Assembly (NCBI GenBank): GCA_900764695.1
Contig: CAAFOY010000084.1
Coordinates: forward strand, 29,739-93,738
DNA: 64,000 nt
Origin: Lachnospiraceae bacterium
Lineage (GTDB): Bacteria > Bacillota_A > Clostridia > Lachnospirales > Lachnospiraceae
Direction of reading: 5' to 3'
In this document: in pieces, positions 1 to 64,000 of the stretch
Position numbering within the stretch: position 1 is the stretch's first letter
Layout: every line of letters begins with the position of its first letter
The notes under the pieces: generated by a model
Database searches by the model: none
What the model was told of the DNA's origin: nothing
What the model saw: only the letters and a program-made list of their open reading frames with translations
Made by a program: the position numbers and the translations under genes

Positions 1-3000
1 CATATGTTTTTGTTACACCATTTCTTGAAGATATAACTTTATTATCATCTGCAATGAAAATATTATATACAAAACTGTCTGTAAATGCTGTTGTGTACTG
101 TCCAACACCCATACCACCGTTATCTGCATAGCCTAAGAAGTACAAGTGATCTGTTGGTACACCGATTGTATTTAATGCATTTACTGTATCTCTGATTCTT
201 AATTTACCATGGTCTACACCACTGTAATCTCCGTTTGTTGCATATACAACGTAAACTTCGTCGCCATTTGCAACAGCTCTGTTCATAACACCACCTGCCA
301 TTAACATTTCATCATCTTCGTGAGGTGCCATTACTAAGATTCTCTTATGATGTTTAACTTTTGCGTCAACACCGTCAAAGTGTACTTCTGAAACTTTTGC
401 AGTCATACCCTTTTCGAACTGGAACTTAATTCCTGTAATTTCGTCTTTTGATGCTGATACAACTTTTCCTGAATCTTTTGAATCACATGAACCTGCTTCA
501 ACCCATCCTTCAGATGTGTTAACCAATACTTTGTATGGTGCAGCTTCGCCTTCAAAATCAACGCTGAAGTTTTCAATATTGTATTCTCTGTCTAAACCGA
601 TTGTTAATGATGGATTTTCATCATCAGCATCAGGTGTCCATGTTGTGTTTGCATCTCTATCTGTAACATTTTCTCCATCCTTAGATGATGAAACTGTTAC
701 CGGCTGGCTGTATGCCAAGTCAATATCAATGTTCTGTCCTTTTTCAGTAAGAACAATCTTGTTTTCTTCTTCAGGATTGATTACTTCTTCACCTAAAACT
801 TTTACTTCACCAATTGCAGGCCAAACTGCTACTCTTGACTCTTTGTGAAGTGGTAACTGTGTTAATGTTACACGAACATATTGGTATTTGTTATTTGCAT
901 ATTCTGCTGCAATCTTACCATACTGTTCCTTTGAGAAATCAGTGTTAGCTGTATTATCCCATAACATATCCCAGCTACTCTTATCATTTGAACCTTCTAC
1001 CTTATACTGCCATGCCTGACCGTAAGCCGGTGTTGTTGCCGCCTGAGCATCTTCAAGTGTAGGAAGTACTTCATGTTCAAATACTAAGTCAAATGCCTGA
1101 ATCTGCTGAGCCTTACCAAGGTCAACCATCCACCAAGCACCTTCTTTTTCTGAATCTCCGTCGCCTACCCAAAGTGTTCCGTCGTTTCCGTCAATTGCAT
1201 TTGCAGGATCTCTACTTACTGTTGAAGCTGTTGCTTCTCCATCAAGTGCAAAGTTAGTAAGTTCTTTTGGTCTGTATACGTTAAACTCTGCTACTGCAGG
1301 CCATGCATCTTCAATAGTATCTCCAAATGTAAATCTAACATATGAGTATTTCTTTTCTGTTATAGATTCATCTAAAGTTACTTTCTGTGTAGATGCAACT
1401 TCTTCATTTGCTGTCTGATCCCAGATAACATCCCAGTTAGTCTTGTCTGTTGAAGCTTCTACTTTATATTTCCATGCTGATTTAGCTTTATCACCACCGA
1501 AAGTAACATCTAATTTTTCGATATTATAACTTCCGTCTAAATCTACAACAAAGTTTGCTCTGTCTTCTGTAACTGTATCACCCTGATTTGACCAACCATT
1601 TGAAATCCACATTGTTGTTTCATCACCATCCACAATGTTTGATCCTACGCATCCAGGATCCCAATCACTCTGAGATGATGTAGTTACAGTCTTATCAAGT
1701 GAAATATTAGTTTCTGTATCTGAAATTCTTTTCTTCTTTGATAAAACAATGTTATCAAACTTAACCTGATCTACACCATTATCTGACTTAATCACGATGT
1801 ATGTTGCAGGAACCTGTTTCTTAAAGTTAGTTGTAAATGTCTGCTTCTTGCCTGTTACCGTAAATGTCTCGCTTTCTTCTCCTGCTTCAACCTTTACAGT
1901 AGCTGTTCCTTTAGCACAATATGCTTCAAAACTTGTTAAAGCATACTTGTCAGGAATAGCTATTTTGTTAGCCTGTTCTTCATTAGTATATGAAGTAGCC
2001 CATAATTTACCGTCTGTTACGTTCCAACCACGGTTACCGAAGTCACAGTTAGAATATACACCTGTTAATGCTCCGTTATTGCAATCATCAAAATCTAATA
2101 AAATCTTTCCTTCACCAAGGTCTTCTTTAATACCACTGTTGTAGCTGTTATCAGCACCAATGTTTGGCTTAACAAATGATTTTACTTCGTTTCCGTAGAA
2201 ATCCTGTCCGCCATTGTCGATAACTGAAATACCCTGGTCAATAACTGTTGCTCCATCTTTAAGTTTGTATCCGTCAACAGTACCATAAGTAATCTTAAAT
2301 TCGCCGTTAACGTCTTCAACTGTTGCGCTTGTTCCTTCTTCTAACTTAACATAGTCGCTCTTAACTGCTACCCTGGCATTTTCATCGTCAGCTCTTCTAT
2401 TGTTAAGATTTGCTCCACCGTAAGCATTGTTATTTACAACACCCATATAACGTGAATCCCAAGCCTGTGCCTTATTTACTCCGTTGTCATCTATCTTTTG
2501 AGCTTCTGTTATAATGACATTATTTCTAATTTTAAATCTATCAGTAGAAGTTACTGCTGTTGTATCATCCCAGCTACGTGTAATAGATCCATCATGGTCT
2601 GCATCCATATAAATCAAGTTGTTATATGCATCCAAGCTTCCATTACCGCCCTGACATAATGTTAATACAGCACCACCGCCATAACGGTTTGTACCATATC
2701 CATCATTAACACTGATGTTATATCTGTAGTATGTCTGATATGATGTTCCTAATGCACATTCAAAGAATGAACCTGATGGATTGTCATGTGTATAGTTGTA
2801 CTGAACATAATTTAAGTCTGCATAAACGTCAGCGTCAAATGCCTGTGAATCTTCCTTATCACCGGAAGCTCCTGAACCAAACACTTCGTTGTACTGGCAG
2901 ATTGTTTTCTGACCATGTTCCCACCAAATAGGAACGTTTCCGTTAGGACCACTGTTACATCCATTTGCAACATTATATTCAATAAGTGCATTTTCATAAT

Positions 3001-3868
3001 CTGATGGACAAATAGCTGCGTTACCTACGTTTTCGCAGTAATTGCTACGAATTACAAGATTTTTACTTCTATATGTTCCACCGCCACCTTCAGTAATTCC
3101 ACTTTCATCAGGGAATGTTGAGCTTCCCCATGTTGAAATAAAGTTAATACCGTAATGGTTTACATTTTTTACATAGTTTCCTTCTACAGTAATGTCTTCC
3201 CAATTAGTAGCTTTCTTGTTACCACGGATAGCATATACAATACCACCACGACCGATACCTGCCTGCTGACCGATTGGAATAGAAATTACGTCATGAACGT
3301 ATGTATTCTTTACATTAATTTCATGAAGTGTTCCTGCATCCTGTCCCATAATCAAGATACCATATTTCTTAATATGATCATCTTTAGTTTTTGTATGGTT
3401 TGTTACTTCAATAGATGTGATTTCCCAGTATTCCTGATTATAGAAATATACTGCTGTGTTAAATACACGATTCTCTAAATCATCACCTTTGTCTCCACAC
3501 CAGCTATCACCATTGATAACAGGTCTGCCGTCTTTAACGTCACCATATGCGTCAATTGTAATAGGGTTTCCTTTTTCACCTGAACCCTTTGGACTTAAAA
3601 GACCGCTCCATGAGCAACCTCTTTTAAATCTAAGCTTATCACCCGGCTTGAAAGTAGTTGCATTAACTTTTTCAAGTGACTTCCAGGCTTTTGTTTCACT
3701 AGTACCGTCATTATCGTCATTTCCATTTTCGGAATCAACATAATAACTTACACCTGTTGCCTTTGCACTATTTTCTGTATCTGCTGCCGCAAATGTCACA
3801 TTGCCCATAACTGTTGTAACAACTAAAGCAAGTGAAAGAAAAAGTGCCAACAAACGATTTCTCTTCAT
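1..3868 (-). CDS. Giant secreted protein: beta-helix, three F5/8-type-C modules, PIG-L deacetylase (3' end outside window)
   Basis: Starts at ATG 3868-3866 behind an AAAGGAG site and stays open to base 1, so at least 1289 residues are present and the C-terminus is missing. In order: signal peptide (about 1-28, ending near TFAAA); a right-handed beta-helix region of the pectate-lyase/parallel-helix type (about 35-600, rich in N-N-x-I/V turns); a jelly-roll-like linker (about 605-720); three discoidin (F5/8 type C, CBM32-like) modules at about 722-865, 868-1040 and 1049-1160 with the typical V-x-G-S-N/D-D-x-S-x-W motifs; then a PIG-L/LmbE deacetylase domain beginning near 1175 with APHEDDE, which keeps the metal-binding D-D-E. 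PIG-L enzymes remove N-acetyl groups from GlcNAc-type sugars. A surface enzyme acting on a host or plant glycan is inferred. It lies 97 bp behind nagB on the same strand. Confidence 0.88.
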   Translation of the reverse strand, partial: MKRNRLLALFLSLALVVTTVMGNVTFAAADTENSAKATGVSYYVDSENGNDDNDGTSETKAWKSLEKVNATTFKPGDKLRFKRGCSWSGLLSPKGSGEKGNPITIDAYGDVKDGRPVINGDSWCGDKGDDLENRVFNTAVYFYNQEYWEITSIEVTNHTKTKDDHIKKYGILIMGQDAGTLHEINVKNTYVHDVISIPIGQQAGIGRGGIVYAIRGNKKATNWEDITVEGNYVKNVNHYGINFISTWGSSTFPDESGITEGGGGTYRSKNLVIRSNYCENVGNAAICPSDYENALIEYNVANGCNSGPNGNVPIWWEHGQKTICQYNEVFGSGASGDKEDSQAFDADVYADLNYVQYNYTHDNPSGSFFECALGTSYQTYYRYNISVNDGYGTNRYGGGAVLTLCQGGNGSLDAYNNLIYMDADHDGSITRSWDDTTAVTSTDRFKIRNNVIITEAQKIDDNGVNKAQAWDSRYMGVVNNNAYGGANLNNRRADDENARVAVKSDYVKLEEGTSATVEDVNGEFKITYGTVDGYKLKDGATVIDQGISVIDNGGQDFYGNEVKSFVKPNIGADNSYNSGIKEDLGEGKILLDFDDCNNGALTGVYSNCDFGNRGWNVTDGKLWATSYTNEEQANKIAIPDKYALTSFEAYCAKGTATVKVEAGEESETFTVTGKKQTFTTNFKKQVPATYIVIKSDNGVDQVKFDNIVLSKKKRISDTETNISLDKTVTTSSQSDWDPGCVGSNIVDGDETTMWISNGWSNQGDTVTEDRANFVVDLDGSYNIEKLDVTFGGDKAKSAWKYKVEASTDKTNWDVIWDQTANEEVASTQKVTLDESITEKKYSYVRFTFGDTIEDAWPAVAEFNVYRPKELTNFALDGEATASTVSRDPANAIDGNDGTLWVGDGDSEKEGAWWMVDLGKAQQIQAFDLVFEHEVLPTLEDAQAATTPAYGQAWQYKVEGSNDKSSWDMLWDNTANTDFSKEQYGKIAAEYANNKYQYVRVTLTQLPLHKESRVAVWPAIGEVKVLGEEVINPEEENKIVLTEKGQNIDIDLAYSQPVTVSSSKDGENVTDRDANTTWTPDADDENPSLTIGLDREYNIENFSVDFEGEAAPYKVLVNTSEGWVEAGSCDSKDSGKVVSASKDEITGIKFQFEKGMTAKVSEVHFDGVDAKVKHHKRILVMAPHEDDEMLMAGGVMNRAVANGDEVYVVYATNGDYSGVDHGKLRIRDTVNALNTIGVPTDHLYFLGYADNGGMGVGQYTTAFTDSFVYNIFIADDNKVISSRNGVTKTY

Positions 3869-3964
3869 ATCTTTTCTCCTTTGTTTATAACATTTTCCCA
3901 CAACAAAAGTTGCAGGTGTTCCACGTTGTTAAATAAAAATCCGTTCACTATATGCGCGGACAAA

Positions 3965-4690
3965 TTATAAATACTTTGCAGCATCCTTATCTACAATTAC
4001 CGTAAGATTGTTATGTAACTGTAAAATAGATGCCGGAATTTTTGGAGTTACAGGTCCAAAGAATGCATCTTTTACAATCTGTGCTTTCTTTTCGCCATTT
4101 GCAATCAGTAAAATTCGTTTAGATTGCATTATTGATTTAATACCCATAGAAAAAGCTTTTTCAGGAACTTTTTCTCCTTCATGGAATAGTCTTGAGTTTG
4201 CATCGATTGTACTTTGTGTAAGTTCAACACAATGTGTTGTCTTTTCAAATGATTCGCCCGGTTCATTAAATCCGATATGACCATTTAATCCGATTCCCAA
4301 TAACTGCATATCGATTCCGCCTACACTCTTTATGACATTCTCGTATCTTTCGCATTCAGCATCATCATCTATTGCCATTCCATTTGGTAAATGAGTATTT
4401 TCTTTTTTGATATTAATTCTGTCAAACAAATATTTGTTCATAAAATATCTGTAGCTCTGTTCATGTTCTGCAGGTAATCCTTTATATTCATCAAGATTAA
4501 CTGTTCTTGCTTCTGAGAAATCAATATCTCCTTTTTCATACCAGTCAACTAACTGATTATATGTTCCAATAGGTGTCTCGCCTGTTGCCAGTCCAATTAC
4601 AGCATTAGACTTCATTATTATCTGTGCAGATAAATAATTTGCAGCCTTTCTGCTCATGTCATTATAATCTTTAGCTATAATAATCTTCAT
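3965..4690 (-). CDS. nagB: Glucosamine-6-phosphate deaminase
   Basis: 241 residues, the usual length of the short Bacillus-type NagB. It converts glucosamine-6-phosphate to fructose-6-phosphate and ammonia in the cytoplasm. Visible motifs are the sugar-phosphate loop GLATGETPIGTY, the NLDEYKG segment with the catalytic Asp, and GLNGHIGFNEPG with the catalytic His and Glu. Asn rather than Asp before GH is normal in Firmicute enzymes. It is the last gene of the GH65/ABC operon, 7 bp after the HAD phosphatase gene, with a GAGGT site before ATG 4690. Its position suggests that amino sugars are handled with the operon's substrate, perhaps with the PIG-L protein encoded next, but that link is inference. 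Confidence 0.95.
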   Translation of the reverse strand: MKIIIAKDYNDMSRKAANYLSAQIIMKSNAVIGLATGETPIGTYNQLVDWYEKGDIDFSEARTVNLDEYKGLPAEHEQSYRYFMNKYLFDRINIKKENTHLPNGMAIDDDAECERYENVIKSVGGIDMQLLGIGLNGHIGFNEPGESFEKTTHCVELTQSTIDANSRLFHEGEKVPEKAFSMGIKSIMQSKRILLIANGEKKAQIVKDAFFGPVTPKIPASILQLHNNLTVIVDKDAAKYL

Positions 4691-4697
4691 TGTGAAA

Positions 4698-5567
4698 TTA
4701 CCTCTTTCCCTGTTCTATTAAAAAATTAACAAATGTGCTAACTCCACCACCAAGTACTTCTACATTTTCAGGTCTGCTTCCTTCAAGTGAAGATACATCG
4801 TAGAAATCACCATTTTTTGTTTTTTCTGTCTTCATAAAGCTATCACTTCCAAATAGTCCGTCTTCAATTCCCACATACTCATCACCCCAGTATGAACATT
4901 CCTCAGCTTTAATTCCTTCTGACTCAAATTTACTTAAAATAGTATTAACATTGTCGCTCTTACATGAAATTCCTACTTCTAAATATTTTGCATCACATGT
5001 TGCTGAAACCTTTGTTCCAAATCTTTCTCCAATTTCTTCTGAAATTGAAACCATCTGCTTTAAGCCACCATTTATTCCATGCTCACTTAAGATATTCTTT
5101 ACTCTTGACATTTCATCTTCCTGCATAAACAATTGGTCTCCACGTTCGTCATTAACCATTAAATCTATTTTGCAGTAATTAGGTCTTGAGAAAACAATAT
5201 CTGTTTCTAAGTTATATTTTTCTAATAACTCTCTGTGAACCTGATAACAAATATCATGAATAGTAAGTAAGCCATTTTTATCCGGGATGCAGTCGGCAAA
5301 CACTACCGGTTTGCCGTCAACCATTTCATAGTTATATGCACCTCGTCCAAGTCCTAAGTAAAGATTTGAAGCTTCTTCTTTTGTAAAATGTTCATGAAGT
5401 TTTCCCTTTGCAATCTTGTCATAAGTTGTTCCACTTACAATAACAAGCTTTACTCCCTGCTGTAGCAACGGTTTCATCGCTGCTACAACTTCTTCTACAG
5501 GGGCCTGTCTTGACATAACTGCTGTTCCATCCCAGTCAAAAAATATTGCTTTATATTTCTTGGACAT
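4698..5567 (-). CDS. HAD-superfamily phosphatase (Cof-like)
   Basis: 289 residues. HAD motif I is FFDWDGT (nucleophile Asp near residue 11), motif II is VSGTTYD, and motif IV is the acidic GDEYVGIEDGLFGSD. The central insert of roughly 130 residues fits a C2 cap as in Cof/sucrose-phosphatase-like members. Its start overlaps the 3' end of the GH65 gene by 17 bp, with AAGGAGAT inside that gene, so translation is probably coupled. GH65 operons often carry a beta-phosphoglucomutase to handle beta-glucose-1-phosphate. That enzyme is shorter (about 220 residues) with a C1 cap, so this protein does not look like one. A sugar-phosphate phosphatase is likely; the substrate is unknown. Confidence 0.8.
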   Translation of the reverse strand: MSKKYKAIFFDWDGTAVMSRQAPVEEVVAAMKPLLQQGVKLVIVSGTTYDKIAKGKLHEHFTKEEASNLYLGLGRGAYNYEMVDGKPVVFADCIPDKNGLLTIHDICYQVHRELLEKYNLETDIVFSRPNYCKIDLMVNDERGDQLFMQEDEMSRVKNILSEHGINGGLKQMVSISEEIGERFGTKVSATCDAKYLEVGISCKSDNVNTILSKFESEGIKAEECSYWGDEYVGIEDGLFGSDSFMKTEKTKNGDFYDVSSLEGSRPENVEVLGGGVSTFVNFLIEQGKR

Positions 5568-7875
5568 ATTTATCTCCTTCCTTACTTAGAACTATCTTTT
5601 CTCCTAAACTTTCATATGAAAGTTCGCAATCATTAAGAAGTGTATATTCTACCTCTCTTTCAGCAACCTTTATATTAAGATTACTTCCTTTGTACTGAAG
5701 GCAGAATTCATATGACTTCCACTGACTTGGTAACTTAGGATTAATCTGAAGATATCCTGCATTTGATCTTACTCCTGCAAATCCAAATACAATTCCCTGC
5801 CATGTTCCTGCCATATTTGCTGCATGAATACCTGCATAAAAATTGTTGTGAATATCATCTAAATCCATACGCGCTGACTGTGAGAAATATTTATAAGCTT
5901 CATCATCATATCCAATCTGGCTTGCTAAGATTCCAAAAATACATGTTGATAAAGATGAATGATGAAGTGTTACTGTCTGATAAAAATCATAATTTCTCTT
6001 TAATTCTTCATTTGTAAAATAATTGCTATGAAGTAACATTCCTAAAATTGCATCAGCCTGTTTTGCCATCTTCTGTCTATAAACAAACAATGGATGATAA
6101 TTTTCATAAAGCAAATGTCTCTTTTCTTCAGGAATCTTTGACTCATCCCAAGGTTTTCTCATTAAAAATCCATCATCCTGAGGATAAATCTGCATTTTTT
6201 CATCATATGGGAAATACATATTTTCAATGATTCTATCCCAGTAATCAATTTCTTCTTCCTTAAAATCTATCTTTTTAACTAATGCATCATAAGCATCTTT
6301 ATCAATTTCTTTCATTTTTTCAAGTGCCCATTTAGCATCTCTTATATTTTCCCTTGCCATAAGGTTTGTATAGAAATTGTTATCAACTATAGCATTATAT
6401 TCATCTGGTCCTGTTACTGCACAAATGCAATACTTGTTATCCTTACATTCTGCAAAGCATCCTACATCAGCCCAAACTCTTGCTGTTTCAACAAGAACTT
6501 CTGCTGCTTCATCTACTAAGAACTCATCATCTCCTGTAATATCAAGATAAAGTTTAAAAGCGTAAGCTATGTCTGCATTAACATGATACTGTGCCGTTCC
6601 AAGTGGGAAGTAAGTAGAAGCTTCTTCTCCATTTATTGTTCTCCATGGATATAACGCACCTTTTTCATGACCAAGTATTTTTGCGCGGTCTCTTGCCTGA
6701 TTCAATGTGTCATATCTGTAATTGAGCAGCTGTTTTGCTAACTCTGATTCTGTATAAATGAACACCGGAAGCACATACATTTCTGTATCCCAGAAATAAT
6801 GTCCCTCATAGCCTTCACCACTAAGTCCCTTTGCTCCCATGCCTGTTCTGCCATCACGACCTGCAGACTGCATTATGTGAAACAAATTGAATCTTATTCC
6901 CTGCTGAAGTGCCTCATCACCTTCAACCTTTATATCCGCTTTACTCCAAAATTCGTCCATATGTTTCTTCTGAAGTTTCTCCATTTCATCATATCCAAGA
7001 TCCATTGCCTTCTTAAGCTCATCCTTAATGAAGTCAATCATCTTGTCTTCTGCGATATCAAAATCACAAGTATATCCAATCATTTTTTCAAATACATATG
7101 TTTTACCTTCCTCCACTGATAATTCATATGTAAGTGATGCGTCCTCTTCTAAAACTTCGCTGTTTTTTATTACACCTTCACATTTTGTAAGACTACCGCA
7201 TGCCATTGACAATCCACTGTGAATTACTTTTCCTTTATGAAGTAAATAATTATCTTCTGCTTTTAACTCTTTAACTGCTAAATGCTTTCCATATGGACCA
7301 TAGTCAATTAATGGATTTGTTTTTCTTGTATGGTTTTCTACTCCTGCTTCTAAATATGTAGTAAGTTCTATTTTTCCACTAAAATTAACAGGAGTTAATT
7401 TTATCTGAATCGCCATAATGTTCTTCTTTTCTAAAGAAACAAGTCTTCTAAATTCAGCTACAACTTTTTTACCATTAGGTGATTTCCATGTAACATTTCT
7501 TACTACAACTCCATCTTTCATTAAAAGCTTACGATTGTAATTAATTATTTCACCCTGATTTAAATCAAACACATCTCCATCAATAACAATCTTTGTTTTC
7601 TTAAGATTTGGCAAATTCAATAATGACTGACTTTTTTCAGGAAATCCGAAATTCCATTCGCCATACATAATATGTTCGCTCTCGTAAAATCCGTTAATGA
7701 AATTTCCTTCAAGACCTTCATCTACCGTAAATGGATATCCCTCATCAAAGGTTCCTCTTGTTCCTATATATCCATTAGAAAGAGCAAATGTAGTCTCATT
7801 TCTATAGTTCCACTCTTTTAAGAATTTTTCTTCTGTAATTACCCATTCTTCGATAGGATATGTATTTGCACCCAT
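5551..7875 (-). CDS. Glycoside hydrolase family 65 disaccharide phosphorylase (kojibiose/nigerose/maltose phosphorylase type)
   Basis: 774 residues, the normal GH65 length. It shows an N-terminal beta-sandwich (about 1-310), an (alpha/alpha)6 barrel (about 320-690) and a small C-terminal sheet. The barrel carries GEGYEGHYFWDTEMY, which shapes the substrate pocket, TGPDEY with the general-acid Glu near residue 492, and HHSSLS near 638-643, the phosphate-binding His/Ser region that marks phosphorylases rather than trehalases. Members cleave alpha-glucosides with phosphate, inverting to beta-glucose-1-phosphate. The bond specificity cannot be read from sequence alone. It has no signal peptide, so it acts in the cytoplasm on disaccharide imported by the ABC transporter encoded just upstream. 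Start ATG 7875 has AAAGGAGA. Confidence 0.93.
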   Translation of the reverse strand: MGANTYPIEEWVITEEKFLKEWNYRNETTFALSNGYIGTRGTFDEGYPFTVDEGLEGNFINGFYESEHIMYGEWNFGFPEKSQSLLNLPNLKKTKIVIDGDVFDLNQGEIINYNRKLLMKDGVVVRNVTWKSPNGKKVVAEFRRLVSLEKKNIMAIQIKLTPVNFSGKIELTTYLEAGVENHTRKTNPLIDYGPYGKHLAVKELKAEDNYLLHKGKVIHSGLSMACGSLTKCEGVIKNSEVLEEDASLTYELSVEEGKTYVFEKMIGYTCDFDIAEDKMIDFIKDELKKAMDLGYDEMEKLQKKHMDEFWSKADIKVEGDEALQQGIRFNLFHIMQSAGRDGRTGMGAKGLSGEGYEGHYFWDTEMYVLPVFIYTESELAKQLLNYRYDTLNQARDRAKILGHEKGALYPWRTINGEEASTYFPLGTAQYHVNADIAYAFKLYLDITGDDEFLVDEAAEVLVETARVWADVGCFAECKDNKYCICAVTGPDEYNAIVDNNFYTNLMARENIRDAKWALEKMKEIDKDAYDALVKKIDFKEEEIDYWDRIIENMYFPYDEKMQIYPQDDGFLMRKPWDESKIPEEKRHLLYENYHPLFVYRQKMAKQADAILGMLLHSNYFTNEELKRNYDFYQTVTLHHSSLSTCIFGILASQIGYDDEAYKYFSQSARMDLDDIHNNFYAGIHAANMAGTWQGIVFGFAGVRSNAGYLQINPKLPSQWKSYEFCLQYKGSNLNIKVAEREVEYTLLNDCELSYESLGEKIVLSKEGDKYVQEI

Positions 7876-7893
7876 GCTGCAATCTCCTTTCTC

Positions 7894-8766
7894 TTATCCT
7901 TTTACTGCTCCTGCTGTCAAACTTTCCATTACCTGTTTCTGTAATATGATAAAGAATATAATTGTTGGTAATACCGTAATTACTACTGCCGCAAAAAGTG
8001 CAGAATAGTTATTTGCAAATGTTCCTAAATAATAGTTAAGTGCTATAGGTACTGTTCTTGCCGTATCCCCACTTGTAAGCATTAATGCGAAGTAGAATTC
8101 ATTCCATGTATTGATAAACTGTAACATTGCGATTGTTGCAAGTCCCGGTTTAGCTAATGGTAAAACTACCTTTGTAAATGTCTGAATAAATGTAGCTCCA
8201 TCAATATACGCTGATTCTTCTAATGCTAAAGGTATTGTTTTGTAATAACTTGTCATAACGAAGAATGACATTGGAATACCCATAGCTGCATAAACAATAA
8301 TTAATCCAAGCTTTGTATCATACAATCCGACTGTCTTAAAGATTGAGAACAATGGCTGTGAAATTGCCTGTGCAGGAAGCATTAATGATGCTGAAATCAT
8401 AAGAACCAAAATTGTTTTTAATTTAAAATTATATCTTGCTGTTACATATGCACACATTGCAACTACGCATAATGTAACTAATACGCTGACACCTACTACA
8501 ATTACACTGTTTAAGAAATATTTCTGAATAGGTGCATATTTAAATGCATCTGCATAGTTTTTAAAATTAAAGCTCTTTGGCAATGACAATGCTGATGCAT
8601 TGATTTCTGCATAAGTTTTAAATGAACTTAATGCTGCCCAAATAATAGGTCCAATTGAAATAGCTACTATTATTAATAAGAAAATATATTTCGCAATGCC
8701 TGCGATTACTCTAATAGCAAGAGGCTGTTTTTTTAAAGTTCTTGGTACGTTAATTGTTTCTGACAT
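7894..8766 (-). CDS. Carbohydrate ABC transporter permease, MalG type
   Basis: 290 residues with six membrane segments, starting with one at about 20-45. The EAA loop EESAYIDGATFIQTF that contacts the ATPase is clear, and the C-terminus (ESLTAGAVKG) is typical of MalG/UgpE-type CUT1 permeases. It ends 18 bp before the GH65 gene and starts 1 bp after the partner permease gene, with GAGGAGG before ATG 8766. No ATPase gene is present in the operon. CUT1 systems in Firmicutes commonly share an MsmK-type ATPase encoded elsewhere, which is inferred here. Confidence 0.93.
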   Translation of the reverse strand: MSETINVPRTLKKQPLAIRVIAGIAKYIFLLIIVAISIGPIIWAALSSFKTYAEINASALSLPKSFNFKNYADAFKYAPIQKYFLNSVIVVGVSVLVTLCVVAMCAYVTARYNFKLKTILVLMISASLMLPAQAISQPLFSIFKTVGLYDTKLGLIIVYAAMGIPMSFFVMTSYYKTIPLALEESAYIDGATFIQTFTKVVLPLAKPGLATIAMLQFINTWNEFYFALMLTSGDTARTVPIALNYYLGTFANNYSALFAAVVITVLPTIIFFIILQKQVMESLTAGAVKG

Positions 8767-8767
8767 T

Positions 8768-9652
8768 TTATACCTCCTCTATTTCTTTCTTCTGATTAAA
8801 CAATCTCTGAATTAATATAACTAATACAAGTCCTAAGATAATCTGAATTACACCTACTGCATTAGCTTTACCATAGTTATTTTCAAGTGTTATGATTTTA
8901 TATAAATACATTGGAAGATTAAGAGTTGAGTTTCCAGGGCCTCCTCGTGTTGTCATGTAAATGATATCGAACTGAGAAACCATTGCTACTGATGCTAAAA
9001 TTACACATGTTCCAAATGCATTTTTCATCATTGGAATTGTAATGTATCTGTCAGCCTGTCCTGCTGTAGCTCCATCAACCTGAGCTGCTTCATATATTTC
9101 AGGGCTTATAGCTCCCATTTCACCTAAGAATATAAGCATATTAAATCCTGAGTAGAAAACCCATGTAGCTGTTACTGTCCAGAAAGCATATTTTGAATTT
9201 CCGAAAAGGTTAACAACCTGCATAGTATCAATACCTAATTTTTCATATAACATTTTTACTACACCGAATGTAGGGTTTAAAAGCAATGAGTACATAACTG
9301 CTGTTGCTGCTGTTGGAATAATGTTAGGAATTACATATGCAACTCTTGCAAATTTCCATCCCTTTGGCTTTCTTCTTAAAATAAGAGCCATTATAAATCC
9401 CATAAGCACATGTAATGTTGACTGAATTACTACCCATTTTAATGTATTTATGATAGATACTCTAAAATCCGGGTCTGCAAATATTGTCTTGAAATTATCT
9501 AATCCTAAAAATGTTGGCGACTGAGTCAATGTATAATTACAAAACGAAGTTGCCATAACCATTATGAATGGAATAGCATACACTATGCAAAATAGGATTA
9601 CACAAGGCAATGCAAATAAAAATATCCATCCTCTCTTGTTTTTTGTAGACAT
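8768..9652 (-). CDS. Carbohydrate ABC transporter permease, MalF/UgpA type
   Basis: 294 residues with six predicted membrane segments. The EAA motif EAAQVDGATAGQADRYITIP is complete. It forms a heterodimer with the MalG-type permease encoded 1 bp downstream. An intrinsic-terminator-like hairpin separates it from the binding-protein gene upstream, which would give more binding protein than permease. Start ATG 9652 has AAGGAAG. Confidence 0.93.
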   Translation of the reverse strand: MSTKNKRGWIFLFALPCVILFCIVYAIPFIMVMATSFCNYTLTQSPTFLGLDNFKTIFADPDFRVSIINTLKWVVIQSTLHVLMGFIMALILRRKPKGWKFARVAYVIPNIIPTAATAVMYSLLLNPTFGVVKMLYEKLGIDTMQVVNLFGNSKYAFWTVTATWVFYSGFNMLIFLGEMGAISPEIYEAAQVDGATAGQADRYITIPMMKNAFGTCVILASVAMVSQFDIIYMTTRGGPGNSTLNLPMYLYKIITLENNYGKANAVGVIQIILGLVLVILIQRLFNQKKEIEEV

Positions 9653-9677
9653 ATTTTATACTTCCTTTCAAAAAAAT

Positions 9678-9709
9678 AGTGTTGCACTAACTTTTATTAG
9701 TGCAACACT
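9678..9709 (-). terminator. Attenuating terminator between binding protein and permeases
   Basis: Perfect 13-bp inverted repeat (9678-9690 with 9697-9709) and a 6-nt loop. On the minus strand it is followed by TATTTTTTT. It lies between the solute-binding gene stop (9723) and the first permease start (9652), so it should let only part of the transcripts continue. Confidence 0.8.
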
Positions 9710-9722
9710 TGATTGTTAAGAA

Positions 9723-11048
9723 TTAATCATTTTTCTGCGCTGCATCTGTAAGCTTCTTACAAAATCCTTTTGCATCTAAGCTGCCACTTGCAAGTTCAGG
9801 TAACTGATTTGAAAATTCATCGATTACATTCTGATACCAGTAAGCCTGATTCTGACCATATGTATATGTTGCTTTTGACTGAATATCTAATACTTCTGCC
9901 ATTAACGGATCAGATTCCTTTAAGCTTTCAGGTACTTCAATGTTACTTGATACAGGCTGTAATCCTGCCATTTCCAATGCCTTTAACTGATTTTCAGCTG
10001 TTGTCTCAAACTTAAGGAATGCTACTGCTGCTTTAATCTTTTCAGGGTCTTTTGCACCTACCATGTCACCAGGTGTTGGAACACTTTCCATTCCGTTTCC
10101 TGGAAGAAGCATGATACCAACTTTGTCATAGAATCCTTCAGGTGCTTTGTCTTCGCTCTTGAAATCAGGAATCATCCATGGTCCGTTAGGAAGCATTGCT
10201 ACTTCACCGTTAAAGAAGTGAGTTGCCATTGTGTCATATTTTCCGCCTAAAGCATCTGCTGTTGTGTAGTTCTTTAACATCTTCTGAAGTTCTGCTGTTG
10301 CTTTTTCAACTACAGGTACATTGTAATCTGTTGGATACTGAGTATTCATAAATGTGTTTCCTTCATCTCCTGCAGTTCCGATTAAAGCACTGTACCAAAG
10401 ATTTGATAACCAACCTAAGTCTGCACTATCCATACTTACAGGTGTGATACCTTTTGATTTTAATGTGTCACAAGCTTCATAGAATTCATCCCATGTGCTA
10501 TAAGCTACATCAGGAGCTTCGATTCCTGCTTTTTTGAATAAATCTTTGTTATAGTAGATATATGAAATTTCCTTTGATACAGGAATTCCGTATACCTTAC
10601 CTTCATATGAGTTGAATTCAAGATCCTGTTCACTAAACATTGCTTTCCATTCCGGATCATCATCTAAATATGATGTTATATCCTGAACCTTTCCTGATTC
10701 AGCAGCTAAAGCCGTAATGTTGTTACCACCGTTTAATACGATGTCAGGAAGATCACCACTTGAGATTAATAATTTAATCTTCTGGTTGTAAGAATCTGTT
10801 GTAGGAATTTCTTCAAATTTAAATTCTACGTTCTTACCTTCTTCTGTCTTCTGGAATGCATCAAATAAATATTCATAATAATCTGCTGCATAATCAGTAC
10901 CTACATGGTAGTTAATTACATTCAATACTACCTTTCCATCATCGCTCTTTGTGTCGTTCTTGCTTGACTTTCCGTCTGAGCCACAGCCTGTCATAAGACC
11001 AGCTACCATTGTCAAGCACATGAGTGCACATAACATTTTCTTTCTCAT
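9723..11048 (-). CDS. Extracellular sugar-binding lipoprotein of an ABC transporter (family 1 solute-binding protein)
   Basis: 441 residues. The signal peptide has the lipobox LMTGC (Cys 22) followed by a Ser/Lys/Asp-rich linker, so the protein is anchored to the outer face of the membrane. The body shows the hinge and binding features of MalE/CUT1 proteins, such as NGGNNITALAAESG, YGIPVSKEISYIYYNKDLF and MLPNGPWMI. It is first in the operon with the two permeases, GH65, HAD and NagB. AAGGAGGAAG precedes ATG 11048. The ligand is probably an alpha-glucosyl disaccharide, judging only from the GH65 neighbour. A YesM/YesN pair 4 kb upstream could regulate it, but no site is visible. Confidence 0.94.
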   Translation of the reverse strand: MRKKMLCALMCLTMVAGLMTGCGSDGKSSKNDTKSDDGKVVLNVINYHVGTDYAADYYEYLFDAFQKTEEGKNVEFKFEEIPTTDSYNQKIKLLISSGDLPDIVLNGGNNITALAAESGKVQDITSYLDDDPEWKAMFSEQDLEFNSYEGKVYGIPVSKEISYIYYNKDLFKKAGIEAPDVAYSTWDEFYEACDTLKSKGITPVSMDSADLGWLSNLWYSALIGTAGDEGNTFMNTQYPTDYNVPVVEKATAELQKMLKNYTTADALGGKYDTMATHFFNGEVAMLPNGPWMIPDFKSEDKAPEGFYDKVGIMLLPGNGMESVPTPGDMVGAKDPEKIKAAVAFLKFETTAENQLKALEMAGLQPVSSNIEVPESLKESDPLMAEVLDIQSKATYTYGQNQAYWYQNVIDEFSNQLPELASGSLDAKGFCKKLTDAAQKND

Positions 11049-11356
11049 ATCTTAACTTCCTCCTTAAAGTTGTTTTGTTTATGTTCACATTATATTGTTT
11101 TATTGCAAATATCTGAATAGAATATTTTTACATAAACTTGTGTTTTTTTTACATTATATATAGTAAAAAATCACATACTACCGTGTTGTTTATTTAATTT
11201 TTTATACATTTTAGACAATACCATTAATAAATTTACTTTTTATTTATTGTAAATATTAAATATAAGGAGAATAAGTGTAAAATTGTTAGATAATTTGGCA
11301 AATTATGTAAAAATTTACGGATGAAACCTGCTATTTTAGATTTCATCCGTAACTAT
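11049..11356. other. 308-bp intergenic region: leader of the sugar operon and 3' end of the MFS gene
   Basis: Very AT-rich. On the minus strand a TATAAT-like box lies about 40-50 bases before the binding-protein start, but no clear -35 box accompanies it. The distal end holds the terminator of the MFS gene (listed separately). No further gene is seen. Confidence 0.6.
11315..11352 (-). terminator. Terminator of the MFS transporter gene
   Basis: 12-bp perfect stem (11315-11326 with 11341-11352), loop of 14, followed on the minus strand by AAATTTTTAC. It sits directly behind the MFS stop codon at 11357. Confidence 0.75.
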
Positions 11357-12553
11357 TTAAATCTTACTCTTAAGTTTGTTCATCTTTTCCGACATTATAA
11401 ACATAACTAAAGTAATTAACATAATATATATTGGAAATAGTGCGATTGTTATGTACTGGGATATTATTCCGAACAAAGCCGGCATAATAATAACTCCCAT
11501 ATATGCAAATGCCATCTGTATTCCTATAATTGCCTGCGAATTTTCTTTTCCAAAATTATCAGGCGTAGCATGTATTACTGATGGATATATTGGAGCACAT
11601 CCAAATCCGACAAAGCCCAGACCTATTAGAGGGAATATTTCTTTTAACATTTTGTAACTTGAAAATAACTGATTTGCCGGAATTAGCAAAAATACAACTC
11701 CTATTAAAATTCCGCATATTCCAAGTCTGATCATTTTTTTATCGCCAAATTTGTCTGCTATAAAGCCACTCAAAAATCTGCCACCCGTAATTCCAATATA
11801 AAACAATCCAACAAAACTTGCTGCTGTATGGTTGCTTAACCCTCTGTTTATTACAAAATAACTTGATGCCCATAATCCTGTCGTCTGTTCTACCGCACAG
11901 TAGCAAAAAAACGCTATCAAAACAAAAGCTACACCTTTTATTTTAAATATTTCTTTTAATTTCTTTGGTTCTTTCTTTTCAGTTATGCTTTCTTCATTTT
12001 TTTCCTGATTTATTTTCCATAACGGTAATGCCGCAAATAAAACAATAGTTAGAACAAGCTGTATTACTGATATTGCCAAATATCCTCCACGCCATCCCTT
12101 TCCAAGTGACATTGCTACACCCATTACATACGGTCCAACAGCTGCTCCAATTCCCCAGAAACAGTGTAACCAGCTCATATGTCTTGACGCGAAATGAAGA
12201 GCAACATAATTGTTAAGCGCTGCATCTATTGCTCCTGCTCCCAATCCATAAGGAATCGCAAGGAAGCATAACATATAAAAGTTTCCGGAAACTGAAAATC
12301 CAAATAATGCAACAGCTGTTAAAAGTGTACTTACTGCCGAAATCATTCCCGTTCCAAACTTATATATTATCTTTTCAGAAAATAAACTTGAAATAACCGT
12401 TCCACAGGAAATTAACATTGAAATAATTCCCTCCATTGACAGCTGCGCCCCTAAATCCAAATGCATTTGCGGCCAAGCTGAACCTAAAAGTGAATCCGGC
12501 AATCCAAGACTAATAAATGCCAAATAAATAAGCGCTAATAATAATGTAACCAT
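11357..12553 (-). CDS. Major facilitator superfamily transporter
   Basis: 398 residues, all hydrophobic helices, consistent with 12 membrane segments and a charged central loop at about 185-205 (INQEKNEESITEKKEPKK). The N-terminal GLPDSLLGSAWP and the motif FIADKFGDKKMIRLG (the MFS loop 2-3/8-9 signature) support MFS. The sequence resembles the fucose/glucose-type carrier group, but the substrate cannot be assigned. It is a single-gene unit with its own terminator. GAGAGGAAAG precedes ATG 12553. Confidence 0.88.
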   Translation of the reverse strand: MVTLLLALIYLAFISLGLPDSLLGSAWPQMHLDLGAQLSMEGIISMLISCGTVISSLFSEKIIYKFGTGMISAVSTLLTAVALFGFSVSGNFYMLCFLAIPYGLGAGAIDAALNNYVALHFASRHMSWLHCFWGIGAAVGPYVMGVAMSLGKGWRGGYLAISVIQLVLTIVLFAALPLWKINQEKNEESITEKKEPKKLKEIFKIKGVAFVLIAFFCYCAVEQTTGLWASSYFVINRGLSNHTAASFVGLFYIGITGGRFLSGFIADKFGDKKMIRLGICGILIGVVFLLIPANQLFSSYKMLKEIFPLIGLGFVGFGCAPIYPSVIHATPDNFGKENSQAIIGIQMAFAYMGVIIMPALFGIISQYITIALFPIYIMLITLVMFIMSEKMNKLKSKI

Positions 12554-12985
12554 ATTCTTTCCTCTCTTTTATATTCATTTAAATTAACATTTTATATAAA
12601 TATTAGTATTCAAGAATTTAATTTCTTTAATTTACTTATAATAATTAATTATTTACTTTCTTTTATGCTAATACTAATTAATACTCTCATTTTCAATTTC
12701 CCATTGCTATAGTGTATCAGTTTTCCTCTATTTTATATATATTTTTTTACAAAAAAATACCTCCTTTCAGACTATGGTTTTACCCAAATTATCAAAAGGA
12801 GATATTCTTTGAATTTTCACGGTTGCCCGTTATCGTCTGTAATCTGATTTATTTTCATTATTAACAAACCTGATGACATGACATTTATTTAGTTGAAATT
12901 TGCATTTAGGTCTACAGCCATATGCCTATTTTGAAAATTATATAAAGCATATGACTTCAAGACCCGGGAAATGAGAAAGCGACTT
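12554..12985. other. 432-bp non-coding region with possible RNA structure
   Basis: No plausible gene on either strand. The half next to the MFS gene is a very AT-rich leader. The rest (about 12765-12980) is less AT-rich and, read on the minus strand, can form a 9-bp stem with one G-U pair between the two CATATG-containing segments near 12920 and 12948, an ACGG-GCAA-CCGT hairpin with a GNRA-type loop near 12822-12833, and a CTCCTTT/AAAGGAG pairing near 12770-12801. It could be a small RNA, a leader of the MFS gene or the trailer of the peptide gene. No known RNA family was recognised. Confidence 0.3.
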
Positions 12986-13144
12986 TTAATATAAACCTGT
13001 CCAACCACTGTTTCCATTATTTATATCTATTACATGATCTAATCCATTCAAAAAATCATCATCACTAACACCGCTTGTTGTTATTACATCTTTTGTATCA
13101 AATTCTATTATTTCCATTTTAGGATATTCATATTTTCTCTTCAT
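12986..13144 (-). CDS. Small peptide with YxxP motif, co-transcribed with the F5/8C protein
   Basis: 52 residues from ATG 13144, chosen because AAGGAG lies 6 bases before it. An upstream ATG would overlap the previous gene and has no such site. The peptide begins MKRKYEYPKMEIIEF, then DVITTSG, an acidic middle and a Trp/Gly tail (SGWTGLY). It starts 10 bp after the F5/8C gene stop, so the two are very likely one transcript. It has no signal peptide or membrane segment. The YxxPxMxxxxF start resembles the leader region of some lasso-peptide precursors and of small peptides common in Lachnospiraceae, but no modification enzymes are encoded nearby. Function unknown. Confidence 0.7.
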   Translation of the reverse strand: MKRKYEYPKMEIIEFDTKDVITTSGVSDDDFLNGLDHVIDINNGNSGWTGLY

Positions 13145-13154
13145 GTATTTCTCC

Positions 13155-14903
13155 TTACTGTGCCTGATTAGCATTGTACTTTGTTGCCCAACCTTCTATC
13201 ATAGCTTTTATAGTCTCTCCAAGTCTATTAAGTTCAGCCTGTCCGCCCTCGCTTTGTGTCATGTTATACGCAACCTGTGCAACTGATCTTGTATCACTCA
13301 TATTGTCAGAATAAACTGTTGTAGTTGTTCCATCTTTATAAGTAATTGTTACATATGCATTTGCAATAAAACCTCTTGCAAAATTTTCTTCTTTAATATT
13401 TACAACTGAGCCACAGTAAGTATTTGTTTTTGCACTTTCGTTTTCTCCATACCAACCATTATTTGCAATATCTAATTTTGTATAGTTACTTTCTTTTTCT
13501 AATACGTTACCATTTTTTTCATATAAATCTTTTGTAGTTATAAGCATTCCTTCCTTTATAGCTTTCTGCTCATTAACCGCTTTATAATTATCGCTTGTAA
13601 CTGTTGTCTGGAATCTCATTCCATAAGGATCTGCCGTTCTGATTCCTGCACCATTTGCAATTGATAAGTTTAATGTATTTACAGCTTCCAAATTAATATT
13701 GTCTTTTACTGTTAATCCATCACCTTTTTTGTACATTTCTTCATTATAATAATAACCGTATGTAGCATCTCCATTAACTGTATATGTATCTCCATATGCC
13801 GCTTCTGTAGTTGAATCTCCTTCTGTTACAGTATAAACCGGTGAATAAATGTTAAATTCGTACATTGCTGCCCATACCTGTGCAGTACTAGATTGATGCA
13901 AAGGCATTCTATTTATTGTAAATCTCACATATTGATATTCATTATCTTTATCTTCACATTCACCGGACTGACTTCTACTCCAATTTTCATTGTCATCGTT
14001 CTCATTATTATTCCACAGCATAGTCCATGTGCTCTGATCATTAGAACCTTCTATAACATATTTCCATGTCTGACCATACTGACTTTCACTATCTGATGTA
14101 TCAGCCTTGGCCTCTTCTAATGTTGGATACGCATCTTTTTGGAATAAAACATTGAATCCCTCTATTTTTCTAGTTTTTCCTAAATCAACTATTATGTACT
14201 GACCATTTCCATTTCCATTTCCGCCCCATCTTGATGAAGTGTTTCCATCGGTAACATTTGTAGCCGGAAATCCACCAGCCTCATTACCGCTTCCTCCGTC
14301 ACTATAATATCCTTTCGCCGAGCATCCTTTTGCAACATTTGTCACTTTAGAATCACTAATTTTAACACCATAAGCACAAAATTCTCTCATTGCAGTCCAA
14401 ACAAGCGTACCTGGAATATTAGTTATTTTTATTCTTAATTTATTATATACGTTTTCTCCGTATTCCGTGTTTTTTCCTGTTAAAGATTTACTGTTATCAG
14501 AATTGTTACTATTGTCCCATAACATATCCCAATTACTTTCATCATCCGTTCCTTCAACTGTATATCCCCACTCTCCGTCGTCTCTTGAGGCTTCAAATAC
14601 AATCTTAAAATCTGATATTTTATAATATGCTCCTAAATCAATTGTTATTGTTCCTGTAATTCTGCCACCTGCTATCCATAAATTATTTTCATTTCCATCT
14701 ACAATGTCAGATAAGCTTCCACTAGATACTCCCATATCCGAAGTAACTGTTTTTCCATAAGTCACACACTCATTTCCGGAAAATGTACTTACTTCGCATG
14801 TAGTTGTATCGTCTCCCTTAACAGCTGCATAATCACCCATACCAACTGTTGACACGGTCATTATTGCTGCAAGAGACATTGCCAATAATTTCAATTTTTT
14901 CAT
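13155..14903 (-). CDS. Secreted protein with two F5/8-type-C modules and a clostridial C-terminal domain
   Basis: 582 residues from ATG 14903, which follows GGAGATGGAAAG and opens directly into a signal peptide (KKLKLLAMSLAAIMTVSTVG). Two discoidin modules occupy about 45-180 and 185-350; the second matches the PTLEDAQ...YGQAWQYKVEGS segment of the giant protein at the left edge, so the two are paralogous in this part. A linker (about 355-410) with repeated G-D-x-Y/T-Y leads to a domain with GAGIRTADPYGMRFQ and EGMLITTKDLY, a type seen at the C-terminus of clostridial secreted proteins without a functional name that I know. There is no catalytic domain or anchor, so it is likely a secreted carbohydrate-binding protein. 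It is divergent from the YesM kinase gene, suggesting local control. Confidence 0.88.
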   Translation of the reverse strand: MKKLKLLAMSLAAIMTVSTVGMGDYAAVKGDDTTTCEVSTFSGNECVTYGKTVTSDMGVSSGSLSDIVDGNENNLWIAGGRITGTITIDLGAYYKISDFKIVFEASRDDGEWGYTVEGTDDESNWDMLWDNSNNSDNSKSLTGKNTEYGENVYNKLRIKITNIPGTLVWTAMREFCAYGVKISDSKVTNVAKGCSAKGYYSDGGSGNEAGGFPATNVTDGNTSSRWGGNGNGNGQYIIVDLGKTRKIEGFNVLFQKDAYPTLEEAKADTSDSESQYGQTWKYVIEGSNDQSTWTMLWNNNENDDNENWSRSQSGECEDKDNEYQYVRFTINRMPLHQSSTAQVWAAMYEFNIYSPVYTVTEGDSTTEAAYGDTYTVNGDATYGYYYNEEMYKKGDGLTVKDNINLEAVNTLNLSIANGAGIRTADPYGMRFQTTVTSDNYKAVNEQKAIKEGMLITTKDLYEKNGNVLEKESNYTKLDIANNGWYGENESAKTNTYCGSVVNIKEENFARGFIANAYVTITYKDGTTTTVYSDNMSDTRSVAQVAYNMTQSEGGQAELNRLGETIKAMIEGWATKYNANQAQ

Positions 14904-15025
14904 CTTTCCATCTCCATTCTTTATATGATAATGCAATTATATCGGAGTTATTTTTCAGTTTTAATGTAATATTTTTACAAATACTTTGAATTTTTTTACC
15001 ATTTTTAGACATTTTTTACAATTTC

Positions 15026-15054
15026 TTTGTATACTTTAATATTTTTGATATAAT
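15026..15054 (+). promoter_or_regulatory. Candidate promoter of the YesM/YesN operon
   Basis: TTTGTA and TATAAT separated by 17 bases. The -10 box is perfect and the -35 box weak. It lies about 85 bases before the kinase start and between two divergent genes. Confidence 0.5.
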
Positions 15055-15137
15055 GTTTATAGCATTCTAAAGTAATTCTTTAAAAATAATTACTTTAAGG
15101 TACGGAACTATAAAATAACATCATTCGAGGACAAGGC

Positions 15138-16892
15138 ATGGCAAAAGGATTTTTACATAAAAAAAGGAAACTAAGAACACAGGTTACCATATTAATTACA
15201 GTTACTATTGCATTTGCTTTAGTTATTAGTGGTGCATTATTTTGCTATAAGACTATTAATGAACTTCAAAAAAGTTTTAAAGAACAGATTTTTCAGGAAA
15301 GCCGCTCTACAATTAGTGCCATATCAACTAATATAGATACTATCGATTCAATATATCGTATATTAATTTCAAACACCAGCGTATATGATTGGTTAGAGAA
15401 CAATTATGCTGACTCAACTAATTCGGTTACTACTGCAAAACAGATAACTTCTTCCCTTATCATGAATAATTTGTGGGAAAAAAGTTATCTTGAATCAGTT
15501 TATATTTATAACAAACGCGGAAAGCAGGTTCATGTTTCAAAAAATGAAACAAATTCTTCATTAATTATGAATAGAAGGATTTACAATTCTCTTACATCTC
15601 CTTCTCCTTCACTTTCATTTAGAACCTTTAATGATTCAAACTGCATTTATTTTATAAAGACAATATACAGTTCAAATAATGGTCAGCAGATTGGCGATAT
15701 TCTTATTTCAATTAACATTAATGAATGGATGTTCTCCCTTAGTCAATATGTTTCTAACGATTGGCGTATATTTATATACAATGATGATTTAGAAGTTATG
15801 TCGGGTTTTAAATATAATGCTGAATCAACTAAATTATCATCAATACATAAACAGATTAATGCAATTGATGCATTGAAAATATCCTCTGTTAAATTTGATT
15901 CTGACGATTACTTTGTTTTGTCAAATGAAATGGAGTCTATTAACATCAACGCTGCTGTACTTGCCCCTGTCAGTCAGATAGAACATCAGATTTACAATAT
16001 TCTTTTGCCATATATTATTGCAATCATATCAATTATAATTATTGTTTTAATATTTGCATTTGGAATAAGCAGACTAATCACACAGCCTATTTCCTTAATG
16101 ATTAATTATGTAAATCGAATTGCGCAGGGAGATTACTCAGGAAATATAAACGGGCTTGAAAAATACGAAGAATTTTATTCTCTCCAATTATCAGTTAACT
16201 ATATGTTGGATGAGATTCATTCCTTCCACGAAGATATTACGGAACAAAAGTTATTGTTAAAGGATTCTGAAATACGTGCATTGCAATCTCAGATTAATCC
16301 TCACTTTCTCTTTAATGTACTTAATGCTATTGCATGGAAAGCTGAGATGTCTGATAACAATGAAATTTATGATATGACGATTGCTCTTGGAGAATTATTA
16401 AAAGCAACTGTAAAATCTAAAAATGACTTTGCAATACCTCTTTCAGAAGAATTAAAATATGTCAAATTTTACAGTTACTTACAAAGAATTAGATTTGAAG
16501 ACCGAATAAGCATCAACTTTCATATTGATGCAGGTCTTGATTCATATAAAGTTCCTGTATTTTGTATACAGACACTTGTTGAAAATGCTTATGTTCATGG
16601 TCTTGAACCAAAAGAAAGTTCAGGTGAACTAAACATTTACTTATACGAAAAATATGAATATCTTCATATTTCAATTGAAGATAATGGTATTGGATTTAAT
16701 GAAATCCCTGATTTTAATAACCAGGCACCTTCATCTAAAGAATCAGGTACATCTAAAGGGCATACCCACGTTGGTCTTCGTAACCTAAATCGGAGATTAA
16801 TATTAATGTATGGTCCTGAATGTGCCTTACATATTGAAAGTACTCCTATGGTAAAGACAGCTATTTCATTTAAAATTCCATGTGAAAAATAA
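15138..16892 (+). CDS. YesM-type sensor histidine kinase
   Basis: 584 residues. Membrane segments at about 18-38 and 286-310 flank a 245-residue extracellular sensor. Then come a HAMP domain (about 310-365), the His_kinase domain with QSQINPHFLFNVLN (phosphoacceptor His 389) and a C-terminal ATPase domain with LVENAYVHGLEP (N box) and DNGIGF (G1 box). This architecture belongs to kinases that respond to extracellular carbohydrates in Firmicutes. Its partner regulator starts 15 bp downstream. The divergent F5/8C gene and the nearby sugar ABC operon are the obvious candidate targets, which is inference. Confidence 0.93.
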   Translation: MAKGFLHKKRKLRTQVTILITVTIAFALVISGALFCYKTINELQKSFKEQIFQESRSTISAISTNIDTIDSIYRILISNTSVYDWLENNYADSTNSVTTAKQITSSLIMNNLWEKSYLESVYIYNKRGKQVHVSKNETNSSLIMNRRIYNSLTSPSPSLSFRTFNDSNCIYFIKTIYSSNNGQQIGDILISININEWMFSLSQYVSNDWRIFIYNDDLEVMSGFKYNAESTKLSSIHKQINAIDALKISSVKFDSDDYFVLSNEMESININAAVLAPVSQIEHQIYNILLPYIIAIISIIIIVLIFAFGISRLITQPISLMINYVNRIAQGDYSGNINGLEKYEEFYSLQLSVNYMLDEIHSFHEDITEQKLLLKDSEIRALQSQINPHFLFNVLNAIAWKAEMSDNNEIYDMTIALGELLKATVKSKNDFAIPLSEELKYVKFYSYLQRIRFEDRISINFHIDAGLDSYKVPVFCIQTLVENAYVHGLEPKESSGELNIYLYEKYEYLHISIEDNGIGFNEIPDFNNQAPSSKESGTSKGHTHVGLRNLNRRLILMYGPECALHIESTPMVKTAISFKIPCEK

Positions 16893-16907
16893 GAAAGGTG
16901 TGATAGT

Positions 16908-18416
16908 ATGATTTTTCACTTATTAATAGTAGACGATGAATCTATATTTAGAAAAGGCCTCTCTGAATATATAAATTGGGAGACATATGATTGTGTTGTT
17001 TCGGCAACAGCAAAGAACGGAACAGAGGCTATTGAAATAATCGAAAGTACTCCTATTGACATTGTAATAACTGATGTAAGAATGCCTTCTCTTGATGGTA
17101 TCGGACTTGCTAAATACATTTATGAAAATCACCCTGAAATATCTGTTATCATACTTTCAGGATATTCAGAATTTGAATATGCACGTTCTGCAATTCAGTA
17201 TAATGTTGCAGAATACCTGTTAAAACCGGCTGCAAAAACAGATGTAATAAATGCAGTTCAAAATGTTGCGAAAAAACTAATTGAATCTAAATCTTCTATT
17301 AGTAAAAGTGAGCAGGCATTTCTTAAGGATCAATTTTTTCAGGAACTTACAGACCACGTTGTACCTGATGATTCCTTAAACAAGCTATCGGACTTTGATA
17401 TTAATTTAAACAATTATTATGTAGCTGCATTTCAATTACCGGACGATATGTCAATGGTTGGAACGTTAAAAGATATAATAATCGACAACAAGCTTAACAG
17501 TTATTGCTTTAGATATAACAATCTTATTATAAATGTATATTTTGATTATGAAAATGAAGATACATCAGCAATAATTGATAACTGCAACACAATCGTTTCT
17601 TCATTTAAAAAGTTTACATCATTAAATGTAAATGCGGGTATAAGCGGTTATCATCACAGTGCACGTGATTTTTCAACAGCTGTTTCAGAGGCAATATTAG
17701 CGTTATCATTAAATTTTTATTCCTCTGCCCATGTTGTTGAATTCTCCAGTGATTACGTTGCAGGTAAAGAAACCTTTTCTGCGGATATTAATTTACTGCT
17801 ACACGATTTTGAAAACTCAGTTATACAGTTAGATTTTAAATCTGCTTCAGATATTTTAGGCTCTATATTTAATAAACTTGAAAACAATTTTTCTGATGAA
17901 AATACTGTTAGAAGCATCTGCACTCAAATTTATCTTATTTGCTATAGAGTAATGCTTAAAAGTAATACTCTTCCTACAGAAGATGAATATATAAATAAAA
18001 TAAATTCAGTTTCAGATTTCTTCCAGTTAAAAGAAACTGTCAGAAATCTTATAGATGATGTAAAAAAACAATTAACCCAGTCCTCTAAAAAATATAGTTC
18101 TTTCATAGAGGAAACAATTATATACATCAAAGAACATATTGCTGACGATTTGTCACTTGAGCTTATCGCACAAAATGTTCACACTAATGAATCCTATTTA
18201 AGCAGAACTTTCAAAAAAGAATGTGGTCATTCAATTGTAAGTTACATTACAATGCTTAGAATCAGTATGGCTAAGGATTTCTTAGCAAATACAAACCTTA
18301 AAACATTTGAAATATCTGATAAAATAGGAATTCATGACCCTGCATATTTTTCTGTTATTTTTAAGAAGAATACAGGTCTTAGCCCGAAGGACTATAGGAA
18401 TCAATTCGTAAGATAA
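16908..18416 (+). CDS. YesN-type response regulator with AraC DNA-binding domain
   Basis: 502 residues. The receiver domain (1-120) has DDE near residue 9, phosphoacceptor Asp 56 in VITDVRMPS and Lys in LLKPAAK. A long central region (about 130-390) is typical of YesN regulators. The C-terminal AraC domain (about 400-502) has two helix-turn-helix units and the family signature ending in FKKNTGLSPKDYR. The start ATG follows GAAAGGTG in the kinase-regulator gap. It is expected to activate carbohydrate-use genes when phosphorylated by the kinase encoded upstream. Confidence 0.94.
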   Translation: MIFHLLIVDDESIFRKGLSEYINWETYDCVVSATAKNGTEAIEIIESTPIDIVITDVRMPSLDGIGLAKYIYENHPEISVIILSGYSEFEYARSAIQYNVAEYLLKPAAKTDVINAVQNVAKKLIESKSSISKSEQAFLKDQFFQELTDHVVPDDSLNKLSDFDINLNNYYVAAFQLPDDMSMVGTLKDIIIDNKLNSYCFRYNNLIINVYFDYENEDTSAIIDNCNTIVSSFKKFTSLNVNAGISGYHHSARDFSTAVSEAILALSLNFYSSAHVVEFSSDYVAGKETFSADINLLLHDFENSVIQLDFKSASDILGSIFNKLENNFSDENTVRSICTQIYLICYRVMLKSNTLPTEDEYINKINSVSDFFQLKETVRNLIDDVKKQLTQSSKKYSSFIEETIIYIKEHIADDLSLELIAQNVHTNESYLSRTFKKECGHSIVSYITMLRISMAKDFLANTNLKTFEISDKIGIHDPAYFSVIFKKNTGLSPKDYRNQFVR

Positions 18417-18471
18417 TTATTAATACTTTAAGAACTAACATGTTATGTTATTAACATTAGTTATATATTAA

Positions 18472-18550
18472 GATGTCAGCGTCAAAAGGTTCAAGCCCAC
18501 ATGCGTTTGCTCATAAGTAGGTAAAAGACCTTAGAGCTCACCCTGACATC
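18472..18550 (+). ncRNA. Candidate structured leader RNA before fucO
   Basis: The segment is closed by a perfect 8-bp stem, GATGTCAG (18472-18479) with CTGACATC (18543-18550). Inside, GCTC...GAGC together with TAA...GGT/ACCTTA forms a second hairpin with an AAAAG loop. It is less AT-rich than the flanks, lies 40 bases before the fucO start and has no T-run, so it is not a simple terminator. I could not match it to a known riboswitch class. Confidence 0.4.
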
Positions 18551-18592
18551 ATATTAATTAACTTTTACAAAATATTGAAAGGAGATTTTAAT

Positions 18593-19738
18593 ATGGCAAA
18601 CAGAATAATGTTAAATGAAACATCTTATCACGGTTCAGGTGCAATTAACGAAATTGCAACAGAAGCAAAGGCTCACGGATTCAAAAAGGCTTTTGTATGT
18701 TCAGATCCTGACTTAATCAAATTCAACGTTACATCTAAGGTTACAGATATCTTAGATAAAAACGACTTGGCTTATGAAATATATTCAGATATCAAAGCTA
18801 ACCCAACAATCGAAAATGTACAGCATGGTGTTCAGGCTTTTAAAGATTCTAAAGCTGATTACATTATTGCAATTGGTGGTGGTTCTTCAATGGATACAGC
18901 AAAAGCAATCGGAATAATTATTGCAAATCCGGAATTTGAAGATGTAAGAAGTCTTGAAGGCGTAGCGCCTACTAAAAAGCCTTGTGTTCCTATTATTGCA
19001 GTACCTACTACTGCAGGAACAGCTGCTGAAGTTACAATTAATTATGTTATTACAGATATTGAAAGAAAACGTAAATTTGTATGCGTTGACCCACATGATA
19101 TGCCAATTATCGCTATCGTAGATCCTGATATGATGTCTTCAATGCCAAAGGGACTTACAGCTTCTACCGGTATGGACGCCCTTACTCACGCCATCGAAGG
19201 TTACACAACAAAGGCTGCATGGGAAATGACAGATATGTTCCATTTAAAGGCTATTGAAATTATTAGCAAATCTCTTAGAGGCGCAGTTGAAAATACTAAG
19301 GAGGGTCGTGAAGGAATGGCTCTAGGTCAGTACATTGCCGGAATGGGATTTTCAAATGTAGGGCTTGGAATTGCTCACTCAATGGCTCATACTTTAGGTG
19401 CTGTTTATGACACTCCTCACGGTGTTGCATGTGCCATGATGCTCCCTATTGTTATGGAATATAATCAGGAATGTACCGGTGAGAAATATCGTGAAATTGC
19501 CCGTGCAATGGGTGTTAAAGGCGTTGATGAAATGTCAACTGATGAATACAGAAAAGCAGCAATTGATGCCGTTAAGCAATTGTCAACTGATGTAGGAATT
19601 CCTTCAAAGCTTGATGCAATCAAAGAAGATGATTTACCTTTCCTTGCCAAGTCTGCTGCTGCAGATGCTTGCGCACCTGGAAATCCTAAAGATGCAAGTG
19701 TTGATGACTTTATAGAATTATTTAGAAAAATTATGTAA
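18593..19738 (+). CDS. fucO: Lactaldehyde reductase (iron-containing group III alcohol dehydrogenase)
   Basis: 381 residues from ATG 18593, chosen because AAAGGAG lies just before it and the product starts MANRIMLNET as in E. coli FucO. Closely FucO-like segments are IAIGGGSSMDTAKAIG (dinucleotide binding), VPTTAGTAAEVTINYVITD, RKFVCVDPHD and the metal site with Asp/His in GMDALTHAIEGY and His residues in HSMAHTLGAVYDTPHG. It reduces lactaldehyde to 1,2-propanediol during fucose or rhamnose fermentation. No fucose or rhamnose catabolic genes are adjacent, so it may serve a dispersed pathway or act on other short aldehydes. Confidence 0.93.
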   Translation: MANRIMLNETSYHGSGAINEIATEAKAHGFKKAFVCSDPDLIKFNVTSKVTDILDKNDLAYEIYSDIKANPTIENVQHGVQAFKDSKADYIIAIGGGSSMDTAKAIGIIIANPEFEDVRSLEGVAPTKKPCVPIIAVPTTAGTAAEVTINYVITDIERKRKFVCVDPHDMPIIAIVDPDMMSSMPKGLTASTGMDALTHAIEGYTTKAAWEMTDMFHLKAIEIISKSLRGAVENTKEGREGMALGQYIAGMGFSNVGLGIAHSMAHTLGAVYDTPHGVACAMMLPIVMEYNQECTGEKYREIARAMGVKGVDEMSTDEYRKAAIDAVKQLSTDVGIPSKLDAIKEDDLPFLAKSAAADACAPGNPKDASVDDFIELFRKIM

Positions 19739-19746
19739 GAATATTT

Positions 19747-19772
19747 GAGAGTGTGAAATACTCTCTGTAAAT
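19747..19772 (+). repeat. Solo IS-end-like sequence (IS256-type terminal repeat relic)
   Basis: This 26-bp stretch starts GAGAGTGTGAAA and ends TCTGTAAAT, and differs only in five middle bases from 63902-63927, which stands before a putative transposase start. No transposase follows here. It begins 9 bases after the fucO stop and can itself fold as GAGAGT/ACTCTC. Confidence 0.45.
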
Positions 19773-19801
19773 CCGTATTTCTATTTAGTTTTATAAAACA
19801 A

Positions 19802-19843
19802 AATAAAAGTCGAAGCTTATTTCAAAAAGTTTCGGCTTTTATT
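19802..19843 (+). terminator. Terminator after fucO
   Basis: 13-bp stem (19802-19814 with 19830-19843, including G-U pairs) around AAAAGTCGAA/TTTCGGCTTTT, followed by TTTTATT. Convergent with the holA terminator next to it. Confidence 0.7.
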
Positions 19844-19866
19844 CATATTATATACTCAGTCACAAG

Positions 19867-19911
19867 AAAGAGCATTGTGTTTTGATTTTAATCACTAACT
19901 CAATGCTCTTT
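19867..19911 (-). terminator. Bidirectional terminator behind holA
   Basis: AAAGAGCATTG (19867-19877) pairs perfectly with CAATGCTCTTT (19901-19911). It directly follows the holA stop at 19915. The T-run is better on the plus strand, so it may serve both directions. Confidence 0.65.
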
Positions 19912-19914
19912 TTG

Positions 19915-20913
19915 TTAAATTCGTTTCTTTTTTTCTTCTTTTTTACTATACTTAATTAACAGCATTTCTACTCCAATATTTTCATCCATAGCCCCTCTCT
20001 TTATAAGTTGCTCTGTTTTTATACTTTCAGCTAACCCGTCCTTAAGTTCTCTCATTTGAAAGTTTCTTGCCTGTTGTATGCTTTTCCCTGCTATAAACGC
20101 CTGAACTCCCATGGCTTTTGCCACATCATTTTTACCCATGCCCTGATTTGATAAATCTTTTGCCTGTAGCATAAGATTAAATTGTCTTGTAATCATATAC
20201 AAAATACGCATCGGTGGTTCCTTAGCTGCTATGAGTTCATAATATGAATCAAGCGTCTTTTTCTGATTCTTTGTAGAAATGGCATCAATCATATCAAATA
20301 TTTTGACAGACATCTGAGTTACGCATACTGCATCTATTGCATCTTTATCAACTACGTCTGTTTTCATACAATAACAGATTAACTTTTCTATCTCAGTGGA
20401 CAATGTTTCCATATCCGTTCCTACTTTTTGAAGCAAATACATCATATTTGCTTTTGTTATACGTTTTCCTGCATTTGCAAATAATCTGGCAGCCCATACA
20501 CTCAAATCACCTTCTGTCTGGCTTGTCATTTCGCAAATATATCCACTTGCCTTTACTGCTTTGTATAATTTACTTCTCTTATCTATATTGCTTTCTACAA
20601 ACAACATAATTGTGCTTTCAGGAATTGACTTAACATATTCAGCAAGTTCATCTCCACCTGACTTAAACATCTCTGTGTCTTCAAGCACTACTAATCGATA
20701 TTCAGCCATAAACGGCATTGTTTCAGCCACGTCGATAATTTCCTTTACATTAAGACCCTTTCCTTCATAAAAGTTAGAATTCATGGTATCTCCACCATTT
20801 ATTGCCTGAATAAGCTGATTTTTATAATTTTTAACAAGATACTCTTCTTCACCGCATAGCAAATAAACTCTTTTAAACTTTCCTGTCTTTATATCTTCTG
20901 ATAATGTTTTCAT
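19915..20913 (-). CDS. holA: DNA polymerase III delta subunit
   Basis: 332 residues, normal for HolA. It is part of the clamp-loader complex that opens the sliding clamp. Family features are the N-terminal YLLCGEEEYLVKNY, VVLEDTEMF, the conserved IDKRSKLYKAVK segment (AAA+ domain II), and the C-terminal collar domain with PPMRILYMITRQFNLML. The delta subunit naturally lacks a working Walker motif. It is the last gene of the com cluster, 262 bp after comEC; comEC-holA linkage is common in Firmicutes. Confidence 0.92.
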   Translation of the reverse strand: MKTLSEDIKTGKFKRVYLLCGEEEYLVKNYKNQLIQAINGGDTMNSNFYEGKGLNVKEIIDVAETMPFMAEYRLVVLEDTEMFKSGGDELAEYVKSIPESTIMLFVESNIDKRSKLYKAVKASGYICEMTSQTEGDLSVWAARLFANAGKRITKANMMYLLQKVGTDMETLSTEIEKLICYCMKTDVVDKDAIDAVCVTQMSVKIFDMIDAISTKNQKKTLDSYYELIAAKEPPMRILYMITRQFNLMLQAKDLSNQGMGKNDVAKAMGVQAFIAGKSIQQARNFQMRELKDGLAESIKTEQLIKRGAMDENIGVEMLLIKYSKKEEKKKRI

Positions 20914-21175
20914 TTTTATTTCTTATATCCTTATTACTTAATTAAATGCACAAATAATTTTAGCACAGAAATTCATTCCATTCATCTATTTTATTCTAAT
21001 GTATCATATTTTTATTTTTTTACGGAAAAGATTTTCATTTTCTATAACATATTTATGCTTCACAAACAATTCTTCTAAATAGTCGGTTCATTTTACTTTG
21101 GATTATCGTATTATTACTGATAATATTTAGCAAATCTCTTTTTAACATTCGATTTCATTTTGCACATAAAATCTA

Positions 21176-23596
21176 TCACTCCATCCTAAAGTCAATCTCG
21201 CCAATTAAATCTGTTCGCAATATTTCTGTATTATGCATATTTAATCTATCTATGGTTTCTATATGAGGATGTCCATAGCTATTTCCCTCACCGCATGAAA
21301 TCACGCTGTATTTGGGACTGACCTTGCTTAACAGCTTTTCTGAAGAAGAAAACCTTGACCCATGGTGTGGAACCTTTAATACTGTATATTTTTGTGCCAA
21401 ATTTTTTTCAATATTATTTTCTACCTCACTGCTTATATCTCCTGTTAAAAGCATTGAAAAATTTTTATACTTTACATCAAGTACAGTGCTGTTATCATTT
21501 TTGTCATCCATTTGATTTTTAATATCTGGATTTATGCATTTAATTTTTAATGGCCCTGCCTCTATTGAATCACCATTTTTCAAATAAAGCACCTCTACAC
21601 CCATTGCATGGGCTAATTTCTCCATCTCCACATATTCATCGTCTTTATTTAAAAGCTTTGGCAATACTATATTTCTGACCTTTATTCCTCCGTTGTCTGA
21701 CTGTTCTAAAAGCTCTCTTACCCCACTTACATGGTCATTATCAAGATGGCTGATTATTGCATAATCAATCGCCCTTATTCCTTTGTATTTAATAAACGGA
21801 ATTATTCTGTACTTCCCTACATTTTTAACATCACTGCTTCCTCCGTCAACAGTTATAAAAGCATCATGTGTCCGAATCGCAATTCCATCTCCCTGCCCTA
21901 CATCAAGAAAATTAACTTCAAATCCCGTAAATATATGCACAAATAAACTTATCGTTATTATTATGAAACTTCCAAAAACAAATATAATTTTTTTAATGAA
22001 AATTTTTCTCTTTTTTGCTTTCTTACTCTTTTTGCTTTCGACAATTTGCCCTGTTTTTGGTATTATCTTTTTACTCTCCTTATCCTCACTTTTCTTTAGA
22101 TATATTTTCATTCCTATGCACATGCCTGCAATCGTACAATAATAAATTATAACCACAAATATATTGGGTTTGCCACATATCATATTATAAAATGGAATAT
22201 GCTCTACTATCGTGCATAACAAACCATACAACTTTATAATTAGACACGCCGGCAAAATAGTTATCTTTCCAATAATTACAAACAAATATGAAGAATATAG
22301 TCCCACAAATCCACTCGCTATAACGATTCCCATTAATGGAACAATAATTAAATTTAGTAGTACTGAATACATTGGTATCTGATAATAATTCCAGGCTATA
22401 ATAGGGTTCATAACAATAGTGATGCACAAGCTAAATCCAAATGCACTCCACCTTTTTCCTTTTATATCCATAAATTTTTCTGTTATTTTCCATACAAAAT
22501 TCGCTCCTATTATTGCCGCAAATGACATTTGAAATCCACTGTTTATTATTACCATCGGATTACTGCATACAATAAGTAAAAATGCTAACGCTATCGCATT
22601 TATCCTATCATTTTTTCGTCCCAAAACTTCGCCGGCAATATTCATTATAAACATAATTGTTGCCCTTACTGTCGCCACCCCGAATCCGGTCATCATTGAA
22701 AATAACAAGATAATTGAAATTGAAAAAAACGCTGCCGGTATAAATTTAAGTTTCTTTCTAATTAATGAATACACAAACAAGCCGATTAATGAAATGTGTA
22801 ACCCGGAAATTGCCAAAATATGTGAAATTCCATTCATTTGATATAGTGACTTAATATCGTCATTAATATCATTCTTATTACCAAGCAAAATTCCCTGTAT
22901 AATCCCTCCGTTTTCCAGGTTACATATCTTAAAAACACCTACGTTATTATCATTGCAAATCTTTTTAAGTTGCCTTGTATAACTTTTCTTCAAATCATAT
23001 AATCTCTGTTTTATAAGGTTTGTCTCATTAGAAGTTATCTCTACACTGCAATTTGCTATTTCTCCATACATTCCAAGAGACTGATAGTATTTGTCTGAAT
23101 CAAAATTTCCTTTGTTTCGTGCTTTGTCAAATCTATTAATTATGCCTTTGCATTTAACATTGTTGCCGATAGATACAGATAACTCTTCTTTCGTTTCAAA
23201 AATCAAATTTACATCCTTTATTTTTTTCAAATTTCTTTTATTATTTTCTGCTAAATTCTCTATCGTTGTTTTTATTTTGTATCTAAATCCATATTTTGTG
23301 TCTGTTATCTGTAAAATTTCTCCATTAACAACGATTGTTTGTCCATTCATCTCATCTATTGATTTCTTTTTAGAAAGTTCTCCCTCAGTAATCAAATATC
23401 CAACAACCATAAAGCATAAACTTAATGTCATTAACATTACCTTTTCAATCTTTTGCTCCCTGTTTTTAAATAGTAGTAAAATAAATGAAAGCAAAACAAG
23501 CAGCACTGTTACAAATAACAATGCTGCCTGTGCATATATAGCTATCACCTCTCCAAGTACAAAAGCCAATGTTATTGTTAATATTGGTCTTTTAAT
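21176..23596 (-). CDS. comEC: ComEC/Rec2 DNA-uptake channel
   Basis: About 806 residues. It forms the membrane channel for single-stranded DNA in natural transformation. Order: N-terminal membrane segments and DUF4131 region (about 1-200), the competence domain of many membrane helices (about 220-510) with NGISHILAISGLHISLIG, and a C-terminal metallo-beta-lactamase-like domain with LDVGQGDGIAI, SHLDNDHVSG and LKVPHHGSR. The start is set at ATT 23596: AAGGAG lies 7 bases before it, it is 2 bases after the upstream stop, and it adds KRPILTIT, which matches how ComEC proteins usually begin. The alternative is TTG 23569, which has no ribosome site. Confidence 0.9.
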   Translation of the reverse strand: MKRPILTITLAFVLGEVIAIYAQAALLFVTVLLVLLSFILLLFKNREQKIEKVMLMTLSLCFMVVGYLITEGELSKKKSIDEMNGQTIVVNGEILQITDTKYGFRYKIKTTIENLAENNKRNLKKIKDVNLIFETKEELSVSIGNNVKCKGIINRFDKARNKGNFDSDKYYQSLGMYGEIANCSVEITSNETNLIKQRLYDLKKSYTRQLKKICNDNNVGVFKICNLENGGIIQGILLGNKNDINDDIKSLYQMNGISHILAISGLHISLIGLFVYSLIRKKLKFIPAAFFSISIILLFSMMTGFGVATVRATIMFIMNIAGEVLGRKNDRINAIALAFLLIVCSNPMVIINSGFQMSFAAIIGANFVWKITEKFMDIKGKRWSAFGFSLCITIVMNPIIAWNYYQIPMYSVLLNLIIVPLMGIVIASGFVGLYSSYLFVIIGKITILPACLIIKLYGLLCTIVEHIPFYNMICGKPNIFVVIIYYCTIAGMCIGMKIYLKKSEDKESKKIIPKTGQIVESKKSKKAKKRKIFIKKIIFVFGSFIIITISLFVHIFTGFEVNFLDVGQGDGIAIRTHDAFITVDGGSSDVKNVGKYRIIPFIKYKGIRAIDYAIISHLDNDHVSGVRELLEQSDNGGIKVRNIVLPKLLNKDDEYVEMEKLAHAMGVEVLYLKNGDSIEAGPLKIKCINPDIKNQMDDKNDNSTVLDVKYKNFSMLLTGDISSEVENNIEKNLAQKYTVLKVPHHGSRFSSSEKLLSKVSPKYSVISCGEGNSYGHPHIETIDRLNMHNTEILRTDLIGEIDFRME

Positions 23597-23598
23597 AG

Positions 23599-24522
23599 CT
23601 ATTCTCCTTCTTTTGTTTCATTTTCAATATAATCTAAGTTTCTAATGAAAGCGTTGTCTAACTTCACTCCTTTAAAACTTACATTTGTATCTCCATTTAC
23701 CATTATCTGAACTTTATGAACATAGTTAAGTTCTGATAATGAATTTACTATAGAATATATTGCAAGTTCAGGAGAACCAACTATCTGTTCTGTCAGAAAA
23801 TTTGAATTGAAATTTACATAACAGATATTATCAGTAGTCATAACGCTGATTAACTTTATATCTTTTGAAAAAATTCTATTGTATTCCTTTTCATCCGGAC
23901 CTTCTATTAGTCTCTTTACAATAAATTCTTCTTTAGATTCTTCTCCTGTATAATTTTCCATAACATCACATTCTTTTAAATTAGAACTATCTTCATTTCC
24001 GTAATAGAGAATAAATCTTGTTGAAAATACAATGTTATTATCACTACCATAATTATCCACAAAATCAGTGGCCTGCATATTTCCTATAATAGTTCCATCT
24101 CTTCTTGTCAACGCACTGTCATTAACGGTAAATGCAACATAATCTACAGACTCAATCTGAGTTAAAGTAAGAACTACTGCTGCTCTTATTAACACTTCTT
24201 CATCCTTGCTGATTTCAAGATATTCCTCACTAAAATCCAATGTTAAAATTCCATCCAAAAGATTGTAACTGTTTACAATTACTTTTTTAGGAATGGCTTT
24301 ACCGGTTAACTTCTTTATCATTTCATCTACCTGTTCTAAGGTATCTGAACTCTTTGTTTTATATTGTTCATTTTCAAGTTTATCTTTGTCCCGGCTAACA
24401 TAAAAAATATAATTCCCATCATATTTTTTTGTGCTGCTATTTTTTGTTTTTCCACATCCTACCGCTGTAACCATAAGTACACACACAAGAATGCTACATA
24501 TTATTTTCTTATATCTGTTCAT
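23599..24522 (-). CDS. GerMN-domain lipoprotein
   Basis: About 307 residues. The signal peptide has lipobox VTAVGC. Two GerMN domains follow: one near 85-160 (LDGILTLDFSEEYL, then LTLTQIESVDYVAF) and one near 210-295 (CYVNFNSNFL, then VNSLSELNYVHKVQIMVNG). GerMN proteins are known from spore germination (GerM) and from lipoproteins encoded with sensor kinases (LpqB-like). It is 10-25 bp behind a histidine kinase gene, so it may work with that kinase at the membrane. The start is uncertain: ATG 24522 is used, and GTG 24537 is also possible. Neither has a strong ribosome site. Confidence 0.85.
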   Translation of the reverse strand: MNRYKKIICSILVCVLMVTAVGCGKTKNSSTKKYDGNYIFYVSRDKDKLENEQYKTKSSDTLEQVDEMIKKLTGKAIPKKVIVNSYNLLDGILTLDFSEEYLEISKDEEVLIRAAVVLTLTQIESVDYVAFTVNDSALTRRDGTIIGNMQATDFVDNYGSDNNIVFSTRFILYYGNEDSSNLKECDVMENYTGEESKEEFIVKRLIEGPDEKEYNRIFSKDIKLISVMTTDNICYVNFNSNFLTEQIVGSPELAIYSIVNSLSELNYVHKVQIMVNGDTNVSFKGVKLDNAFIRNLDYIENETKEGE

Positions 24523-24547
24523 TTTATTAAACACCACGTTTCAATCT

Positions 24548-26005
24548 TTATTGTTCAATATACTTTAATGGAATACGAACTGTAAATGTAGTTCCTTCTC
24601 CCTCTTTACTATGAACTTTAACTGTACCTTCATGAAGCAATATAATATTTTTAGTTATTGACAAACCAAGTCCTGTGCCACCTGTTTCTCTTGCTCTTGC
24701 CTTATCAACTCTGAAAAATCTTTCAAAAATATGCTCCTGCTGGTCATCTTCGATTCCAATTCCTGAGTCTGCAACTTTGAGATAGAAATACTGATGATCT
24801 GCATTTAGCGATACTCTTACCCATCCATCAGTCACATTATATTTAATGGCATTTTCAACTAAATTAGTTACAACCATGTTAAATTTGACTTCATCTACAT
24901 CTGCCATTACAGGTCTGAAACTTTCAAGCACAACTTCAATATTTTTTACTTCTGCTATAGGTCTTAATCTCTTTAAAGTGCTTTCAACAAGTTCATTAAT
25001 ATTTACTGTTGAAATATTAAGTTTATCATTTCCACTGTCCATTCTTACCAGATTAAGCAAATCTGTTATTATATCATTTTCACGGTCAATTTCTTTTGCT
25101 ATATCCGTTAAAAATTCCTGATACAATTCTTCCGGCACATTTTCCTGACCTACTAAAGAATCCGCAAGAACCTTCATTGAAGTTATTGGTGTCTTTAATT
25201 CATGGGATACATTTGAAACAAATTGCTGTCTTGACTCATCCTGCTTAGCAATTATTTCAACCATCTGGTTAAATTCCCTGATTATGTTTTTAACTTCCGT
25301 CTCACCTTTTTCTTCAATATTCGCCTTCAAATTTCCGGTTGAAATACGTTCAATAGACTCTTCTATACTCTTAATAGGCTTAACTAATATTCTTGAACAA
25401 ATCCATGACATTATCAATGCAAATACTCCCAAGAGTAAATCAATAACAACTATGTAGTTAAGTATTGTGTAATAAAATTCCTTAAATGCTGTTGTTGAAT
25501 ATCTTGTATACATTGCTCCAAGTATTTTAGTCTGACTGTTACCATTTACATCTGTAACAGTAGACATTATGGGCAGTACATATTCAACATATTCCTGCTC
25601 CTCATAATAATTATATACTTCATCACCTGTCATTGCCTTTATAACACTTGAAGAAATATTTGTTTTTCCTTCGTCTGAATTATATGTGTCCTTTATTATA
25701 ATATAGTCACTATTTATAACTTCAACTCTTCCTTCAAATCCTGTAGCAAGTTGCGACATTTCTGCCTCAGCAATTTCAGAATCCTGGTTGTCCATATAAT
25801 TTTCGCTTAATATACAGTTTCTAAGTATATAATTTTGTGTTTTAAATTTTTCAAATCTTTGTTTTGAATAGTTATTGACCGCCATCTTTCCAATTAAAAA
25901 ATTCGATACAATAACCGGTATTATAATCGCAATAAATGTTATTACAAATACTTTAAATCTCATACTTGTAATAACATTTATAAATTTATCTACTATCTTC
26001 TTCAT
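24548..26005 (-). CDS. HAMP-domain sensor histidine kinase
   Basis: 485 residues. Membrane segments are at about 17-40 and 184-206 with a 140-residue extracellular part, HAMP (about 205-258), HisKA with FVSNVSHELKTPITS (His 268), and HATPase with NLVENAIKYN, DSGIGI and GGTGLGLSI. It resembles the VicK/ResE/PhoR group. It is 4 bp behind its OmpR-type partner and sits between comEA and comEC, so a role in competence or envelope stress is possible but unproven. Confidence 0.93.
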   Translation of the reverse strand: MKKIVDKFINVITSMRFKVFVITFIAIIIPVIVSNFLIGKMAVNNYSKQRFEKFKTQNYILRNCILSENYMDNQDSEIAEAEMSQLATGFEGRVEVINSDYIIIKDTYNSDEGKTNISSSVIKAMTGDEVYNYYEEQEYVEYVLPIMSTVTDVNGNSQTKILGAMYTRYSTTAFKEFYYTILNYIVVIDLLLGVFALIMSWICSRILVKPIKSIEESIERISTGNLKANIEEKGETEVKNIIREFNQMVEIIAKQDESRQQFVSNVSHELKTPITSMKVLADSLVGQENVPEELYQEFLTDIAKEIDRENDIITDLLNLVRMDSGNDKLNISTVNINELVESTLKRLRPIAEVKNIEVVLESFRPVMADVDEVKFNMVVTNLVENAIKYNVTDGWVRVSLNADHQYFYLKVADSGIGIEDDQQEHIFERFFRVDKARARETGGTGLGLSITKNIILLHEGTVKVHSKEGEGTTFTVRIPLKYIEQ

Positions 26006-26009
26006 TTAT

Positions 26010-26696
26010 TTAACCCTGGAAAAAGTATCCCATTCCCCATTTTGTATGTACGTACTGTGGCTGGGCAGGATTTTTTTCTATTTTTTCTCTTAATCTTCTA
26101 ACATGAACATCTACTGTTCTTGCATCTCCCGGGAAATGAGTTCCCCATACCAATCTTAACAATTCATCTCTGCTGTAAACTTTTCCAACATTTGTCGCTA
26201 AAAGTCCTAACAAATCAAATTCTTTTGACGTTACATTTATTTCTTTTCCTTCGATAAATAATCTCTTATCTTCTAAATCAAGCTTCATATCACCACTTAC
26301 AATAACCTTTGGCTTTTCCACAGCCTTAGGTGCCTTCTTCGTATTTCTTCGGTTTATTGCTTTGATTCTGGCCTTAACTTCTAAAATATTAAAAGGTTTT
26401 GTGATATAATCATCTGCACCGTATTCAAGTCCTAATATTTTGTCCATATCATCGCCTTTAGCCGTAAGCATAATTATTGGAACATCTGAAAATTCACGCA
26501 CCTGTTGGCACACTTCATACCCGTCAAATATCGGAAGCATTAAATCAAGTAAAACCATATCATATATATTCTCTCTGATTTTCTCTATAGCTTCTCCACC
26601 ATCATATGCACAATCAACATCCATTCCGTCCTGTTCAAGACTAAATTTGATTCCTTTAACAATTAATTTCTCATCATCTACCACTAAAACCTTCAT
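26010..26696 (-). CDS. OmpR-family response regulator
   Basis: 228 residues. The receiver has VVDDEK, phosphoacceptor Asp 51 in LLDLMLP and Lys in DDYITKPFN. The winged helix (about 130-228) has EFDLLGLLATN and the recognition-helix region DVHVRRLREKIE, ending KWGMGYFF. GAGGT precedes ATG 26696. It is 14 bp after comEA and 4 bp before the kinase gene. Targets are unknown. Confidence 0.94.
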   Translation of the reverse strand: MKVLVVDDEKLIVKGIKFSLEQDGMDVDCAYDGGEAIEKIRENIYDMVLLDLMLPIFDGYEVCQQVREFSDVPIIMLTAKGDDMDKILGLEYGADDYITKPFNILEVKARIKAINRRNTKKAPKAVEKPKVIVSGDMKLDLEDKRLFIEGKEINVTSKEFDLLGLLATNVGKVYSRDELLRLVWGTHFPGDARTVDVHVRRLREKIEKNPAQPQYVHTKWGMGYFFQG

Positions 26697-26710
26697 TTAT
26701 ACCTCTTCTT

Positions 26711-27313
26711 CTAATTTACAGTTATATCATTTTGTATATTTTCAAAAGTAGAATCTCCAATTCCTGACACATTCTTTATGTCTTCTATTGTCTGAAACTT
26801 TCCATTCTTCTCCCTGTATTCTATTATAGCCTTAGCCCTTGTTTCACCTACTCCTGAAAGACTCTGTAGTTCTTCAGGTGTCGCTGTATTAATATTTATC
26901 AAAGCATTATCACTATCTGTATTCTGCACAATATCAGTGTCCTGCTCCTGACTTTTCTTATATTCTTTCTTAGACAATATATGAATCTGTTGTCCATCAT
27001 ATACTGTCTCTGCAAGATTTAAATATTCTTTCTGGGCATTTTTTGTCATGCCCCCTGCTAACTCTATTGCCTGATATAATCTTGCTTCATTTTCTAATTT
27101 ATAAACACCCGGGCTTTCAACTTCTCCACTTAAATATACATAAATATGATTTTTATTTTCTGTATATTCATAACTCTCTTCAATTGTTTCTTCGTTAATC
27201 ATTATTTCCTTAGAATCATCGCATCCCGTTAAAATAATACCTGCACATATCATCAACACTACAATGCTTACATTCTTTGTAAAATAACTTAATTTATTTA
27301 ATATTCTGTACAT
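26711..27313 (-). CDS. comEA: ComEA-like DNA receptor, predicted lipoprotein
   Basis: 200 residues. The N-terminus ends in lipobox ILTGC (Cys 30), so it is predicted to be lipid-anchored, whereas Bacillus ComEA has a membrane helix. A SLBB domain (about 57-115, YVYLSGEVESPGVYKL) is followed by the helix-hairpin-helix DNA-binding domain (about 138-198, ININTATPEELQSLSGVG). It binds incoming DNA outside the cell for transfer to ComEC. It is the first gene of the cluster, with AAAGGAGG before ATG 27313. Confidence 0.9.
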   Translation of the reverse strand: MYRILNKLSYFTKNVSIVVLMICAGIILTGCDDSKEIMINEETIEESYEYTENKNHIYVYLSGEVESPGVYKLENEARLYQAIELAGGMTKNAQKEYLNLAETVYDGQQIHILSKKEYKKSQEQDTDIVQNTDSDNALININTATPEELQSLSGVGETRAKAIIEYREKNGKFQTIEDIKNVSGIGDSTFENIQNDITVN

Positions 27314-27443
27314 TTTTCCTCCTTTTTACGGAGTTTCCCTTAAACGTACACAATAATAATACCTAATAAAATTTCAAATCGCAATATCCAAATACCTGAT
27401 TTTATTGATTTTATTTAATATTAATCTACTTTATATGCTAACT

Positions 27444-27872
27444 TTATTTTTTAAATATAAATATACCCACAACGGCTAAAACAACTCCCACTAATTTACT
27501 CCACTCAAAAGGTACCTTTTCCACTCCAAATATTCCAAAAACTTCTATCAGATATGCAACAACAATCTGAGAAATAACAATTATCAGTACAGCCTGCGCC
27601 AGGCCAAGATTATCCATACTTTTAATTACTGTCCATGTAATTACTGCCCCTATAGTTCCACCAAGAAGCATGTATTTATGTTCTACATTAAATATTGCAG
27701 TCATACTTTCCCTGCCTGTTACAAACCATGCAATTATGCAGACAATTAAAGCTGTAAACTGTACCCAGCTGTTTGCGACCCACATACTTGAACTTTCCGT
27801 TACTTTCGTATTAAAAACTCCCTGAATACTCATTAGAGCTCCTGAAATTAATGCAATAATAAAACCCCACAT
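27444..27872 (-). CDS. Small DMT-superfamily transporter (YdcZ/DUF606 family)
   Basis: 142 residues with about five hydrophobic helices: MWGFIIALISGALMSIQGVFN, a region rich in Val/Ile, and a C-terminal KLVGVVLAVVGIFIFKK. This is the DUF606 pattern. The substrate is unknown. It follows argD by 45 bp on the same strand. Its start codon and first codons form one arm of a 19-bp hairpin whose loop holds the ribosome site, suggesting tight control (see separate entry). Confidence 0.85.
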   Translation of the reverse strand: MWGFIIALISGALMSIQGVFNTKVTESSSMWVANSWVQFTALIVCIIAWFVTGRESMTAIFNVEHKYMLLGGTIGAVITWTVIKSMDNLGLAQAVLIIVISQIVVAYLIEVFGIFGVEKVPFEWSKLVGVVLAVVGIFIFKK

Positions 27873-27910
27873 AATACTTTCCTCCCTTTTGAAGTATTAT
27901 GTGAGGTTTT
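27861..27910 (-). promoter_or_regulatory. Long hairpin covering the start of the DMT transporter gene, also a terminator for the arg operon
   Basis: On the minus strand, 27910-27892 pairs with 27879-27861 over 19 bp with a single G-U pair. The 12-base loop (27880-27891) contains GGGAGG, and the 3' arm contains the ATG (27872-27870) and first codons. The 3' arm ends GGGGTTTTATT, as in a terminator. It lies 8 bp after the argD stop. Confidence 0.75.
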
Positions 27911-27917
27911 GAAATTT

Positions 27918-29102
27918 TTATACTAATGACTTTCTTAATATTTCTATCATTTCATCAACATTTTCTTTTGTTATCGTAAGTGGTGGTACCATTCTTAATA
28001 CATCGCTTCCGGCTGAAATTACTAATAAACCATTTTCAATAGCCTTATTAACTGTATCTCCTACAGGTGTTGTAAGGACAAGTCCCTGCATAAATCCTTT
28101 TCCTCTTCTTGCAGTTACATTGTCAAAATCTTTAACTATTTCATCCAATTTTTCTTCCAAATATGGAGCAACTTCATTTACATTTTCTACGATTTTTTCT
28201 TCTTTAAATAAATCAAATACCGTAGAAACTGCTGCAGTAGCTAATGGATTTCCACCATATGTAGTTCCGTGATCTCCCGGTACTAACGAGTTACATGTTT
28301 TTTCTCCTGCAACAAATGCTCCAACAGGAACACCACAACCTAATGCTTTTGCTACTGTAACGATGTCCGGTTTTATTCCATAATGTTCATAAGCAAACAT
28401 TTTGCCTGTTCGTCCCATTCCACACTGAATTTCATCACAAATCATTATTATATCATTTTCATCACAAAGCTTTCTTATTCCTTTGATAAATTCTTCATCT
28501 GCAGGATATATTCCACCTTCGCCCTGAAGTGTTTCTAAAACAATCGCGCATGTTTTATCAGTTATTAATGACTCAACGCTTTCAAGATTGTTGTACTCAG
28601 CAAATTTTATTCCATCAATCATAGGTCCAAATGGTTCCTGATAATGTGCATTTCCTGTAACTGCCAACGCTCCTAATGTTCTTCCGTGAAAAGAATGGTT
28701 CATAGCTATAATTTCATGATTTGCATGACCGTCCCTGTCATACGCATATCTTTTAGCCATTTTTATAGCACCTTCAATTGCCTCTGTTCCACTATTTGTG
28801 AAAAACACTTTTTTAAGACCTGTTGCCTCAACAACTTTTTGTGCTGCTTCAATTGCCGGTACATTGTAATATAAATTAGAAGTGTGTATTACCTTGTCAA
28901 TCTGCGCTTTCAATGCATCATTATATTTTTTATTATTATATCCTAATGCAAATACAGCAATTCCTGCTGCAAAGTCCAAATATTTCTTTCCATTTACATC
29001 ATACAAATATACTCCGTCGCCTTTTTCTATTACAATTTTAAATCTGTTGTATGTATGTACTAAAAATTGCTCTGCTTTATCCATATATTCCTGAGCTGTC
29101 AT
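27918..29102 (-). CDS. argD: Acetylornithine aminotransferase
   Basis: About 394 residues from ATG 29102; an upstream ATG at 29135 is possible. It converts N-acetylglutamate-5-semialdehyde to N-acetylornithine using PLP. Visible features are LDFAAGIAV, FFTNSGTEAIEGAIKMAKRYA (cofactor phosphate binding), CDEIQCGMGRTG with the PLP Asp, and TVAKALGCGVPVGAF with the Schiff-base Lys. AAGGAG is only 2 bases from ATG 29102, closer than usual, so the start is not certain. Last arg gene of the argC-J-B-D order. Confidence 0.94.
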   Translation of the reverse strand: MTAQEYMDKAEQFLVHTYNRFKIVIEKGDGVYLYDVNGKKYLDFAAGIAVFALGYNNKKYNDALKAQIDKVIHTSNLYYNVPAIEAAQKVVEATGLKKVFFTNSGTEAIEGAIKMAKRYAYDRDGHANHEIIAMNHSFHGRTLGALAVTGNAHYQEPFGPMIDGIKFAEYNNLESVESLITDKTCAIVLETLQGEGGIYPADEEFIKGIRKLCDENDIIMICDEIQCGMGRTGKMFAYEHYGIKPDIVTVAKALGCGVPVGAFVAGEKTCNSLVPGDHGTTYGGNPLATAAVSTVFDLFKEEKIVENVNEVAPYLEEKLDEIVKDFDNVTARRGKGFMQGLVLTTPVGDTVNKAIENGLLVISAGSDVLRMVPPLTITKENVDEMIEILRKSLV

Positions 29103-29195
29103 TTCATTTCTCCTTGTATAAATATATTGCCACATCCTTTGATTGTTGGCTAATTATAGGAAATATTTATAGAAAAACTCTCTTCATTTTGTTTT

Positions 29196-30110
29196 CTATT
29201 CATTCCCAAATTTTTCCTGGTCATCTGCTAAAATAGCTGTTCCGATACCTTTATTTGTAAATATTTCAAGTAATAAGCAGTGTGGAATTCTTCCATCTAA
29301 AATATGTACTCGTGAAACGCCATTGTTAATAGCATTTATACAGTTATTAATCTTAGGAAGCATTCCTCCCTGAATAGTTCCATCCGCAATCAAATTTTTT
29401 GCTTCAGATACTGTCATTTCAGAAATAACTGTATTTGGATCATCCTTATCCATATAAACACCTTCTGTATCTGTAAGGAATGCCAATTTTTCTGCATTTA
29501 CTGCTTCTGCGATTGCACTTGCAGCATCATCAGCATTAATATTATATCCGTGGAAATCTTCATCCAATCCTATCGGACATACAATAGGAAGGAAATCCTT
29601 TTCTATCAAATCTAAAAGGATATCCGGATTTACCTTTGTTACTTCTCCTACATATCCAATATCTTCACCCTGTGAATATTTCTTTTTAACATTAAGCATG
29701 CCACCGTCTTTACCACTTATTCCGATTGCTTTTACGCCAAGCTGTTCCACAATCTGAACAAGTTGTTTATTTACTTTATTAAGGACCATTTCCGCAACTT
29801 CTAATGTATCTTCATCTGTTACTCTTAATCCGTTTATGAATTTTGGCTCCATTCCAAGCTTATTAACAAAACCGCTTATTGCTTTACCTCCACCATGAAC
29901 GATGATTGGCTTAAATCCTACTAATTTCAAAAGAGTAATATCCTGTATTACACTCTGCATAAAGTTTTCATCAAGCATAGCACTTCCGCCGTATTTAATA
30001 ACAATAATTTTTCTGCTAAATCTCTGAATATAAGGTAACGCTTCAATTAATACATTTCCTTTTTCAATCCATTTTTCCATCTCAAGTTCTTTTGATCCCT
30101 TCATAATCAT
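29196..30110 (-). CDS. argB: Acetylglutamate kinase
   Basis: 304 residues as drawn. Homologues usually begin at the MEKWIEKGN segment (ATG 30080, 294 residues), but the ribosome site (AAGGA) fits ATG 30110 better. It phosphorylates N-acetylglutamate. Motifs are [18 protein letters not shown] (substrate loop), [13 protein letters not shown] and GGMLPKI. The N-terminal [10 protein letters not shown] helix is the type associated with arginine-sensitive hexameric kinases, so feedback inhibition is likely. It sits between argJ and argD. Confidence 0.94.
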
Positions 30111-30161
30111 GGCCTGCCTATCCTTCTTTCTCTATTCCTTTTTTTATTATTAATTGCTTTT

Positions 30162-31382
30162 TTAACTTCTGTAATCTGCATTAATTGATACATATTCATG
30201 AGTCAAATCACATCCCCATGCTGTTGCTTCACAATCTCCCATTTTCACATCAGCAATTGTTGTAACTTCAGGCTCTGACAAAATCTTTGTAGCCATCTTT
30301 TCACTGTAATCTGTTGCTCTACCATTTTCAACTATTTTTAATTTTCCAACTTTGCTTTCAAAATAAATATCTACACTATCAGGATTAAATTTAGCTGTTG
30401 AATATCCCATTGCACATAAGATTCTTCCCCAGTTTGCATCATGTCCGTAAATTGCTGCTTTTACAAGACTTGATGTAACTACAGATTTCGCTAATGTAAC
30501 TGCCTGTTCTTTTGATTCGCAGTTAATCATTTTTACTTCTAAAAGAGCTGTTGCCCCTTCACCGTCTCCTGCAATCTTCTTTGATAAAGTTACTGTTACT
30601 TCATGTAATGCTTCTACAAATTTATAATAGTCTTTGTTCTTTTCAGTAATCTTTTTATTTTCTGCTAATCCATTTGCAAGTAATAATACTGTATCATTTG
30701 TGGATGTATCTCCATCTACAGAAATCATGTTAAATGTATCTTTTATATCATTACTTAATGCTTCATATAATAAATCTTTTGAAATGTTAACATCGGTTGT
30801 AATAAATCCTAACATTGTACACATATTTGGATGAATCATTCCTGATCCTTTACACATACCACCAATTGTAACCTTCTTGCCACCTATCATTAATTCAACT
30901 GCTACTTCTTTTGGTACTGTATCTGTTGTCATTATTGCTTCCGCTGCCAAATGTCCACCTTCTAAACTTGCATCTAATGTAGGTACGAGCATTCCTATTC
31001 CGTTTACAATTTTATCCATAGGAAGCTGAGCTCCTATTACACCTGTAGATGCAACTAATACGCTTTCCTTGTTAATCCCAAGCATTGCTGCTGTTTCCTG
31101 TGCCATTTCTTCACAGTATTTCATGCCTTCTTCACCTGTGCATGCGTTAGCTACTCCGCTGTTACATACAACTGCCTGTGAAAATTCGTTTTCATATATC
31201 ATTTTCTGATCCCATTTTACGGGAGCTGCTTTTACCTGATTTGTTGTAAATGTTCCTGCTGCTGTACAAGGTACAACACTGTATATCATTGCCATGTCTT
31301 TTTTATCTTTTTTTATTCCTGCGTTTAAGCCCATTGCTGAAAAGCCCTGTGGTGCTGTTACGCCGCCTTTTATTTTCTTCAT
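30162..31382 (-). CDS. argJ: Bifunctional glutamate N-acetyltransferase/ornithine acetyltransferase
   Basis: 406 residues. It recycles the acetyl group from N-acetylornithine to glutamate. The proenzyme cleaves itself before a Thr; here the site reads MIHPNMCTMLGF, so Cys rather than the usual Ala precedes the nucleophilic Thr. Other features are GLNAGIKK near the start, TTDTVPKE, and NWGRILCAMGYS. TTGGAGGC precedes ATG 31382. No argA-type synthase is seen, consistent with a cyclic pathway. A 401-bp repeat region separates it from argC. Confidence 0.94.
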   Translation of the reverse strand: MKKIKGGVTAPQGFSAMGLNAGIKKDKKDMAMIYSVVPCTAAGTFTTNQVKAAPVKWDQKMIYENEFSQAVVCNSGVANACTGEEGMKYCEEMAQETAAMLGINKESVLVASTGVIGAQLPMDKIVNGIGMLVPTLDASLEGGHLAAEAIMTTDTVPKEVAVELMIGGKKVTIGGMCKGSGMIHPNMCTMLGFITTDVNISKDLLYEALSNDIKDTFNMISVDGDTSTNDTVLLLANGLAENKKITEKNKDYYKFVEALHEVTVTLSKKIAGDGEGATALLEVKMINCESKEQAVTLAKSVVTSSLVKAAIYGHDANWGRILCAMGYSTAKFNPDSVDIYFESKVGKLKIVENGRATDYSEKMATKILSEPEVTTIADVKMGDCEATAWGCDLTHEYVSINADYRS

Positions 31383-31402
31383 TATATTGCCTCCAAATTT
31401 TA

Positions 31403-31762
31403 CATCTGCTTCGCAGATTCCATCTCGCTGTGTTTACATTTGTGATTCCCTGACTTTCGCCATTCTTTTCACATCGTCTCTTCGTTCCGATGTGCAACAC
31501 GGCTTTCGCCGTGCTTCTCTAACCATACAAAACATATTGTTTGCAAGCTAGCTTGCCCTTTTGATTATCCATATTCAGCTCGATTCCAGTTGCTTTGCAA
31601 CTTTCATCTCGCTGTGTTTACATTTGTGATTCCCCGGCTTTCGCCATTCTTTTCACATCGTCTCTTCGTTCCGATGTACAACACGGCTTTCGCCGTGCTT
31701 CTCTAACCATACAAAACATATTGTTTGCAAGCTAGCTTGCCCAATATGTTTTGTATGGTTAG
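31403..31762. repeat. Duplicated serial-hairpin element between argC and argJ
   Basis: Two direct copies, 31421-31558 and 31605-31742, 138 bp each and 184 bp apart, differ at three positions. Each carries several small perfect hairpins: CACGGC/GCCGTG (16 bp in all), GCAAGC/GCTTGC and CGATGTG/CACATCG. On the minus strand several loops read GAAA. A variable hairpin (ATCTGC-TTC-GCAGAT at 31404-31418; AGTTGC-TTT-GCAACT at 31588-31602) precedes each copy. The copy next to argC ends in a 21-bp perfect stem (31703-31723 with 31742-31762); the other copy lacks the second arm. This fills the 401-bp gap, and no credible gene is present. Confidence 0.8.
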
Positions 31763-31783
31763 TAGAATGGCGATAAGTTGTAC

Positions 31784-32824
31784 TTATGGGAACATTGGTA
31801 CTTGTTGTAAGCCTTCGTTTTCCGGTAATCCAAATATTATATTCATGTTTTGGACTGCCTGGCCTGCTGCTCCTTTTATGAGGTTGTCAAGGGCTCCCAT
31901 CATTATGATTCGTCCTGTTCTTTCATCTATTTTGAAGCTTACATCTACATAATTGCTTCCTTCTACCCATCTTGTTTCAGGTGGTGTTTCGTTTTCTAAT
32001 ACTCTTATAAACTGTTCTTTTTTATAATATTTATCGTAAACTGCTTTTACTTCTTCATATGCAACTTCTTTTTTGAGATTTGCGTATGCAGTTACTAATA
32101 TTCCTCTCTGCATTGGTACTAAGTGTGGTGTGAAGTTTATAAGCACTTCTTCGCCTGCAGCATATCCTAACTGCTCTTCTATTTCAGGTGTGTGTCTGTG
32201 TGTTCCTACACCATAAGCTTTTATGTTTTCATTTACTTCGCAAAATAAGTTTGGAACTTTTGCTCCTCTTCCTGCTCCTGACGTTCCTGATTTAGCATCT
32301 ATAATAATTGATTTTGGATCAATTAATCCTTCTTTTACCATAGGATATATTGACAAAATGCTACATGTAGTGTAACATCCCGGATTTGCAATCAATCTTG
32401 CTCCCTTTGTCTTTTCCCTATTTATTTCACATAATCCATAAACAGCTTCATCTATAAATTCAGGACTTTTGTGTTCTATCTTGTACCATTTTTCATAAGT
32501 AGCAACATCCTTAATTCGGAAGTCTGCACTTAAATCTATAATCTTTACCTTATTTAATATTTCTTCATTAACTAATGATGAACATAATCCCTGTGGTGTT
32601 GCCGTAAATATTACATCTACTTTATCTGCCAACTCTTCTATATTGTCATCCAGACATTTTTCATCAACTATCTCAAACATATTCGCAAATACGTCTGCAT
32701 ATTTCTTATCTATATAGCTTCTTGAGCCATACCATACAACCTCTGCATCTTTATGCTGCTGAAGCAATCTTACTATTTCTACTCCCGCATATCCTGTAGC
32801 ACCTATGATTCCTACTTTTATCAT
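31784..32824 (-). CDS. argC: N-acetyl-gamma-glutamyl-phosphate reductase
   Basis: 346 residues. It makes N-acetylglutamate semialdehyde with NADPH. The nucleotide-binding start is GIIGATGYAGVEIVRLL, the catalytic Cys is residue 150 in NPGCYTT, and THRHTPEIEEQL and TPHLVPMQRGI are family segments. AGGAGG precedes ATG 32824. First gene of the minus-strand arg operon, divergent from argG. Confidence 0.95.
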   Translation of the reverse strand: MIKVGIIGATGYAGVEIVRLLQQHKDAEVVWYGSRSYIDKKYADVFANMFEIVDEKCLDDNIEELADKVDVIFTATPQGLCSSLVNEEILNKVKIIDLSADFRIKDVATYEKWYKIEHKSPEFIDEAVYGLCEINREKTKGARLIANPGCYTTCSILSIYPMVKEGLIDPKSIIIDAKSGTSGAGRGAKVPNLFCEVNENIKAYGVGTHRHTPEIEEQLGYAAGEEVLINFTPHLVPMQRGILVTAYANLKKEVAYEEVKAVYDKYYKKEQFIRVLENETPPETRWVEGSNYVDVSFKIDERTGRIIMMGALDNLIKGAAGQAVQNMNIIFGLPENEGLQQVPMFP

Positions 32825-32897
32825 AACAGCCTCCTCTATTTATTCGGTAAAAAACTAACTAAATTCTATAATTACCTATTTAATTGCCGTAACTTTT

Positions 32898-32926
32898 ATT
32901 TTAATCCTTTCCTTTATATATGTCAA
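32898..32926 (-). promoter_or_regulatory. Candidate argC promoter (proximal)
   Basis: On the minus strand, TTGACA and TAAAAT are separated by 17 bases, giving a leader of roughly 65 bases before argC. Confidence 0.55.
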
Positions 32927-33003
32927 AGATTGGTTACTGTAATCCTATCTTTTCTTATTAAAGATATAAATTTATTAATTTCTCTTTCTTTTGTCCGTGG
33001 TTC

Positions 33004-33032
33004 AGTATACATCTTTTATGTATATTATGCAA
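33004..33032 (-). promoter_or_regulatory. Candidate distal argC promoter with overlapping palindrome
   Basis: On the minus strand, TTGCAT and TATACT are separated by 17 bases. A perfect palindrome, TATACAT-CTTTT-ATGTATA (33006-33024), covers the -10 and spacer and is a plausible operator. Confidence 0.5.
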
Positions 33033-33078
33033 TATATTCTTTAAATTTTGCATAAAACAGCTCATTTTTAATTTTATC

Positions 33079-33107
33079 TTGCATTTTATACATCATTGTT
33101 GTATAGT
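33079..33107 (+). promoter_or_regulatory. argG promoter with ARG-box-like motif
   Basis: TTGCAT and TATAGT are separated by 17 bases, 34 bases before the argG start. The segment TTGCATTTTATACATCA closely matches TTGCATAATATACATAA of the opposing promoter. The shared TGCAT-N3-ATACA core resembles the ArgR box TGNAT-N4-ATNCA, one base shorter. Confidence 0.55.
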
Positions 33108-33140
33108 ATCAGATAGTAAAAATATTAATGGAGGAATCAC

Positions 33141-34367
33141 ATGAAAGAGAAAGTTGTTTTAGCATACTCAGGTGGACTTGATACTACTGCTATCATCCCT
33201 TGGTTAAAAGAAAATTATAATTATGATGTAGTTTGCTGTTGTGTAGACTGTGGACAGGGTGAAGAATTAGATGGTCTTGAAGAAAGAGCCAAATATTCAG
33301 GTGCTACTAAATTATATATAGAAGACATTACAGATGAATTTTGCGATGACTATATTGTTCCTTGCGTTCAGGCTGACGCCGTATATGAAAACAAGTACTT
33401 ATTAGGTACTTCAATGGCTCGTCCGGGCATTGCAAAGAGATTAGTTGAAATTGCAAGAAAAGAAGGTGCTGTTGCTATTTGCCACGGTGCTACAGGTAAA
33501 GGTAATGACCAGATTCGTTTCGAGCTTAGTATCAAAGCTTTAGCTCCTGACATTAAGATTATTGCTCCTTGGAGAGATGATAAGTGGAAAATGGATTCTC
33601 GTGAAGCTGAAATTGAATATTGTAAAGCTCATGGAATTGACCTTCCATTTGGTACAGATCAAAGTTACAGCCGTGACAGAAACTTATGGCACATCAGCCA
33701 TGAAGGCTTAGAATTAGAAGATCCTGCAAATGAGCCAAACTATGAACATCTTTTAGTTTTAGGTGTTTCTCCTGAAAAGGCACCTGATGAACCTGAATAT
33801 GTTACAATGACATTTGAAAAGGGTGTTCCTACTTCAGTTAACGGAAAGCAGATGAAAGTTTCTGACATCATTCGTGAATTAAACCGTCTTGGTGGAAAGC
33901 ACGGAATTGGAATTATCGATATCGTTGAAAACCGTGTAGTTGGTATGAAATCACGGGGTGTTTATGAAACTCCAGGTGGAACAATTCTTATGGAAGCTCA
34001 CAGACAGCTTGAAGAATTAGTTCTTGACCGTGCTACAATGGAAACAAAGAAAGATATGGGCAACAAGTTAGCTCAGATTGTATACGAAGGAAAATGGTTT
34101 ACTCCTCTTCGTGAAGCAGTTCAGGCATTTGTTGAATCAACTCAGGAATATGTTACAGGTGAAGTTAAATTCAAACTTTACAAAGGAAACATTATTAAAG
34201 CCGGAACAACTTCTCCATATTCATTATATAATGAAAGTCTTGCATCATTTACAACAGGTGATTTATATGACCATCATGACGCTGACGGATTTATTACTTT
34301 ATTTGGCTTACCATTAAAAGTAAGAGCTATGAAAATGCAGGAATTAGAAAAAAATAACAATAAATAA
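33141..34367 (+). CDS. argG: Argininosuccinate synthase
   Basis: 408 residues. It joins citrulline and aspartate using ATP. The PP-loop is [16 protein letters not shown] at the start. [13 protein letters not shown] and [15 protein letters not shown] are family signatures. ATGGAGGAATC precedes ATG 33141. It is divergent from the argC operon and ends in its own terminator; no argH follows. Confidence 0.96.
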
Positions 34368-34380
34368 TTAATTAAAATTT

Positions 34381-34415
34381 AAAAGCCTGACAATAGATTG
34401 ATTGTCAGGCTTTTT
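34381..34415 (+). terminator. Terminator of argG
   Basis: 14-bp perfect stem around GCCTGACAAT/ATTGTCAGGC, loop of 6, then TTTTT. It begins 14 bases after the stop. Confidence 0.85.
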
Positions 34416-34554
34416 GTCTTTCCTTTTTTTACATTTTATAGTAAAATGGTCTTTGTGTTTAACTATTATTATTGTTAGTTATTACGGTGATTTTATTACT
34501 TTTTACCAATCACCCGATTTTACAGATAAAAGATAATAAAAAGGATAATAAATT

Positions 34555-35019
34555 ATGAAAGTAAAAGATTCAATTATTGTTATCCGCAAGGCTATTTTGT
34601 GCCATATAAAAAATCCCGAAATAAGGCAGTTTCTATATGGTCTTTTAAGTTATGAAATGATATCATACGTCTTTTTTGGCGTATTTACAGCTATTATAGA
34701 TTATTGTGTTTATGCATTTTTGTCTGTTCTTGGAATAAACGTTATGTTTTCAAATGCATTGTCATGGTTGTGTGCCGTGATATTTTCATTCTCGACTAAC
34801 AGACGATGGGTTTTTAAAATGGGTTTTGATAATATTAAGGATGTTTTACATTCCTTTAATAAATTTGTGTGTGCAAGATTTGCCACCCTTATCATGACTG
34901 AAGTAATGTTATTAATAGCACAGTTTGCGGCTTTCAATATATATCGTACTAAGATATTTGCCATGGTTTTAACGGTAATTATCAATTACATAATAAGTAA
35001 ATTATTTATTTTTAAGTAA
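34555..35019 (+). CDS. GtrA-family membrane protein
   Basis: 154 residues with four hydrophobic helices. Typical GtrA features are FFGVFTAIIDYCVYAFL in the first helix and FSTNRRWVFK after the second. GtrA proteins are thought to flip polyprenyl-phosphate-linked sugars across the membrane. It lies 75 bp before a YfhO-type GT-C gene on the same strand; in Bacillus-type systems YfhO uses such lipid-linked sugars to decorate lipoteichoic acid. The lipid-sugar synthase (CsbB-like) is not in the window. Confidence 0.88.
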   Translation: MKVKDSIIVIRKAILCHIKNPEIRQFLYGLLSYEMISYVFFGVFTAIIDYCVYAFLSVLGINVMFSNALSWLCAVIFSFSTNRRWVFKMGFDNIKDVLHSFNKFVCARFATLIMTEVMLLIAQFAAFNIYRTKIFAMVLTVIINYIISKLFIFK

Positions 35020-35093
35020 AGCGGACTTATATTTATATCGGTTCGTGTTTACATTAATATATAATGAATTGAGGATGTTTAAGGAGAATAAAA

Positions 35094-37892
35094 ATGAACA
35101 AGAAAAATTTTTCAATCTCAAAATGGTTCGATGAAAACAAGTTATATTTGCTTGCTTTTATTTTGCCTGTAATTTCAATGTTATTTGTTTACTACTTTAA
35201 GGATGTCTATCCTTTTGGAGACCAAATGTACCTTCGTAGTGACTGTTATCATCAGTATGCACCTTACTTAGATATTTTAAAAGAAAAATTATCTTCCGGT
35301 GGCAGCCTTCTTTATACCTGGGAAATTGGTGGTGGTATGAACTTTGTAGCTCTTGCGGCTTACTATCTTGCAAGTCCGTTCAATCTCTTAGTTTTATTTT
35401 TACCGGGAACAATTTCAGATGCAGTAAGTTTCTTTATTATTGCTAAAATGGGACTTGCCGGTTTTTCAGCTGCATACTATCTTTCAAAAAGATTTGGTAA
35501 TAAAGACTTAAGCGTTGTGATATTTAGTATGCTTTATGCTTTATCAGCATATTTTGCAGCTTTTAGTTGGAACATTATGTGGCTTGACTGTATGTTCCTT
35601 CTTCCATTTATTATGCTTGGACTTGAAAGACTTGTTAATGAAGGAAAATGTAAAATGTACTGCATTTCTCTTGCTTTAACAATTTTTTCTAATTACTATA
35701 TAGCAATTATGTTATGTATTTACAGTGTTTTATACTTCATTTACTTATCATTAGTTCGTAATTTTGATGAAGAAATAAATAAAGTTAAATCTCACCTTAT
35801 TGCAATTAAAGATTTTGCTTTATATTCATTATTAGCAGGTGGACTTGCAGCATGCGTTGTTCTTCCTGAATATTTTAACCTTTTAACAACAAAATCTGCT
35901 GACTCAAGTTTTCCTGAAAAACTTGAAGAATATTTTTCAGTATTATATATGTTATTCAGATCGTTATTTGCAATTCCGGTTGCAGATTTAAAGTATCCAC
36001 ATGACCCTAATATCTACTGTTCTATCATAGTATTTATTTTGGTTCCATTATTTGTAATCTGCAAAAAAATTAATATCAAAGAGCGAATTGGCAAAACAGC
36101 TTTAGCTTTAATTTTCCTTTTAAGCTTTAGTTTTAATATTCCAAACTACATATGGCATGGATTCCATTTTCCAAACAGCCTTCCATGTAGAGAATCATTT
36201 ATTTACATTTTTCTTATTGTAACTATGGCATATGAAGCATTTTTACATATAAGAGAAATAAATGGAAAACATTTAGCCGCTACTTTTGCAGGCTCTGCTT
36301 TATTAATTCTTGTATTAGAAGAATTGTTCAAGAATGCTGACTTTTTCAGTGATTTAGTAATAACAACAGACATTACAAAAATAATTTACACAAGTTTATT
36401 ATTCCTTGTTATTTACGTTGTACTTATTGCATTGTATAAATATCATGAGAACAAATCATTTATAATTTCCTATTTAATTGGATCTATTATTTTCATAGAA
36501 TTGATACTTAATTTTACTATTACAGGTATTCCAAGTACTTCTAACAGGGATGCTTATGTTGAAAGTAACGAAGCCTTCAAGCAGTTAAATGAAGCTGCAA
36601 AGAAAGATGCTGACGCTGATGGAGTTAAGTTCTATAGAAGTGAACAGTTATCACATAGAACACGTAATGATGGAGCATTGTTCAAATACAATAGTATTTC
36701 TACTTTCTCATCTGTATCATCCGCAGCTATTCAGGATTACTTTACTTCTATCGGATTACAGACATCATTTAACGCTTATTCATCATATGGAATTACTCCA
36801 CTTACAGCAGCTTTATTCTCATTAAGATATGAATACTCTACCGGTGATACTTCTTTCCCTTCAGAAAGTTCACTTTTATCATCAGCAAGTTATATGGCTG
36901 ATGGAAATAATCAGACAACACTTAATATTTATAAATATGAAAAGAGTCTTCCTCTTGGATTTGTAATTAACTCAAGTACAATGTCTGAATGGGATTTATC
37001 AGGTAGTGACCCATTTACAATTCAAAACAGTTTTGTAACTACAGCTATTAGCGGTGGCAGTACAATATTCCATAAAATTCAGTCAGACAGTACAGCTTCA
37101 TTTACTGCAGAATTTGCTCCAAGCGACGGAACAGATAATAATATTCCAACTGTCACACCGTCAAGTTTGGATGTATATTTCTACTGTCCTACACCTGCTG
37201 AAACTTTAAATGCCAATATTACTACACCTGATGGTGTTACAACATCACAATCTTTCTCATCAACTCAGCAGAATTATATCTGCCATATCGGTACCGTTGA
37301 GAAAGGAAGCACAATTACAATTACAGCCGGAGATGGTTCTGCAATTTCCGAATGCTATGGTTATGCTTTTGACAGTGATGCATGGGCTGTTGATTATGAA
37401 TTATTAAATTCTCAGCCATACACTATCGAATCATTTAAAGATACTAAAATTGAAGGTTCTGTAACTGCTGCATCAAGCGGATTACTTTACACTTCAATCC
37501 CATATGACAAAGGTTGGTCAGTATATGTTGACGGGAACAAAGTAAAACCTATTGCTATATGTTCCGGCTCATTAATGGGTGTTTATGTATCACAGGGAAC
37601 ACACTCCGTTACATTTAAATATACACCTAGTGGATTTGTTTACGGAATACTTATTTCACTTGTATCATTGTTAATTCTTTTAGCTCTTATATTTAAGAAA
37701 AAATTAATTGCATTAATAAAGAAAGAATCTATAAACGGCAATGGCAGCAAGAGCAAAAAAGATAATGCCAAAAGTAATAATTCTAAAATTAAAAATGAAA
37801 GTATAAATACAAATAGTAATAAAAATAAACAGAAAGAAATAACTTCTGAAAACAATGCTACAGATAATAATCCTAAAGCTTCTGAGCATTAA
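35094..37892 (+). CDS. YfhO-family GT-C membrane glycosyltransferase
   Basis: 932 residues. About 12 helices in the N-terminal 480 residues, with FGDQMYLRSDCYHQYAPY in the first outside loop (acidic residues as in GT-C active sites) and AFSWNIMWLDCMFLLP, both family hallmarks. A long extracellular beta-rich domain (about 490-850) with IPYDKGWSVYVDGNKV follows, then a last helix (GILISLVSLLILLALIF) and a cytoplasmic tail of about 60 residues made almost only of Lys, Asn, Ser and Glu. It probably transfers a sugar onto a cell-wall polymer. AAGGAGAAT precedes ATG 35094. Confidence 0.9.
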   Translation: MNKKNFSISKWFDENKLYLLAFILPVISMLFVYYFKDVYPFGDQMYLRSDCYHQYAPYLDILKEKLSSGGSLLYTWEIGGGMNFVALAAYYLASPFNLLVLFLPGTISDAVSFFIIAKMGLAGFSAAYYLSKRFGNKDLSVVIFSMLYALSAYFAAFSWNIMWLDCMFLLPFIMLGLERLVNEGKCKMYCISLALTIFSNYYIAIMLCIYSVLYFIYLSLVRNFDEEINKVKSHLIAIKDFALYSLLAGGLAACVVLPEYFNLLTTKSADSSFPEKLEEYFSVLYMLFRSLFAIPVADLKYPHDPNIYCSIIVFILVPLFVICKKINIKERIGKTALALIFLLSFSFNIPNYIWHGFHFPNSLPCRESFIYIFLIVTMAYEAFLHIREINGKHLAATFAGSALLILVLEELFKNADFFSDLVITTDITKIIYTSLLFLVIYVVLIALYKYHENKSFIISYLIGSIIFIELILNFTITGIPSTSNRDAYVESNEAFKQLNEAAKKDADADGVKFYRSEQLSHRTRNDGALFKYNSISTFSSVSSAAIQDYFTSIGLQTSFNAYSSYGITPLTAALFSLRYEYSTGDTSFPSESSLLSSASYMADGNNQTTLNIYKYEKSLPLGFVINSSTMSEWDLSGSDPFTIQNSFVTTAISGGSTIFHKIQSDSTASFTAEFAPSDGTDNNIPTVTPSSLDVYFYCPTPAETLNANITTPDGVTTSQSFSSTQQNYICHIGTVEKGSTITITAGDGSAISECYGYAFDSDAWAVDYELLNSQPYTIESFKDTKIEGSVTAASSGLLYTSIPYDKGWSVYVDGNKVKPIAICSGSLMGVYVSQGTHSVTFKYTPSGFVYGILISLVSLLILLALIFKKKLIALIKKESINGNGSKSKKDNAKSNNSKIKNESINTNSNKNKQKEITSENNATDNNPKASEH

Positions 37893-37938
37893 TCAAATAA
37901 AAGATTTATGAATTAGAATTAATAATAAGCATAGATAT

Positions 37939-38000
37939 GAATATATACTAATACGAATATATACTAATACGAATATATACTAATACGAATATATATCAAT
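37939..38000 (+). repeat. 16-bp tandem repeat, almost four units
   Basis: Unit GAATATATACTAATAC occurs three times exactly (37939-37986), followed by a partial fourth copy to 38000 with one change. It lies in the 3' region after the YfhO-type gene. Confidence 0.85.
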
Positions 38001-38026
38001 GTATTATATTTCATTCATAACAATAT

Positions 38027-38092
38027 AAAAAAAGAACTGAAAATGATATTTTGTCTGCTTGACATTAACGTATCATTTTCAGTTCTTTTTTT
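38027..38092 (+). terminator. Bidirectional terminator
   Basis: About 20-bp stem (38027-38048 with 38071-38092) around GAACTGAAAATGATA, with A-runs on the left and T-runs on the right, so it serves both the YfhO-type gene and the minus-strand lipoprotein gene. Confidence 0.85.
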
Positions 38093-38200
38093 TTATTATT
38101 AAATTAAATATATGTTGGGTCAAAAACCCCAGTTTGGATACTTACGGATTTTTTGTGTCATGTACACTCACAATCCCAATCTTAAATAATTCAAATTATA

Positions 38201-39226
38201 TTATTCAGCTGCAATAGTATCAAACACATCCATTATATTTGTGCTAACCATATTTTCTCCATCAGGAAGTGCTATATCATCCCATGCAGATGTATTAAAA
38301 TCACTCTTTACGTCGCTAATATAATTGTCATATACCTTACTAAATGCAGAATTCTTAGTACTTTCAATAATTGCACTCTTATTCTGTGCTGTCTCATCTT
38401 TTAAATAACTGTTTTCACAATATACCAGATATAATCCGTCATCCTGAGTAATTATTGAACTCATTTCTTCATTTGCTAAATCAAATGCGGCAATTTCATA
38501 ATCCTGTGTTGCCTCATTTTTCTTTATTGTTTTTGTTACTAATTCATCATCACTATACTGCTTTGCTTCTTTTGCAAATGTCTGATATCCACCATTAACA
38601 AGACTTATTACTTCCTCTAACTGTTTAGTTGCTTTATTTGTTTTCGTCTTTGTAGTATCGATATGAATATACTGAACTTTAATTACTCTGGCTTCTTCAT
38701 CGCTTATCTCTTCTCCTACATTAGCTGTCAATGTATTATAAGCTTTCTTTGCCTTGTAATAATTTGTAAATAATGTTTCAACTGTCTCTTCTGTTGCCGT
38801 TGTATAATCCTTTTCTTCATCTGTAAGACTATTATAATACTCTTTTGCTGCTGCAGCTATTGAAGTCTTTTCTACATCATCTATTGTTACATTATTCTTA
38901 TCAGCTAAAGCTGCCATTGTGTATGTGATTGATATATCATTCTTTACTTCGTCTTTTACAAAATCACCAAGTGTAGTCTTCTCAAGTTTCTGGCTCCAGT
39001 CAACAATTCCTCCAAAGTCATTTTTGTATTTATTTGCACTGTTAAGTATTATTAATTTTGCTTCCGACACCGAGCATATTAATTTGTCTACTACAAATGC
39101 CTCATCACTTTTAAGTCCAAACAAATCTCCGACTACAGGAGTATCGCTTTTTAAACCACATCCACTAAGAACTGTTGTTGCCATTACCATACTAATGCCT
39201 AAGGCAATAACTTTTTTCTTTATCAT
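38201..39226 (-). CDS. PrsA/SurA-like foldase lipoprotein
   Basis: 341 residues from ATG 39226 (GGTAGGG lies before it). Lipobox VLSGC. A mostly helical N-terminal chaperone-like region (about 40-190) is followed by a parvulin-like stretch (about 195-300) beginning ARVIKVQYIHID with FAKEAKQYSDD and LANEEMSSI. The parvulin domain looks degenerate, so isomerase activity is doubtful. A role in folding exported proteins at the membrane is inferred. The upstream HAD gene ends 21 bp before it. Confidence 0.75.
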   Translation of the reverse strand: MIKKKVIALGISMVMATTVLSGCGLKSDTPVVGDLFGLKSDEAFVVDKLICSVSEAKLIILNSANKYKNDFGGIVDWSQKLEKTTLGDFVKDEVKNDISITYTMAALADKNNVTIDDVEKTSIAAAAKEYYNSLTDEEKDYTTATEETVETLFTNYYKAKKAYNTLTANVGEEISDEEARVIKVQYIHIDTTKTKTNKATKQLEEVISLVNGGYQTFAKEAKQYSDDELVTKTIKKNEATQDYEIAAFDLANEEMSSIITQDDGLYLVYCENSYLKDETAQNKSAIIESTKNSAFSKVYDNYISDVKSDFNTSAWDDIALPDGENMVSTNIMDVFDTIAAE

Positions 39227-39247
39227 AACTGATACCCTACCTTTCAA

Positions 39248-40024
39248 TTACATTCTCAAAATATCTTCTAATATAGAGTCAACATCAGGAGTTATATGCT
39301 TTGCACACTTTCTTATATCTGAAGGAGAATGTTGCATTGCATAACTATAATAAGAACGTTCAAACATTTCAACATCATTATAATTATCTCCAAATGTTAC
39401 TGTATCTTCTGAAGTAACTTCGAATATATGCTGTACAACTGCAAGTGCATTTCCCTTATTCACATATTCATCAGTTAAATCTACCCAATTATTGCCTGAT
39501 ATGGCGATTTTTATTTTATCACCCCATCTGTCAACTATTGATTCATAAAATTCCTCTGTAAGTCCATATTTTGCATATATGGAGATTTTTGTAATAGGTT
39601 CTTTAACTTCCTTAAAGTCCTTTACATTTTCTGTGGAAAATCCATGCTCTGCAAGATATCTTGTAAAATCAGTATCATATGTGCTTACATAAGATCCTGT
39701 TTCTCCTGCTAAAAGAACTCTGCAGTCTCTTTTCTTCTGCATTTCATTCATTATTGTTACGCTAAGCATTTTATCTATAGGTGTCTTACATAAGACTTTC
39801 CCCTGATACATAACAACTCCACCATTATTAGTGATATAAATAATGTCATTTTTTATCTTTCCAAAAAGGGGTCTGATAGCATCATAGTCTCTCCCTGATG
39901 CTACCGCAAACAAAACTCCTTTTTCCTTTAATTCACCCAAAAGAGACAATGTTTTCTCACTTATTCTTGTCTCCCCCGGTTTTATTAATGTTCCATCTAC
40001 ATCGCTTACAACTAACTTTATCAT
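39248..40024 (-). CDS. Cof-type HAD hydrolase
   Basis: 258 residues from ATG 40024. Motif I is VVSDVDGTL (nucleophile Asp 8), motif II is VASGRDYD, motif III is the Lys in NKGNALAVVQHIF, and motif IV is TFGDNYNDVEMF. This is the classic Cof/YidA-type sugar-phosphate or flavin phosphatase with a C2 cap. The substrate is unknown. Co-directional with its neighbours. Confidence 0.92.
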   Translation of the reverse strand: MIKLVVSDVDGTLIKPGETRISEKTLSLLGELKEKGVLFAVASGRDYDAIRPLFGKIKNDIIYITNNGGVVMYQGKVLCKTPIDKMLSVTIMNEMQKKRDCRVLLAGETGSYVSTYDTDFTRYLAEHGFSTENVKDFKEVKEPITKISIYAKYGLTEEFYESIVDRWGDKIKIAISGNNWVDLTDEYVNKGNALAVVQHIFEVTSEDTVTFGDNYNDVEMFERSYYSYAMQHSPSDIRKCAKHITPDVDSILEDILRM

Positions 40025-40069
40025 TGTTTTCTCTTTCAATTCCTTTTAATTTATTACTACATATTACTG

Positions 40070-42694
40070 CTATTTGCTCAAAGATACAACCTTAGAATAT
40101 TTTCCATATACTTTTTTCCCATAAACTACCTTGTAACTTCTTACTTTGTAATAATATGTATAGCCGGAAACTGCTTTACCATCAGTAAATTTTACAACAG
40201 TATTTTTCTTTGTTGTTCTTACTCTTCTATATTTTAACTGGATGTTTGACTTTTTGTATACCTGATATCCTGTAACCCATTTATCTCTCTTCCATCTTAC
40301 TACAGCACTATTTCCCTGCAACGCCATTGCGGATACAGATTTTACCCTCTTTGGAACTACTTTTGCAGATGCTGCTGCTGAGAATGATGATTTATGTGTT
40401 TTTCCACCACTAACAGTATAAGTTCTTATTTTGTAGCTATATGTGTTTCCTGTAACAAGTTTTTTATCTTTATATGATGTTACGGAAGCCGACAATTTAG
40501 CAATCTTTTTATATTTGCCTGCACTGTTTCTTCTGTAAATAATATATCCACTTACATTTGTTGCCGCATTCCATGTCAGTTTAATTGTGTTCTGATTATA
40601 TGAAGCAACAGACTTAAAGCCAATCTGACCTGAAATAACAGTTATCAATGCCGTTGCTGTCTTTTTACCATTGTTAGTAGTAACTGTAATTGTTGCTGTT
40701 CCCGGAGCTACTGCTGTTACCACTCCCTTTTTAACTTTAGCTACAGCCGTGTTATCTGATTTCCATTTTACATTTTTATTAGTAGCATCCTCAGGAATCA
40801 CAGTTGCTTTTAAAGTATATGTGTTTCCCACTCTTAAAGTCTTCTTTGTTTTATTAAGTTTTACTCCTGTTACCGGACGTATAACTTTAATTTTACAAGT
40901 ACCTACAGCTCCACCTATAGCTGTTGCAGTCGCAGATATTGTAGCATTTCCTACTCCAACACCTGTTACTTTTCCTGTTTTTGAAACTTTAGCTACTGAC
41001 GTGTTACTTGAAGTCCATGTTACTGTCTTATCCGGTGCATCAGTAGGATATACTGTTGCATTTAATTTTACTTTCTTCCCTACACCAATTGTTGCCTTTG
41101 TCTTATCTAATACACATCCTTTTGTGAATACTTGTATTGTATATGTTGCAAAATTACCACTTACTGCAAATGCTCTTATTGTAGTTGTTCCATCACCTAC
41201 AGCGGTAATATTTCCTGCATCATCAACTGTTGCTACAGCAGGATTGTCTGAACGGTAAATTACTTTTTCATTAGGATTTGATGTAGTTGCCTTAGCACTT
41301 ACTGTTGTACCTGTAATCAAATTATTTTCAACTTCAGGTGTAACATATTCTGTTGAAACATATCCTGTATAAGAAACTCCGTTTTTTACTACATCAACTT
41401 TGGTCCAATATGGATTACTTAACCAGCTTACTGAATACTTTCTGTCTGTAAGCACGTTTTCTTTTATTGTAACGACATCATCTTTACTTAATTTAGTTAA
41501 TGAACTATATCCGGTACTTGGGCCCTGTCTAAGATTTACATTTGATGTAATAACACCTGTCTTATCTCCTGATTTGCCCATTGTAACAGTTGTATTATCT
41601 CCAGGCATATTGTTGTATACAGGAATTATAAAATGACGCTGATTACTTTTAATTCCCAATGTATCATAAGCTTTTGCTGTAGTTCCTGTCTCTGATGCAC
41701 AGCCAAATATATTTGTCATGTACTGATGTTTATATGTATTTTTAGCTGTTACATTAAACTTCTGCAAATATGTTGTATTCTGTCCTACATTGATATACTT
41801 TTCAGCTATATATTGTGCTCCACCTATTATTGAAGCTCCCGGAGTATTCCAAGGTGTACCATATCCATTCTTTGCGTTTGAAGCCCATTTTAAACCGTTT
41901 AAAATGGGCTGTGAACTTGTACTTGCACCTATATTATAGAAATTATAAATTCCTTTATATGATGTTGAATAATTTCCGGATACACTTCCACTTGCTCCCA
42001 TTCCTGCATAAATTCCGTTTCTACCTGAACCTACTTCCTGTAATATTTTTGAAGCAATATAATATGCACTTGCACCTGAAGTCTGAGCCGCCTGCAATAT
42101 CTTTGATGAATAGCTTTCTGCCGTTGGAATATATGTTCCATTTGCATCAAGGTAAGCTATATTTGTATTAGCCATAAATGAACCTGTAAGTATTGCCTCA
42201 ACGCCTGCCTGTGTCTGATTAGCTGCATCATATGCTAAATTTTCAAACATAAAAACATATGTATCGTTAAGAAAATTTCTTGGATCCATAAAGTATGCTA
42301 CTGCATTTTTAGAAGCTGTTACCCATGTACTTCCATCTTTTGCAATATATTTTCCTGTAGCTGTATTATAGTCACCTGAAGCATTGCTCTGTAAAAACTC
42401 TGAATAGTTTGTATGTGTAAGACTTCTGTCATTAGATGCTTCATTATCTACTGCTGTTCCAAAATCAATTCCTGTATTAAAAGGCTGAAATGTCCAGTTA
42501 GGATATGTTGCATGTAACTGTCTTAAATACGGCTTGTAACTTTCCGGAAATCCACTTATGCTCGCCTCAAATGTTGCGTCATCTGCTTTGACTTCCGTAA
42601 CTCCACTAAACTGTATGCTACTTACGATAATTGCAATTGCTAAAATTGTAACCTGTATATTCTTTGCTATTTTTGTAAAAATTTTACTTTTCAA
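40070..42694 (-). CDS. Secreted autolysin: glucosaminidase, SH3, Ig-like and Fn3-like repeats
   Basis: 874 residues starting at TTG 42694 with AGAGG 7 bases before it. Signal peptide to about residue 38. A glucosaminidase-type peptidoglycan hydrolase region (about 45-395) includes DPRNFLNDTYVFMFE, ASKILQEVGS (candidate catalytic Glu) and GIYNFYNIGA. Then an SH3 domain (about 400-455, TSNVNLRQGPSTGYSSL), three BIG2 Ig-like repeats (about 460-695, with TGVGVGNATIS-type ends) and two fibronectin-III-like repeats (about 700-874, WNAATNVSGYIIYR and WKRDKWVTGYQVYK). It cleaves glycan strands during growth or separation; the repeats probably bind the wall. Confidence 0.92.
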   Translation of the reverse strand: MKSKIFTKIAKNIQVTILAIAIIVSSIQFSGVTEVKADDATFEASISGFPESYKPYLRQLHATYPNWTFQPFNTGIDFGTAVDNEASNDRSLTHTNYSEFLQSNASGDYNTATGKYIAKDGSTWVTASKNAVAYFMDPRNFLNDTYVFMFENLAYDAANQTQAGVEAILTGSFMANTNIAYLDANGTYIPTAESYSSKILQAAQTSGASAYYIASKILQEVGSGRNGIYAGMGASGSVSGNYSTSYKGIYNFYNIGASTSSQPILNGLKWASNAKNGYGTPWNTPGASIIGGAQYIAEKYINVGQNTTYLQKFNVTAKNTYKHQYMTNIFGCASETGTTAKAYDTLGIKSNQRHFIIPVYNNMPGDNTTVTMGKSGDKTGVITSNVNLRQGPSTGYSSLTKLSKDDVVTIKENVLTDRKYSVSWLSNPYWTKVDVVKNGVSYTGYVSTEYVTPEVENNLITGTTVSAKATTSNPNEKVIYRSDNPAVATVDDAGNITAVGDGTTTIRAFAVSGNFATYTIQVFTKGCVLDKTKATIGVGKKVKLNATVYPTDAPDKTVTWTSSNTSVAKVSKTGKVTGVGVGNATISATATAIGGAVGTCKIKVIRPVTGVKLNKTKKTLRVGNTYTLKATVIPEDATNKNVKWKSDNTAVAKVKKGVVTAVAPGTATITVTTNNGKKTATALITVISGQIGFKSVASYNQNTIKLTWNAATNVSGYIIYRRNSAGKYKKIAKLSASVTSYKDKKLVTGNTYSYKIRTYTVSGGKTHKSSFSAAASAKVVPKRVKSVSAMALQGNSAVVRWKRDKWVTGYQVYKKSNIQLKYRRVRTTKKNTVVKFTDGKAVSGYTYYYKVRSYKVVYGKKVYGKYSKVVSLSK

Positions 42695-42724
42695 GTGTAT
42701 CCCTCTTTTCTCCTAAGTCCTTAT

Positions 42725-45127
42725 TTATATTCGGACTTTAACACCTTTCGTATCTCTTCTTCCTGTTTTAAGTTTTCTAAGTTCAACTTTCTTTCCCTTG
42801 TATTCAACAACATCATTGTCTCCTACATCTAACAGATAAACATTACTTACACAATCATCTGCATTTAATTTAATTCCTCTTACACCAACTGCAGTTTTCT
42901 TCTTTTCAGGAATCTCCTTAAGTGGAAATCTTAAAAATACCCCATTTTCCGTCTGAAGAACTAATATTTCCCTTGTATACTGAAGTTCTGTATTATTTCC
43001 TGCACTATCCATTTGCGAAGGTGTATCAAAATTCATTTCTAACTGAACATCATCCATAGGCATAAATTCGTCATCTGAACCTCCTGTTAATGCAATCGGC
43101 ATTTCATACTCTTCATCCTCGACAGGCTTTGAAGTAATTCTTGTAATCTGAACTCCTACAAGACTGTCATCTTCCCCAAGCTTTGTAGCTGCAATTGTAT
43201 TTCTTGTTGTCTCAAATTCACTGCCATCAACAAGCTTCATCATACCTTTTTTAGTAGTAAACAATAATTTCTTATCTTTAATCATTGAAGCACTAAATAA
43301 TGCCACAATGCTTTCTCCTGCACTACTGTAATTTCCAAGATTATCTATTGGAACACCTTTATCCCTAAATTTTTTAATCGGCATTTTTATTATCTTTATC
43401 TGATGCATGTTTCCATTGTCTGTAAAAATGCACACCTTGTCTGTATTCATGCAATTAAAATAATATTTGTTTTCTTTAATTACCGCTTCTCTGTTTCTGT
43501 CAAATGTGGCCTGGTCAATTAATTTGGCATAACCAAATTTATCCATTACAAATACTACTTCCTGCTCAATTATCTTATTATCATCAAATACAGCTTCTTT
43601 TCCATCTTCAATAACAGTTCTTCTTGGCTGACCATATTCTTTCTTGATTGCAAGCAAATCTTTCTTGATTACTTTTGTCATGGAACGTCTGCTGTGAAGA
43701 ATATCCTCGTATTTAGCAATTTTATTTACTAAATCTTCATATTCTTTCTGCAATGCAAGAACTTCTAAACCTATTAATTTAGCAAGTCTTAAATCAAGAA
43801 TTGCCTGTGCCTGCTTTTCTGTAAAATTAAGATTAGCTGCTAACAGTTCTGATTCAGGATTCTTAAATTTAATGCCTTCAGTATTTCCATTTACAAGACA
43901 CTCCTTTGCCTGTTTTAACTGCTGACTTCCTCTGATAATTTCAATAATCAAATCAATAATATTTGTTGCTCTTATAAGACCTTCTTTTATTTCTTTTTGT
44001 TCTAAAGCCTTATTAAGCATTGTTGTATATTTTCTAGTAGTTATTTCATACTGAAAATCCACATTATACTTAATTATTGATTTAAGCCCCATAACTTCCG
44101 GTCTTCCATCAGCTATGGCAAGCATATTTACACCAAATGTATCTTCAAGCCTTGTCTTTTTATATAGCATATTTGTAAGTTTTTCTACATCTGCTCCTTT
44201 TTTAAGTTCAAGTACTATTCTTATACCATTTTTATCTGATGCATTTGAAATATCAACAATATCATTTGTTTTTTTATTTTCCACAAGTGAAATAACGTCT
44301 GATATAAATTTACTAATATTAGCACCTATCATTGTGTAAGGAATTTCTGTTATTACAAGCTTGTCTTTCTCTTTTCCTTTACCTTTTTCAAATTCAAGCT
44401 TTCCACGTAATTTTAATTTACCGTTTCCTGTCTTATAAATGTCTGCCAACTCGGATTTGTTGGCTACAATTCCTCCTGTTGGGAAATCCGGTCCCGGCAT
44501 TATTTCCAGTAATTCTTCTGTTGAAATGTCATTATTCTCCATATATGCGATAACTGCATCTATTACTTCACCTAAATTATGAGTAGGTATATTTGTTGCC
44601 ATACCAACGGCAATACCTTCTGCTCCGTTAACTAAAATGTTAGGAACTTTTACCGGAAGAACTACAGGTTCTTTTTCCATTTCATCGAAGTTAGGCATGA
44701 AATCAACAACATCTTTATCTAAGTCTGCTAAATATACATCCTGTGTAAATTTCTTTAATTTTGCTTCCGTATAACGCATTGCGGCAGCTCCGTCTCCTTC
44801 AATTGAGCCGAAGTTTCCGTGCCCGTCTACTAAAGCCATTCCCTTTTTAAAATCCTGAGACATTACAACTAATGTTTCATAAATTGAGCTATCACCATGT
44901 GGATGATATTTACCCATTGCTTCACCAACTATACGTGCTGATTTACGATGTGGTTTATCATAGTTAAGTCCTAACTGTTCCATGGCGTACAAAACTCTTC
45001 TCTGTACCGGCTTAAGTCCATCTCTTGCGTCAGGAAGTGCTCTGGCACAAATTACGCTCATAGCATAATCTATGTATGATTTTTGCATTACCTCAGAATA
45101 TTCTGTTTTCACTATCTGTTCTGACAT
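42725..45127 (-). CDS. parC: Type IIA topoisomerase subunit A (topoisomerase IV ParC-like)
   Basis: 800 residues. DNA-cleaving Tyr in AAAMRYTEA, quinolone region GKYHPHGDSSIYETLV, and NILVNGAEGIAVGMATNIP. The C-terminal beta-pinwheel (about 500-800) lacks a clear GyrA box of the QRRGGKG type, and the window has no dnaA/recF neighbours, so topoisomerase IV is preferred over gyrase. Several segments (LVDGHGNFGS) are gyrase-like, so the assignment is not final. The partner subunit gene lies just upstream. Confidence 0.85.
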   Translation of the reverse strand: MSEQIVKTEYSEVMQKSYIDYAMSVICARALPDARDGLKPVQRRVLYAMEQLGLNYDKPHRKSARIVGEAMGKYHPHGDSSIYETLVVMSQDFKKGMALVDGHGNFGSIEGDGAAAMRYTEAKLKKFTQDVYLADLDKDVVDFMPNFDEMEKEPVVLPVKVPNILVNGAEGIAVGMATNIPTHNLGEVIDAVIAYMENNDISTEELLEIMPGPDFPTGGIVANKSELADIYKTGNGKLKLRGKLEFEKGKGKEKDKLVITEIPYTMIGANISKFISDVISLVENKKTNDIVDISNASDKNGIRIVLELKKGADVEKLTNMLYKKTRLEDTFGVNMLAIADGRPEVMGLKSIIKYNVDFQYEITTRKYTTMLNKALEQKEIKEGLIRATNIIDLIIEIIRGSQQLKQAKECLVNGNTEGIKFKNPESELLAANLNFTEKQAQAILDLRLAKLIGLEVLALQKEYEDLVNKIAKYEDILHSRRSMTKVIKKDLLAIKKEYGQPRRTVIEDGKEAVFDDNKIIEQEVVFVMDKFGYAKLIDQATFDRNREAVIKENKYYFNCMNTDKVCIFTDNGNMHQIKIIKMPIKKFRDKGVPIDNLGNYSSAGESIVALFSASMIKDKKLLFTTKKGMMKLVDGSEFETTRNTIAATKLGEDDSLVGVQITRITSKPVEDEEYEMPIALTGGSDDEFMPMDDVQLEMNFDTPSQMDSAGNNTELQYTREILVLQTENGVFLRFPLKEIPEKKKTAVGVRGIKLNADDCVSNVYLLDVGDNDVVEYKGKKVELRKLKTGRRDTKGVKVRI

Positions 45128-45223
45128 ATGTTACTCCTATATAATATGTATTGTCCCTCTCTACGATGGGGTTGGTAATCGGAAACATCTATAGAAAATA
45201 AATTCATTTTGTTTCCTAAATGC

Positions 45224-47134
45224 TTATATATCTAATTCTGCATCTGTCGCATGTTCGTAAATGAAGTCCCTTCTAGGTCCTACGTTATTTCCCATAAGCA
45301 TTTCTGTTACTTCTGATGCTAATCTTGCATCTTCTATTTCTACCTGCTTCAAAATTCTCGTTTCAGGATTAAGTGTAGTTTCCCACAACTGGTCTGCATC
45401 CATTTCTCCTAAGCCTTTATATCTTTGAAGCGTAAATCCTTTATGATCTTTTCTGTATTTTTCTAAAGCCTTGTCATCATATAAATACTGACCTTTTCCC
45501 TTTTTAGGTACAACCTTATATAATGGCGGTGTTGCTAAATAAACATGTCCATGCGTAATTAATTCAGGCATAAATCTATAGAAAAATGTTAATAACAATG
45601 TATCGATATGAGCTCCGTCAACATCGGCATCCGTCATTAAAATAATCTTGTTAAACTTTAATTTTTCTATATCAAAATCATTTCCATAACCTTCAGAAAA
45701 TCCACATCCAAACGCATTAATCATTGTCTTAATTTCTGCATTTGCAAGAACTTTGTCGATAGAAGCTTTCTCAACATTTAAGATTTTTCCTCTTATAGGT
45801 AAAATTGCCTGTGTTCTACGCTTTCTTGCGCTTTTTGCTGAACCACCGGCAGAATCTCCTTCGACAATAAATATCTCACATTCTTCTGCTTTTCTGCTTT
45901 CACAGTTAGCAAGTTTTCCATTACTGTCTATTGAAAACTTTGTCTTTGTAAGCATATTTGTTTTTGTTTTTTCTTCCTGCTTACGGATTTTTGCTGATTT
46001 TTCAGCACATGCAATAACATTTTTAAGCACTTCAACATTTCTGTCAAAATACAATACCAATTCTTCACCTGTAATTTCAGCAGCAACTTTTCCGGCATCA
46101 GGATTATCTAATTTTGTCTTTGTCTGTCCTTCAAATCTTGGTTCAGGGTGCTTAACTGCCACAACTGCCGTCATACCGTTTCTAACGTCTGCCCCTGTAA
46201 AATTAGCATCCTTTTCCTTTAATATTCCTAATTCCCTTGCATACTGATTTATTACCATTGTAAATTTTGATTTAAATCCTGTAAGATGTGTTCCACCTTC
46301 CTGTGTGTAAATATTGTTACAAAATCCTAAAATATTTTCAGAAAATTCATTTACAAACTGAAATGCTACTTCCATTTCAATCCCATCAACAGTCTTTTTG
46401 AAATAAATTACATCATGAACCTTTTCTTTTTCTTTATTTAATTCTGCAACATACGCACAAATTCCATCAGGCTCATGGTAAGTAATTACTTCTTCTTCTG
46501 CAACTCTTTTATTTTCAAATATAATTGTAAGATTTGGATTTAAATATGCTGTTTCATGTAATCTGCTTTTAATTGCATCTGCTTTAAAATAAGTTTTTTC
46601 AAATATTTCGCCATCCGGGTAAAACTGTACTGTTGAACCTGTGTCATTTTTTCTACATGTTCCTACTTCTTTCAAAGGATACATTATTTTCCCACGCTCA
46701 TATCTTTGATTATAAACTTTTCCGTCTCTTTTAACATTTACCTCTAACCATACTGAAAGCGCATTTACAACTGATGCACCAACACCATGGAGACCACCGG
46801 AAATCTTATAACCTCCGTCTCCAAACTTTCCTCCGGCATGAAGTACTGTAAATACTACTTCAACTGCAGGACGCCCTGTCTTATCATTTATATCAACCGG
46901 AATGCCTCGACCATTATCACTAATAGTAGCACTACCGTCTTTTTCCAATGTTACTTTTATTTCATTACAATATCCTGCTAAATGTTCATCAACTGAGTTG
47001 TCAACAATTTCATAAATCAAATGATTAAGCCCTTTTGTTCCAACACTTCCTATGTACATTCCGGGTCTTCTTCTAACCGCTTCTAACCCTTCTAATACTG
47101 CAATACTATTACCGTCGTAATTACTTTTTGCCAT
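45224..47134 (-). CDS. parE: Type IIA topoisomerase subunit B (topoisomerase IV ParE-like)
   Basis: 636 residues. GHKL ATPase with EIVDNSVDEHLAGYC, DNGRGIPVDI and GGLHGVGASVVNALS. Transducer domain. TOPRIM domain with IVEGDSAGGSAKSARKRRTQAILP and TDADVDGAHIDTLLLTFF (metal-binding Asp cluster). The C-terminus is the usual ParE/GyrB tail with RYKGLGEMDADQLWETT. AAGGAG precedes ATG 47134. Forms the A2B2 enzyme with the protein encoded 97 bp downstream. Confidence 0.9.
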   Translation of the reverse strand: MAKSNYDGNSIAVLEGLEAVRRRPGMYIGSVGTKGLNHLIYEIVDNSVDEHLAGYCNEIKVTLEKDGSATISDNGRGIPVDINDKTGRPAVEVVFTVLHAGGKFGDGGYKISGGLHGVGASVVNALSVWLEVNVKRDGKVYNQRYERGKIMYPLKEVGTCRKNDTGSTVQFYPDGEIFEKTYFKADAIKSRLHETAYLNPNLTIIFENKRVAEEEVITYHEPDGICAYVAELNKEKEKVHDVIYFKKTVDGIEMEVAFQFVNEFSENILGFCNNIYTQEGGTHLTGFKSKFTMVINQYARELGILKEKDANFTGADVRNGMTAVVAVKHPEPRFEGQTKTKLDNPDAGKVAAEITGEELVLYFDRNVEVLKNVIACAEKSAKIRKQEEKTKTNMLTKTKFSIDSNGKLANCESRKAEECEIFIVEGDSAGGSAKSARKRRTQAILPIRGKILNVEKASIDKVLANAEIKTMINAFGCGFSEGYGNDFDIEKLKFNKIILMTDADVDGAHIDTLLLTFFYRFMPELITHGHVYLATPPLYKVVPKKGKGQYLYDDKALEKYRKDHKGFTLQRYKGLGEMDADQLWETTLNPETRILKQVEIEDARLASEVTEMLMGNNVGPRRDFIYEHATDAELDI

Positions 47135-47148
47135 TACTAACTCCTTGA

Positions 47149-47802
47149 TTACTTATTTGGATTCAAAAATCCATTGCCAAAATGTTTTCTTAATAATCTG
47201 TCTTCATCTTCAAAATGAGCATAATCGTTAAGTCTCTCGATATGATATGTTCCCAATTCTTTATCATACATAATCTCAGATATACTACAATTTTCAAGTT
47301 GTCTGCCAAATGTAAGCCACTTAGCATAATCAGCCTTAACTATGCCTGTAAGTAATGCCCTTATAGCACCTCCATGAGTTACTACCACTACATTTTCATA
47401 ATCTTTATGTGCTATCTCATCTATCGCTTCAAAAACTCTGTTAAATACCATTTCACAATTTTCGCCACCGGGATATGCCATATCCTTTTCCATCTTTGAA
47501 CGCTCTGCGAGAAAATCCTTATATCTTTCTTTAAGAACACTGTTTTCAAGTCCTGTTAAATCACCAAACTCTGCTTCCCTTAATCTTTCATCAACAAATC
47601 TTGGTTTCTTAACATATTCATTTATTATATCTGCTGTTTCCTTCGCTCTTATTAAATTACTTGAATACACAGCTTCAATTCCATATTTAGCCAAACGCTT
47701 TCCTACCAAGTGCGCCTGCTCTCTACCTTCATCCGACAATTCCACATCAACATTACATAATTTACTGTTCTGTCTGCCATGTCTAATTAAATAAATATTC
47801 AT
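47149..47802 (-). CDS. Histidine phosphatase superfamily protein
   Basis: 217 residues. Catalytic YLIRHGRQN (phospho-His 8), SNLIRAKETADII, LREAEFGDLTG with the acid Glu, and VVTHGGAIRALL with the second His. Resembles phosphoglycerate mutase-like phosphatases (CobC/PhoE group). Substrate unknown. It starts the minus-strand run leading into parE 14 bp later. Confidence 0.9.
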   Translation of the reverse strand: MNIYLIRHGRQNSKLCNVDVELSDEGREQAHLVGKRLAKYGIEAVYSSNLIRAKETADIINEYVKKPRFVDERLREAEFGDLTGLENSVLKERYKDFLAERSKMEKDMAYPGGENCEMVFNRVFEAIDEIAHKDYENVVVVTHGGAIRALLTGIVKADYAKWLTFGRQLENCSISEIMYDKELGTYHIERLNDYAHFEDEDRLLRKHFGNGFLNPNK

Positions 47803-47856
47803 ATCACACCTGCCTTATCTTAATCTTTCCTTTTTTCTACATATATATGATACCTT

Positions 47857-47998
47857 CAGATTGCTTCGTGCTTCACACTCTCGCAATCTGACCAACATTC
47901 GCATATCGTGGGATTTCATTCCACTTTTATGCTCATGTTGGGACGGGTCATGAATTCCATAAACCACATTTGAGCAAGCTCATGTGGTTTATGGAATT
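47857..47998. repeat. Serial-hairpin intergenic element behind the GNAT gene
   Basis: Three hairpins in a row: CAGATTGC/GCAATCTG (47857-47864 with 47883-47890); a three-tier hairpin 47892-47941 (CCAACAT/ATGTTGG, GCATA/TATGC, GTGG/CCAC); and a 17-bp perfect stem 47953-47969 with 47982-47998 whose loop holds GAGC-AA-GCTC. No U-run follows. The long stem ends 12 bases behind the GNAT stop codon. Layout resembles the argC-argJ element although the sequence differs. Confidence 0.65.
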
Positions 47999-48010
47999 AT
48001 AACCCTGGTA

Positions 48011-48421
48011 TCACAGGTATTGAATCATTCCAGGACCTAATTTGTCCGTTGGTCTTTCTATAAATCCACATTTTTTATAAAAATGTTCTCTTCCCTTTGC
48101 ACACATTAAATCAAACATCATTTCCGTACCTGGAATCTTTAATTCTAAAACAAATTCTTTTATATTTTGTAATAGTCTGTATCCTATACCACTTCCCTGA
48201 TATTCCGGTACTACAATCAAATCCTGTACATAACATATAACTGCTCCATCTCCCACGACTCTTCCCATTCCTACCGGTTTGCCATTTTCATATGCAACAA
48301 CTGTATATAAACTGTTTTCCAATGCTTTTTCAGCCTGTTCTTTAGTCAATGGTTTCCATTTAACTTTTCCCCTTAACATCAAATATGTATCTACATCTAA
48401 AACATTTTCTTCAAGTACCAT
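48011..48421 (-). CDS. GNAT-family N-acetyltransferase
   Basis: 136 residues. Acetyl-CoA-binding motif A is DLIVVPEYQGSGIGYRLLQ, followed by MFDLMCAKGREHFYKKCGF (motif B). N-terminal strand YTVVAYENGKPVGMGRVVGDG. AGAGGAAC precedes ATG 48421. Substrate unknown. Confidence 0.9.
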   Translation of the reverse strand: MVLEENVLDVDTYLMLRGKVKWKPLTKEQAEKALENSLYTVVAYENGKPVGMGRVVGDGAVICYVQDLIVVPEYQGSGIGYRLLQNIKEFVLELKIPGTEMMFDLMCAKGREHFYKKCGFIERPTDKLGPGMIQYL

Positions 48422-48627
48422 CTTGTTCCTCTATTCAATCACATATTTTGCCCACTTTAACTAATACATTATACTTTATCTGCCAATTCACTTCAAGAAA
48501 TTTTATTTTTTGCTTTGTTTTTGCTTTATTTTCATGATTATTATTTTTCATTTTGCCCACACTATTTTTATGCAGATTATTTTGTAAACCCATTTTGTAG
48601 ATTATTTTTGTGGAGGTAATTACAGAT

Positions 48628-49344
48628 ATGAAAAACAGATATGCTTTTATAAATTCTTTTAGTTTTTCCCTGATTTTCAAATTATTCGTTTTAGGAATAG
48701 CATCATTTTCTTTATATTTACATATTGATATTGATGATTTACCAAATACATTTAGATTTTTTGGATACTTTACCGTACTTTCTAATTTATTCTGTTTTAT
48801 TATATTACTTTTAAATATTATCAAAATGATTTATAACCGTATTTCTTTTTCGGAAAAATATACTGCTTTAAAAGAATACTCACATTTTTTTGTTTTATTT
48901 AAAGGAATGAGCCTTATGTCAATAATCTTAACATTTTTCATATTTCACTATATGGTTGCTAATTACAAATATCCTCTGCTTATAAATAACATCTTAAATC
49001 TTCCTATAAAAGATTTATTCGCTCATTATCTGCTTCCACTTTTTTATGTTATAGACTGGCTTCTTTTCGCCCCTAAGGGATTGCAGAAATTAAATGCTCC
49101 CTTCATCTGGACTTTATATCCTTTTGTTTATCTTATTTTTACATTTGTAAGACTCTATCAGGTGCCTGAGTCTTCATATTTTCATTTAAATGAGGCTCCT
49201 TATTTTTTTCTTGATATAAATAAACTTGGATATGAGCGGGTAACAATTTTTTCAATAATTATTCTTTTTATTATTTTGTCTATTGGATATTTGATTATCG
49301 GAATCGAAAAAATTATGTGTATACTTCAAAATCGAAAGTTATAA
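48628..49344 (+). CDS. Pr6Pr-family membrane protein
   Basis: 238 residues from ATG 48628, with GGAGG before it. Six hydrophobic helices. Features of the family are FRFFGYFTVLSNLFCFI in the second helix, LFAHYLLPLFYVIDWLLF and FIWTLYPFVYLIFTFVR. Function unknown. Single gene on the plus strand, convergent with the MntP-like gene and separated from it by a terminator. Confidence 0.82.
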   Translation: MKNRYAFINSFSFSLIFKLFVLGIASFSLYLHIDIDDLPNTFRFFGYFTVLSNLFCFIILLLNIIKMIYNRISFSEKYTALKEYSHFFVLFKGMSLMSIILTFFIFHYMVANYKYPLLINNILNLPIKDLFAHYLLPLFYVIDWLLFAPKGLQKLNAPFIWTLYPFVYLIFTFVRLYQVPESSYFHLNEAPYFFLDINKLGYERVTIFSIIILFIILSIGYLIIGIEKIMCILQNRKL

Positions 49345-49447
49345 TCCAGCTTTCACTTATTTTGCACGCAAACAAATACCAGGCTGTGAATGTAATTCGC
49401 AGACTTGTTATTAACTTGAGTTACCCCCCCATTCTTGACAAAGGGCA

Positions 49448-49486
49448 AAAAATAGTGCTTCACTTTTCCAGCAAAGCACTATTTTT
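49448..49486. terminator. Bidirectional terminator between convergent genes
   Basis: 13-bp perfect stem, AAAAATAGTGCTT (49448-49460) with AAGCACTATTTTT (49474-49486), T-runs in both directions. Confidence 0.8.
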
Positions 49487-49554
49487 ATACTTATTTTCTG
49501 AAAGTCGGTTTTCATACCACTTTCGGTTTTCTTATTAAGTTTATTTTTCAATTT

Positions 49555-50136
49555 CTAACCTAATACAAAGCATCTGATTGCCATGTCAATTCCAACGATA
49601 ACCAACAATGCTCCACCTGCTATATAAGCCTTTGTTTTTTGTTCAAATCCTGCTCTGTATCCTGTATACATTCCTGTATATGCGGCAACCCATGTTACAA
49701 CCACTACTAAAATTCCTAAATTCAAAGGATTCGTATTACAAAGTCCTGCTGCAATACCTGTAGTTATTGTATATCCTCCAATTACCACCAATGGAAGAAT
49801 GTATTTTTTTAATTCCATTTTCTCTTCTAATTTTTCATTGATTATATCATTCTTTAGTGCCTTAATAATTAACCTTATTCCTAGCAATACAAATATAGCA
49901 ATTGCCAAAATGTGTCCAATAACTACTTCGTCGGCTGTTGTTACTATGTTAATTAAAAGTCTTGAAATTATATATCCTACTCCAAGCATTACAAGCTGAA
50001 GCAACGAAAGAATTACTCCAATTATAGTAAGTCTGCTTTTTTTAATATTTGCCACCATGGAGCCATTACACTCCATGATTGCAAATACTTCAAAGGATAT
50101 ACCAAATATAATCATTACATTTTCAATCCAAGTCAC
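49555..50136 (-). CDS. MntP-like membrane protein with altered metal-site residues
   Basis: 193 residues from GTG 50136, chosen because GGAGG lies 6 bases before it. Six hydrophobic helices in two similar halves and length match the MntP (manganese exporter) family; FGISFEVFAIMECNGSMVANI aligns with the first repeat. MntP has SMDAF there and ATSLDAMAVG in the second half. Here these read SFEVF and GYTITTGIAAG, so one Asp is Glu and the other Thr. Transport of manganese is therefore doubtful; it may carry another substrate. Confidence 0.65.
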   Translation of the reverse strand: MTWIENVMIIFGISFEVFAIMECNGSMVANIKKSRLTIIGVILSLLQLVMLGVGYIISRLLINIVTTADEVVIGHILAIAIFVLLGIRLIIKALKNDIINEKLEEKMELKKYILPLVVIGGYTITTGIAAGLCNTNPLNLGILVVVVTWVAAYTGMYTGYRAGFEQKTKAYIAGGALLVIVGIDMAIRCFVLG

Positions 50137-50259
50137 ACAACCCCTCCCTTTTATCTGCTTTAATTTGAGGTTGAATATCAATTGATTTTATATCAATTTA
50201 TTTTCACAACTAACTAAACCTAATGTTATTCACATAACATATTATGTGCTTTATTTTTA

Positions 50260-52647
50260 TTATTTATCAGCTGAAACTCCATCAGTCTTAATAATGAACT
50301 TAACGTTGCTGTTTACTCCATCTGCTGTCTTAGTAAATGTTGTATAATCCTGAGCTGCTCTTGAAGTTGCGTTTATTCTGTTAACTAACTTCTTAACATC
50401 TCCGTTGTATGATGAAATAAGTTTCTGAATTGCTTCATCATTGAATTCTTTCATTCCATCTTTAAGTTCATTTGCACCATCATCTAACTTACTTACGCCA
50501 TCACTAACAGTTGTTGTTGCTTCATTTAACTGTTTTGCACCTTTGTTAAGAGTATCATTGTTTGCAACTAATTTGTCACTACCTGTTTTTAACTTCTTAA
50601 CACCTGACTTTAATGTTGGCATGCTATCATTTAATGTTCCTACACCTGTGTAAAGTGGAGAAATAGCTTTTTCATATAAAGTTTCAATTCCTGAATCTAA
50701 TGATTTTGCACCATCTTTTAAGTCTGAGCTTCCTGATACAACTGATGATAAACCTGATTTAATCTGGCTTGCACCTTCAGATACTGATTTTGCTCCGGCT
50801 GCTAACTGCTTTGTGCTGCTTGCTACGCTTGTCATTGTAGTATCCAATGTATTTACACCTGTTGCAGCTTTTCCGGCTCCTGTTGCCAATTCTTTAGCAC
50901 CATCCTGTAATTCTTTTAAATCTTCTTTCTTAGCTGAAACATTGTCTGCTACTTCATCCATAACTTTCAATGAAGCTACAGCTTCTGATAAAGAATTAAC
51001 ATTTTCTGTTGTTTTTGTAAGAACCTTTGCTGCACTCTTTGCATCTGTAACACCATAAGCATCAAGTCCTGTATAAGTATCTGCTGCAATTGCTGTAAGA
51101 ATTGCAGTCTGAAGTTTCTTAGCATCTTTTAATGCTTTGTCAGCCTCATCGTATGACTTAACTCCGGCTTTAGCTAATTTTGTATAAATTCCTTTTTCCT
51201 GCTCTGCGATTGTGTTTCCAAGTCCGTTAATTGTGTCAGCTACTTCATCAACACCTGCGCTTACTTTCAATGCTCCATTCTTCAAATCTGTCATTGAAGT
51301 ATTTAATATTGAAACCTGACCTGCAATTGTTGTTACACCATTGCTTAATGTTTCCATGTTAGTGCTTACAGTATTACTTCCTGTAGCTAATGTATCTGCA
51401 CCTGTTGATAACTTATTAACACCTTCATTTAATGTCTTACTTCCATCTGCAAGTGCTTTAGCACCACCACGGATTGTCTTTGAATTTTCTTTTGTTCCAA
51501 AGTTTGTATAAATAGCATCTACAGCTTTTTTAACTGACTTCATGCCTTTTACAAGTTTTCCTGAAGATTTATATAATGTATTAATTCCTGAGCTAACCTG
51601 ACTTACACCACCTGTATATGTTGCAATACCATTTTTAAGTGTAACCATTCCTGATTTAAATTCAGGCATATTGTTATTTAATGTATCAAGTCCATCTGCC
51701 AAATCGCTTGAACCATCCTGTAATTTTCCTGCTGCATCATCAATTTCGTCAACTTTTTCATCTAAATCAGATAAATCAATATCGCTAATGTCAAATCCTT
51801 CATTACACAACGCAACTGTCATTGTCATATCAAGACTGAAGTTTTCAACGTCTGCTGTCATCTCAACATAATCAGGAATTTCCACTTCATCATCACTCAA
51901 ATCAAGATTATCTTTCATTCCCGGCATTGCCATACCAACTACTATCTGATTTTTGCCATCAGAAATTACTTTACCATTTTTAACATCTACATTCTGGAAA
52001 TCATCATTTAAAATCATTCCCGAAACTGCGATAAACGGTACATAAATTTCTTCTTCTGCTCCATTTATGTCTGCTTTAACTTTTTCGTTATTTGTGTAAT
52101 CAAATCTTACAGTAACTTTTCCACTCTTTCCGGCGATTTCATCTGCTGTCATTTCTTTTCCGTCTAAATAATATGTTATTTTAACATTAACAGGAGTTTC
52201 TTTTTCTGTAGTTCCCTGATAATAAATATCATTTCCTTTTGCTTCCCATTTGATGTTTTCGCCATCTTTTGTAAATGTTTCATCTCCATTTACATTCTTA
52301 ATATCTTTCAAATCAGATTTATCTACAATAACATCTTCTCCTGCTGCATTTTTCAAATGATCACTTACGATTGTGCTTGTAGCTTTACCTGTGTTATCAG
52401 CAATTACATATACTGTTTCATCTTTGCCTATTTCTTTTTCTGAAACTGAGATAACATTGTCAATTGCATCTTCTAACTCGCTCTTGTCATCACTATTTAC
52501 ATCTGTCTGAGTTTCTTCTGTAGAAACATCCTCCGGATTTGCAAATGTTGTATATCCATATGTTGATGCACCTGCAACAACAACTGTCATTGCACATGCG
52601 ATTGTTCTTATTATAAACTTCTTACTAATTAAATTTGATTTTCTCAT
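50260..52647 (-). CDS. Secreted heptad-repeat protein (YhgE/Pip-like repeats), partner of the MMPL protein
   Basis: 795 residues. Signal-type N-terminus (IIRTIACAMTVVVAGASTYGYTT). A mixed alpha/beta region (about 60-300), then about 450 residues of repeated seven-residue units of the form x-x-L-x-x-G (SDLADGLDTL, KALADGSKTLNEGVNKL, KDGAKSLDSGIETL), as in the YhgE/Pip family. Unlike YhgE/Pip no membrane helices are seen at the C-terminus, so it is likely exported and rod-like. It lies 10 bp behind the MMPL transporter gene and has AGGAGG before ATG 52647. Function unknown. Confidence 0.82.
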   Translation of the reverse strand: MRKSNLISKKFIIRTIACAMTVVVAGASTYGYTTFANPEDVSTEETQTDVNSDDKSELEDAIDNVISVSEKEIGKDETVYVIADNTGKATSTIVSDHLKNAAGEDVIVDKSDLKDIKNVNGDETFTKDGENIKWEAKGNDIYYQGTTEKETPVNVKITYYLDGKEMTADEIAGKSGKVTVRFDYTNNEKVKADINGAEEEIYVPFIAVSGMILNDDFQNVDVKNGKVISDGKNQIVVGMAMPGMKDNLDLSDDEVEIPDYVEMTADVENFSLDMTMTVALCNEGFDISDIDLSDLDEKVDEIDDAAGKLQDGSSDLADGLDTLNNNMPEFKSGMVTLKNGIATYTGGVSQVSSGINTLYKSSGKLVKGMKSVKKAVDAIYTNFGTKENSKTIRGGAKALADGSKTLNEGVNKLSTGADTLATGSNTVSTNMETLSNGVTTIAGQVSILNTSMTDLKNGALKVSAGVDEVADTINGLGNTIAEQEKGIYTKLAKAGVKSYDEADKALKDAKKLQTAILTAIAADTYTGLDAYGVTDAKSAAKVLTKTTENVNSLSEAVASLKVMDEVADNVSAKKEDLKELQDGAKELATGAGKAATGVNTLDTTMTSVASSTKQLAAGAKSVSEGASQIKSGLSSVVSGSSDLKDGAKSLDSGIETLYEKAISPLYTGVGTLNDSMPTLKSGVKKLKTGSDKLVANNDTLNKGAKQLNEATTTVSDGVSKLDDGANELKDGMKEFNDEAIQKLISSYNGDVKKLVNRINATSRAAQDYTTFTKTADGVNSNVKFIIKTDGVSADK

Positions 52648-52657
52648 AGCGAACCTC

Positions 52658-54748
52658 CTACTTATTTGAAACTAACTCTTTGTTAATGAAACCTTTACTT
52701 GTTTTAATTATTAATTTATCAAATATCATAAATAATGACGGTAAAACAAATATAACTACTATCATACTTATGATTGCTCCTCTTGCCATTAAGTTACACA
52801 ATGAACTAATCATATCGATGTTAGAATACATACCTACACCAAATGTGGCTGCAAAGAAACTCAAAGCACTAACTATAACTGACTGCATTGATTCTGTAAG
52901 AGCCTTTGTAATTGCTTCTTTCTTAGGTAATCCTGAATATCTGCCGTTCTTATATTTTGTTGTCATAAGAATTGCATAGTCAACTGTTGCACCTAACTGA
53001 ATTGTACCAATTACAATTGATGCGATGAATGGTAATGTTGTTCCTGTGTAATATGAAATTCCCATATTCATACAAATAGCCGCTTCAATAACCGCTACTA
53101 AAATAAACGGTAATGAAATTGATTTAAATACAAATAATATAATTACAAATACCATTGCAATTGAAAGCGCATTAACTACTTTAAAATCGGTATCTGTTGT
53201 TTCAATTAAGTCTTTAGTACAAGGTGCTTCACCTATTAACATTCCATGCTTGTCATAACTCTTTATTATTTTTTCCAACTGAATACACTGTTCATTTACT
53301 TCATCTGAAGCCACCGCATATTCAGAACTAATTAATAAAAGTTCATATTTATCATTAATCAAATCTTCTGAGAGATTCTTCGGAATGATATCTCTTGGTA
53401 TTGACGGACTTAATATTGAATCAATACCTAATACTGTTTTAACTCCATCTAAGTCTTTCATCTGATTAATCATCTTATTTGCATCTGCCTGTGAAAGACT
53501 GCTGTCTACCATTGCGATATGAGTTGCACCCATTGCATACTGTTCATCCATCTTAGTATTTGCTGTAATACTTGGAAGTGTCTTTGGTAATGAACCGACT
53601 AAATCGTAGTATACTTTGTTGTTCTTGTAACCAAATGCTGCAGGTACTAATAATATTAAGAAAATAATTATGCAAATAGTTCTTCTCTTAATAACTGTTT
53701 TACCAATTCTACCTACATCAGGGATAATTGGTTTATGTCTTGTCTTCTGAACAAATTTATCAAAGATTAAAAGCATTGATGGTAAAATTGTTACACATCC
53801 AATTACACCGAATACTACACCTTTTGCCATTACCACACCAAGGTCTAAACCTAATGTAAATGTCATAAAACATAATGCAATAAATCCGGCAATTGTTGTT
53901 ATTGAACTTCCTGTTACTGAAGCAAGTGTTTCACTAATTGCATTTGCCATAGCCGTATTATGATCATCCGGCGTTTTTTCACACTGTGCTTCATAACTGT
54001 GCCATAGGAAAATTGAGTAGTCCATTGTAACAGCCAACTGAAGTACTGCTGTTAACGCTTCTGTTAAATATGACATTTCACCTTGAATGAAATTTGTACC
54101 AAGGTTATAAACAATTGCCATACCAATTCCAAGTAAGAAGAATAATGGTGCTGCTGCTGAATCCATTGTTAACTGTAAAATTATAAGTGAAAGGATTGCT
54201 GCGATAATTACATAAATTGGAATTTCATGCATTACCAAATCTTTAATATCTGTAACTACAGACGACATACCACTTATATAACAATCTTTAGATGCAACTT
54301 TTCTTAATTCTTTTACTGCATCCATTGTTTCATCTGAAGACATTGATGAATCATATAAAACAATCATTAATGTGCTGTCAGCATCTTTATTATTGAAAAA
54401 TTCCCGGATATCATTTGGAAGAACATCCATTGGAACTGTAAGGCCTGCAATTGAGTCATACCAGATAACTGATTTTACATGTTCAACTTTCTCCATGTCC
54501 TTTCTCATTGCTGATATATCTTTTTCATCCATTCCTTCAACTACACATAAAGAAAAGGCTCCTGTTCCAAATTCATCTAACAGAATATCCTGTCCTTTCA
54601 TAGTTTCCATATCCTGTGGTAAATAGGATAAAATATCGTAATTAATTCTTGTTGTTATAAAACCAAATGCAGAAGGTATTAATAAAAGTAAACTGATAAC
54701 AAATATCAATACTCTGTATTTAACAACTTTTTGTCCGAATTTTTTCAT
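52658..54748 (-). CDS. MMPL/RND-family exporter
   Basis: 696 residues from ATG 54748. Two halves of the RND plan: helix 1 (YRVLIFVISLLLLIP), an extracellular loop, helices 2-6; then helix 7 (RTICIIIFLILLVP) and the second set. TM4 VTMDYSIFLWHSYEA and TM10 GATVDYAILMTTKYK carry the Asp-Tyr pairs typical of MMPL proton relays. It belongs to the short YdgH/YdfJ-like actinobacterial and Firmicute type, exporting lipids or hydrophobic compounds. A TetR gene lies upstream and the heptad-repeat protein gene downstream. Confidence 0.92.
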   Translation of the reverse strand: MKKFGQKVVKYRVLIFVISLLLLIPSAFGFITTRINYDILSYLPQDMETMKGQDILLDEFGTGAFSLCVVEGMDEKDISAMRKDMEKVEHVKSVIWYDSIAGLTVPMDVLPNDIREFFNNKDADSTLMIVLYDSSMSSDETMDAVKELRKVASKDCYISGMSSVVTDIKDLVMHEIPIYVIIAAILSLIILQLTMDSAAAPLFFLLGIGMAIVYNLGTNFIQGEMSYLTEALTAVLQLAVTMDYSIFLWHSYEAQCEKTPDDHNTAMANAISETLASVTGSSITTIAGFIALCFMTFTLGLDLGVVMAKGVVFGVIGCVTILPSMLLIFDKFVQKTRHKPIIPDVGRIGKTVIKRRTICIIIFLILLVPAAFGYKNNKVYYDLVGSLPKTLPSITANTKMDEQYAMGATHIAMVDSSLSQADANKMINQMKDLDGVKTVLGIDSILSPSIPRDIIPKNLSEDLINDKYELLLISSEYAVASDEVNEQCIQLEKIIKSYDKHGMLIGEAPCTKDLIETTDTDFKVVNALSIAMVFVIILFVFKSISLPFILVAVIEAAICMNMGISYYTGTTLPFIASIVIGTIQLGATVDYAILMTTKYKNGRYSGLPKKEAITKALTESMQSVIVSALSFFAATFGVGMYSNIDMISSLCNLMARGAIISMIVVIFVLPSLFMIFDKLIIKTSKGFINKELVSNK

Positions 54749-54793
54749 TCTTATCACTTCACCTTTCTTATTTTTCTGCACTCAGTATAAAAA

Positions 54794-54825
54794 AAAAGAC
54801 CGAATACTTAAATATTCAATCTTTT
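54794..54825 (-). terminator. Terminator-like hairpin between tetR and MMPL gene
   Basis: 13-bp stem (54794-54806 with 54813-54825), two G-U pairs on the minus strand, followed there by TCTTTTTTTT. It lies before the MMPL start, so it either ends the tetR transcript or attenuates the MMPL operon. Confidence 0.65.
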
Positions 54826-54840
54826 TGCCATGTCTCTTTT

Positions 54841-54870
54841 AAATATACAAATCTGTCAATTTGTATATTT
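54841..54870. promoter_or_regulatory. Candidate TetR operator
   Basis: Perfect inverted repeat AAATATACAAAT (54841-54852) and ATTTGTATATTT (54859-54870) around CTGTCA. On the minus strand the centre reads TTGACA, a perfect -35 box, though no good -10 box follows. It lies between tetR and the MMPL gene. Confidence 0.5.
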
Positions 54871-54924
54871 GATTTATTCAACTGTAATATCATTGTATTT
54901 TACATCTGACACAAAATTTTAACA

Positions 54925-55482
54925 TTAAAAGAAATCTGTCATCTGCTTAGTCATCATATATTCATACGCTGCTGCAATTTCTCTTGGTGGGATATTCATC
55001 CCTGACTTTATCCATTCTATAACGATATAACACATAGACTGCGCATAAAACTGTGCAACCCTCTCATACGTAATCCACGGATGAGCCTTATCCATCTTAG
55101 GTCCCTTTTTCTCCATAATTGCAAGTAGTATCTGTCTTACACAATCCTCTGCGATACTCTGCAATGAATTCTGTCCTTCTAACTTTACTGCATTCATATA
55201 AAAAGGCTTGTCTTTTTCTAATGATGTAAACATCAAGACAACCGCTTCATTAAACATTCCATTCTCAATTAACGGAGCCGCCGGCCTTATAATCTGCTCC
55301 ATAACTATCCATTCTATCAGTTCATATTTATCTTGAAAATGATTATAAAATGTTGGTCTGATTACTCCTGCTTTATCCGTAATATCTTTTATGGTTATTT
55401 TTTCGATAGGATGTCTACTTGCAAGTTCCTTGAAACTTTCTGCCAACGCTAAATCAATTGCCTGCTTTCCCTGTCCTGTCAT
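54925..55482 (-). CDS. TetR-family transcriptional regulator
   Basis: 185 residues. N-terminal helix-turn-helix (about 10-55): ASRHPIEKITIKDITDKAGVIRPTFYNHFQDKYELIEWI, the usual TetR pattern. The C-terminal ligand-binding part resembles the DhaS-like group. AGGAGGAG precedes ATG 55482. Probably a repressor of the MMPL operon downstream; ligand unknown. Divergent from luxS. Confidence 0.92.
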   Translation of the reverse strand: MTGQGKQAIDLALAESFKELASRHPIEKITIKDITDKAGVIRPTFYNHFQDKYELIEWIVMEQIIRPAAPLIENGMFNEAVVLMFTSLEKDKPFYMNAVKLEGQNSLQSIAEDCVRQILLAIMEKKGPKMDKAHPWITYERVAQFYAQSMCYIVIEWIKSGMNIPPREIAAAYEYMMTKQMTDFF

Positions 55483-55549
55483 ATTCTCCTCCTAGTGTTT
55501 CACACGCATTCTCTGTTCACTCTCTCCATAATATTCACAACTATGGCTT

Positions 55550-55577
55550 AGTATAACACGTTTCCACTTTTTTTCAA
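55550..55577 (-). promoter_or_regulatory. tetR promoter
   Basis: On the minus strand TTGAAA and TATACT are separated by 16 bases. It is flanked by inverted 8-bp repeats TATAACAC/GTGTTATA (55552-55559, 55581-55588), which also overlap the luxS -10 box TATAAT (55585-55590), so one regulator could affect both genes. Confidence 0.55.
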
Positions 55578-55644
55578 CCTGTGTTATAATTATAAAAATA
55601 GTAAAATTATACGATTTAATCATATATTTACGGAGGATTTTAAA

Positions 55645-56121
55645 ATGAATAAAATAACAAGTTTTACAATAAACCACCTGAAATTATTACCGGGTGTCTA
55701 CGTTTCAAGAAAAGATAAAGTAGGCGATAATGTTCTTACAACATTTGACCTTAGAATTACCCGTCCAAATTATGAACCTGTTATGAATACTGCCGAAATT
55801 CATACAATAGAACATCTTGGTGCAACTTACCTTAGAAACAACTTTGAGTGGGGTGATAAAACTATATATTTTGGACCAATGGGATGTAGAACAGGTTTCT
55901 ATATGATTCTTGCCGGAGACCTCACTTCTAATGATGTATTGCAGCTTGTAAAAGATATGTTCCTATTTATAAAGAACTATGAAGGTGATATTCCGGGTGC
56001 AAGTGCAAAAGACTGCGGAAATTATCTTGATTTAAATTTATATATGGCTAAATTTATTGCTGCAAAATATTATGACATTTTATCAAATATTACTCCTGAG
56101 CAATTAGTTTATCCTGAATAA
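55645..56121 (+). CDS. luxS: S-ribosylhomocysteine lyase
   Basis: 158 residues. Cleaves S-ribosylhomocysteine to homocysteine and the AI-2 precursor DPD. Metal ligands are His 53 and His 57 in HTIEHLGA and Cys 124 in SAKDCGNY; GCRTGFY holds the catalytic Cys 81. CGGAGG precedes ATG 55645. A single gene with its own terminator; no methionine-cycle genes adjoin it and no SAM riboswitch is seen. Confidence 0.97.
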   Translation: MNKITSFTINHLKLLPGVYVSRKDKVGDNVLTTFDLRITRPNYEPVMNTAEIHTIEHLGATYLRNNFEWGDKTIYFGPMGCRTGFYMILAGDLTSNDVLQLVKDMFLFIKNYEGDIPGASAKDCGNYLDLNLYMAKFIAAKYYDILSNITPEQLVYPE

Positions 56122-56141
56122 AATATATTGTTATATATAAC

Positions 56142-56177
56142 AAAGACCCTCTTACCTTATTTAATAAGAGGGTCTTT
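56142..56177. terminator. Bidirectional terminator behind luxS
   Basis: 13-bp perfect stem AAAGACCCTCTTA (56142-56154) with TAAGAGGGTCTTT (56165-56177) between convergent luxS and the phosphatase gene. Confidence 0.8.
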
Positions 56178-56184
56178 ACTATTA

Positions 56185-56733
56185 CTATTTTAATTTCATT
56201 AATTTACAATTTTCTATACCTGCGTCCCAAAATTTGCTTAAAGGAAGGTTTCTAATCTGACACACAATACTTGAATTCATTGCTCCATGCCCTACAATAA
56301 GAACATCTTTTCCTTCATTTAAATCAGGCATAACAACTTCTTTAAGGAATTCTCCTGTTCGTTTAAACAACTCATAAAATGTTTCGCCTTCCTTAACTCC
56401 TTTGTATTTTTCAGGTTCTTTAAAAAATGTACGAATAGGACTATCTGTCGCTTTCGCCGGATTTTCCATTCCTTCATATATTCCAAAGCTCATCTCTCTT
56501 AATCTCTCATCATATATAATAGGAACATTTCTTCCTTCAAGAACTAATTTAGCTGTTTCTTTCGCTCTTACTAAAGTTGAACAATAACATACATCAAAAT
56601 TAATATCTTTATATTTTTCCCCGGCAATTTTTGCCATCTGTCTTCCTTCTTCATTTAATGGTATATCTGTTCTTCCCTGAAGTTTATGTAATTCATTCCA
56701 TTCAGTTTTTCCATGTCGCATTATGTAAAGCAT
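56185..56733 (-). CDS. Histidine phosphatase superfamily protein
   Basis: 182 residues. YIMRHGKTEWN (phospho-His), GRTDIPLNEEGRQMA, STLVRAKETAKLVLEG, LREMSFGIYEG with the acid residue, and LIVGHGAMNSS with the second His. Alpha-ribazole-phosphatase/PhoE type; the substrate is not determined. A second, distinct paralogue lies at 47149-47802. AGGAGG precedes ATG 56733; it starts 14 bp after the MATE gene. Confidence 0.9.
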   Translation of the reverse strand: MLYIMRHGKTEWNELHKLQGRTDIPLNEEGRQMAKIAGEKYKDINFDVCYCSTLVRAKETAKLVLEGRNVPIIYDERLREMSFGIYEGMENPAKATDSPIRTFFKEPEKYKGVKEGETFYELFKRTGEFLKEVVMPDLNEGKDVLIVGHGAMNSSIVCQIRNLPLSKFWDAGIENCKLMKLK

Positions 56734-56747
56734 TTTTGCCTCCTAAA

Positions 56748-58139
56748 CTATGCTCTTCCTTCCGGTAATTTCTTTATGATTGTATTATAAATCCTTATTA
56801 AAAATGTAAGTGATACTGCCAACGAAATAATTTCTGCAATTGGGAATGACCACCATACTGCATGTAATCCGCCTACTTTTGCAAGAATATATGCTGCCGG
56901 TACTAAAACAAATAACTGACGCATAATAGAAACTATCATACTAAATACCGCTTTTCCTAAAGCCTGAAATACTGTTCCCGCAACGATACAGAACCATGCA
57001 ATTAAGAAATGAATTCCTATTATTCTAAGTGCCGGTATACCAATTTCTAACAGCTGTTGTGAAGAATTAAACATTCCAAGAAGTACCTGTGGTATTGCTT
57101 CAAATGCTATAAATCCAACAAACGTCAGACAAAATGCTACTGCCATACTTAATTTAATGGTATGAATCATACGTTTTCTCTGCTTTGCTCCATAATTATA
57201 AGCAATAATAGGTGTAATTCCGTTGTTCAATCCAAATACAGGCATAAAGAAGAAACTCTGTAATTTGAAGTAAACACCAAAAACAGCCGTTGCCGTCGAT
57301 GAAAATTCTATTAAAATGCGGTTCATGCAATATGTCATAATTGAACCTATTGACTGCATAATAATAGATGGAACACCTACTGCATATATTGTTCCAATAA
57401 TTTTTAAGTCCGGTTTAAATCCTTTAAAGCTTAATTTAACATCATGATTATATTTATGATTACATGCGGCTGCCACAATTCCTGCAACACACTGTCCAAT
57501 AACTGTCGCAATCGCCGCACCTGTAACACCCATTTTTGGTGCCCCAAATAAACCGAATATTAAAATAGGGTCTAAAATAATATTAGTTACTGCACCTGTA
57601 AGCTGTGATGTCATGCTGAAAATAGTTCTTCCTGTTGATGTTAATAAACGTTCAAAGAAAAACTGTGTAAATAACCCAAATGAGAAAATCATAACTGTAC
57701 TCAAATATTCAATTCCCATTTCCATTATTTCAACATCTGCATTGCCAATCTGACTTAAATAAAAAGGTTTAACAACACTAAATCCTAAAATCAAGAATAA
57801 AATATAGCTTAAAATATATAATACTGCTGCATTTGCCGCCGTGTCATTTGCCTTTTTAAAATTCTTTTCTCCCAATGACTTTGATAATAAAGCGTTCATA
57901 CCAACTCCGGTACCTGCTCCCACTGCAATTAACAATGTCTGTAATGGAAACGCTAACGAAACTGCTGTCAACGCATTTTCTGACAATTTGGCAACAAATA
58001 TACTATCCACAATATTGTACAATGCTTGAACAAGCATTGATACCATCATAGGCAATGACATATTAAAAATCAGTTTACCTACAGGCATTGTTCCCATTTT
58101 ATTTTCTTCTTTTACTTCTGTTGCTATTTCCTGACTCAT
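56748..58139 (-). CDS. MATE-family efflux transporter
   Basis: 463 residues, 12 membrane helices. NMSLPMMVSMLVQALYNIVDSIFVAKL (first helices), GAGTGVGMNALLSKSLGE and the matching second-half segment FGLNNGITPIIAYNYGA are clear MATE repeats of the NorM/DinF-like Firmicute type. Sodium- or proton-driven export of cationic compounds is expected; the substrate is unknown. Confidence 0.93.
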   Translation of the reverse strand: MSQEIATEVKEENKMGTMPVGKLIFNMSLPMMVSMLVQALYNIVDSIFVAKLSENALTAVSLAFPLQTLLIAVGAGTGVGMNALLSKSLGEKNFKKANDTAANAAVLYILSYILFLILGFSVVKPFYLSQIGNADVEIMEMGIEYLSTVMIFSFGLFTQFFFERLLTSTGRTIFSMTSQLTGAVTNIILDPILIFGLFGAPKMGVTGAAIATVIGQCVAGIVAAACNHKYNHDVKLSFKGFKPDLKIIGTIYAVGVPSIIMQSIGSIMTYCMNRILIEFSSTATAVFGVYFKLQSFFFMPVFGLNNGITPIIAYNYGAKQRKRMIHTIKLSMAVAFCLTFVGFIAFEAIPQVLLGMFNSSQQLLEIGIPALRIIGIHFLIAWFCIVAGTVFQALGKAVFSMIVSIMRQLFVLVPAAYILAKVGGLHAVWWSFPIAEIISLAVSLTFLIRIYNTIIKKLPEGRA

Positions 58140-58253
58140 TTTTCCTCCAAGCTACTATCTCATGATTATTAAAATATTAAGTATATAACAATCTATAATA
58201 ATTCCAGTTTAATAATTTTTTAGTTCCAATCGAGTACTATAACACAAACCTTT

Positions 58254-58988
58254 TTAATAGACAACTATTTTAATTACAGCCAGTACAAACAAGTGAACCG
58301 GATAGAAAAGGTAGAAAAACCATTTCCATTTATATTTTCCTCTTTTTCCATTATAAAAGGCAATAGGAATAACACTTAAACTTCCAAGCCATTGAATACC
58401 CAAAGAATAAAATCCCATATTAAATACCATATTTCCAATTGCTTTTCCTATATGATATTCTCTAAATGTATAGAAAAAGAATATAAGTAAAATTCCTGTA
58501 TAACTGTATGTAACCTTTAGTATATATGCAAGTCCCATAGCGCCAAATACAGCAATTAACTGGGTAATCCAATTTAATGTACCAAAACTAAATACTTTTA
58601 ATAAGATTTTTGGATATCTTATTCTAAACATTGATATATTATATAAAATCCATATCATTATATAGCCTATAAGCAGTCCTACCATTACGCTCTGACCTAA
58701 TAGATTTATAAAATGTCCATGTATCATATCGTAAGGTACTTCCGAAACAACAGCAAATAGCAAAAGCCTGTATAAATGTTTTTTCTTATCTCTTGTGTGA
58801 TAAAATCCTTCAACAAGTAAAAAGCAATATATAGGAAAACTCAATCTTCCAATACTTCTCATTACCATATATAAACTACTGCCTTGCGCTAAAAAAGCCA
58901 TAGCAATATGGTCAATAAGCATAGTCACTACAGCTATAATTTTTAAGGCAAATGAGGATAGTCCATATTTATCCAAATCAATATACAT
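58254..58988 (-). CDS. TraX-family membrane protein
   Basis: 244 residues from ATG 58988 (AAAGGA lies 6 bases before it). Seven or eight hydrophobic helices with the TraX pattern: LKIIAVVTMLIDHIAMAFL, RSIGRLSFPIYCFLLVEGFYHTRD and YRLLLFAVVSEVPYD. TraX acetylates F-pilin in conjugative plasmids, but chromosomal Firmicute members are common and of unknown role. No conjugation genes are present here. Confidence 0.85.
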   Translation of the reverse strand: MYIDLDKYGLSSFALKIIAVVTMLIDHIAMAFLAQGSSLYMVMRSIGRLSFPIYCFLLVEGFYHTRDKKKHLYRLLLFAVVSEVPYDMIHGHFINLLGQSVMVGLLIGYIMIWILYNISMFRIRYPKILLKVFSFGTLNWITQLIAVFGAMGLAYILKVTYSYTGILLIFFFYTFREYHIGKAIGNMVFNMGFYSLGIQWLGSLSVIPIAFYNGKRGKYKWKWFFYLFYPVHLFVLAVIKIVVY

Positions 58989-59035
58989 CCCCATTCCTTT
59001 TTTATTTAATTCCTGAAAATTCATAGATTATGTAT

Positions 59036-59065
59036 AAGCCAATTACATTAAATTGTAATTGGCTT
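59036..59065 (-). terminator. Terminator-like hairpin behind the GH13 homologue
   Basis: 12-bp perfect stem AAGCCAATTACA (59036-59047) with TGTAATTGGCTT (59054-59065). The T-run is better on the plus strand. Confidence 0.6.
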
Positions 59066-59078
59066 TTCCTTTCTAGTA

Positions 59079-60899
59079 TTATTTTGCAATTAAAATTGCC
59101 ACACTCCTTGGTTGGGCAGTAAATATTCTGTCACCATCGTAAGCTGTATTTGAATCAGTTGTGCATAATAATTCCCATTTTTTCTTTTTTCTTGCTGATG
59201 GGATTCCAAACTTCTGTGGTTCCCAATGCATATTATAGGCTACATACACATCTGCCTCTTCGTCTCTTCCTGCCTCCATGGCGTATACTCCGCAATACAT
59301 AGCAGAAAAATGTCTGTTAATATGTGCGAAATCCGGATACCACGCTTTACTTCCATGATATGACATATCCGGAAGTCCATATGATTTATAGTCCATTAAT
59401 CTTAATTCTTCAGGCATGTGTAAAATCTTATGTTCTTTTCTAAACTTTATCATTGCCTTTGTATATGCAAATATTTCTTTTGCACATGCATTAGTATTCC
59501 AGTTTGTCCATGAAATTTCATTGTCAAGACAATAAGGATTGTTGTTTCCCTTCTGAGAATTGCACATCTCATCTCCTGCATAAATCATCGGTACTCCCTG
59601 ACTAAGTAATACTAATGCCAAAGCATTTTTCATCTGCTTCTTTCTAAGATCCATTACCTTTTTCTTGCGGGTTTCACCTTCAAATCCACAATTCCAGCTA
59701 TAATTGTATACTGCACCATCATTGTTATTTTCACCATTGTCTTCATTATATTTTCTGTCATATGAAACCATGTCAAACAATGTAAATGTGTTATGATTTG
59801 CCACATAATTTACATAGGCTACTCCCGGTGGATTTGCCTTAATCTTATATGAAATGGTATTAAGCATATCCTCATCCCCTTTAAGGAATCTTCTTGCTGT
59901 CACCATAAAATCATCATTAAAATTAGCAAGGTTCTTTATTTCAGGTCTGTCATTATAAAAATCAGTATCTGCAGCAAAACTATATGTAAAAATCTTTGTA
60001 TCTGATAACAAATTATCCGTCTGAATCATCTTCATAACCGCCGGCTCACAATTTGCATGAATTCCATCTATGTGATAACTCATAACCCAATAATGAAGGC
60101 AATCTAAAATTAGTGTTGGATTCGTTCCTTCCGGGAAGAAAAATTCCATTGAAACTTCTATTCCGTTCTTATGAAGTTCCTTTACCATATATTTAAATTC
60201 ATCTACTTCACTGCCTGATTCCTTAGCATAAGCGTAAGAAGCCTTTGGAGAAAAAATATATCCATCGGTATATCCCCAATAATTTAATTTTTCATTAGGA
60301 ATACTAAAGCTACCTTTCATTGACGTCGGCTGTTTTTCAACATATACTTCATTAAATTCATACGCCGGCATAAGTTCTATCATTGTAATTCCAAGTTCCT
60401 TTAAATACGGAATCTTATCTACAATTCCAAGATATGTTCCCGGATGCTTTGACTTTGCACTCTTATGCTTTGTAAACCCTCTTACATGCAAACGATATAT
60501 TATTGTTTCATCAAATGGATGATGCAACGGGCCATCACCTTCCCAATCATAATCATCATCTATAATTGTTCCTCTTAAATTTTGTGGCTGTACTCCCCAT
60601 TCTTTCTTTCCTGAAAGCGACTTTGCATATAAATCAGTTACAATATTTCCATCAACAATAAAATTATAGTCGTATTTTCTATAATCCAAACCTTCTACTG
60701 ACATTGCATGAACATTGCCTATAACCTGAGAAGCCTCAAATGATAATTGTTCTTCTTTTCCTGTCTCTCTGTCATAAAGAATCACTTTACACTGACTTGT
60801 ATTCTTTGCGGTAATTGCAAAATTAACTTTATTTCCAATTACGCTTGCCCCCATTATTAAAGGGTTTCCTCTTGTGATTTTTATATTAGTTATATCCAT
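59079..60899 (-). CDS. GH13_11 (glycogen-debranching GlgX/isoamylase-like) homologue without catalytic residues
   Basis: 606 residues, no signal peptide. N-terminal CBM48-like domain (about 10-95), then a barrel that aligns along its length with GlgX: ETIIYRLHVRGFTKH, KELGITMIELMPAYEFN, LNYWGYTDGYIFSP, LLSQGVPMIYAGDE and the C-terminal beta domain. The active site is lost. The region with DVVxNH reads MEFFFPEG (251-258). The nucleophile segment FRFDLA reads IHANCE, giving Asn 283. The acid in AEPWD reads TYSFA, giving Tyr 306. The final His-Asp reads His-Asn 370. The domain B insert is also nearly absent. Hydrolysis of alpha-glucans is therefore very unlikely; a binding or regulatory role is inferred. 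Start ATG has AAGGAGG. Confidence 0.9.
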   Translation of the reverse strand: MDITNIKITRGNPLIMGASVIGNKVNFAITAKNTSQCKVILYDRETGKEEQLSFEASQVIGNVHAMSVEGLDYRKYDYNFIVDGNIVTDLYAKSLSGKKEWGVQPQNLRGTIIDDDYDWEGDGPLHHPFDETIIYRLHVRGFTKHKSAKSKHPGTYLGIVDKIPYLKELGITMIELMPAYEFNEVYVEKQPTSMKGSFSIPNEKLNYWGYTDGYIFSPKASYAYAKESGSEVDEFKYMVKELHKNGIEVSMEFFFPEGTNPTLILDCLHYWVMSYHIDGIHANCEPAVMKMIQTDNLLSDTKIFTYSFAADTDFYNDRPEIKNLANFNDDFMVTARRFLKGDEDMLNTISYKIKANPPGVAYVNYVANHNTFTLFDMVSYDRKYNEDNGENNNDGAVYNYSWNCGFEGETRKKKVMDLRKKQMKNALALVLLSQGVPMIYAGDEMCNSQKGNNNPYCLDNEISWTNWNTNACAKEIFAYTKAMIKFRKEHKILHMPEELRLMDYKSYGLPDMSYHGSKAWYPDFAHINRHFSAMYCGVYAMEAGRDEEADVYVAYNMHWEPQKFGIPSARKKKKWELLCTTDSNTAYDGDRIFTAQPRSVAILIAK

Positions 60900-61219
60900 G
60901 CTGCCTCCTTGATTTGCTGACCATTTTTATCATAAAAATCTGTAAGTAAACTTAAGCTTTTGTTGTTTACGCAATACATTATTGCTTATTACAGACCCTA
61001 ATACAAATGTAATTATATCATAGTAAAAATATAAGAGAAACCTTGAATTTAATTTTACATCCTTATAATTTTATTTTTCATTGTCACAATTGCTATTTTT
61101 CAAAATTTTATTTTCCTATTTATATGTATTTTTCACCGTTGCTTTAATAGATAAAAACTGATATACTCTAATTTACGGAAAATTTTTGAGTATTATAAAT
61201 TCATGAGAGGTAATATTAA
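60900..61219. other. 320-bp divergent promoter region
   Basis: AT-rich, between the GH13 homologue and the ABC-F gene. It contains the ABC-F promoter listed next. No attenuator or leader peptide of the kind found before resistance ABC-F genes was recognised. No gene. Confidence 0.6.
61139..61167 (+). promoter_or_regulatory. Promoter of the ABC-F gene
   Basis: TTGCTT and TATACT are separated by 17 bases, about 50 bases before the start codon. Confidence 0.55.
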
Positions 61220-62854
61220 ATGATAAGTACAAGTAATGTTTCATTGAGATTTGGCAAGAAAGCCTTATTTGAAGACGTAAATATTAAATTTACACCGGGT
61301 AACTGTTACGGATTAATTGGTGCTAACGGTGCCGGTAAATCAACATTTTTAAAAATTCTCACAGGTGAACTTGAGCCAACAAGCGGTGAAGTTATTATAA
61401 CTCCGGGTGAGCGTCTTTCATTCTTAAAGCAGGATCATTTCCAGTATGATGAATATACTGTTCTTGATACTGTTATTATGGGTAACCAGAGATTATACGA
61501 AATTATGAAAGAAAAAGATGCCATTTATGCAAAGCCTGATTTTAGTGATGAAGATGGAATCCGTGCTTCAGAATTAGAAGGTGAGTTTGCAGAAATGAAC
61601 GGATGGGAAGCTGAAAGTGATGCCGCTACTCTTTTAAATGGTTTAGGTGTAGATACAGAATACCATTACAGCACAATGAAAGATTTAAACGGTAATTTAA
61701 AGGTTAAAGTATTACTTGCCCAGGCATTATTTGGTAACCCTGATATTCTTCTTCTTGACGAACCTACAAACCACTTAGACTTAGATGCTATCGGATGGTT
61801 AGAAGAATTCTTAATCAATTTTGACAACACAGTTATTGTTGTATCTCATGACAGATACTTTTTAAATAAAGTCTGCACTCAGATTGCAGACATTGATTAT
61901 GCTAAGATTCAGCTTTATGCCGGAAACTATGATTTCTGGTATGAATCAAGTCAGTTAATCGTTAAGCAGATGAAAGAAGCTAACAGAAAGAAAGAAGAAA
62001 AAATCAAAGAATTGCAGGACTTCATTCAGCGATTCAGTGCTAATGCTTCTAAATCAAAACAGGCAACATCAAGAAAACGTGCTTTGGAAAAAATCGAACT
62101 TGACGACATTAAACCATCAAGCCGTAAATATCCATATATTGATTTCCGTCCTGCCCGTGAAATTGGAAATGAAGTATTAACTGTAGAACATTTATCAAAG
62201 ACAATTGATGGTGTTAAAGTATTAGACGACATCTCATTTGTAGTTGGACATGAAGACAAAATCGCTTTTGTAGGTTCTAACGGACTTGCTAAAACAACAT
62301 TATTCCAGATTTTAGCAGGCGAAATGGAACCTGATGAAGGTTCATATAAATGGGGAATTACGACTTCACAGTCATATTTCCCTAAGGACAACACAAAAGA
62401 TTTCGATTGTGACGACATTATTGTTGACTGGTTAACACAGTATTCTGAGATTAAAGATCCTACATATGTAAGAGGATTCCTTGGAAGAATGTTATTTGCC
62501 GGCGAAGACGGTGTTAAGAAAGTTAGAGTTTTATCCGGTGGTGAAAAGGTTAGAGTTATGTTATCAAAGCTTATGATTTCAGGTGCTAATGTTTTAATTA
62601 TTGACGAACCTACTGACCATTTAGACATGGAAAGTATTACAGCACTTAACAACGGATTAATCAAATTCCCTGGCGTATTATTATTCTCTTCAAGAGATCA
62701 TCAGGTAGTTCAGACAACAGCTAACCGTATCATTGAAATTGTAAACGGTAAATTAATCGATAAAGTTACTACTTATGATGAATATCTTGAAAATGACGAA
62801 ATGGCAAGAAAGCGTACTGTATATACAATGGACGGTCAGGATTCTGATAACTAA
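61220..62854 (+). CDS. ABC-F ATPase (YbiT-like) with one degenerate ATP site
   Basis: 544 residues, two ATPase domains and no membrane part. ABC-F proteins act at the ribosomal E site. Domain 1 has Walker A GANGAGKST, Walker B LLLDEPTNHLD and switch VVSHDRYF intact, but its signature LSGGE reads LNGNL (156-160). The linker (about 235-310) has the coiled-coil sequence of the family. Domain 2 has signature LSGGEK intact (438-443), but Walker A reads GSNGLAKTT (Ala 357 for Gly) and the switch His is Arg 492 (SSRDH). Site one (Walker A of domain 1 with signature 2) is complete; site two is not. GAGAGG precedes ATG 61220. Confidence 0.92.
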   Translation: MISTSNVSLRFGKKALFEDVNIKFTPGNCYGLIGANGAGKSTFLKILTGELEPTSGEVIITPGERLSFLKQDHFQYDEYTVLDTVIMGNQRLYEIMKEKDAIYAKPDFSDEDGIRASELEGEFAEMNGWEAESDAATLLNGLGVDTEYHYSTMKDLNGNLKVKVLLAQALFGNPDILLLDEPTNHLDLDAIGWLEEFLINFDNTVIVVSHDRYFLNKVCTQIADIDYAKIQLYAGNYDFWYESSQLIVKQMKEANRKKEEKIKELQDFIQRFSANASKSKQATSRKRALEKIELDDIKPSSRKYPYIDFRPAREIGNEVLTVEHLSKTIDGVKVLDDISFVVGHEDKIAFVGSNGLAKTTLFQILAGEMEPDEGSYKWGITTSQSYFPKDNTKDFDCDDIIVDWLTQYSEIKDPTYVRGFLGRMLFAGEDGVKKVRVLSGGEKVRVMLSKLMISGANVLIIDEPTDHLDMESITALNNGLIKFPGVLLFSSRDHQVVQTTANRIIEIVNGKLIDKVTTYDEYLENDEMARKRTVYTMDGQDSDN

Positions 62855-62938
62855 TTTAGTATTACTACGATATATTGTTAAATATCATTTTCATTACAAT
62901 TCATATTACTTTTATGATGTAATAGAATGGAGAATATT

Positions 62939-63841
62939 ATGAGACCTGCAACTATAATGTTGCCTCCCGGAGATATGGAGGCAATAGGAATTATAGAATT
63001 TGTTCACGGTATGTGTGAACACCGTAATCGTTACAACCATGTACTTAAATATTTCAGTGATAAAGGATTTATCTGTGCAATTGCAGATATTAAAGGACAC
63101 GGAGAAAATGTTCTTACTCCTGACGACTATGGATATTTTGGCGAAGATGGTTACAAGGGACTTATTCAGGATATTGACGACTATACTACATTTTTAAAAA
63201 GAGAATACCCTAATCTTCCATTAATTTTAATTGGTCACAGTATGGGTTCTCTTCTTGTAAGAGGTTACATTAAGAAACATTCAGAGAAAATTGATGCTTT
63301 AGTTGTATGTGGTTCACCATCTGAAAATTCATTTACAGAATTAGGTAAAATTCTGATTCGCGTTATGGAGGTTTTTGTTGGCAACAGATACAGAAGTCCT
63401 TTTATTTCAAGGATGTTAAACGGACCATTTGAAAAACCATTTAAAAAAGATGGAATTAAAAACGCCTGGTTATGCAGTGACCTTTATGAGGTTGACAAAT
63501 ATAACAAAGACGAAAGATGTGGATTTGATTTCACACTAAACGGCTACTACTCATTATTTTCTTTAATGCAGTATGTCTACAATAAAGATGGCTATAAAAA
63601 TAAAAACCGTGATTTAGAAATAATGTTTATCTCCGGTGATGATGATCCTTGCAAAATTAACGATAAAAAATTTAAAGAATCCGTACTTCTTTTAAAGAAA
63701 AGAGGATTCCAGAATACTTTTTCAAATACCTATCCCGGTATGAGACATGAATTATTTAATGAACCGGGTAGAGAAGAAGTTTTTGATGATATTTTAAAAT
63801 TTATAGAAATTAAACTTGGAATTGAAACTTCAAGAGAATAA
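62939..63841 (+). CDS. Alpha/beta hydrolase, monoacylglycerol-lipase-like (serine aminopeptidase S33)
   Basis: 300 residues from ATG 62939 (GGAG lies 6 bases before it). EFVHGMCEHRNRYNH near the start is the oxyanion-hole His-Gly segment; LILIGHSMGSLLVRGY holds the nucleophile Ser; ISGDDDPC the Asp; and YPGMRHELFNE the His. Resembles YtpA/monoglyceride lipase, so lysophospholipid or monoglyceride hydrolysis is likely. Cytoplasmic. It follows the ABC-F gene by 84 bp. Confidence 0.9.
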   Translation: MRPATIMLPPGDMEAIGIIEFVHGMCEHRNRYNHVLKYFSDKGFICAIADIKGHGENVLTPDDYGYFGEDGYKGLIQDIDDYTTFLKREYPNLPLILIGHSMGSLLVRGYIKKHSEKIDALVVCGSPSENSFTELGKILIRVMEVFVGNRYRSPFISRMLNGPFEKPFKKDGIKNAWLCSDLYEVDKYNKDERCGFDFTLNGYYSLFSLMQYVYNKDGYKNKNRDLEIMFISGDDDPCKINDKKFKESVLLLKKRGFQNTFSNTYPGMRHELFNEPGREEVFDDILKFIEIKLGIETSRE

Positions 63842-63843
63842 AT

Positions 63844-63887
63844 ATAAAACCTCCTGTGATATTAAGATGTATCACAGGAGGTTTTAT
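63844..63887 (+). terminator. Terminator of the hydrolase gene
   Basis: 18-bp perfect stem around AACCTCCTGTGATA (63844-63861 with 63870-63887), loop of 8, then TATT. Three bases after the stop. Confidence 0.85.
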
Positions 63888-63901
63888 ATTATTTTAATTA
63901 C

Positions 63902-64000
63902 GAGAGTGTGAAAGTTTTTCTGTAAATTAATATTTAAATATAATTAATAGGCCTTCTATGATAAAATTTATTATTATAGGAGGCCTTAATTATGGCAAGA
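63902..64000 (+). mobile_element. Left end of a putative IS256-type insertion sequence with start of transposase gene
   Basis: A terminal-repeat-like 26-mer (63902-63927, GAGAGTGTGAAA...TCTGTAAAT) is followed by a long imperfect inverted repeat (63941-63964 with 63971-63992) that includes the ribosome site AGGAGG (63978-63983). A start codon at 63992 opens Met-Ala-Arg and runs out of the window. The same 26-mer type occurs alone at 19747-19772. The transposase itself is not visible, so the family call rests on the repeat and layout only. Confidence 0.5.

Follow-up and report, generated by a model that had tools for sequence, protein, structure and literature searches.

The 606-amino-acid protein encoded at positions 59079 to 60899 (minus strand) of the 64,000-nucleotide stretch of Lachnospiraceae DNA analysed here (the window) belongs to a family of GlgX/isoamylase relatives, here referred to as pseudo-GlgX, for which our computations show homology to these enzymes, loss of the catalytic triad and of domain B, separation from genuine GlgX at a single split of the tree, purifying selection, and retention of sugar-contact positions. 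Our preferred reading, held with about even confidence, is that the protein is a cytoplasmic, non-catalytic, α-glucan-binding relative of GlgX and isoamylase that regulates or organises glycogen; this confidence had been slightly higher and was lowered because the N-terminal domain is poorly conserved. The first-pass annotation of this DNA had described a debranching-enzyme pseudoenzyme; its observation is confirmed, and its interpretation is partly supported.

The gene was delineated by its open reading frame, its profile matches, and an alignment with isoamylase 1. As annotated, the frame is intact, running from an ATG start to a TAA stop, and the ribosome binding site is good, with the Shine-Dalgarno sequence AAGGAGG (60904 to 60910, minus strand) located 4 bases before the ATG. 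No signal peptide was seen by eye in the 606 residues. The protein belongs to the GH13 superfamily by its PF00128 (Alpha-amylase) score of 37 bits, against a gathering cut-off of 22. Its match to TIGR02100, the NCBIfam model of GlgX, has an E value of 4.9e-94, and the likeness to GlgX predicted from this profile is not a matter of chance; the score of 315.7 bits is about half the equivalog cut-off of 640.9 bits, which is not reached and which sets the protein apart from GlgX. Plant isoamylase 1 and bacterial or archaeal GlgX are its best solved relatives, and ISA1 and GlgX chains are among the nearest folds. In a single-sequence phmmer search, isoamylase 1 was the best match among solved structures (best E value, 2.3e-82), covering residues 7 to 256 and 285 to 588, with homology starting at residue 6 or 7 and the stretch around Asn283 being only weakly placed; the profile of our alignment A1 gives one continuous alignment that spans this region (E value, 1.4e-136). 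The likeness to GlgX and isoamylase thus extends over the whole length of the protein, as had been proposed. Alignments A1 and A2 and both structure models start at Asp2, and model numbers are therefore residue numbers minus 1.

The catalytic positions were set by alignment with 18 intact GlgX proteins, and the residue numbers of the first-pass annotation proved exact. Asn283 (60051 to 60053) occupies the position of the nucleophile Asp, Tyr306 (59982 to 59984) that of the acid/base Glu, and Asn370 (59790 to 59792) that of the third Asp, all on the minus strand. The reported loss of the DVVxNH strand and of most of domain B was found as well, a bridge of 12 residues (residues 252 to 263; 60111 to 60146, minus strand) standing in the alignment where GlgX has 56. 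With these replacements, ordinary hydrolysis is predicted, close to certainty, to be absent from the window protein.

In a sample of 200 genomes from one Lachnospiraceae family, with 90% completeness requested, 171 contained a match. Subtracting 6 genomes with weak GH13 matches only and 4 with genuine GlgX only leaves 161 carriers of pseudo-GlgX, 99 of which were read as sequence and 62 of which were assigned by the E values and extents of their matches. Because a continuous match of the type seen in the family (E value of ≤3e-135) was present in only 7 of 245 genomes of a class-wide sample, its distribution seems to be mostly limited to Lachnospiraceae. The best 120 of 7993 matches in a protein database search all share at least 71% identity with the window protein, and among the matches listed, family members go by the names alpha-amylase, isoamylase, glycogen operon protein, and pullulanase-related glycosidase. 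Among 29 loci taken from species genomes, both the triad and domain B are missing from all except L029, which comes from the record of a spirochaete and is a genuine GlgX. PF00128 is matched at an E value of 0.001 by all 72 members of alignment A2, including the intact GlgX of L029. C-terminal additions seen in the family include tails of at least 15 residues, averaging 33% Lys plus Arg, in 36 of 129 members, with none on the window protein, and a 165-amino-acid extension in one member (L082:4908-7334) that by eye resembles an alkylated-DNA methyltransferase.

Next to the window protein itself, the loss of the catalytic residues could be followed across 147 aligned proteins of at least 500 amino acids, which were classed by domain B (shorter fragments, for example, L044, L154, and L157, were left out). 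Asp/Glu/Asp is present in 18 of 18 domain-B-bearing GlgX proteins and, as a full triad, in 0 of 129 domain-B-less proteins, 96 of which keep none of the catalytic residues, 31 one, and 2 two. Two database searches, from each of which the top 120 proteins were taken without regard to domain B, added 240 proteins, none of which has either domain B or a full triad; one of them, P0001, is identical to the window protein. The predicted loss of catalysis is common to the family, and Asn283, Tyr306, and Asn370 mark the near clade only; among the 129 members, the nucleophile, acid, and third-Asp columns lie at entropy percentiles 76, 96, and 44 (0 being the most conserved). The suggestion that these three residues might be conserved as a clade therefore holds among close relatives and fails family-wide, where the catalytic columns drift. 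In a tree built without the catalytic and domain-B columns, a single branch (SH-aLRT, 99) separates 70 of the 95 family representatives from the 18 GlgX proteins; GlgX serves here as the outgroup, and the split is not rooted proof of a single loss. Values of dN/dS ranged from 0.008 to 0.099 (median, 0.049) in 22 pairs of relatives, which were kept from 73 pairs with at least 72% identity for having a dS of 0.05 to 1.5. Of these 22 pairs, 15 involve a single group of six loci, and none includes the window gene, whose synonymous sites are already saturated against the nearest locus. The absence of the full triad, the single split, and this median together strongly support the earlier view of a maintained pseudoenzyme, and purifying selection on the homologues, which had been put forward as a check, was borne out.

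The structure of Streptomyces venezuelae GlgX with acarbose provides a guide to what remains of the sugar-binding cleft. The contacts named for this complex at subsite -1 are Trp222, Tyr224, His271, Asp342, Glu378, Trp380, and His449, and those beyond -1 include Arg212, Glu470, Asn534, and Tyr536 (PMC9530166). Equivalents of these contacts, Arg212 excepted, were assigned from shared motifs and from their distances to the third Asp (20, 84, and 86 residues, identical in the window protein). For the contacts given in that source, the equivalents at -1 are Trp208, Tyr210, Glu257, Asn283, Tyr306, Phe308, and His369, in the same order, and those beyond -1 are Glu390, Asn454, and Tyr456. Trp208 and Tyr210 lie in a retained NYWGY motif (residues 206 to 210; 60270 to 60284, minus strand) and are found in 128 and 120 of the 129 members, respectively, the other 9 having Phe at the second position. 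Glu390 is present in 128 members, Asn454 in all 129, and Tyr456 in 121, with Trp in the other 8. All five of these positions rank within the 74 most conserved of 580 columns, which has a probability by chance of about 3e-5 at a conservation cut-off (0.93) that was chosen after the values were seen. Two further -1 contacts are only partly kept, with His at the His449 position in 70 of 129 members and Trp in 33 and Phe in 49 at the Trp380 position, and the positions of His271, Asp342, Glu378, and Asp450 are scattered. It is of note that position 390 is Trp in 17 of the 18 genuine GlgX proteins and Glu in both the family and S. venezuelae GlgX.

We also scored the columns that are invariant in the 18 GlgX proteins as kept or lost in the family. 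The heaviest loss falls on domain B, the nucleophile, the acid, and the segment that leads to the third Asp (1 kept and 16 lost of 27 columns in residues 252 to 310; 2 kept and 9 lost of 18 in residues 311 to 375). Well kept are the first strands (residues 128 to 251; 15 kept and 2 lost of 26), the loops of residues 376 to 462 (59514 to 59774, minus strand; 28 kept and 0 lost of 33), which comprise Glu390 and the WNCGxEG, GDE, and GNNNxYCxDN motifs, and the barrel end with the C-terminal β domain (residues 463 to 606; 59082 to 59513, minus strand), in which all 8 columns are kept and none is lost. The N-terminal β-sandwich, which stands at the place of CBM48 (residues 1 to 127; 60519 to 60899, minus strand), is weakly kept, with 4 columns kept and 4 lost of 22. 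A β-sandwich is predicted here by the model. At an E value of 0.001, CBM_48 is matched by 22 of the 72 members of A2 and not by the window protein; a contribution of this domain to glucan binding is doubtful. We had considered that erosion was confined to the catalytic half, with a CBM48-like domain aiding binding, and dropped this idea in view of the counts for the N-terminal domain and for residues 311 to 375. The glucan binding proposed in the first-pass annotation thus gains indirect support from the retained sugar-contact positions, and binding itself is our reading of them. As the retained loops and positions are conserved in genuine GlgX too, they may serve the fold, and part of these loops (379 to 393 in model numbering) is of low confidence in both structure models.

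Glycogen synthase was detected in 198 of the 200 Lachnospiraceae genomes, a frequency at which a co-occurrence test against it has no power. It is present in 38 of 39 non-carriers, and pseudo-GlgX is therefore not needed for glycogen. Genuine GlgX (called at a best E value of <1e-200, with 16 of the 62 read as sequence) was found in 62 of the 200 genomes, type I pullulanase in 45, and GDE_C in 35. Branching enzyme was present in 41 of 41 carriers examined, a non-random pick, and in 33 of 39 non-carriers (P = 0.011, with kinship ignored).

The gene next downstream of pseudo-GlgX in the window, on the same strand and 54 bases on, encodes a TraX-family membrane protein (58254 to 59024, minus strand), and the divergent upstream neighbour, also seen at related loci, encodes an ABC-F ATPase (61220 to 62854, plus strand; family name assigned by eye). 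Neighbours were counted at 85 family loci with flanks; the names DUF5662, TraX, and Peripla_BP_4 were confirmed with Pfam for example proteins, and the other names were given by eye. The window locus shows the TraX/ABC-F arrangement, and ABC-F lies directly upstream at 17 loci on the same strand and at 13 divergently, with an exonuclease-like gene in this place at 12. A substrate-binding-protein gene is located directly upstream on the same strand at 10 loci, L096, L098, L100, L103, L104, L106 to L109, and L115, the copy at L107 being Peripla_BP_4. A hairpin of 12 pairs (window positions 59036 to 59065) between the pseudo-GlgX and TraX genes is terminator-like on the plus strand only, and one such hairpin is expected by chance in this stretch. 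Inspection by eye of the 25 largest clusters of neighbours, with family members excluded, revealed no glycogen genes.

Several other explanations have to be weighed against a non-catalytic glucan-binding protein. The loss of all catalytic residues could point to a decaying pseudogene or a sequence artefact; this is scarcely credible given the open frame and good ribosome site, and for the family it is refuted by the dN/dS values of the relatives and by the 161 carriers among 200 genomes. An active enzyme whose catalytic residues have moved to other positions, performing debranching or another glycosyl reaction, would fit the invariant or near-invariant acids Asp278, Glu390, Glu407, Asp443, Glu444, and Asp459 and the many carriers that lack the three debranching enzymes searched. 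Apart from Glu390, however, each of these acids is likewise conserved in the 18 intact GlgX proteins, and since Glu390 corresponds to Glu470 among the contacts given for S. venezuelae GlgX, no acid is new; with domain B absent from all 240 database proteins as well, we consider this explanation very improbable.

By analogy with ISA2 and ISA1 of plants, the protein might be an obligate non-catalytic subunit of an active debranching enzyme. In line with this are the ISA1 and GlgX chains among its closest folds, the higher frequency of GlgX in carriers (58 of 161, versus 4 of 39 non-carriers; Fisher P = 0.0017, with kinship ignored), and, as observed at two loci, a genuine GlgX gene with an intact triad that lies no more than about 2 kb away from the pseudo-GlgX gene (L086:1142-3283 and L090:8716-10896). 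An obligate partnership with genuine GlgX is nevertheless unlikely, because 103 of the 161 carriers have no detected GlgX and 74 have none of GlgX, type I pullulanase, and GDE_C, though glycogen synthase is near universal; some of these absences may be false through genome incompleteness, and a different GH13 enzyme might act as the partner, so that a subunit of this kind has a small share in our estimate. Somewhat more plausible, if still clearly behind glycogen binding, is a sensor or adaptor in which the amylase fold is reused for another ligand or partner, working with DUF5662 or TraX and not with glycogen, since neighbours such as DUF5662, TraX, and housekeeping genes make a non-glycogen role possible. 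Directly downstream, in the same orientation, DUF5662 is found at 31 and TraX at 21 of the 85 loci, an 808-amino-acid database protein (P0225) is a family member fused C-terminally to DUF5662 (PF18907), and a periplasmic-binding-protein gene is directly upstream at the 10 loci named above; the Lys- and Arg-rich tails of 36 of the 129 members and the poor conservation of the N-terminal domain relative to GlgX would also fit. Against this, the frequency of DUF5662 in non-carriers (31 of 39) is close to that in the same non-random pick of carriers (36 of 41), and co-occurrence gave no tie to pseudo-GlgX; the mostly housekeeping neighbourhood may be plain vertical synteny, and the retention of Trp208, Tyr210, Glu390, Asn454, and Tyr456 would be left unexplained.

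Among known systems, the family differs from the GlgX/TreX enzymes of S. venezuelae (7u39 to 7u3d), Sulfolobus solfataricus (2vnc), and Escherichia coli (2wsk) in lacking the triad and domain B, and from plant ISA1 (9j60, 9xve, and 4j7r), its best sequence match among solved structures, which is an active enzyme with both. The closest functional likeness is to plant ISA2, described as a non-catalytic isoamylase that was maintained by selection after the loss of catalytic residues and that forms a complex with ISA1 (PMC12510319). The account given there calls the role of ISA2 and the reason for its retention not understood, describes an extra N-terminal β-sandwich and a surface site, SBS1, with two Trp residues, and says that the CBM48 of plant ISA1 lacks the glucan site. 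Pseudo-GlgX resembles ISA2 as described in that source in having lost catalytic residues under maintained selection, measured here in relatives and not in the window copy. Unlike ISA2, it lacks domain B, often has no GlgX in its genome, and is closer in sequence to ISA1 and GlgX than to ISA2; the extra β-sandwich attributed to ISA2 is also absent from the window protein, in which the isoamylase 1 homology starts at the N terminus. We read the likeness to ISA2 as convergent and of separate origin, our tree covering the family and bacterial GlgX.

In this regard, some reports on bacterial glycogen metabolism deserve mention. A c-di-GMP switch is described for S. venezuelae GlgX (PMC9530166), and we considered a similar one as a possibility for pseudo-GlgX. 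Butyrivibrio hungatei MB2003 glgX2, a glycogen debranching enzyme by annotation, is given with 648 amino acids and with no CBM48 listed in its entry (PMC5716241), and it appears with a log2 value of 3.27, cited here without the conditions compared, in a table of upregulated CAZyme genes (PMC6344614). Its listed size and missing CBM48 would fit pseudo-GlgX, a membership suggested by size and annotation. A gut survey used BLASTP thresholds of 20% identity across half of the length to count glycogen genes (PMC10395257), and criteria such as those quoted could admit pseudo-GlgX proteins. Inactive isoforms are mentioned in the archaeal table of a review (PMC11046441). Among the best-ranked matches in the open-licence literature, none was found that deals with a non-catalytic GlgX of bacteria or with the present family, which is weak evidence of novelty.

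Taken together, we propose for the glucan-binding reading that domain B was lost in the ancestry of Lachnospiraceae and selection on the catalytic residues was lifted, with the aromatic platform and the outer sugar subsites of the cleft being retained. The surviving half-cleft would hold an α-glucan chain of glycogen without cutting it, and glycogen might in this way be regulated or organised, for example, by the shielding of branch points or the presentation of chains to phosphorylase or branching enzyme. Sugar binding, glycogen as the sugar bound, and any scaffold or regulatory role are what we infer here. More tentatively, and at well below even confidence, the protein could be an independently arisen counterpart of ISA2, that is, a non-catalytic GlgX, found in most of the sampled Lachnospiraceae genomes, that acts as a glycogen-binding regulator without genuine GlgX and is annotated as a debranching enzyme. 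The family provides a second evolutionary case beside the plant non-catalytic isoamylases, in which the same catalysis was lost, domain B along with it, in organisms with simpler genetics. Given the enzyme names that its members bear, the debranching capacity of this gut family may be over-counted by annotation, and 74 of the 161 carriers have no match to any of the three debranching enzymes searched.
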